20,360 nucleotides of DNA from a virus, in IMG/VR virus record IMGVR_UViG_3300033994_000437, positions 1 through 20,360 of that record; one strand, 5' to 3'. Shown here piece after piece: positions 1 through 20,360 of this stretch (positions within the stretch are counted from its first letter, which is position 1; the number at the start of each line of letters is the position of its first letter). Made by a program: the position numbers and the translations under genes. Below the pieces are notes generated by a model. The model was not told the DNA's origin. It was given only the letters and a program-made list of their open reading frames with translations, and did not search any database.

Positions 1-184
1 TGTCAAACAGTTCACGTTGAGTTTTAGTGAAAAGAGTATCCTCTTGGGGATAATCATAGAGTTCCATCTCAAACTCTTTGTAGAAGTAAAGAATGTCCCG
101 CAGAGCAAGCAGTTGCTTCTCTGTAAGAATTTCTTCCATCGTCAGAACAGTATCAAGCATAGTTTCAGTAGTCAGTTCCATCAT
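1..184 (-). CDS. hypothetical protein, truncated at left window edge
   Basis: Open frame of 61 codons running off the left edge, so the C-terminus is missing. It starts at the first ATG of an ATGATG pair; the second ATG at 181 is an alternative. Residues are mostly helical and acidic (MEEILTEKQLLALRDILYFY). The pattern of a helix with LTxxQ followed by an acidic linker recalls the small helical-hairpin proteins at 11467, 11827 and 19669, but the likeness is only by eye. It overlaps the 3' end of the gene at 165-329 by 20 bases and belongs to unit E1. Function unknown. Confidence 0.75.
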   Translation of the reverse strand, partial: MMELTTETMLDTVLTMEEILTEKQLLALRDILYFYKEFEMELYDYPQEDTLFTKTQRELFD

Positions 185-329
185 TTTCACAACGTTGAAT
201 CCAATAAGCAAAGCATGGAAAGTTCAATGGATGATCTTTCTGCCTCTGATACCAATTAAATGCAAGATTCAATCGGTTTTCGGGAACCTTCAAATAAGGA
301 AGGTTAGATTGAATCGGGGTGTAAGTCAT
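165..329 (-). CDS. hypothetical protein, first gene of unit E1
   Basis: 54 codons, ATG at 329 preceded by a clear Shine-Dalgarno AAGGAG seven bases upstream. It sits 23 bases below the -10 box of element E1, as the leader genes of the other units do. The protein begins MTYTPIQSNL and is rich in aromatic and asparagine residues, with two cysteines near the end (residues 39 and 47) and no membrane segment. I do not recognise a family. The 20-base overlap with the next gene suggests translational coupling. Confidence 0.8.
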   Translation of the reverse strand: MTYTPIQSNLPYLKVPENRLNLAFNWYQRQKDHPLNFPCFAYWIQRCENDGTDY

Positions 330-352
330 TGGACTCCTTCATCCATACAAGT

Positions 353-412
353 ATGATACCAGAAAACCCCCTGCACTGCAAGGGGTCTAGTGCCACCAGT
401 CCAACTGGCACA
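353..412 (-). promoter_or_regulatory. composite promoter element E1
   Basis: Read on the minus strand: arms TGTGCCA (412-406) and TGGCACT (395-389) separated by 10 bases, 30 bases to a -10 box TATCAT (358-353), then the start codon of the 165-329 gene after 23 bases. The spacer holds a terminator-like hairpin. Same geometry as eleven other copies in the window. Confidence 0.8.
366..386 (-). terminator. hairpin with T-run inside element E1
   Basis: Minus strand ACCCC...GGGGT stem with an inner TGCA/TGCA pairing, followed by TTTT (366-363). It lies after the 427-591 gene and could end unit E2 while sitting in the spacer of promoter E1. Confidence 0.6.
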
Positions 413-426
413 TCGTATCATTGGAC

Positions 427-591
427 TCAAGATAAGTTGTTAATGTATTTCTTCAACAGATGTTTTCCCTTCTCAACATCAAATCTACGTTCAAAGAGTT
501 CCATTAGTTCTAACACAAGGTCAGCATAAACTACTGGAACTCTGATATGTTTAGTTTCACCTGATTTGGGAAACTTTTTACTAAAAGGCAT
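427..591 (-). CDS. small hypothetical protein, possible ribbon-helix-helix
   Basis: 54 codons, starting at ATG 591 (MPFSKKFPKSGETKHIRVP). A basic N-terminus is followed by a short strand-like stretch (KHIRVPVV, about residues 14-21) and then two predicted helices, which is the order seen in ribbon-helix-helix (CopG/Arc) DNA-binding proteins. This is an inference from residue pattern only. It is the last gene of unit E2 and ends 15 bases before element E1. Confidence 0.75.
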   Translation of the reverse strand: MPFSKKFPKSGETKHIRVPVVYADLVLELMELFERRFDVEKGKHLLKKYINNLS

Positions 592-597
592 TGTATT

Positions 598-614
598 CTA
601 TGTGGGACACATAG
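598..614 (-). other. perfect intergenic hairpin
   Basis: A 7-bp perfect inverted repeat (CTATGTG / CACATAG) with a 3-base loop fills the 30-base gap between the 622-897 and 427-591 genes. There is no T-run, so it is more likely an mRNA stability or processing structure than a terminator. Role unknown. Confidence 0.45.
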
Positions 615-621
615 ATATGTA

Positions 622-897
622 TCAATCATCAATACCGTATTCTCTTTTTACTTCTCTCTTGATTTCTTTCTTTAAATCTTTAATATGTTTGATGTATTCT
701 TGATTTTCTGCTTCTTCTTCTCTCTTTCTATTCTTTGCTTCCTGCTCTCTTTCTAACTGCTTTTTAGTACGTTCTTTCTGAGAGTTTACAAAATTATTTT
801 GCCTATCTCTAACTGCAGCAACCTTTGCAGCATAAGTCTTAGAATAGTCAGACTTATTCTTTTTTGCTTCTGCAATAAAGTCTGCAAAGGTTTTCAT
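622..897 (-). CDS. charged coiled-coil hypothetical protein
   Basis: 91 codons from ATG 897. The N-terminus MKTFADFIAEA resembles the conserved start of many small T4-like phage proteins. Residues 35-85 are almost entirely K, E, R and Q in a heptad-like pattern, so a long charged helix or coiled coil is expected. There is no catalytic motif. It lies between the helicase and the 427-591 gene in unit E2, which allows but does not prove a nucleic-acid or helicase-associated role. Confidence 0.8.
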   Translation of the reverse strand: MKTFADFIAEAKKNKSDYSKTYAAKVAAVRDRQNNFVNSQKERTKKQLEREQEAKNRKREEEAENQEYIKHIKDLKKEIKREVKREYGIDD

Positions 898-922
898 CGT
901 TAGAGAATTGAACTTTTAGTAT

Positions 923-2158
923 TTAGGCAGCAAGCACTTCACCCTTGACAAAGATGGTATCAACCACAGTCTGAAGTTGACGGGCAATACGATCACCATA
1001 GTTATTGTTGACAGGAATAGTGATAGTGCCAAAGGGTTTCTTATAGAAAGCAAACTCACCTGCTTTCATCTTACCATCTGCGATTGCTTGTCGGTCATCT
1101 TTGTGCATACGGATAACACGTCCAACAGTCTGTGCCATTTCAATCAGAGGAAGATTGCGAAGCATAATGCAATGAGTCAGACCTTGCACGTTCATACCTT
1201 CAGACAGGATGCTGTAGTGAAACACAATGAACTTCTTGTCTGCATCAGCACCAAACTCAGTCATCTTTTGGAAGAATACTTCACGGGAGACTTTTTGTTT
1301 GTCAATATAAGCACCGTGCTTGGAAGTGATGTGCATAATGGTATAACCCATATCATTGAGTTGTTGCAGCAAATCACTCTCAGTAAACATTGCCCAAATT
1401 ACTTTGGTGCTAGGAGCAGCAACAAGAACTTTAGGGGCATCACAATCAGAAATCTCTGACAGAATACCTACAATGTTTTCTGCATCTACAAAAGGTGCAT
1501 TTTCTTTGGTGCGAATGGTTTGTGCTTCATAAGGCACAACTTTGGGGGGAATGATACTACCTGCCTCAATCAATTCTTGTGCAGGAATACTGATGATGTT
1601 GTTGCCATAAACATCAGTATTGTTCATAGACTCCTTGCTGTTATTGAACTTCGGAGTTGCAGTGAAGAAATAAGCATTATCTGCAACTGCTGAAGTGTGA
1701 GCAATACCCACAAAGTTAGAAGGTTTCACGCAGTGGTGTGCTTCATCAAAATACACCACATCAATGTTAATGTCTGCTTCATTCACCCGACCAATAGAAT
1801 TGTAAGTGGTGAAGATGAATTGATGCTTGCCACTTCCGATTGTAGTGTCATTATATTCTGCAATGACTGCTGGACGTGTAGAGGATTGATGATGAGTTTC
1901 ACCACTGTGAACGTGCATATAAGCAATGTTTTGCTCTTTGAGATATTGTTCAAACTCAGAACAGAGTTGATTTGCAAGCAGAATACGAGGTGCAACAACA
2001 ACAAACGTCATCGGTTCTTTTGCATCCAGAACACGTTGACGGGCATCTTCCATCATCACAACAGTTTTCCCACCACCAGTAGGAATATACACAGAACCCC
2101 TGATTGCTTTTTGCACAGCATCAAGAGCACGTTGTTGATAAGGAAGAAGAGTCAGCAT
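923..2158 (-). CDS. superfamily 2 DEAH-type helicase
   Basis: 411 residues with the ordered SF2 motifs: Walker A PTGGGKT (26-32), motif Ia VAPRILLANQ (55-64), DEAH in YFDEAHH (138-141), motif III TAT (166-168) and motif VI QTVGRVIR (343-350). It should be an ATP-dependent nucleic-acid translocase or helicase of the type found in phages for replication, recombination or repair. It is shorter than classic UvsW, so I do not give that symbol. I chose ATG 2158; an in-frame TTG lies one codon earlier. No strong Shine-Dalgarno is visible. It is the first gene of unit E2, 32 bases below the -10 box. All key residues look intact. Confidence 0.93.
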   Translation of the reverse strand: MLTLLPYQQRALDAVQKAIRGSVYIPTGGGKTVVMMEDARQRVLDAKEPMTFVVVAPRILLANQLCSEFEQYLKEQNIAYMHVHSGETHHQSSTRPAVIAEYNDTTIGSGKHQFIFTTYNSIGRVNEADINIDVVYFDEAHHCVKPSNFVGIAHTSAVADNAYFFTATPKFNNSKESMNNTDVYGNNIISIPAQELIEAGSIIPPKVVPYEAQTIRTKENAPFVDAENIVGILSEISDCDAPKVLVAAPSTKVIWAMFTESDLLQQLNDMGYTIMHITSKHGAYIDKQKVSREVFFQKMTEFGADADKKFIVFHYSILSEGMNVQGLTHCIMLRNLPLIEMAQTVGRVIRMHKDDRQAIADGKMKAGEFAFYKKPFGTITIPVNNNYGDRIARQLQTVVDTIFVKGEVLAA

Positions 2159-2190
2159 CAATAGGTCAGTTCAATCGTTTGTATTCATAC

Positions 2191-2249
2191 ATTATAGCAC
2201 CCCTCCCGTGGTTTCGGGAAGAGTGCTGGACAGATCAAGAAGTGGCACA
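2191..2249 (-). promoter_or_regulatory. composite promoter element E2
   Basis: Minus strand: arms TGTGCCA (2249-2243) and TGTCCAG (2232-2226) with a 10-base centre, 29 bases, and a -10 box TATAAT (2196-2191) that also has an extended TGC in front. It drives the helicase. The spacer is a strong hairpin. Confidence 0.85.
2197..2226 (-). terminator. GC-rich hairpin in spacer of E2
   Basis: Outer GCAC/GTGC and inner TCCCG/CGGGA pairings enclose a short loop. No T-run follows, because the -10 box abuts the stem. It may terminate unit E3 weakly or shape the promoter. Confidence 0.45.
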
Positions 2250-2254
2250 AAGGG

Positions 2255-2623
2255 TTAAGATTCCAACCACTCATAAAATTCAGAAATAGTCGGGAGTTCC
2301 TCTCCTTTCTCCATAGCAATTTTACACATCAAATCATACATCTCCATCTCTTGTTCATCAAGAGATTGGTAGAACTCTTCATCATCTTGCTCAGGTTCCT
2401 GATAATAATGATGAACCTCTACAACTTGAGAATTATCATTAGAAGATTCTGAAGCAAATGATGGAGCACATGGAACGCAAAAAGCAACTTTTTTTGCTCC
2501 AGTTTGACTTAGTGCTGCCGCCTCTGCATCTTTCTGGGTATAATAACCTTCAATCCTTAGATTTTTATAAATGCCAGAATCAGTAATAACACTGACATCC
2601 CATTCCCTTTTAGAATACATCAT
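2255..2623 (-). CDS. acidic hypothetical protein
   Basis: 122 codons; the start is the first of two adjacent ATGs and overlaps the stop of the gene at 2623-2757 (TGATG). The N-terminal 50 residues look like a small alpha/beta fold (REWDVSVITDSGIY, then AEAAALSQTGAKKV), followed by a low-complexity Ser/Asn/His linker and a strongly acidic C-terminal third ending FYEWLES. No known motif is seen. It is the last gene of unit E3; the stop codon lies a few bases before element E2. Confidence 0.85.
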   Translation of the reverse strand: MMYSKREWDVSVITDSGIYKNLRIEGYYTQKDAEAAALSQTGAKKVAFCVPCAPSFASESSNDNSQVVEVHHYYQEPEQDDEEFYQSLDEQEMEMYDLMCKIAMEKGEELPTISEFYEWLES

Positions 2624-2757
2624 CAGAGGAACTCCGCAATATAGTAATCAACAGTAATTTCAAGTTCTGCTGCTTTTTTTTCTAGTTCCATTGCATACTC
2701 ATCTGCAAACTCTTCAGATTCATCACCACAGAAGAGATCAAGAGTAGACTCGTGCAT
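2623..2757 (-). CDS. small acidic hypothetical protein
   Basis: 44 codons. The ATG at 2757 is chosen because a Shine-Dalgarno (AAAGGA) stands just upstream. A longer reading from 2805 would add sixteen residues without a binding site. The peptide is very acidic (MHESTLDLFCGDESEEF) and helical, ending in an IAEFL tail. The stop overlaps the next ATG. Function unknown. Confidence 0.75.
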   Translation of the reverse strand: MHESTLDLFCGDESEEFADEYAMELEKKAAELEITVDYYIAEFL

Positions 2758-2813
2758 TTGGTTTTTCCTTTGGTCGAATAGTGTTTGTAAAATAAATCTA
2801 AGCATATGAATTA

Positions 2814-3197
2814 TCAGAACTCGATTGGTTCGAGTGTCGGTTCACCCCCAAATCCAAACACACTCGGAGAAACTTCCTCAAACTCATCAGTTCCTTCAAT
2901 TTGCTTATAGCAATGCAAAGAACCCTCAAGAACTTTATTAAGTTCGGGATTTACCTTATCAACCTCCACAGAGTCATTATATTCATCCTCAGAGGTCGTG
3001 TCAACAACATCAAAGATGATGAGATTGATACAAGCATCCTTTGCATCTTTGAGGGTCTTTGCAACGTGCTGAGGAGTGTCTACAACATCAACAACAATCC
3101 ACTTAGCAGCAGATGCTTTACGAATGAAACCAACTGTATTAGAATCCTTCTGAACTTCGTAGATACCAGCAGACAGACGGGGGAAGGTGAAAGTCAT
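2814..3197 (-). CDS. hypothetical protein
   Basis: 127 codons, ATG 3197 overlapping the stop of 3194-3379 as ATGA. The first 75 residues suggest a compact alpha/beta domain: GIYEV, FIRKASAAKWIVVDV, then a helix QHVAKTLKDAKDACI, a layout like small proteins that modify or mimic host factors. The remainder is acidic and ends in a glycine-rich FGFGGEP tail. I do not recognise the family. Unit E3, third gene. Confidence 0.8.
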   Translation of the reverse strand: MTFTFPRLSAGIYEVQKDSNTVGFIRKASAAKWIVVDVVDTPQHVAKTLKDAKDACINLIIFDVVDTTSEDEYNDSVEVDKVNPELNKVLEGSLHCYKQIEGTDEFEEVSPSVFGFGGEPTLEPIEF

Positions 3198-3379
3198 TTG
3201 AAAAAAAATGAATGAACGTCAGTTTCTTGGTTATACTGAATAACAAAATTTCCAATCTCTACATTATCATTTTCTTCCACAAGTTGTGCGAAATCAGTAA
3301 CATTGGAGAAAGGAAGTTGGGGAATAATACAATTCCCAAATTCATCAAATGAATTGATACAATTACCAACAAATCTCAT
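3194..3379 (-). CDS. small hypothetical protein
   Basis: 61 codons, ATG 3379 two bases after the stop of 3382-3627. It is mostly hydrophobic-polar beta-like sequence (FGNCIIPQLPF, VEIGNFVIQYNQE) with two cysteines and an FFFK end; no membrane helix. The stop overlaps the next start as ATGA, indicating coupling. Function unknown. Confidence 0.75.
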   Translation of the reverse strand: MRFVGNCINSFDEFGNCIIPQLPFSNVTDFAQLVEENDNVEIGNFVIQYNQETDVHSFFFK

Positions 3380-3381
3380 AA

Positions 3382-3627
3382 TCAGCAGTATTCAGGAAGA
3401 ATACAGAAAGAATTGCACCACTTACGAACCCAGTTTAAGGTATCAGCATAGCAACGAGGTTCACTCATCACCATACTAGAATCCTTGCGAGGATTGTAAG
3501 CAACAGCAACATAACGGTAGCAATCAGGAGATTCTTCAATCTCTTGAATCCACATTTGATTCACATTACCATCTTGCCAATCCCAACGGGAAGCAGTGTA
3601 GTTGAAGACAGTGTTGAGGTCTACCAA
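3382..3627 (-). CDS. hypothetical protein with probable TTG start, first gene of unit E3
   Basis: 81 codons. No ATG fits, but a TTG at 3627 has Shine-Dalgarno AAAGGA six bases upstream and lies 26 bases below the -10 box of E3, the same distance as other leader genes. The alternative is ATG 3555 (residue 25), which would discard conserved-looking sequence. The protein is tryptophan- and cysteine-rich (SRWDWQDGNVN, WVRKWCNSFC). No family recognised. Confidence 0.75.
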   Translation of the reverse strand: MVDLNTVFNYTASRWDWQDGNVNQMWIQEIEESPDCYRYVAVAYNPRKDSSMVMSEPRCYADTLNWVRKWCNSFCILPEYC

Positions 3628-3653
3628 GTGGTTTCCTTTGCTTGTGTCCCTGT

Positions 3654-3712
3654 ATTATAGGGCATCAGGGGGGTCTGCGGGACTTTATAGTGCCAGTGCT
3701 ACAGGTGGCACA
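3654..3712 (-). promoter_or_regulatory. composite promoter element E3
   Basis: Minus strand: arms TGTGCCA (3712-3706) and TGGCACT (3695-3689), 10-base centre, 29 bases, -10 box TATAAT (3659-3654). The stop codon and last four sense codons of the 3699-3953 gene lie inside the palindrome. The spacer has no good hairpin. Confidence 0.85.
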
Positions 3713-3953
3713 CGGGACCATCTTCCTCGTCGTATTTTGATGCCCTTGACTTTACATACTCAAGGTCTTTCCATTGATTGTGATAACAAATCACAAGAAT
3801 GTGCTCTTTCTTGTGATGAGTTCCTTTGGTGCATTTCTTTTCTTTTACTGCAATCTCAATGGTAATGTATTCATCATCCTTGAAATAAACCCATCCTTCT
3901 AGTTTTTTCCATTTGACGTAATCATTAACCTTGGGTGTGTAATGAGAAACCAT
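3699..3953 (-). CDS. conserved phage-type hypothetical protein
   Basis: 84 codons, ATG 3953. It holds a beta-rich core, VNDYVKWKKLEGWVYF then DDEYITIEIAVKEK, followed by an HHKKEHILVICYHNQW segment and the end KYVKSRASKYDEED-like region. I recall this pattern (EGWVYF, YITIEI, VICY, YVKSR) from many uncharacterised phage proteins, but no function is known to me. Its C-terminus (PVCHL) is encoded by element E3. Second gene of unit E4, after a 31-base gap containing AGAGGAT. Confidence 0.85.
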   Translation of the reverse strand: MVSHYTPKVNDYVKWKKLEGWVYFKDDEYITIEIAVKEKKCTKGTHHKKEHILVICYHNQWKDLEYVKSRASKYDEEDGPVCHL

Positions 3954-3984
3954 CTGCCAATAAAATATCCTCTTTAATTTATAA

Positions 3985-4191
3985 TCATTTCAAATTGCAA
4001 TCTGGATGCCAACCTGCTTGACGTTCGCACCAAGTTTTCAAGGAATTGGATGGGGGATTTTTCAATCGTTCGATTGCGTTTGCTTTATCATAAGCATCAA
4101 ACATCCTTTTGTCTCTTTGAATGAGAAGAATGTTCCATCCAATGACAGCAAAGAACGCAAGAAGTCCGTAAGTAATAACTTTAGGGTTCAT
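3985..4191 (-). CDS. small single-span membrane protein
   Basis: 68 codons, ATG 4191, 22 bases below the -10 box of E4. Residues 5-24 (VITYGLLAFFAVIGWNILL) form one hydrophobic helix, followed by a basic QRDKR, so the C-terminus with two cysteines is probably cytoplasmic by the positive-inside rule, though an N-out/C-in assignment is only inferred. Function unknown. Confidence 0.8.
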   Translation of the reverse strand: MNPKVITYGLLAFFAVIGWNILLIQRDKRMFDAYDKANAIERLKNPPSNSLKTWCERQAGWHPDCNLK

Positions 4192-4213
4192 TTGTGGTGT
4201 TGTTCATGCCCTT

Positions 4214-4272
4214 ATTATAGGGGATATTCACTGCCAATGGGGGTCTAATGTGCCAGAAGGATTGGTGGCACA
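4214..4272 (-). promoter_or_regulatory. composite promoter element E4
   Basis: Minus strand: a perfect 7-bp inverted pair TGTGCCA (4272-4266) and TGGCACA (4255-4249), 10-base centre, 29 bases, -10 box TATAAT (4219-4214). The whole palindrome lies within the 3' end of the methyltransferase gene. Confidence 0.87.
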
Positions 4273-5157
4273 ATCGTATACAGAAATAATCCACTTTAGG
4301 ATATTAAAATTCATACGTTTTCTGTAAATGCCACAATTCATTGTAGATTTGAAAGAGGTGAGATAAAAGTCCCTTGTTTCATCTCTCCATTCATTGATGA
4401 ATGAATTTAGTTTATCAATGTCTAATTTATTTGGAGAATAGAATAGAGAGTAGTTTCTAGAAGTATGTTTAAGGTACTTTTCTCTATCAAAACTTTCAAC
4501 ATTGTCATGAATATGAATACTTCTACCCTTTGTTGAATCTATTGCACACAGAACATAATTTCCATGAGAAACATTAAATGAAATTGAAGGGTTAGTATTT
4601 GTTGGTGGATGTTCCTTTATCTCTTTTCCATTCACATAAATTTTTGTTCCTTTCGATTTTGGTGCAAAGTATGCAACACCAACAGGAACATCAGTATCGG
4701 AAAAAACTTCTTTATCTAGTTTATCCCATGCAATCAATCTATCTTGAAATAAACCAGTATTGTGAAATGTTGATGGTATAATTGCTGCAACATACCCACA
4801 ATTATTCAACATCAATTCTAAGCAATCAAGATATAGGTCCTGATACTTGATTAAAACATTTAATTTCTTTCTGGAGATCGTTGTCTTTGCAAGATATGGA
4901 GGATTGGTGATACAAACATCATAACCAATCGGAAAGTTCTTAATCGTATCTTGTCTGATAATACTATCAATCTTTGGGTCAATATCATAACCTTCCCATT
5001 CTTCATCTAGGTATGAATACAATAATCCAGCACCTGCGAATGGTTCAAGAACTTTTACTCCTTTTGGTCTCAAACTATTCCATAAAGAAAAAGCATCAGA
5101 TCCTGCAAAGGGATCTGATGTAGTGTAAAATTGACCCAATAATTGTTTATTATCCAA
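4228..5157 (-). CDS. N6-adenine DNA methyltransferase (restriction-modification type)
   Basis: 309 residues. It transfers a methyl group from S-adenosylmethionine to adenine in DNA. Visible motifs in gamma-class order: LLGQFYT (6-12, motif X), VLEPFAGAG (36-44, motif I), YDID (57-60, motif II) and catalytic NPPY (85-88, motif IV). The remaining 200 residues would hold the target-recognition part. The start is TTG 5157, because AGGAGA lies six bases upstream; a longer TTG reading begins at 5178. It overlaps the endonuclease-like gene by eight bases, so the two are translated together in unit E5. Its last residues (about CATNPSGTLDPHWQ) are encoded by element E4. Target sequence unknown. A lone protective methylase is the alternative reading. 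Confidence 0.9.
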   Translation of the reverse strand: MDNKQLLGQFYTTSDPFAGSDAFSLWNSLRPKGVKVLEPFAGAGLLYSYLDEEWEGYDIDPKIDSIIRQDTIKNFPIGYDVCITNPPYLAKTTISRKKLNVLIKYQDLYLDCLELMLNNCGYVAAIIPSTFHNTGLFQDRLIAWDKLDKEVFSDTDVPVGVAYFAPKSKGTKIYVNGKEIKEHPPTNTNPSISFNVSHGNYVLCAIDSTKGRSIHIHDNVESFDREKYLKHTSRNYSLFYSPNKLDIDKLNSFINEWRDETRDFYLTSFKSTMNCGIYRKRMNFNILKWIISVYDCATNPSGTLDPHWQ

Positions 5158-5827
5158 GCAATCTCTCCTGAAACTCAATGTGATTCACAACCCAAATGTT
5201 ATCGGTTTGTTTCTCTTTCAAAGATGCAAACTCTTCTCCATCAATAAGCATAACATAAATCTTATCTTCTTGTCCAAACTCTTTTGCCCACTCAATATAT
5301 TGGTTCATTTCATGCAGAACATTATCTTGATGCCCACCAGCACCAATAACAATCTTAGCAAAAATGTATCCACTTTTAGGTCCATCAAAAATACCATCAA
5401 TGGACTTTAGTGCATGAATATCTTTGTTTAAGTTTTCTTTCTTAAACTCTTTTTTGGTCATAATTTTACCATTTTTGCAAGGTCGAAGTTCGTCAACCCC
5501 ACAACAACGGATATTGTAATTATACTTTTTCATTTCAGTAGCAACGCCATCAATAATGAAGGATTCATCCTTTTTACCTTGACGACTTGCATTTTTTGCA
5601 ATAGCAATGGCAACGGTCTTACTGAATACAATGCTATTTGCACATTCAGTTAACAGATCATCATAATCAAAGTCAAGTTCATCAAGCAAACGATCAATTG
5701 CTTTATCATTTGCAATCTTCACAAGTTCGGAATAAGAAGGGGAGTTCTTATTCAATTCTTCTGCGATAATATAATTGTTGTATTTTTGACGCTCACTGCG
5801 AAGATCGGCAACGTCTGTGGTGAACAT
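5150..5827 (-). CDS. putative type II restriction endonuclease-like protein
   Basis: 225 residues. The upstream ATG at 5860 is rejected because it precedes the -10 box; ATG 5827 lies 21 bases below it. Features recalling type II endonucleases: SRQGKKDE (81-88), a phrase common in that group, and SIDGIFDG...YIFAK (142-158). This gives a possible catalytic Asp144 and Lys158. The canonical acid two residues before the lysine is Phe156, but Glu173 follows on a helix (HEMNQYIEW), resembling the relocated acid of NgoMIV/Cfr10I-type enzymes. The immediate, overlapping adenine methyltransferase strongly supports a restriction role. It could also be an inactive remnant. Family assignment is inference. 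Confidence 0.6.
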   Translation of the reverse strand: MFTTDVADLRSERQKYNNYIIAEELNKNSPSYSELVKIANDKAIDRLLDELDFDYDDLLTECANSIVFSKTVAIAIAKNASRQGKKDESFIIDGVATEMKKYNYNIRCCGVDELRPCKNGKIMTKKEFKKENLNKDIHALKSIDGIFDGPKSGYIFAKIVIGAGGHQDNVLHEMNQYIEWAKEFGQEDKIYVMLIDGEEFASLKEKQTDNIWVVNHIEFQERLLG

Positions 5828-5848
5828 GGTTTCTTTTGAACTGTTGGT

Positions 5849-5907
5849 ATTATAGGGCAAAACCCGTTGGAACGGGAGATGATGTGGACACTAAGACAAG
5901 TGGCACA
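5849..5907 (-). promoter_or_regulatory. composite promoter element E5
   Basis: Minus strand: arms TGTGCCA (5907-5901) and TGTCCAC (5890-5884), 10-base centre, 29 bases, -10 box TATAAT (5854-5849). It drives the restriction-modification-like pair. The palindrome directly abuts the stop codon of the 5908-6231 gene. Confidence 0.85.
5863..5876 (-). terminator. hairpin plus TTTT in spacer of E5
   Basis: Minus strand CCCGT-loop-ACGGG followed by TTTT, a short rho-independent terminator shape that could end unit E6 just before the next transcript begins. Confidence 0.55.
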
Positions 5908-6231
5908 TCAATGATTTAATTCATTGGTAATTGCTTTGATTTTTTTTATAATGTCAACAAGGGATTGAATCTTATCAACAATTACATCAAAATCTTCTTC
6001 TGTCTTACCAGCAAGTGCTTCTTGTAATCGTTCAACTGCGGCAGCAGTTTGTATAGTTAAATTAGAGTCATTCATTGATACTAACGAATAATTAGTTTGT
6101 TTATCTATATTTTTGATAATTAAAGATAACCTTTCCTTTTCATCTGATGTTTCTGCCACTTCTCTTGCAATTATGAGAAAATCATAAATTGCATCGACTT
6201 CCGCATCAGTGAAAAGAAAAGGTTTTTTCAT
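5908..6231 (-). CDS. helical hypothetical protein
   Basis: 107 codons, ATG 6231 overlapping the previous stop as TAATG. Almost wholly helical: FTDAEVDAIYDFLIIAREVA, then a second charged helix, then a long C-terminal amphipathic helix (DVIVDKIQSLVDIIKKIKAI). No cysteines, no catalytic motif, no signal. A small bundle or coiled-coil protein is likely. Last gene of unit E6. Confidence 0.8.
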   Translation of the reverse strand: MKKPFLFTDAEVDAIYDFLIIAREVAETSDEKERLSLIIKNIDKQTNYSLVSMNDSNLTIQTAAAVERLQEALAGKTEEDFDVIVDKIQSLVDIIKKIKAITNELNH

Positions 6232-6395
6232 TAGGCAGTAAGTCCAACATCCATTACGGGTTCATCATCATTATACTCAAGAATTGCTTCTCCAGCATCG
6301 TGATTAAGTTGCTCATAAATGCTTTCATAAATCCAATCACAACAGGGTTGGTCATCCTCAACAAGGAGTTTAATAGTGATAGTTACTTCTTTCAT
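6231..6395 (-). CDS. small acidic hypothetical protein
   Basis: 54 codons, ATG 6395 overlapping the upstream stop as ATGA. The protein starts MKEVTITIKLLVEDD, a beta strand-like opening, has a CCDWIYES helix and an acidic end. The compact size and strand-helix order fit a small alpha/beta phage protein, but no family is recognised. Coupled on both sides within unit E6. Confidence 0.78.
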   Translation of the reverse strand: MKEVTITIKLLVEDDQPCCDWIYESIYEQLNHDAGEAILEYNDDEPVMDVGLTA

Positions 6396-6658
6396 TTTTT
6401 AATACTTTGCTTGAGTTTCAGACGGACAACTTCATCATCAATACATTCACCGATTACCTGATAAATGTAATCAGTATTTCCTACTTCATAAAGAACTTCA
6501 CAAGCATCTTCATCAGGAAGATATTGCTCTACAAAGTTCTCATCCATAGTGAATACATCAGCAGGACTGAAAACAAATGCAGCAACATAGGCATCTTCAC
6601 CATACGTTGCAATCAGGTCATCAACCCGTTGCTTGAGATTAGCAAGATTGCGATACAT
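6392..6658 (-). CDS. acidic hypothetical protein
   Basis: 88 codons, ATG 6658, two bases after the stop of 6661-6834. N-terminal helix LANLKQRVDDLIATYGEDAYVAAFVF, then an acidic middle and a helix VVRLKLKQSIKK at the end. There is no motif that gives a function. Unit E6. Confidence 0.8.
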   Translation of the reverse strand: MYRNLANLKQRVDDLIATYGEDAYVAAFVFSPADVFTMDENFVEQYLPDEDACEVLYEVGNTDYIYQVIGECIDDEVVRLKLKQSIKK

Positions 6659-6660
6659 AA

Positions 6661-6834
6661 TCAGAAAGAAACGTAAGGGTGGTCGGGGTCAAGAACTTGA
6701 GTTGTATGGTCCGAGAAATGAAAACTATTCATCGGATAAAACTCATCATTGGCAATGTCATAAATTGACACGTCAGACTTCAATTGCTCCAGAGTGAGAG
6801 TCTGAAGAATCTCCAAAAGATTTTGATAAGTCAT
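6661..6834 (-). CDS. conserved cyanophage-type hypothetical protein
   Basis: 57 codons. ATG 6834 overlaps the stop of the upstream 40-codon gene (TGATG), which decides the start over a longer reading from 6903. The pattern MTYQNLLEILQTLTLEQL, followed by DVSIYDIANDEFYP and a LDPDHPYVSF end, matches a family of short proteins I recall from cyanobacteria and their phages, with no known function to my knowledge. Confidence 0.82.
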   Translation of the reverse strand: MTYQNLLEILQTLTLEQLKSDVSIYDIANDEFYPMNSFHFSDHTTQVLDPDHPYVSF

Positions 6835-6956
6835 CAGATTACTTTGAGTTTGCGTTTGATGTGTTGCAATGCTTGTTTTCTTGCTTTGAGTTTCCCCTTG
6901 CAAGAACCTTTGGTGTTTTTACGTTTTCCTGAGTTGTGCTGCCAATTCGGAGTCAT
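6834..6956 (-). CDS. very small basic protein, first gene of unit E6
   Basis: 40 codons, 13 of them Lys or Arg and only hydrophilic residues between, suggesting RNA or DNA binding. ATG 6956 is preceded by AAGGGGAGGG. An in-frame ATG at 6980 touches the -10 box of E6 and cannot be on the transcript. The stop is shared with the next start. Confidence 0.7.
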   Translation of the reverse strand: MTPNWQHNSGKRKNTKGSCKGKLKARKQALQHIKRKLKVI

Positions 6957-6980
6957 CCCTCCCCTTTGCTTGATGAACAT

Positions 6981-7039
6981 AGTATAACACCCTCCCCGAG
7001 CAAACGGGAAGGGTGATGGACAGTCCTACGACTGGCACA
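6981..7039 (-). promoter_or_regulatory. composite promoter element E6
   Basis: Minus strand: arms TGTGCCA (7039-7033) and TGTCCAT (7022-7016), 10-base centre, 29 bases, -10 box TATACT (6986-6981). First start codon 24 bases on. Confidence 0.83.
6988..7015 (-). terminator. strong hairpin in spacer of E6
   Basis: Stem CACCCT/AGGGTG plus CCCG/CGGG with one mismatch between them and a 6-base loop. It fills almost the whole spacer. There is only a short T tract (GTTATA) after it. Confidence 0.55.
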
Positions 7040-7042
7040 CTG

Positions 7043-7207
7043 CTATTTCTTTAGACTCCTAGTTTCCAATCTATTAACAACCATTCCTTTCCTAATCATT
7101 TTCATCATTGCTTCCTGTGCGGATTCAAGTTGAAAATAACAGGCAAACTTCTGCTCTCCCATAAACTCATACTCTACAGTATAAAACTCATTATCGAGTT
7201 TAGGCAT
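7043..7207 (-). CDS. small hypothetical protein
   Basis: 54 codons, ATG 7207 inside the 3' end of the HNH gene (8-base overlap). The sequence MPKLDNEFYTVEYEF then CYFQLESAQEAMMKM and a basic end looks like strand-strand-helix. Last gene of unit E7; its stop precedes element E6 by three bases. Function unknown. Confidence 0.77.
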   Translation of the reverse strand: MPKLDNEFYTVEYEFMGEQKFACYFQLESAQEAMMKMIRKGMVVNRLETRSLKK

Positions 7208-7676
7208 AGGTGTATTCTTTCCATTCAGGAACGTTTGACCTATCCAGAGAGAATAGCATCTTGTTGAGTGGTTTTCTTGGAACAGTTTGAAGAACTAAGT
7301 TGGTTTCTTCTAGGAGTTTATCACTCTTTCTAGTATTGCAAGGCATACAAGCAACAACTAGATTCTCCCAAGTATCTCCACCACCACGAGAACGTGGAAT
7401 GATGTGGTCAATAGTAAGTTGTTTAGTCGAACCACAATACTGACATTTATGCCCATCACGTTTGTAAATCATAGTACGAGATGGTTTGTTCTGTGCGAGT
7501 TTCTCATAGGGCAACTTAATATAATTGACCAGTCGAATGACTCTCTTACCGAGTGCCTGTGCTTTATTCTTCATAAGAAGCACAATTGCTCTCTTCCAAT
7601 TAGTGAAGTTAATTGGTTCGTAAGATGCGTTCAGAACAAGTATAGTTTGGTTTGGTTCAATTTTTAAGTAGTCCAT
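7200..7676 (-). CDS. HNH endonuclease
   Basis: 158 residues. It should cut DNA with a beta-beta-alpha metal finger. Visible: zinc CxxC (78-81, CQYC), catalytic DH (90-91) in TIDHIIPRSRGGGDTW, Asn105 in ENLV, second CxxC-like pair (110-113, CMPC) and NTRK. The N-terminal 65 residues (VLNASYEPINF, KRAIVLLMKNKAQAL) match the arrangement of the stand-alone HNH proteins frequent in cyanobacteria. It is not inside an intron or another gene, so it may be a free-standing homing nuclease or a phage DNA-processing enzyme. Active-site residues are intact. Unit E7. Confidence 0.93.
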   Translation of the reverse strand: MDYLKIEPNQTILVLNASYEPINFTNWKRAIVLLMKNKAQALGKRVIRLVNYIKLPYEKLAQNKPSRTMIYKRDGHKCQYCGSTKQLTIDHIIPRSRGGGDTWENLVVACMPCNTRKSDKLLEETNLVLQTVPRKPLNKMLFSLDRSNVPEWKEYTYA

Positions 7677-7715
7677 AAGAGTATTTGAGTGGAATGATTA
7701 TACTTCCATTAGTAT

Positions 7716-8486
7716 CTAGATGTCAAAGAATTTATCTGGAAAGAATCCAGTATCTTGACCTGGATAACCACCAGGATTACAAACAACACGACAACCATCA
7801 ATCATATAATCAAAGGCATTGTGAGTGTGTCCGTGAACCCAGTATTTGATTTGTGGATGATTCACAATAACATCATCAAGATTACTACAATAAGCACCGT
7901 TAGCATTTTTCTTATATTGCTGCGGAATCGACTGATAACTCGGTGCGTGATGACTGATGACAAATACGTTTTCATTCAGTGTTTGTAGTTGCTTGAGAAG
8001 ATACTTCTTACTATCCTTATGAAAAGCAAGAGTATCCGATGGATTCATCTTCCGATACTTCGGAGTGATACGAATAACTTTATAGTCATTCATACACTGT
8101 GCTGCTTCCATCATCTCTAGAGCATTTTCATTACGAAAATCACTCCATAAAGTGAAACCAATGAAGTTCCAGTTGTTGATTGTTATTGTATCATTATCAA
8201 GGAGATGGAAATTATGAGGAAGATTCTCTTTTAATTTCTTTTTGGTCCCTTCATAGTTATATCCATAGAACTCATGATTTCCCATCACATAAAGAACTTT
8301 ATTATAGTTCTTGCTGCAATCATTCAAGAATCTATCATAGACTGCGTGGATATATCCATCAGTCTTGAAATGCTTGGCACAAAGAATGTCTCCAGCAAGA
8401 ACTAGAACATCACCTTCACCAACATCAAATACTTGACAAGCAACAAAGTGCTCCAGGTGTAAATCACTAAGAACTTTGAGTTTCAT
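7716..8486 (-). CDS. calcineurin-like metallophosphoesterase
   Basis: 256 residues, cytoplasmic, likely binding two metal ions and hydrolysing a phosphoester. All five family motifs are seen: SDLHLEH (7-13, Asp8/His10), AGDI (31-34), GNHEF (69-73), ISHHAPS (177-183) and HGHTH (218-222), followed by NPGGYPGQ near the end. The substrate is not evident; related enzymes act on nucleotides, RNA ends or proteins. It lies just below the tRNA gene and above HNH in unit E7, so an RNA repair or turnover role is possible but speculative. Confidence 0.92.
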   Translation of the reverse strand: MKLKVLSDLHLEHFVACQVFDVGEGDVLVLAGDILCAKHFKTDGYIHAVYDRFLNDCSKNYNKVLYVMGNHEFYGYNYEGTKKKLKENLPHNFHLLDNDTITINNWNFIGFTLWSDFRNENALEMMEAAQCMNDYKVIRITPKYRKMNPSDTLAFHKDSKKYLLKQLQTLNENVFVISHHAPSYQSIPQQYKKNANGAYCSNLDDVIVNHPQIKYWVHGHTHNAFDYMIDGCRVVCNPGGYPGQDTGFFPDKFFDI

Positions 8487-8502
8487 TGTTATAGTTGGAT
8501 AA

Positions 8503-8576
<74 letters not shown>

Positions 8577-8581
8577 AAGAG

Positions 8582-8619
8582 ACCCTCCTGTTTGTGCATT
8601 ATTAAGAGGCATAGAGGGT
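8582..8619 (-). other. inverted repeat upstream of the tRNA
   Basis: ACCCTC and GAGGGT arms 26 bases apart enclose an AATAAT (8603-8598) that could be a -10 box for the tRNA. It lacks the E-type palindrome at the right distance. It may be a processing hairpin or weak local promoter. No gene lies in 8577-8660. Confidence 0.3.
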
Positions 8620-8660
8620 GTGGGACTTACTTAAAGTTTGGACCTTTAATGCCCGTAATT

Positions 8661-8912
8661 TTAACCGTTAAGGACTTGAGATTCAGTTTCCTCTGGGTCA
8701 AGTTTATTTAGTACAAACTGAATTGGTTTCAGTTCTTCTTTAAGGTCGTTCTCAAGTTCCTTGAAAGTCTCAACCAGTGCCTCAAAGAGTTCAGAACCAG
8801 TCAAATCTTCGTAATCATAATCATCAAAGACGTTTTCACGGAAATACTCAGTGAGTTGGTCTTTCAGAGATTCAACCATTTGTCGGGAAGCAGATTTGCT
8901 ACGACGTGCCAT
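8661..8912 (-). CDS. acidic helical hypothetical protein
   Basis: 83 codons, ATG 8912. A basic head (MARRSKSASRQMVESLKDQ) precedes an acidic helical body (FRENVFDDYDYEDLTGSE, then FKELENDLKEELK). This bipartite charge could suit nucleic-acid or protein binding, but no family is recognised. Third gene of unit E7. Confidence 0.78.
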   Translation of the reverse strand: MARRSKSASRQMVESLKDQLTEYFRENVFDDYDYEDLTGSELFEALVETFKELENDLKEELKPIQFVLNKLDPEETESQVLNG

Positions 8913-8948
8913 AATAAAGTTAAAGTAAAGGAATCAGAACAAGAATAA

Positions 8949-9173
8949 TCAGAGAGTGCTTACAGCACCTTCAGCATCAGTAAGAGACACATAACCGTCA
9001 TCTTCAGAATCCACAGGTTGAGTATGATTCTCAAGAACAGTGGAGTCATAATTATCAAGTGCTTCAATCAGTTCAGCACCAGTTTCTGCATTAGTCAGAT
9101 TGACAATCAGTTGAGCACCAGCAGAGTTGGTATCAACGATTTCAGAAGCAAGTGCAATCAGTTTAGCAGACAT
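8949..9173 (-). CDS. hypothetical protein
   Basis: 74 codons, ATG 9173. It has a helical N-terminal half, LIALASEIVDTNSAGAQLIV, then NLTNAETGAELIEAL and an acidic tail. A similar AQLIV-NLTNAETG-LIEALD pattern occurs in short cyanophage proteins as I recall; no function is known. Unit E7, second gene, with 60 non-coding bases upstream that hold nothing I can name. Confidence 0.8.
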   Translation of the reverse strand: MSAKLIALASEIVDTNSAGAQLIVNLTNAETGAELIEALDNYDSTVLENHTQPVDSEDDGYVSLTDAEGAVSTL

Positions 9174-9233
9174 TTAATAAAAAGTCAAGTGAACAAAAGG
9201 TGGATAACTTTAGGGCAAATCCATTCCCAGAAA

Positions 9234-9377
9234 TCAAGCAATCACAGGATACTCAATTTCAATTTCATCTTCGTCAGGAAGACCCATCTGAAGACTAATA
9301 TAATCTTCATAGTCAACACCGAGAAACTTCTGTGCAAAGTCCTCGTAATCATCGTGAAGAATACAAGTGTCAATCAT
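9234..9377 (-). CDS. small acidic hypothetical protein, first gene of unit E7
   Basis: 47 codons, ATG 9377 with an excellent Shine-Dalgarno AAGGAGG, 28 bases below the -10 box of E7. The peptide (MIDTCILHDDYEDFAQKF, then an acidic PDEDEIEIEYP end) has no membrane segment. I do not recognise it. The strong ribosome site and leader position suggest it is highly expressed. Confidence 0.8.
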   Translation of the reverse strand: MIDTCILHDDYEDFAQKFLGVDYEDYISLQMGLPDEDEIEIEYPVIA

Positions 9378-9405
9378 CTTGAAACCTCCTTGACTTGATG
9401 AATAC

Positions 9406-9464
9406 ATCATAGCAGGTTTGCCCTGCTTTGTAAAGTGTTATGTGCCAGAACGATTAGTGGCACA
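9406..9464 (-). promoter_or_regulatory. composite promoter element E7
   Basis: Minus strand: perfect arms TGTGCCA (9464-9458) and TGGCACA (9447-9441), 10-base centre, 29 bases, -10 box TATGAT (9411-9406) preceded by an extended TGC. Confidence 0.87.
9411..9427 (-). terminator. 6-bp hairpin in spacer of E7
   Basis: AGCAGG/CCTGCT stem with a 5-base loop; the stem's 3' arm runs into the -10 box. Without a T-run it is a doubtful terminator and may affect promoter opening. Confidence 0.4.
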
Positions 9465-9471
9465 AGTGGTA

Positions 9472-9642
9472 TCAAACGTCATACCACTTATATTCATTGA
9501 AGTGTTCTTGATAGAACAACAGTTCAATTTCATCTGTAGTAATACTTAGCAGATGATTATATTCTTTCATCCCTTGAGTGCAGACAAGTTCCATAACTTC
9601 AAAACATTTCTGACAATAATTGTAAGTATCAATTTTTAGCAT
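9472..9642 (-). CDS. small hypothetical protein
   Basis: 56 codons, ATG 9642 overlapping the upstream gene by 14 bases. It has a CxxC-like pair (NYCQKC, residues 9-14 region) and a third cysteine at about 21, which could bind a metal, then helical acidic sequence ending EYKWYDV. Last gene of unit E8; the stop lies eight bases before element E7. Function unknown. Confidence 0.77.
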   Translation of the reverse strand: MLKIDTYNYCQKCFEVMELVCTQGMKEYNHLLSITTDEIELLFYQEHFNEYKWYDV

Positions 9643-9895
9643 TATCTTCTAGTTCAACTCCGAAACGTTGAAGCACATAAGGGAAACAATCAGCACATTC
9701 CTGAATAATATAATCTTCTTGGTTATCATCGCATTGCTTATACAAATCCTCAAGAAGAGTATGTGCATAAGCACGGATAATGTCCTTGGGGTCCATTGAA
9801 TCAATTACTTCATCAACAAACTCCTCAAGGAAGTTATCTCGAACTGTTGGGTCTTCCGTAAGTTCAGTTGCGAACTCTTCGATTGTTTTAGTCAT
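9629..9895 (-). CDS. acidic hypothetical protein
   Basis: 88 codons. ATG 9895 follows the upstream stop by one base and is preferred to the reading from 9910. Sequence is helical and strongly acidic (MTKTIEEFATELTEDP, EEFVDEVIDSMD), with three cysteines in the second half. No known motif. Unit E8. Confidence 0.78.
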   Translation of the reverse strand: MTKTIEEFATELTEDPTVRDNFLEEFVDEVIDSMDPKDIIRAYAHTLLEDLYKQCDDNQEDYIIQECADCFPYVLQRFGVELEDNAKN

Positions 9896-9896
9896 C

Positions 9897-10127
9897 TCAA
9901 TAAGATTCAATTTCTGCCAGTTTCTTTTGCTGTCGCAGTTCCTTCACAATCATCTGAAGTTCAGCAATGTCTTCATTCAGAATTGTAAGGTCATCATACA
10001 TCATTTCTGCCTGATAAGCACTCCTGCATTTTTTGTATTGCTTGGAGAGTTTATCGAACTTTTTCTTTGCTTCCTTGAGATCTTTTTCATACTCGGGAAG
10101 TGTTTTTTCGAATTGTTGATAATTCAT
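9897..10127 (-). CDS. coiled-coil hypothetical protein
   Basis: 76 codons, ATG 10127 overlapping the upstream stop as ATGA. Nearly the whole protein is a charged heptad-like helix (EYEKDLKEAKKKFDKLSKQ, then LNEDIAELQMIVKELRQQ) with a short break around residue 40, so an antiparallel coiled coil is likely. Its immediate neighbour upstream is a membrane protein, with which it is co-translated. Confidence 0.8.
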   Translation of the reverse strand: MNYQQFEKTLPEYEKDLKEAKKKFDKLSKQYKKCRSAYQAEMMYDDLTILNEDIAELQMIVKELRQQKKLAEIESY

Positions 10128-10249
10128 TTGCGATAAGGACTAGACCAGTAAGAACGAAAAACGGAATAAACAATAACAACAGTGCTGATAACACCAACCA
10201 AACCGATAAGGGTAATGGCATCACCTGTAAATGCGTAAGACTCGGGCAT
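10124..10249 (-). CDS. small single-span membrane protein, first gene of unit E8
   Basis: 41 codons, ATG 10249, 23 bases below the -10 box of E8. Residues 11-31 (AITLIGLVGVISTVVIVYSV region) form one hydrophobic helix, followed by a basic tail ending SPYRK, so the C-terminus should be cytoplasmic. A longer overlapping reading in another frame (10087-10320) is rejected, since it would cross the promoter. Confidence 0.75.
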   Translation of the reverse strand: MPESYAFTGDAITLIGLVGVISTVVIVYSVFRSYWSSPYRK

Positions 10250-10272
10250 AACCTCGATTGATTTACCTTAGT

Positions 10273-10331
10273 ATCATAGCACCTCTTGGGTGCTTCATCA
10301 AGTAGTAATGGACAGTCCAAAAACCGTCCAT
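10273..10331 (-). promoter_or_regulatory. composite promoter element E8
   Basis: Minus strand: arms ATGGACG (10331-10325) and TGTCCAT (10314-10308), 10-base centre, 29 bases, -10 box TATGAT (10278-10273). Both arms are of the TGTCCA type, making it the most divergent copy. Confidence 0.75.
10278..10294 (-). terminator. 6-bp hairpin in spacer of E8
   Basis: AGCACC/GGTGCT stem with a 5-base loop, touching the -10 box. No T-run. It parallels the hairpin in E7 in position. Confidence 0.4.
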
Positions 10332-10351
10332 CGTTATACTTATGTATTCAA

Positions 10352-10642
10352 TCAACCCACAACATCTTGGTAAGTATTCCGAACATTTTCTACAAGATTA
10401 TCACGTTTCTCTTGAGTTGTAAGGTTTGCAAGGACAAACCGCACAGTTGCATAAACACCAACAACCTGCATCAGAGAATTGAAAACAGGAATACTATCAA
10501 CAATCTCAACAAATCCGTGAAGAATGAGTTGAGAAACAATCACGACGGTGAAGATACCAGCAGTCAATCCTGCTTTCCTCAGAACTTCATCAGTAATGTT
10601 TTCAGTGTAAAACTCTTTGACAGTGTTAAAATTGAATTGCAT
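10352..10642 (-). CDS. CAAD/CURT1-like domain membrane protein
   Basis: 96 residues, ATG 10642. Two adjacent hydrophobic helices (about 24-47 and 52-73), joined by EIVDSIPVFN, are followed by VYATVRFVLANLTTQEKR and a final amphipathic helix. This order (two spans, then a Y-RF/YR-x-L, a QE-R turn and a terminal helix) fits the cyanobacterial CAAD domain, related to plant CURT1. In hosts this domain anchors aminoacyl-tRNA synthetases to thylakoids, or as a stand-alone protein bends thylakoid membranes. The phage copy lacks any synthetase part. It is likely host-derived. Recognition is by pattern only. Last gene of unit E9. Confidence 0.75.
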   Translation of the reverse strand: MQFNFNTVKEFYTENITDEVLRKAGLTAGIFTVVIVSQLILHGFVEIVDSIPVFNSLMQVVGVYATVRFVLANLTTQEKRDNLVENVRNTYQDVVG

Positions 10643-10659
10643 TGTTTTGGTTAATTGAA

Positions 10660-10827
10660 TTACTTGTCAAACTTTTCTAGAAACTCATCTATCCTTTCAA
10701 TCTTTGCAGTATAATCTGCAACTAAATCGTGATGAGGATAGTTGTAATACTCTGGACGTTTAAGGCAATCAAGCAAGTGCTGCTTAACTGACTTCCGAAT
10801 CTCACATTCTATTTGTATTCCAGTCAT
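10660..10827 (-). CDS. small hypothetical protein
   Basis: 55 codons, ATG 10827 overlapping the previous stop (TGATG). It is helical throughout (QIECEIRKSVKQHLLDCL, then VADYTAKIERIDEFLEKF) with a middle PEYYNYPHHD. No known motif; it resembles a small helical hairpin. Between 10827-11090 and the CAAD gene in unit E9. Confidence 0.77.
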   Translation of the reverse strand: MTGIQIECEIRKSVKQHLLDCLKRPEYYNYPHHDLVADYTAKIERIDEFLEKFDK

Positions 10828-11090
10828 CACCATTTACCTCGTTGAAGCATAATCTTTTTGATTTCCTCAAAGATAAACTTCTTCATCTTCTTATCCTCAG
10901 TTGCCTCGTATGCAAGATACAAACGATTTAGATAGTCATCTTGTGTGTTAATTTTAACCACCTTAGTATTTGTTGTGCCAATATCACGCAAAGGGGAACC
11001 TGCTTTTACTTTTGCTTTACCGAAGTTTCCAGAAACAACACCTTGAGTGCGGAGTTTGGGTTTGATTTTAGAAAGGTTGGAGGCAGTCAT
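10827..11090 (-). CDS. basic hypothetical protein, first gene of unit E9
   Basis: 87 codons. ATG 11090 has AAGGGA upstream and lies 21 bases below the -10 box; the ATG at 11162 is inside the promoter and is rejected. The first 45 residues are basic, Gly/Ser-rich and probably flexible (KIKPKLRTQGVVSGNFGKAK). The last 40 are a charged helix (MKKFIFEEIKKIMLQRGKW). Nucleic-acid binding is possible, unproven. Confidence 0.8.
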   Translation of the reverse strand: MTASNLSKIKPKLRTQGVVSGNFGKAKVKAGSPLRDIGTTNTKVVKINTQDDYLNRLYLAYEATEDKKMKKFIFEEIKKIMLQRGKW

Positions 11091-11111
11091 CGTCCCTTTG
11101 AGGATGCTCTT

Positions 11112-11170
11112 ATTATAGGGCAAACCCGACCTCTCGGCAGGGTATCTGTGCCAGTTCCACAAGTGTCTCA
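11112..11170 (-). promoter_or_regulatory. composite promoter element E9
   Basis: Minus strand: arms TGAGACA (11170-11164) and TGGCACA (11153-11147), 10-base centre, 29 bases, -10 box TATAAT (11117-11112). An imperfect hairpin at 11143-11124 fills the spacer. The stop of the 11168-11335 gene lies in the distal arm. Confidence 0.85.
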
Positions 11171-11335
11171 GTCGTTAGTCAAATGCCGATACTGGAGTTT
11201 ATCCATATAATGATAAATTGTATCATCATTATAGAACTCATAGAATCTTTGAGGATTCCTTTCTCTCATAGTTATGAGCATATTCACCCACCGATAATCA
11301 CAATCAATTTCATAACCAAGATGGAGTTCATTCAT
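11168..11335 (-). CDS. small hypothetical protein
   Basis: 55 codons, ATG 11335 overlapping the upstream stop by eight bases. Rich in Tyr, Asn, Arg and Asp (CDYRWVNMLITMRERNPQRF, then YEFYNDDTIYHYMDK). No motif known. It is the last gene of unit E10, and its stop codon is part of the E9 palindrome. Confidence 0.77.
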   Translation of the reverse strand: MNELHLGYEIDCDYRWVNMLITMRERNPQRFYEFYNDDTIYHYMDKLQYRHLTND

Positions 11336-11483
11336 TTTTAATACAAGAGAGTTGTCTTTGAAGTTCTACTTTAATGGGAATAAGGTGGGATACAAAAAAA
11401 TGCTCGTATTCATTGTCTTTCACTAATTGTGAAAGATTTTCAATCTGAATAAGAGCAAGATGAAATTTAGTTTCCTTGTTCAT
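11328..11483 (-). CDS. small helical protein of a tandem group
   Basis: 51 codons, ATG 11483. Two predicted helices (KFHLALIQIENLSQLVKD and LIPIKVELQRQLSCIK) flank a short linker. The layout resembles its three upstream neighbours at 11467, 11636 and 11827, suggesting descent from tandem duplication, though identity here is weak. It overlaps the upstream gene by 17 bases. Confidence 0.75.
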   Translation of the reverse strand: MNKETKFHLALIQIENLSQLVKDNEYEHFFVSHLIPIKVELQRQLSCIKNE

Positions 11484-11643
11484 ATGCTGGTTCAACGTAT
11501 GCTGATTTAACCTCTAAAAAGAGTTCATTTAGAATAGAATCACAAATCTGATAGTTCTTACTATTCAAAGGAACTGCGTTCATTTGATAATATCTTACTG
11601 CATCATAAATGAGTTTCCTTTGTTCTTTAGATAAATTATTCAT
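11467..11643 (-). CDS. small helical-hairpin protein, tandem paralogue
   Basis: 58 codons, ATG 11643, chosen because it overlaps the stop of 11636-11830 in the usual way. The pattern LSKEQRKLIYDAVRYYQMN, a short linker, then YQICDSILNELF closely follows the protein at 11827 (VFAAIRKYQHQN...CQKVLNELYDL). Both seem to be small two-helix proteins of unknown role. Confidence 0.8.
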   Translation of the reverse strand: MNNLSKEQRKLIYDAVRYYQMNAVPLNSKNYQICDSILNELFLEVKSAYVEPAYEQGN

Positions 11644-11830
11644 CTTTTCTACAACAAGGAGCATCATTTATATTATAATTTTTTAACTTTATAGAGTAAA
11701 GTTTATCAAATACTTGATTTACTTTTAAATTATAAAGTTCTTCAAGTCTAGTTTGGTCTTGCTTAGAGAGGAGAATTAAAGAACTAATTAAAATATCAAC
11801 CTCACCATTTTCAAGGTCAATCGAGTTCAT
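11636..11830 (-). CDS. small helical protein of a tandem group
   Basis: 64 codons, ATG 11830 overlapping the upstream stop as ATGA. Helix VDILISSLILLSKQDQTRL, then LKVNQVFDKLYSIKLK, and a polar tail with two adjacent cysteines (APCCRKDE). Position and two-helix layout group it with 11467 and 11827. It is not a membrane protein, as the hydrophobic stretch is only about ten residues. Confidence 0.78.
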   Translation of the reverse strand: MNSIDLENGEVDILISSLILLSKQDQTRLEELYNLKVNQVFDKLYSIKLKNYNINDAPCCRKDE

Positions 11831-11988
11831 CGGACTTGTTCTCTTTGTTGAGTATAAGTCAAATCATACAATTCATTTAGAACTTTTTGACACTTAGTAT
11901 AAATTGTTGAATCTTGAATATTTTGATGCTGATATTTACGAATAGCAGCAAAAACTTCTTCTAGTAATTCTTTTGATACTTCTATCAT
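11827..11988 (-). CDS. small helical-hairpin protein, tandem paralogue
   Basis: 53 codons, ATG 11988 overlapping the stop of 11985-12146 as ATGA. KELLEEVFAAIRKYQHQN and KCQKVLNELYDL form the two helices shared with 11467-11643 (AxRxYQ and IC/KC-x-x-(I/V)LNEL). Unknown function. Unit E10. Confidence 0.78.
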   Translation of the reverse strand: MIEVSKELLEEVFAAIRKYQHQNIQDSTIYTKCQKVLNELYDLTYTQQREQVR

Positions 11989-12146
11989 TTGATGCAACTT
12001 ACAGAAATTTGAATGTTCTTAAATGACTCTGCCATTTGACGATACCCTGTGCCAATATACAGTTGTCCACCGACAACTGCAACTGCCATAGCACCCCAAA
12101 AGATATAATACCATTTAGATTTAATTTGATGTCTCTTGTTCTTCAT
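11985..12146 (-). CDS. small single-span membrane protein
   Basis: 53 codons, ATG 12146. A basic head (MKNKRHQIKSKW) is followed by a hydrophobic helix (about 12-31, including IFWGAMAVAVVGGQL), so N-in/C-out topology is likely. The outer 20 residues are polar with one cysteine. The gene sits inside the 3' end of 12121-12288, overlapping it by 26 bases. No family recognised. Confidence 0.77.
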   Translation of the reverse strand: MKNKRHQIKSKWYYIFWGAMAVAVVGGQLYIGTGYRQMAESFKNIQISVSCIK

Positions 12147-12288
12147 TTTTCAGTTTTTCAAGATAATCAGAAATTGCTTTAGTGAAATCCTCTGCGGTCC
12201 AAGTATTGAACATACTTTCAGTTGGGTGATTCTCATCCCAAGAGATGTCAAAAGACCCATCTTCATTTTCCTTTACTTCAATTGCCAT
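12121..12288 (-). CDS. conserved cyanophage-type hypothetical protein
   Basis: 55 codons, ATG 12288. The sequence begins with two beta strands, MAIEVKENEDGSFDISWDEN, then TWTAEDFTKAISDYLEKL, a combination I recall from many short cyanophage proteins of unknown function. Overlaps the DUF1778-like gene by 11 bases and the membrane protein gene by 26, the longest coding overlap in this unit. Confidence 0.82.
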   Translation of the reverse strand: MAIEVKENEDGSFDISWDENHPTESMFNTWTAEDFTKAISDYLEKLKNEEQETSN

Positions 12289-12502
12289 AGTCTTCATCCC
12301 AAGGTGCTTTACGTTCTAGGATTTTACGAAATCTTTCTTGTGCTTCTGGGTCTGGGGGTTTGTTGATTGCTTCAACTAAAGCATCATATGCTTCTTTAGA
12401 AACATATATCTTTTGTGGTTTCATTCCAAGATGCTTGATGCACTTACGTTCGTATCTCCATTCTTTATACTTATACCATAAGTTCAAGAAAATGTGTTTC
12501 AT
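12278..12502 (-). CDS. DUF1778-like (antitoxin-type) protein
   Basis: 74 codons, ATG 12502 overlapping the upstream stop as ATGA. Residues 30-68, with KIYVSKEAYDALVEAI, then KPPDPEAQERFRKIL and ERKAPWD, match the C-terminal signature of TacA/DUF1778 antitoxins (a helix, a PP-x-P segment, then a short helix ending APW). That C-terminal part is what neutralises the GNAT toxin. The usual ribbon-helix-helix N-terminus is replaced by an unusual WYKYKEWRYERK stretch, and no toxin gene is next to it. It may be an orphan counter-toxin or an unrelated small protein. Confidence 0.65.
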   Translation of the reverse strand: MKHIFLNLWYKYKEWRYERKCIKHLGMKPQKIYVSKEAYDALVEAINKPPDPEAQERFRKILERKAPWDEDYGN

Positions 12503-12693
12503 TTTTCTTTTACAGCACAGGAACTACCAGTGCAGTTTAATTCACCAGAAGTTCCAGATACTGTAGAAGTATGATATTCAGTTTTATCTGGTTTTATATT
12601 TGCATATACCATACCACCAACACAGACACCAACAAGTGTAAAAAAGATAAGATTACAGAGTTTCATTTGATTAACCTGATTTTGAATTTTCAT
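12499..12693 (-). CDS. small exported or membrane-anchored protein
   Basis: 64 codons from ATG 12693; ATG 12666 (residue 10) is an alternative start with AGG upstream. From residue 11, KLCNLIFFTLVGVCVGGMVYA is a membrane anchor or signal sequence, followed by a Ser/Thr-rich outer part with two cysteines (CTGSSC) that could form a disulfide. Probably placed in the host inner membrane facing out. Unit E10. Confidence 0.75.
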   Translation of the reverse strand: MKIQNQVNQMKLCNLIFFTLVGVCVGGMVYANIKPDKTEYHTSTVSGTSGELNCTGSSCAVKEK

Positions 12694-12703
12694 CTCTATT
12701 TAC

Positions 12704-12946
12704 TCAAAGTTTATTTTGATTCATCACATAAGAATAATAAGAGTCTCTACCCGATAGATTCCAAGGGTCAAAGTCTGGTTGATTCATCATATATTCATCT
12801 TGCATTTCAATGTATCCAGCAGATAGTTCTTCAAAGAATGCAAGTCTATCAATGTTATCCTCTAATGTCAAACGAAAATAGATTGCATTAGAGAATACAG
12901 TGAATCCCCATACAATCATTTCCCATTTGTATTTTAGTAGTTTCAC
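12704..12946 (-). CDS. small membrane protein with GTG start
   Basis: 80 codons. The start is GTG 12946, overlapping the previous stop as GTGA. Residues 8-25 (WEMIVWGFTVFSNAIYF) form a single hydrophobic segment; the long acidic outer or inner part is rich in Tyr, Met and Asp (YIEMQDEYMMNQPDFDPW). Basic residues at the N-terminus suggest N-in. No family known. Confidence 0.75.
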   Translation of the reverse strand: MKLLKYKWEMIVWGFTVFSNAIYFRLTLEDNIDRLAFFEELSAGYIEMQDEYMMNQPDFDPWNLSGRDSYYSYVMNQNKL

Positions 12947-13230
12947 TCAAACACCTCATAGAATCCAGCAGTTTTTCCAAGTGGTTTTGGTTCCCAACCT
13001 TCGGGAAAATTGTCTTGTATAATTTCCCAATCTCTATCAGACTTATCTCCAAAACGATTAGTTCCAGTGCGAGTGCTGACCCACATAAAGTATTTACGAT
13101 TTGCAGACGCAAGAAACAATTCACCACCAGTATCTTGCTCTACAATACAGACGGGATTACCTTCCATAATGTTGGCAAGACGATTCTTTGCCTTACTAGA
13201 CTTAGGTTTTACAATGACTTTGCGTTCCAT
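12943..13230 (-). CDS. conserved T4-like cyanophage hypothetical protein, first gene of unit E10
   Basis: 95 codons, ATG 13230, 22 bases below the -10 box of E10. The opening MERKVIVKPKSSKAKNRLAN, followed by VEQDTGGELFLAS and DWEIIQDNFP, is a pattern I recall from widely shared small proteins of cyanomyoviruses. Its function is not known to me. Basic N-terminus and beta-rich middle might bind nucleic acid. Confidence 0.85.
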   Translation of the reverse strand: MERKVIVKPKSSKAKNRLANIMEGNPVCIVEQDTGGELFLASANRKYFMWVSTRTGTNRFGDKSDRDWEIIQDNFPEGWEPKPLGKTAGFYEVFE

Positions 13231-13252
13231 TGGACCTTGGATTTATACTGAC

Positions 13253-13311
13253 ATTATAGGGCATCTAAGTCCTTTCTGGTGTGTCCTTGTGCCAGTTCGT
13301 CAGGTGTCTCA
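13253..13311 (-). promoter_or_regulatory. composite promoter element E10
   Basis: Minus strand: arms TGAGACA (13311-13305) and TGGCACA (13294-13288), 10-base centre, 29 bases, -10 box TATAAT (13258-13253). Unusually, the whole element lies inside the 13254-13481 coding sequence, whose TAA stop is part of the -10 box. No good hairpin in the spacer. Confidence 0.85.
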
Positions 13312-13481
13312 TCACTGTAATTGACATAAAGATTATCACCACCAATGTTTAGGTGATACATTTTACCGTTGTTGAGGTAGATTCCCAACCATACGGAACG
13401 ACCTTCTTCCATTGCTTCATAGTGAATCATCTTCACATCCTCAAGGATGATTTCATCGGGATTCTTAATAAATCTACTCAT
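13254..13481 (-). CDS. small GRSVWL-motif hypothetical protein
   Basis: 75 codons. ATG 13481 has GGGAGG four bases upstream and overlaps the previous stop as ATGA. The stretch EEGRSVWLGIYLNNGKMYHL recurs in the protein at 14542-14835 (GEGRSVWLQI). The last twenty or so residues (from about NYSDETPDEL onward) are encoded by element E10, so this tail is constrained by regulation rather than by protein function. Confidence 0.8.
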   Translation of the reverse strand: MSRFIKNPDEIILEDVKMIHYEAMEEGRSVWLGIYLNNGKMYHLNIGGDNLYVNYSDETPDELAQGHTRKDLDAL

Positions 13482-13693
13482 TTTGCCTCCCAAAACTTAC
13501 CATCAGGACCACAAGAGTAATCAAGTGATTCCCAAGATTTAGCACGGAGCATATCACAAAACCTACTTTCGTTTCCAGTTATAAGATTTGTGGAAGTATT
13601 TGGTGATTTACAAGTATCGTGTCGGTGTCCCATTCCAAATAGATGAGACAACCAATCCTTACGATAATGCTTACAATCTTTACAGAGTTTCAT
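13478..13693 (-). CDS. cysteine-rich, zinc-finger-like protein
   Basis: 71 codons; ATG 13693, chosen by the in-frame overlap with the upstream gene and GGGAGAAG nearby, over ATG 13714. Cysteines at 4, 7, 28, 46 and 61 with CKDCKHY at the start and CGPDGKFWE at the end. A similar CxxCKHY...CGPxGK-(L/F)-(F/W)E layout is found in many small phage proteins. It likely binds one or two zinc ions. Role unknown. Unit E11. Confidence 0.83.
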   Translation of the reverse strand: MKLCKDCKHYRKDWLSHLFGMGHRHDTCKSPNTSTNLITGNESRFCDMLRAKSWESLDYSCGPDGKFWEAK

Positions 13694-13868
13694 TTTTCTT
13701 CTCCCGTCGTTCATCTGCCCTTTTCCTCATCATAGCATTTTCCTGAATAATCTCACCAAGTTCCATCAGTTCTTGTTTTAGTTCGGGTGTAGAAGTCTTT
13801 GCGACCTCATCATAAAATACTGTGATTGCAGTTGTAAGAAGAATCAGTTGTCGGTATGTGAGGTTCAT
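13680..13868 (-). CDS. helical hypothetical protein
   Basis: 62 codons, ATG 13868 overlapping the upstream stop as ATGA. Residues 5-20 (YRQLILLTTAITVFYDEV) are hydrophobic but interrupted; the rest is a charged helix (ELKQELMELGEIIQEN, then RKRADERREKK). It may be a two-helix soluble protein. Its 3' end overlaps the zinc-finger gene by 14 bases. Confidence 0.78.
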   Translation of the reverse strand: MNLTYRQLILLTTAITVFYDEVAKTSTPELKQELMELGEIIQENAMMRKRADERREKKNETL

Positions 13869-14128
13869 TGATAAGGGTTCTTGAGGTTATTAAGAATAGA
13901 TTTAAAGAAAGAAATTCTATCACGACCATATTCTACATCAACACCATGAGAATTGCAAAAATCTACAATGTCCTTTTCAATGTCGCTGGGATAACAACTA
14001 TTGAATCGTGAATATGTAATATGATTCTCAAACTCCTTACGCATAATCTCAAAGAGTTGGAAGAGTTCTTGTTGTGAGAGTTCTACTTCTCTATCAGTAG
14101 TAGAATGTCCTTTGAATTGGATTTTCAT
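13865..14128 (-). CDS. hypothetical protein
   Basis: 87 codons, ATG 14128 immediately after the stop of 14130-14387. It starts with a beta strand (MKIQFKGHSTTDREVELS), followed by a helix with QQELFQLFEIMRKEF and a C-terminal helix ending FFKSILNNLK. Two cysteines, no motif known. Unit E11. Confidence 0.8.
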   Translation of the reverse strand: MKIQFKGHSTTDREVELSQQELFQLFEIMRKEFENHITYSRFNSCYPSDIEKDIVDFCNSHGVDVEYGRDRISFFKSILNNLKNPYQ

Positions 14129-14129
14129 T

Positions 14130-14387
14130 TCAATTTACCTGATAAAGTTCAAGAATCCGTTTTGCAACTACAATCGCAAGTTCTTTGTTTGCGATAGATA
14201 TACATTCGGTGAAAAGTTTTGATTTCTCATCAGTTTTCTTTTCACTATACTCCATATACACTCCACCATTATCCGCTTGGAGTTCTACTTTATGAGTTAG
14301 ACCTTCTGCTTCATCACAAAGTTCATAAACGTCAGTGATACTATGAACAATATCAGTTCCAGGAACTACATTGTAAGGGGAAATCAT
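14130..14387 (-). CDS. hypothetical protein, first gene of unit E11
   Basis: 85 codons, ATG 14387 overlapping the stop of 14384-14542 as ATGA, so it can be read both by coupling from unit E12 and from the internal promoter E11, 41 bases upstream. Beta-rich first half (HKVELQADNGGVYMEYSEK) and a C-terminal helix (ANKELAIVVAKRILELYQ). No family recognised. Confidence 0.8.
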   Translation of the reverse strand: MISPYNVVPGTDIVHSITDVYELCDEAEGLTHKVELQADNGGVYMEYSEKKTDEKSKLFTECISIANKELAIVVAKRILELYQVN

Positions 14388-14542
14388 TTGTCAGCAAGTC
14401 CTACTGGTGGTTTGATGTCGTTGAGTTCATCATACAGCATTTTTGCGAACCCGTGGTGGGGTCTTGTGCCAGTTTCAATACTGGTTGAGGTTGCCACAGT
14501 CCACATAATATCCAGTTCTTTTTTATCGGGTAGTGGTTTCAT
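14384..14542 (-). CDS. small hypothetical protein overlapping promoter E11
   Basis: 52 codons, ATG 14542 overlapping the upstream stop (TAATG), stop overlapping the next start (ATGA). About 20 of its residues, from TSTSIETGTRPHHGF to KMLYDE, are encoded by element E11. The end (LNDIKPPVGLADK) is outside it. The overlap suggests either a recent promoter insertion or a gene that has grown over a promoter. Function unknown. Confidence 0.75.
   Translation of the reverse strand: MKPLPDKKELDIMWTVATSTSIETGTRPHHGFAKMLYDELNDIKPPVGLADK
14429..14488 (-). promoter_or_regulatory. composite promoter element E11, intragenic
   Basis: Minus strand: distal arm decayed (TCAACCA, 14488-14482), proximal arm intact TGGCACA (14471-14465), 10-base centre, 30 bases, -10 box TATGAT (14434-14429). 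It lies wholly inside the 14384-14542 gene and precedes the 14130-14387 gene. Confidence 0.65.
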
Positions 14543-14835
14543 TATGAACGATTGAAATGATAATGTGATTGCCAGATACTCATACTTTTCTCTTCAATAG
14601 TATTCTTAATGTGTCCTGGCATAAACACACGATACTTTTTCATAAACTCTTCTTCTGTGAGTTTTTCTGTCCCTTGAAGATAATACTCAACATCTACAAA
14701 CTTTTCCCATCGTTTCTGAAAGTAATCATCTGGATATGATGGAGAGTTATTGCGACAGATTTGCAACCAGACAGAACGACCTTCACCAGTTGCATAATAA
14801 TCAATCACATAATATTGATAGAATGGTTCATCCAT
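14542..14835 (-). CDS. GRSVWL-motif hypothetical protein
   Basis: 97 codons, ATG 14835 overlapping the upstream gene by 8 bases. ATGEGRSVWLQICRNNSPSY (16-35) is shared in part with 13254-13481. The rest contains FQKRWEKFVDVEYYLQG and LTEEEFMKKYRVFMPGHI. I recall the GRSVWLQI motif from short cyanophage proteins; function unknown. Unit E12. Confidence 0.82.
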   Translation of the reverse strand: MDEPFYQYYVIDYYATGEGRSVWLQICRNNSPSYPDDYFQKRWEKFVDVEYYLQGTEKLTEEEFMKKYRVFMPGHIKNTIEEKSMSIWQSHYHFNRS

Positions 14836-15406
14836 TATTCTGCTCTTTCAGTTTCCTCACTCGTTCCAAAAACTCATCACTCTGCCGATACAATCCTTCA
14901 ATCAAATCCTTGATGTCATCAATCGCAATTACATCATACTCCATATTCATATTCTCACAACGGAGAGCATCAATCATACATTCAAGTGTCATTGCCTGCA
15001 TATGCTCTGGTGTGATTGGTGTGCCGTGAGGCATCCCAGAACATTCATCATTATAGAAAGCATTATATCGTGCCAACACAGTATCAGCACGTTCTCTACG
15101 TTCCCACTCATCTTTTTCAATCTCAGCAAGTTTCAGCATAGCATCACCGTGCTTTTCATAGAGTTCATCAAGGGCAGCAAGTGCCTTATTTTCTGCCTCT
15201 CTTTTTTCAGCAATTTCCAACATTTCTTCGTGCGTAAGATTTTCAAGAACAAGGTCTTTTGCAGCATCTTCCATTTTGTGCATATCCTGTTTGTAGATAA
15301 GTTCTTTCAACCTCTGTTTGCCGTATTCAGTGAGTTCGTGTTTTTTGTTGCGAAGTTCTTCTACTTCTTCTTGTGTGAGATTGACCCACGGCATGTCTTC
15401 ATTCAT
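14828..15406 (-). CDS. large coiled-coil hypothetical protein
   Basis: 192 codons, ATG 15406. Highly charged and helical: LTQEEVEELRNKKHELTEY, EEMLEIAEKREAENKAL, LKLAEIEKDEWERRERAD, then a different final third with MTLECMIDALRC and an end helix FLERVRKLKEQ. Probably oligomeric. No enzyme motif. One of the longer genes of unit E12, overlapping both neighbours by eight bases. Confidence 0.82.
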   Translation of the reverse strand: MNEDMPWVNLTQEEVEELRNKKHELTEYGKQRLKELIYKQDMHKMEDAAKDLVLENLTHEEMLEIAEKREAENKALAALDELYEKHGDAMLKLAEIEKDEWERRERADTVLARYNAFYNDECSGMPHGTPITPEHMQAMTLECMIDALRCENMNMEYDVIAIDDIKDLIEGLYRQSDEFLERVRKLKEQNNG

Positions 15407-15572
15407 CTTTATACTGTTGTGCGTTAAGTGTTCTCCACATTACAATCTGTTCAAAACATTCTCCAAGAGAACGACAGACAAAACTATCTTCATCAATTCC
15501 ATCAGGACCATCCCAAATTGTTGCAGTATATCCTTTGGTTGGATGTGGAGTATAAGTGATTTCAATCTTCAT
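15399..15572 (-). CDS. small hypothetical protein, beta-rich
   Basis: 57 codons, ATG 15572 overlapping the previous stop as ATGA. The start MKIEITYTPHPTKGYTATIW and DGPDGIDEDSF look like a three-stranded sheet, followed by a helix SLGECFEQIVMW. This strand-strand-strand-helix order recalls small antitoxin-like or HicB-like folds, a loose idea only. Unit E12. Confidence 0.78.
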   Translation of the reverse strand: MKIEITYTPHPTKGYTATIWDGPDGIDEDSFVCRSLGECFEQIVMWRTLNAQQYKDE

Positions 15573-15760
15573 TGTTCATTTTGCTCCATAGCATACTCCT
15601 CCTGTTGTTCCAACTTCCTTTCAAGTTTCTCAATCCTATCACACAACTCGGTGATAATACAAATCAAAGAAGGATAACAAATGGTTTCAATATCATTACC
15701 ATCTTCCATATCAATATAACGGTGATGGCAAAGTTCTTTGGTAAAATTGCGTTCAGTCAT
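15569..15760 (-). CDS. small coiled-coil hypothetical protein
   Basis: 63 codons, ATG 15760 overlapping the previous stop as ATGA. Three cysteines and two adjacent histidines in the first half (ELCHHRYIDMEDG) and a C-terminal leucine-heptad helix (ITELCDRIEKLERKLEQQ), suggesting a dimer. No family known. Confidence 0.78.
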   Translation of the reverse strand: MTERNFTKELCHHRYIDMEDGNDIETICYPSLICIITELCDRIEKLERKLEQQEEYAMEQNEQ

Positions 15761-16368
15761 CGTAGCATCCCTTTAATTTTTTCAAGACAATGATTAAATC
15801 CATCCACAAGTAATTCAGTATCTACATTCTGACTTCCTGCTGCTGATTGTTCTTTCGGCAACCATCTCTCCACTAAATCTACAAACTCATCACAACAATC
15901 AAAAGAATATCCAAGTTCATCTCTTGCCATATTGTAGAGTTTTTGTGCTTGGTGTTGTTTTATCAACCTATTCACAACCTCATCCATAGGTTTTGGATTA
16001 TCTTTCTCATCCCACTCTACTTCATCATACCAATCAGGTTCATCAACCACTCCATCCTCCTTTGCTGCATTCCAACCATACCGAAAGATATTCCAGGATT
16101 GAATATCAAATTTAGTTGCATCTGAACCAGTTTCAGGATACTTGCCGAAAACTTCTTTATATGCTTCTTCTACTGGTGTCTTTGGTTCTTCTACTCTCTT
16201 ATACTTCACGCCCATAATGATTGCGTATTCTCCTTCTATGAGAACTTTTGAGATGTCGGTTTCAGTCATTTTAATTTCAAGTTTCATTTCAGGACATTTG
16301 GTTCCAGGAGTTGGAAAAGGAATACGAAACTTTTCTTCTCCATTGGTTTTGAAGATTAAATCACTCAT
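15757..16368 (-). CDS. WLP/GWN-module hypothetical protein
   Basis: 203 codons, ATG 16368 overlapping the previous stop as ATGA. It shares with 17955-18263 and 18256-18795 a modular pattern: GVKYKRVEEPKTP (about 53-65), then ERWLP (166-170) and a final GFNHCLEKIKGML. The middle holds a second likely unit, WNIFRYGWNAAKEDGV, and an acidic region. No catalytic motif. It may be a fusion of two small domains. Function unknown. Confidence 0.83.
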   Translation of the reverse strand: MSDLIFKTNGEEKFRIPFPTPGTKCPEMKLEIKMTETDISKVLIEGEYAIIMGVKYKRVEEPKTPVEEAYKEVFGKYPETGSDATKFDIQSWNIFRYGWNAAKEDGVVDEPDWYDEVEWDEKDNPKPMDEVVNRLIKQHQAQKLYNMARDELGYSFDCCDEFVDLVERWLPKEQSAAGSQNVDTELLVDGFNHCLEKIKGMLR

Positions 16369-16631
16369 CGTTCATTATAAAATACAAATCCTGTTGCTGT
16401 CTTTTCGCAATAGTAATAATACTCCTGAAATACACCATTCATAAAGTCATCAAGTGTTTCCAGTTCATCACTACCAGTTGAATGATAACAGTCTAACACA
16501 AAATCCTCATACTCACCAACAAATCCACAACACCTATCACCAAACTTTGATACGTTCTTGTCTGGGAACAATTCGTAGTATGTGTCTAATACTTCCTGCC
16601 CATATTCTTCTAGGATTTCTTCAAGGGTCAT
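16365..16631 (-). CDS. ArdA-like antirestriction protein candidate
   Basis: 88 codons, ATG 16631 overlapping the previous stop as ATGA. Strongly acidic. The order LEEILEEYGQEVLDTYYELF, then FGDRCCGFVGEYEDFVLDC, ending FVFYNE, resembles the C-terminal part of ArdA proteins (D-x-Y-x-GEYESxEDFA...YFDYE-x-FARD...G-x-VF). ArdA mimics B-form DNA and inhibits type I restriction enzymes. Here it is a single short domain. The likeness is by eye, so a non-ArdA acidic protein is the alternative. Unit E12. Confidence 0.6.
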   Translation of the reverse strand: MTLEEILEEYGQEVLDTYYELFPDKNVSKFGDRCCGFVGEYEDFVLDCYHSTGSDELETLDDFMNGVFQEYYYYCEKTATGFVFYNER

Positions 16632-16813
16632 AGTTTTACGGGTTGCTGTGGATCTTCATACCATACTTTAGAATAGCACAACCAAGGCTCTTGTTTGTGC
16701 TCCATCTGCGCCATCCAATGATTACCATATTCATCAACAGCATCCAGATAATGAATGCGTGTCTTTGGGTCAATCACTCGTGTAATGTGTGTGAATTTTA
16801 CTCGTTCAATCAT
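16628..16813 (-). CDS. small hypothetical protein
   Basis: 61 codons, ATG 16813 overlapping the previous stop as ATGA. Beta-rich with many aromatics: RVKFTHITRVIDPKTRIHYL, then DEYGNHWMAQM and PWLCYSKVW. Possibly a small barrel-like fold. No motif recognised. Between the 108-codon gene and the ArdA-like gene. Confidence 0.78.
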   Translation of the reverse strand: MIERVKFTHITRVIDPKTRIHYLDAVDEYGNHWMAQMEHKQEPWLCYSKVWYEDPQQPVKL

Positions 16814-17136
16814 TTTACTCCAAGTAAGTCCTTTTCAAAATCAGTCAAACGAGCAAGAAGTTCTTGTCGTTTTTGTTCTTTGATTTCTTCTTGTCGTTTT
16901 TCTTCCAACTGTTCATCAAGAACATCCATCATATAATCAAAACTATAACATCTCTTATCCCAGTTGGTTTCACCTTGTTGATTGATGAATACTGTTTCAT
17001 CAAATCCTTCTGGATGGAACATTTCGTAGATACGAATTACATAATCACCATCTTTGTCCTCACAAACCTCAACACTTAAATCAAGTTGTTTTGCTTTGGA
17101 AAAGAGTTTGAGAAGTTCAGTTGCTTTGATAGTCAT
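16810..17136 (-). CDS. hypothetical protein with charged C-terminal helix
   Basis: 108 codons. ATG 17136 has AGGAG eight bases upstream; the reading from 17205 overlaps the neighbour for no reason and is rejected. N-terminal helix TELLKLFSKAKQL, beta-rich middle (LSVEVCEDKDGDYVIRIYEM), and from about residue 75 a long charged helix EEKRQEEIKEQKRQELLARL. Unknown function. Unit E12, second gene. Confidence 0.82.
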   Translation of the reverse strand: MTIKATELLKLFSKAKQLDLSVEVCEDKDGDYVIRIYEMFHPEGFDETVFINQQGETNWDKRCYSFDYMMDVLDEQLEEKRQEEIKEQKRQELLARLTDFEKDLLGVK

Positions 17137-17137
17137 T

Positions 17138-17329
17138 TCAGTTCTCCTCTTGATGACGGAATACTTTAGCAAACTCTTCTGCTGCTTCAAATGCAAGTTC
17201 AGCACCGAACTTGAACACTTCTCGTCGTTCTTGTTCAGTAATACTTTGCATATTAGAACAAGTTTTCAACCACTCAACATAGAGTGTTTGTCCTAAATCA
17301 ACAAATCGTTCTTGAGAGAAGTCAGTCAT
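17138..17329 (-). CDS. small helical protein, first gene of unit E12
   Basis: 63 codons, ATG 17329, 23 bases below the -10 box of E12. Wholly helical and charged (MTDFSQERFVDLGQTLYV, REVFKFGAELAFEAAEEF). No membrane segment or motif. Its end overlaps the Shine-Dalgarno of the next gene. Confidence 0.8.
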   Translation of the reverse strand: MTDFSQERFVDLGQTLYVEWLKTCSNMQSITEQERREVFKFGAELAFEAAEEFAKVFRHQEEN

Positions 17330-17352
17330 CAGGTGTTTGTTTCTATGAGAGT

Positions 17353-17412
17353 ATTATAGACCAAAAGAGCACCCTGTGGAGATGCTCCTGTGCCAGTTCT
17401 TCAAGTGTCTTC
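17353..17412 (-). promoter_or_regulatory. composite promoter element E12
   Basis: Minus strand: distal arm GAAGACA (17412-17406), proximal arm TGGCACA (17395-17389), 10-base centre, 30 bases, -10 box TATAAT (17358-17353). The stop of the 17401-17958 gene lies in the centre of the palindrome. Confidence 0.83.
17367..17387 (-). terminator. hairpin plus TTTT in spacer of E12
   Basis: Minus strand GAGCA/TGCTC stem with an interior mismatch and short loop, followed by TTTT. It fits a rho-independent terminator for the unit upstream. Confidence 0.55.
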
Positions 17413-17958
17413 CCAACGGAAACCCAAAAGTTTATTCATAAAGAACCGAACAATCGCAGTCGGTTTCTTATTCATATAATACTTCAAATATCCATTACCG
17501 AATGTATAATAACCGACTTCTTTACCACCTGATTTGATTATCAAACTGGAAGTAAAATTACTACCACCAGTCGCAGTAAGTTTAGAGTAATCTAATTTTG
17601 CTGGAAAACTTCCATTCTTGCGAGCATACTCAATATCCTCAATAATCCTTGTAATCTTTTTACTAAACTGATACTCTTGATAGTATTTGAGTTGTGCGAA
17701 CTTATACTCTACATCCTCAATCTGTTTATCAATCTTCTCATCAAATTCCTGTGAGATTTCTTCTAATGACTTGCGTGGTAGTTCAAGTTTGAGTTCTTGT
17801 GTCTCATTTGGAATTGTGAAGTATTCTTTAATGAGTTCATACTTTTCATATCCTTCACTCGCATTAGTAATCAAACACATACACTCAAAGACATTCTTTA
17901 CATCTTTGAGTGTTTTGATTTTACTTACATCAAGTTTATGATTTAATGGTTCAGTCAT
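17401..17958 (-). CDS. hypothetical protein
   Basis: 185 codons, ATG 17958 overlapping the previous stop as ATGA. The middle is a charged coiled coil (SLEEISQEFDEKIDKQIED, then KFAQLKYYQEYQFSKKI). The last third has a beta-rich, glycine-containing part (SSLIIKSGGKEVGYYTFGNG) and a basic hydrophobic segment (AIVRFFMNKLLGFRW). The final residues lie over element E12. No family recognised. Last gene of the rightmost unit. Confidence 0.8.
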   Translation of the reverse strand: MTEPLNHKLDVSKIKTLKDVKNVFECMCLITNASEGYEKYELIKEYFTIPNETQELKLELPRKSLEEISQEFDEKIDKQIEDVEYKFAQLKYYQEYQFSKKITRIIEDIEYARKNGSFPAKLDYSKLTATGGSNFTSSLIIKSGGKEVGYYTFGNGYLKYYMNKKPTAIVRFFMNKLLGFRWEDT

Positions 17959-18263
17959 TTTAACCTCAACTTCAACTTTTCAACACAATCATTCCAACCA
18001 CAAGCATATCTATCATCACCATCATCTTCATCAGGCAACCATCTTTCAACAATATCACAAATAACTTCTCTATTTACAAACTCCAATTGTTCCTTACAAA
18101 ACATCTCATAAAGTGTCTGTGGTTTTGGTTCTTCTACTTTTTGATACTTCACACCATCAATCATTATGGTTTCTTCATCAAGTTTTTGATAAACTCTCAT
18201 AGTATAATCCATAGCAGAACTTCCATATTTTTTTCGTTCTACGATGATTTCTGGGTTAGTCAT
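17955..18263 (-). CDS. WLP/GWNDC-module hypothetical protein
   Basis: 102 codons, ATG 18263 overlapping the upstream gene by 8 bases. The minimal form of the shared module: GVKYQKVEEPKPQTLYEMF (about 37-55), VERWLPDE (72-79 area) and a final ACGWNDCVEKLKLRLK. Its counterparts are at 15757-16368 and 18256-18795. The N-terminus (NPEIIVERKKYG, YTMRVYQKL) is its own. Function unknown; protein-protein contact is a guess. Confidence 0.82.
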   Translation of the reverse strand: MTNPEIIVERKKYGSSAMDYTMRVYQKLDEETIMIDGVKYQKVEEPKPQTLYEMFCKEQLEFVNREVICDIVERWLPDEDDGDDRYACGWNDCVEKLKLRLK

Positions 18264-18795
18264 TTAGTTTCCTCTTGATTTCGTTCAAACAATCATTCCA
18301 TCCTTGATTATATCCCATCTCATCTTCTTCATATTCTAACTCATCAGGCAACCATTCTTCACCCACATAAGTATATCTTCCCTTTCGCACATCGTTGAAC
18401 CAAAGTCCTTCAAGCAGACGACGAGTTTCACCATCAGTAATACGAACCAGCATCATACCATCAGCAGGTTTCTTTTTCTTATACCAAATAACATCAGTTG
18501 GATATTCCAGACGATAATAATTCTCACCATTATAAGAGACAATCTCAAATTTACCACCAAGTTCAAAATACATTCTTGGTTGAGATTTATGTGTCTCAAT
18601 CTCTTTGAGGAGTTCAAGTTTCTTTTGAAGCACTTTGATTTCTGCTTCTGTCTTTTCAATATCAGATTTGAAAGTCATTTGTTTAAAATAAGGAGTAGCA
18701 TCCATCACACCATCTTTGATTGCTTGTCTAAAAGCATTACGCAATCCATCAGCAACTTGTTCTGGTGTTTGTGGAGTTGGTTGAAAGTCAGTCAT
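18256..18795 (-). CDS. WLP/GWNDC-module hypothetical protein with coiled coil
   Basis: 179 codons. ATG 18795 follows the upstream stop closely; an in-frame TTG 18801 is less likely. N-terminal helix (PEQVADGLRNAFRQAIKDGV), a heptad helix (EKTEAEIKVLQKKLELLKEI), a beta-rich middle (KFEIVSYNGENYYRLEYP, VRITDGETRRLLEGLW), then the shared GEEWLPDELEYEEDE and GWNDCLNEIKRKL. Adjacent to its small relative 17955-18263, consistent with duplication. Confidence 0.82.
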   Translation of the reverse strand: MTDFQPTPQTPEQVADGLRNAFRQAIKDGVMDATPYFKQMTFKSDIEKTEAEIKVLQKKLELLKEIETHKSQPRMYFELGGKFEIVSYNGENYYRLEYPTDVIWYKKKKPADGMMLVRITDGETRRLLEGLWFNDVRKGRYTYVGEEWLPDELEYEEDEMGYNQGWNDCLNEIKRKLND

Positions 18796-18797
18796 AA

Positions 18798-19004
18798 TCA
18801 AAAAGGTGCGTCTTTACGATAAGAAATGTGGAAGTATTCATATTCTTCTTCTGTTTTTTTCTCTTCCTCTAAAACATCACGGGCACGGTCAGCAATCTGC
18901 CTCAAACTAATGCGAGGGTCATTATAAGATGTGGGTGTCCAATTATCACACCAACTATCAAGTTCAATAATAACTCGTTCTAATGCTGATTGAGTTTTAG
19001 TCAT
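18798..19004 (-). CDS. small hypothetical protein
   Basis: 68 codons. ATG 19004 stands one base after the upstream stop and is preferred to ATG 19025. A helical start (KTQSALERVIIELDSWCDNW) and a charged end (ARDVLEEEKKTEEEYEYF). The pattern ALERVIxELDxWCDNW with LRQIADRA is also seen, as I recall, in small proteins of other phages. Function unknown. Confidence 0.78.
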   Translation of the reverse strand: MTKTQSALERVIIELDSWCDNWTPTSYNDPRISLRQIADRARDVLEEEKKTEEEYEYFHISYRKDAPF

Positions 19005-19005
19005 T

Positions 19006-19296
19006 TTACCACTCCAACTCCACATAAATACTCCACCCCAAATTATTAGGCAGATTATCTTTCAAGTATTCTAACATATAATCCTGTAAATCATAAGCAG
19101 TTGGTGAGCATTCTTCAATCAACACACCATACTCCAAATCTTCTTCGTGAATACTATACTTCACCCATACATCCACCACTCGTAGGTCAGCATAATTTAC
19201 ACCACCAAATCGTTCTGTGGAATTCTTATGGAGTTCCAGGGCTTTGTTAGCAACCTCTTGAATGAGTGTGAGGTTCTTATTGAGTGTTTCGTTCAT
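19006..19296 (-). CDS. hypothetical protein
   Basis: 96 codons, ATG 19296 overlapping the previous stop as ATGA. Helix LIQEVANKALELHKNST, then beta-rich YADLRVVDVWVKYS and EYGVLIEECSPTAYD, then helix QDYMLEYLKDNL and a final strand SIYVELEW. This alpha/beta order suggests a small folded domain. No family recognised. Confidence 0.8.
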   Translation of the reverse strand: MNETLNKNLTLIQEVANKALELHKNSTERFGGVNYADLRVVDVWVKYSIHEEDLEYGVLIEECSPTAYDLQDYMLEYLKDNLPNNLGWSIYVELEW

Positions 19297-19511
19297 CTAC
19301 AATCACTCGCAGGGTCAAAGTCAAGGTATTCTACCACAGGTTCTCTACAATACTCACAAAGTCGTTTCTGTGCTTTTTCCAGAGTATCATATCCACCATC
19401 AAAATAGACATCAAAAGCAAAGATATTAAACCACCGAAAGAACCATCTCTCTTGTGGGAAATACTTTGTGGCATTACCATAAGTTTCTTTTTTGATACGA
19501 TACTTTTTCAT
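19293..19511 (-). CDS. conserved phage-type hypothetical protein
   Basis: 72 codons, ATG 19511 overlapping the previous stop as ATGA. MKKYRIKKETYGNATKYFPQ, RWFFRWFNI and YDTLEKAQKRLCEYCREP, ending EYLDFDP, fit a family of short phage proteins I recall by the KYRI-KET / YPQ / TLEEAQ layout. CEYC could bind metal. Function unknown. Confidence 0.83.
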   Translation of the reverse strand: MKKYRIKKETYGNATKYFPQERWFFRWFNIFAFDVYFDGGYDTLEKAQKRLCEYCREPVVEYLDFDPASDCR

Positions 19512-19672
19512 AGTTCTCCTCTCTTCACCATTTCACCAATTTCATAAGACAAACCAATCACAGTATAAATCGGCAGATACCACCAAATTGAAAATCCTGT
19601 GAGTGCTGCGATACCATATAAAGACACAAAATAAAGTGGCAATTTAAGTAGATAAGCAATAAAAGTTTTCAT
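19508..19672 (-). CDS. small two-span membrane protein
   Basis: 54 codons, ATG 19672 overlapping the previous stop as ATGA. Two hydrophobic stretches (about 8-28, LLKLPLYFVSLYGIAALTG, and 30-45, WWYLPIYTVIGLSY) with a short turn between. Both ends are short and basic or charged, so both are probably cytoplasmic. Holin-like in size, but no lysis gene is near. Confidence 0.77.
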   Translation of the reverse strand: MKTFIAYLLKLPLYFVSLYGIAALTGFSIWWYLPIYTVIGLSYEIGEMVKRGEL

Positions 19673-19836
19673 CGTATCCCCGTATCAAAGAGGTTTTTGA
19701 GTTCATGATAAACAAGCACGACTTCTTTAAAATATGTTAGACCTCCATTATTCTTTTCAGTTCGTAGAAGTTCGTAGAGTTCTTTTGCTTGTTGCTCTGT
19801 GAGTGCAAGATGGTAAGTTTTACTGATTTTAATCAT
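19669..19836 (-). CDS. small helical-hairpin protein
   Basis: 55 codons, ATG 19836 overlapping the upstream stop as ATGA. LTEQQAKELYELLRTEKNN and YFKEVVLVYHELKNLF give two helices around a glycine linker. The layout recalls the tandem group at 11328-11988, with LTxxQ at the start as in 11467. Function unknown. Confidence 0.8.
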   Translation of the reverse strand: MIKISKTYHLALTEQQAKELYELLRTEKNNGGLTYFKEVVLVYHELKNLFDTGIR

Positions 19837-20054
19837 TGTGGGTCTCCTACAAGTCCAGTTGGATAAGATGAGTTGAAGTATTCTGCTTCTTCACGACTTC
19901 CCCAACCTTCATCGTGTCCTTCATTATAAGCAATTTCATAGATTGCTCGGGCAAAATTCAAGATGTCTCCCTCCTCACCACACCATTCATTCACAGAAGT
20001 AAGAATATAAAGATGCTCAGAAGCAATCTTTAGGATTTGTTCGTCAGTAATCAT
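19833..20054 (-). CDS. conserved phage-type hypothetical protein
   Basis: 73 codons. ATG 20054 overlaps the upstream stop as ATGA and is preferred to ATG 20090. MITDEQILKIASEHLYILTS, then GDILNFARAIYEIAYNEG and an acidic end. The ITDEQI-KIA / LNFARAI pattern is one I recall in short proteins of many phages. No function known. Unit beyond the right edge. Confidence 0.82.
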   Translation of the reverse strand: MITDEQILKIASEHLYILTSVNEWCGEEGDILNFARAIYEIAYNEGHDEGWGSREEAEYFNSSYPTGLVGDPQ

Positions 20055-20269
20055 TTCACAAAATCTCCAATCACAGGAACAGTTCCACAAATCTCATTCA
20101 CTCTTCCTACTGTTTGGTCTTTGAGTGCTTGACGACACTCCAAGTTCTTATTGTATGTTTGTTGGAATAATACTCGTTGTTGTTGATCACTATAGGTAAT
20201 AACAGCAGCAGCAACGATTATAAAAATAGGGATAGTCAAAAATACCCAATCAAATCCATCAAATTTCAT
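20051..20269 (-). CDS. small membrane-anchored protein
   Basis: 72 codons, ATG 20269 overlapping the previous stop as ATGA. Residues 7-26 (DWVFLTIPIFIIVAAAVIT) form one hydrophobic helix. The 45 residues after it are polar with two cysteines (LECRQAL, EICGTVP) that may pair if this part is outside. Function unknown. Confidence 0.78.
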   Translation of the reverse strand: MKFDGFDWVFLTIPIFIIVAAAVITYSDQQQRVLFQQTYNKNLECRQALKDQTVGRVNEICGTVPVIGDFVK

Positions 20270-20360
20270 AGTGCCTCCAATTCATCAGCAAGTTCATAAA
20301 GCAATCGAGCATCAACTACCATATCTTCTATATCCTGGTCTCTACAACACTGATAGTATT
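20266..20360 (-). CDS. hypothetical protein, truncated at right window edge
   Basis: The C-terminal 30 residues of a gene starting beyond the window. It ends with an acidic helix (RLLYELADELEAL) and its stop overlaps the next start as ATGA. Too little is visible to say more. Confidence 0.7.
   Translation of the reverse strand, partial: YYQCCRDQDIEDMVVDARLLYELADELEAL

Follow-up and report, generated by a model that had tools for sequence, protein, structure and literature searches.

The window analysed here, a stretch of viral DNA 20,360 nucleotides long, contains on its minus strand an open reading frame that starts with an ATG at 10642 and whose stop codon ends at 10352. We refer to this gene as phage curT, after CurT, a small membrane protein that shapes photosynthetic membranes in cyanobacteria and plants; its 96-aa product is MQFNFNTVKEFYTENITDEVLRKAGLTAGIFTVVIVSQLILHGFVEIVDSIPVFNSLMQVVGVYATVRFVLANLTTQEKRDNLVENVRNTYQDVVG. 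Besides the window, seven further IMG/VR contigs carry the gene, all at full length and with 73-100% identity, and these eight loci are called clade A below. The features of the locus, with helices taken from a predicted structure, are the following:

10352..10642, minus strand: phage curT, stand-alone CAAD/CurT protein of 96 aa (PF14159 match, AlphaFold2 model, kept in seven other contigs)
10598..10630, minus strand: predicted helix 1, residues 5-15, short, N-terminal and weakly amphipathic (AlphaFold2 model, hydrophobic moment)
10496..10588, minus strand: predicted helix 2, spanning residues 19-49, the first of two membrane helices (AlphaFold2 model, hydropathy)
10424..10483, minus strand: predicted helix 3, spanning residues 54-73, the second of two membrane helices, containing VYATVRFVL (AlphaFold2 model)
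10358..10414, minus strand: predicted helix 4, spanning residues 77-95 at the C-terminus, soluble and amphipathic (AlphaFold2 model, hydrophobic moment)
10660..10833, minus strand: 57-aa gene upstream of curT (list of open reading frames; homologues in 5 of 8 loci)
10124..10249, minus strand: 41-aa single-helix protein (phrog_14199) downstream of curT, always adjoining it in clade A

In all eight clade A loci, curT has its own start and stop and is not fused to an aminoacyl-tRNA synthetase (aaRS), and its flanks are the same. Two conserved small genes lie upstream, and the genes for the phrog_14199 protein, a 76-aa protein, a metallophosphoesterase and an HNH endonuclease follow downstream. 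The upstream 57-aa gene terminates 17 nt ahead of curT, and the two are likely to share one transcript; a promoter-like site at 10301-10273 precedes the phrog_14199 gene. Pairwise dN/dS values of phage curT are about 0.08-0.27 (Nei-Gojobori), and the gene is under purifying selection. A chance open reading frame can be excluded because these values are accompanied by an identical gene order in 8/8 loci and by a CAAD match with E = 2.3e-15. An overlapping 122-aa frame on the plus strand (10286-10654) was considered as well, and we take it to be a shadow of the real gene.

CAAD (PF14159) is the sole Pfam match of the window protein, with a score of 56.6 bits, far above the curated cut-off of 30.7 bits, and it spans profile positions 11-85 of 85. 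Every clade A copy exceeds the cut-off, scoring 53-58 bits across almost the entire domain, and the same family was matched by all 23 sampled phage proteins, including those of a second, more distant clade (clade B; 53.8 bits). It is therefore nearly certain that the window protein belongs to the CURT1/CAAD family. Small two-helix membrane proteins of phages are frequently holins or exclusion proteins, and phage CurT could in principle be a holin-like or superinfection-exclusion protein of unrelated function that resembles CAAD by chance. We consider this very unlikely, given the near-complete domain match in every clade A copy and a reciprocal profile search in which host CurT proteins were the top cellular matches; moreover, the sampled phage CurT proteins had no match in PHROGs, holin or otherwise.

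The AlphaFold2 model (56 viral and host sequences, mean pLDDT 83) places helices at residues 5-15, 19-49, 54-73 and 77-95, in agreement with an earlier model built from 48 sequences, and pLDDT is 77-92 across the last three. Since pTM is just 0.42, the model can be used for helix positions and not for helix packing. The C-terminal helix is amphipathic (18-residue moment 0.44), and VYATVRFVL occupies residues 63-71. By plain hydropathy the second hydrophobic segment scores low, its 19-residue Kyte-Doolittle mean being less than 1.5; it is called a membrane helix because of homology and the structure model. Published CurT proteins comprise an N-terminal amphipathic helix, two membrane helices and a C-terminal soluble helix (PMC12462475, PMC12575082), and the phage protein is predicted to have this four-helix layout in the same order. 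No solved CurT structure was found in the PDB by sequence search, alignment search or Foldseek, and a match of phage CurT in BFVD was rejected as a chance match. The original prediction had described a CAAD/CURT1-like protein with two membrane helices, the VYATVRFVL segment and a terminal amphipathic helix, and had proposed a CAAD profile search as a check; absence of a profile match together with an unrelated predicted structure would have refuted it. The strong PF14159 match and the published helix order mean that neither outcome occurred, and the description held with one correction, the weakness of the second helix by plain hydropathy.

The gene lies in the genome of a T4-like cyanophage. 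The UvsW-type helicase of the window matches exclusively phage records, nearly all of them from cyanophages, as are all its best matches, and the window tRNA-Arg (8577-8502) is similar to cyanophage tRNA-Arg genes. Among the genes of G007, a 247-kb clade A relative, are those for the T4-type large terminase, portal, capsid (gp23), sheath, DNA polymerase, UvsX and NrdA; its capsid is 73-75% identical to those of cyanomyoviruses such as S-B43 and P-SSM2, and both psbA and psbD are present. Its two ends (1-2392 and 242860-247112) hold UvsW on one side and the curT-HNH cluster on the opposite side; when joined, they reproduce the gene order of the window, and this contig is therefore probably a circularly permuted, near-complete genome. 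The phrog_14199 protein also occurs in known cyanophages without curT, among them freshwater or estuarine phages such as S-CRM01, S-SRM01, DSL-LC03 and S-CREM1, which leads us to infer a freshwater or estuarine picocyanobacterial host.

A profile of phage and host domains revealed a more distant viral relative, L186, which is 44% identical and located on a contig with UvsW. A search seeded with L186 returned 45 loci, and a search with a joint alignment found 73, namely 7 of clade A and 66 of clade B, the latter including two truncated by contig ends. Clade B, found on 66 viral contigs, is about 44% identical to clade A; phage curT is thus a recurrent viral family with two clades. Among 44 clade B contigs checked, UvsW was present in 33, and nearly all encode a DUF6267 protein, mostly directly after curT:

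L186 1967-2884: DUF6267 (PF19782) protein of about 305 aa, after curT

The neighbours of curT differ between the two clades. One 112-kb clade B contig carries the T4-type capsid gene gp23, and psbA and psbD were not found in the clade B contigs searched, all of which are fragments. An intergenic repeat, AGTGTCCTAGTAGTRTAAGG, was observed in the clade B contig L233 at 1558-1577, 1953-1972, 6278-6297 and 6864-6883, with one copy just upstream of curT. These four copies in 8.1 kb compare with 0.02 expected, and the repeat is a possible promoter or regulatory element.

Queried by tblastn with clade A, with two members of clade B and with host CurT (the last being an approximate consensus that served solely to retrieve real host sequences), 50,697 GenBank phage records yielded no relative. 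Neither did the host-type GYSGWFVY region, used as a motif query, find any viral CAAD, and an initial phage-profile scan of genome contigs gave no match because the profile patterns sat in the phage-specific N-terminus. The choice of isolation hosts might account for the lack of curT in isolates, although this is only a possibility. The phage setting assumed in the original prediction is borne out by the T4-like cyanophage genes, and its proposal to search other cyanophages has a divided answer, with uncultured relatives of two clades carrying curT and 15 complete cyanomyoviruses giving no match to the Pfam CAAD profile even at E 1. Going beyond that prediction, the protein stands alone and is more likely of the CurT type than a piece of an aaRS, and it is part of a two-clade viral family.

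In 390 sampled cyanobacterial genomes, the best matches to the phage profile were stand-alone proteins of small genomes (1.6-3.7 Mb; 47-60 bits), themselves clear CAAD members, followed at 45 bits or less by the CAADs of synthetases of about 1090 aa and by a second small-genome paralogue; a repeat search gave the same order. The 76-residue CAAD core aligns without gaps between the phage proteins and the picocyanobacterial stand-alone CurT proteins (about 120-140 aa), with 29-33% identity, and both share GIF..VIV.Q, P....L, NLTT..KR and a final G. CurT of Synechocystis and Synechococcus elongatus and plant CURT1 have the helix order, Pfam family and four-helix size class of phage CurT; however, identity to CurT of larger cyanobacteria is just about 14-26%, and function has been demonstrated for the cellular proteins only. 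In a phylogenetic tree, clades A and B form one group (93/80) that is sister to picocyanobacterial CurT (96/90). The tree is modest, resting on about 100 columns with long branches. By sequence, the nearest cellular relatives are the stand-alone picocyanobacterial CurT proteins, although kinship with aaRS domains is not excluded. The most economical scenario is that the gene was acquired once, long ago, and probably out of a picocyanobacterial host, with the donor unproven.

Several observations were made in the cellular genomes themselves. Clear CAAD proteins are present in Prochlorococcus-sized genomes of about 1.6-1.9 Mb (L119-L133), in contrast to Prochlorococcus PCC 9511, which lacks a CURT1 homologue according to PMC9950537. 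One picocyanobacterial genome holds two tandem curT copies (L143; G184:C1:2578885-2579476), and several small genomes encode a further, longer CAAD paralogue of about 190-240 aa.

An origin from an aaRS domain is less probable but remains possible, as an AU test did not reject the grouping of phage CurT with aaRS CAADs (p 0.12). The CAADs of cyanobacterial ValRS, IleRS, LeuRS and GluRS belong to the same Pfam family, and a VD..PVF..LM.LVG-like motif of the phage protein resembles that of the synthetases of about 1090 aa; in contrast, the phage protein has no synthetase, and aaRS CAADs score lower in the profile search. This kinship bears on one functional alternative, a plain anchor, in which the hairpin would dock a phage or host protein (adjacent small proteins, host synthetases or ATP synthase) on thylakoids without shaping them. 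In its favor, the CAAD fused to ValRS acts as a thylakoid anchor (PMC4893482), the gene neighbours are invariant in clade A, and the AU test leaves aaRS kinship standing. However, all copies of the phage protein that were seen stand alone and lack a fused domain, their sequence is closer to stand-alone CurT, and the neighbours are not the same in both clades, which makes a mere anchoring role unlikely.

Phage CurT differs from its host counterparts mainly at the N-terminus. Picocyanobacterial CurT has an N-terminal tail of about 40-50 residues, whereas the phage protein begins just ahead of helix 1 and carries six extra residues between this helix and the membrane hairpin. The 18-residue moment of the N-terminal helix is 0.25 in the window, 0.33-0.39 in clade B and 0.43-0.62 in hosts, and the window value does not exceed that of shuffled sequences (P 0.39-0.62). 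Compared with host CurT, the phage protein thus has a weaker amphipathic helix at this place, which is one of the candidates for the curvature wedge. According to PMC9950537, it is undecided which of the two, hairpin wedge or amphipathic helix, causes membrane bending; for this reason, the weak helix does not rule out curvature activity, yet it prevents us from claiming it.

The shortened form and weak helix also allow a dominant-negative role, in which trimmed phage CurT would enter and disrupt host CurT oligomers, disordering thylakoids or blocking the link between CurT and FtsZ, so that division stops and room is made for virions. Host CurT binds FtsZ and influences division, and its loss misplaces FtsZ rings (PMC12462475); a block of division is a common means of host takeover among phages. 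Against this, no divisome-binding region has been mapped, so such an activity cannot be read from the sequence, and loss of CurT harms photosynthesis, which G007 with psbA and psbD seems to try to keep. We regard this alternative as possible, ranking it below support or replacement of host CurT and above the plain anchor.

The reading we prefer, with a probability of roughly 0.55, is that phage CurT supports or replaces host CurT and thereby keeps curved zones of photosystem II (PSII) assembly and repair. It is inferred, without localisation, expression or phenotype data. Curved thylakoid zones and the efficient assembly of PSII depend on host CurT, which also co-purifies with FtsH4 (PMC12575082), and convergence zones are associated with the assembly and repair of PSII (PMC13353191). 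In the proposed mechanism, the two-helix hairpin would insert into the host thylakoid, and the protein may form oligomers, either on its own or together with host CurT, by way of its membrane helices and C-terminal helix. Curved zones for PSII assembly and repair would then stay working once host expression stops, new D1 and D2, including phage-encoded copies, would still be built in, and photosynthetic energy would continue to fuel phage replication. All steps beyond membrane insertion are inference, including thylakoid location, bending and oligomerisation, and the suggestion that a phage protein could reshape or occupy thylakoids, made in the original prediction, stays at that level, with an N-terminal amphipathic helix weaker than the host's. 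Support or replacement of host CurT is favored since a phage with its own D1 and D2, such as G007, would benefit from zones where both are built in, though this link rests on that single near-complete genome.

In the open-access literature searched, which leaves out most subscription papers and all bioRxiv preprints, we found no earlier report that connects phage genes with CurT, CURT1 or CAAD. The kind of protein is known, and it is likely that the recurrent, trimmed viral form of the gene is new. Similar to psbA, psbD, hli and petE, curT would be a host-derived thylakoid gene in T4-like cyanophages; those genes encode parts of photosystems or electron transport, whereas CurT would be a membrane-shaping protein. 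Cyanophages are known for pieces of the photosynthetic machinery, but, as far as our searches show, they are not known to carry a protein that shapes the membrane housing it. A bolder inference, to which we lean only slightly, is that T4-like cyanophages devote a gene specifically to membrane architecture and that this gene, diversified into two or more viral clades, represents a functional class new among cyanophage auxiliary genes; its product would remodel or preserve thylakoids in infection and possibly act on the CurT-FtsZ division link. If the phage protein acts like CurT, cyanophages would control thylakoid architecture beyond the enzymes therein, and their photosynthesis-related functions would extend to it. 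The gene offers a direct handle on whether cyanophages keep or dismantle PSII assembly zones, and, if it acts like CurT, the trimmed viral form is a natural test of which part, hairpin or amphipathic helix, bends membranes.

Elsewhere in the window, at 4228-5860, adjoining genes encode a DNA methyltransferase (phrog_18657) and a type II restriction endonuclease (phrog_18366), which may constitute a phage-borne restriction-modification pair.
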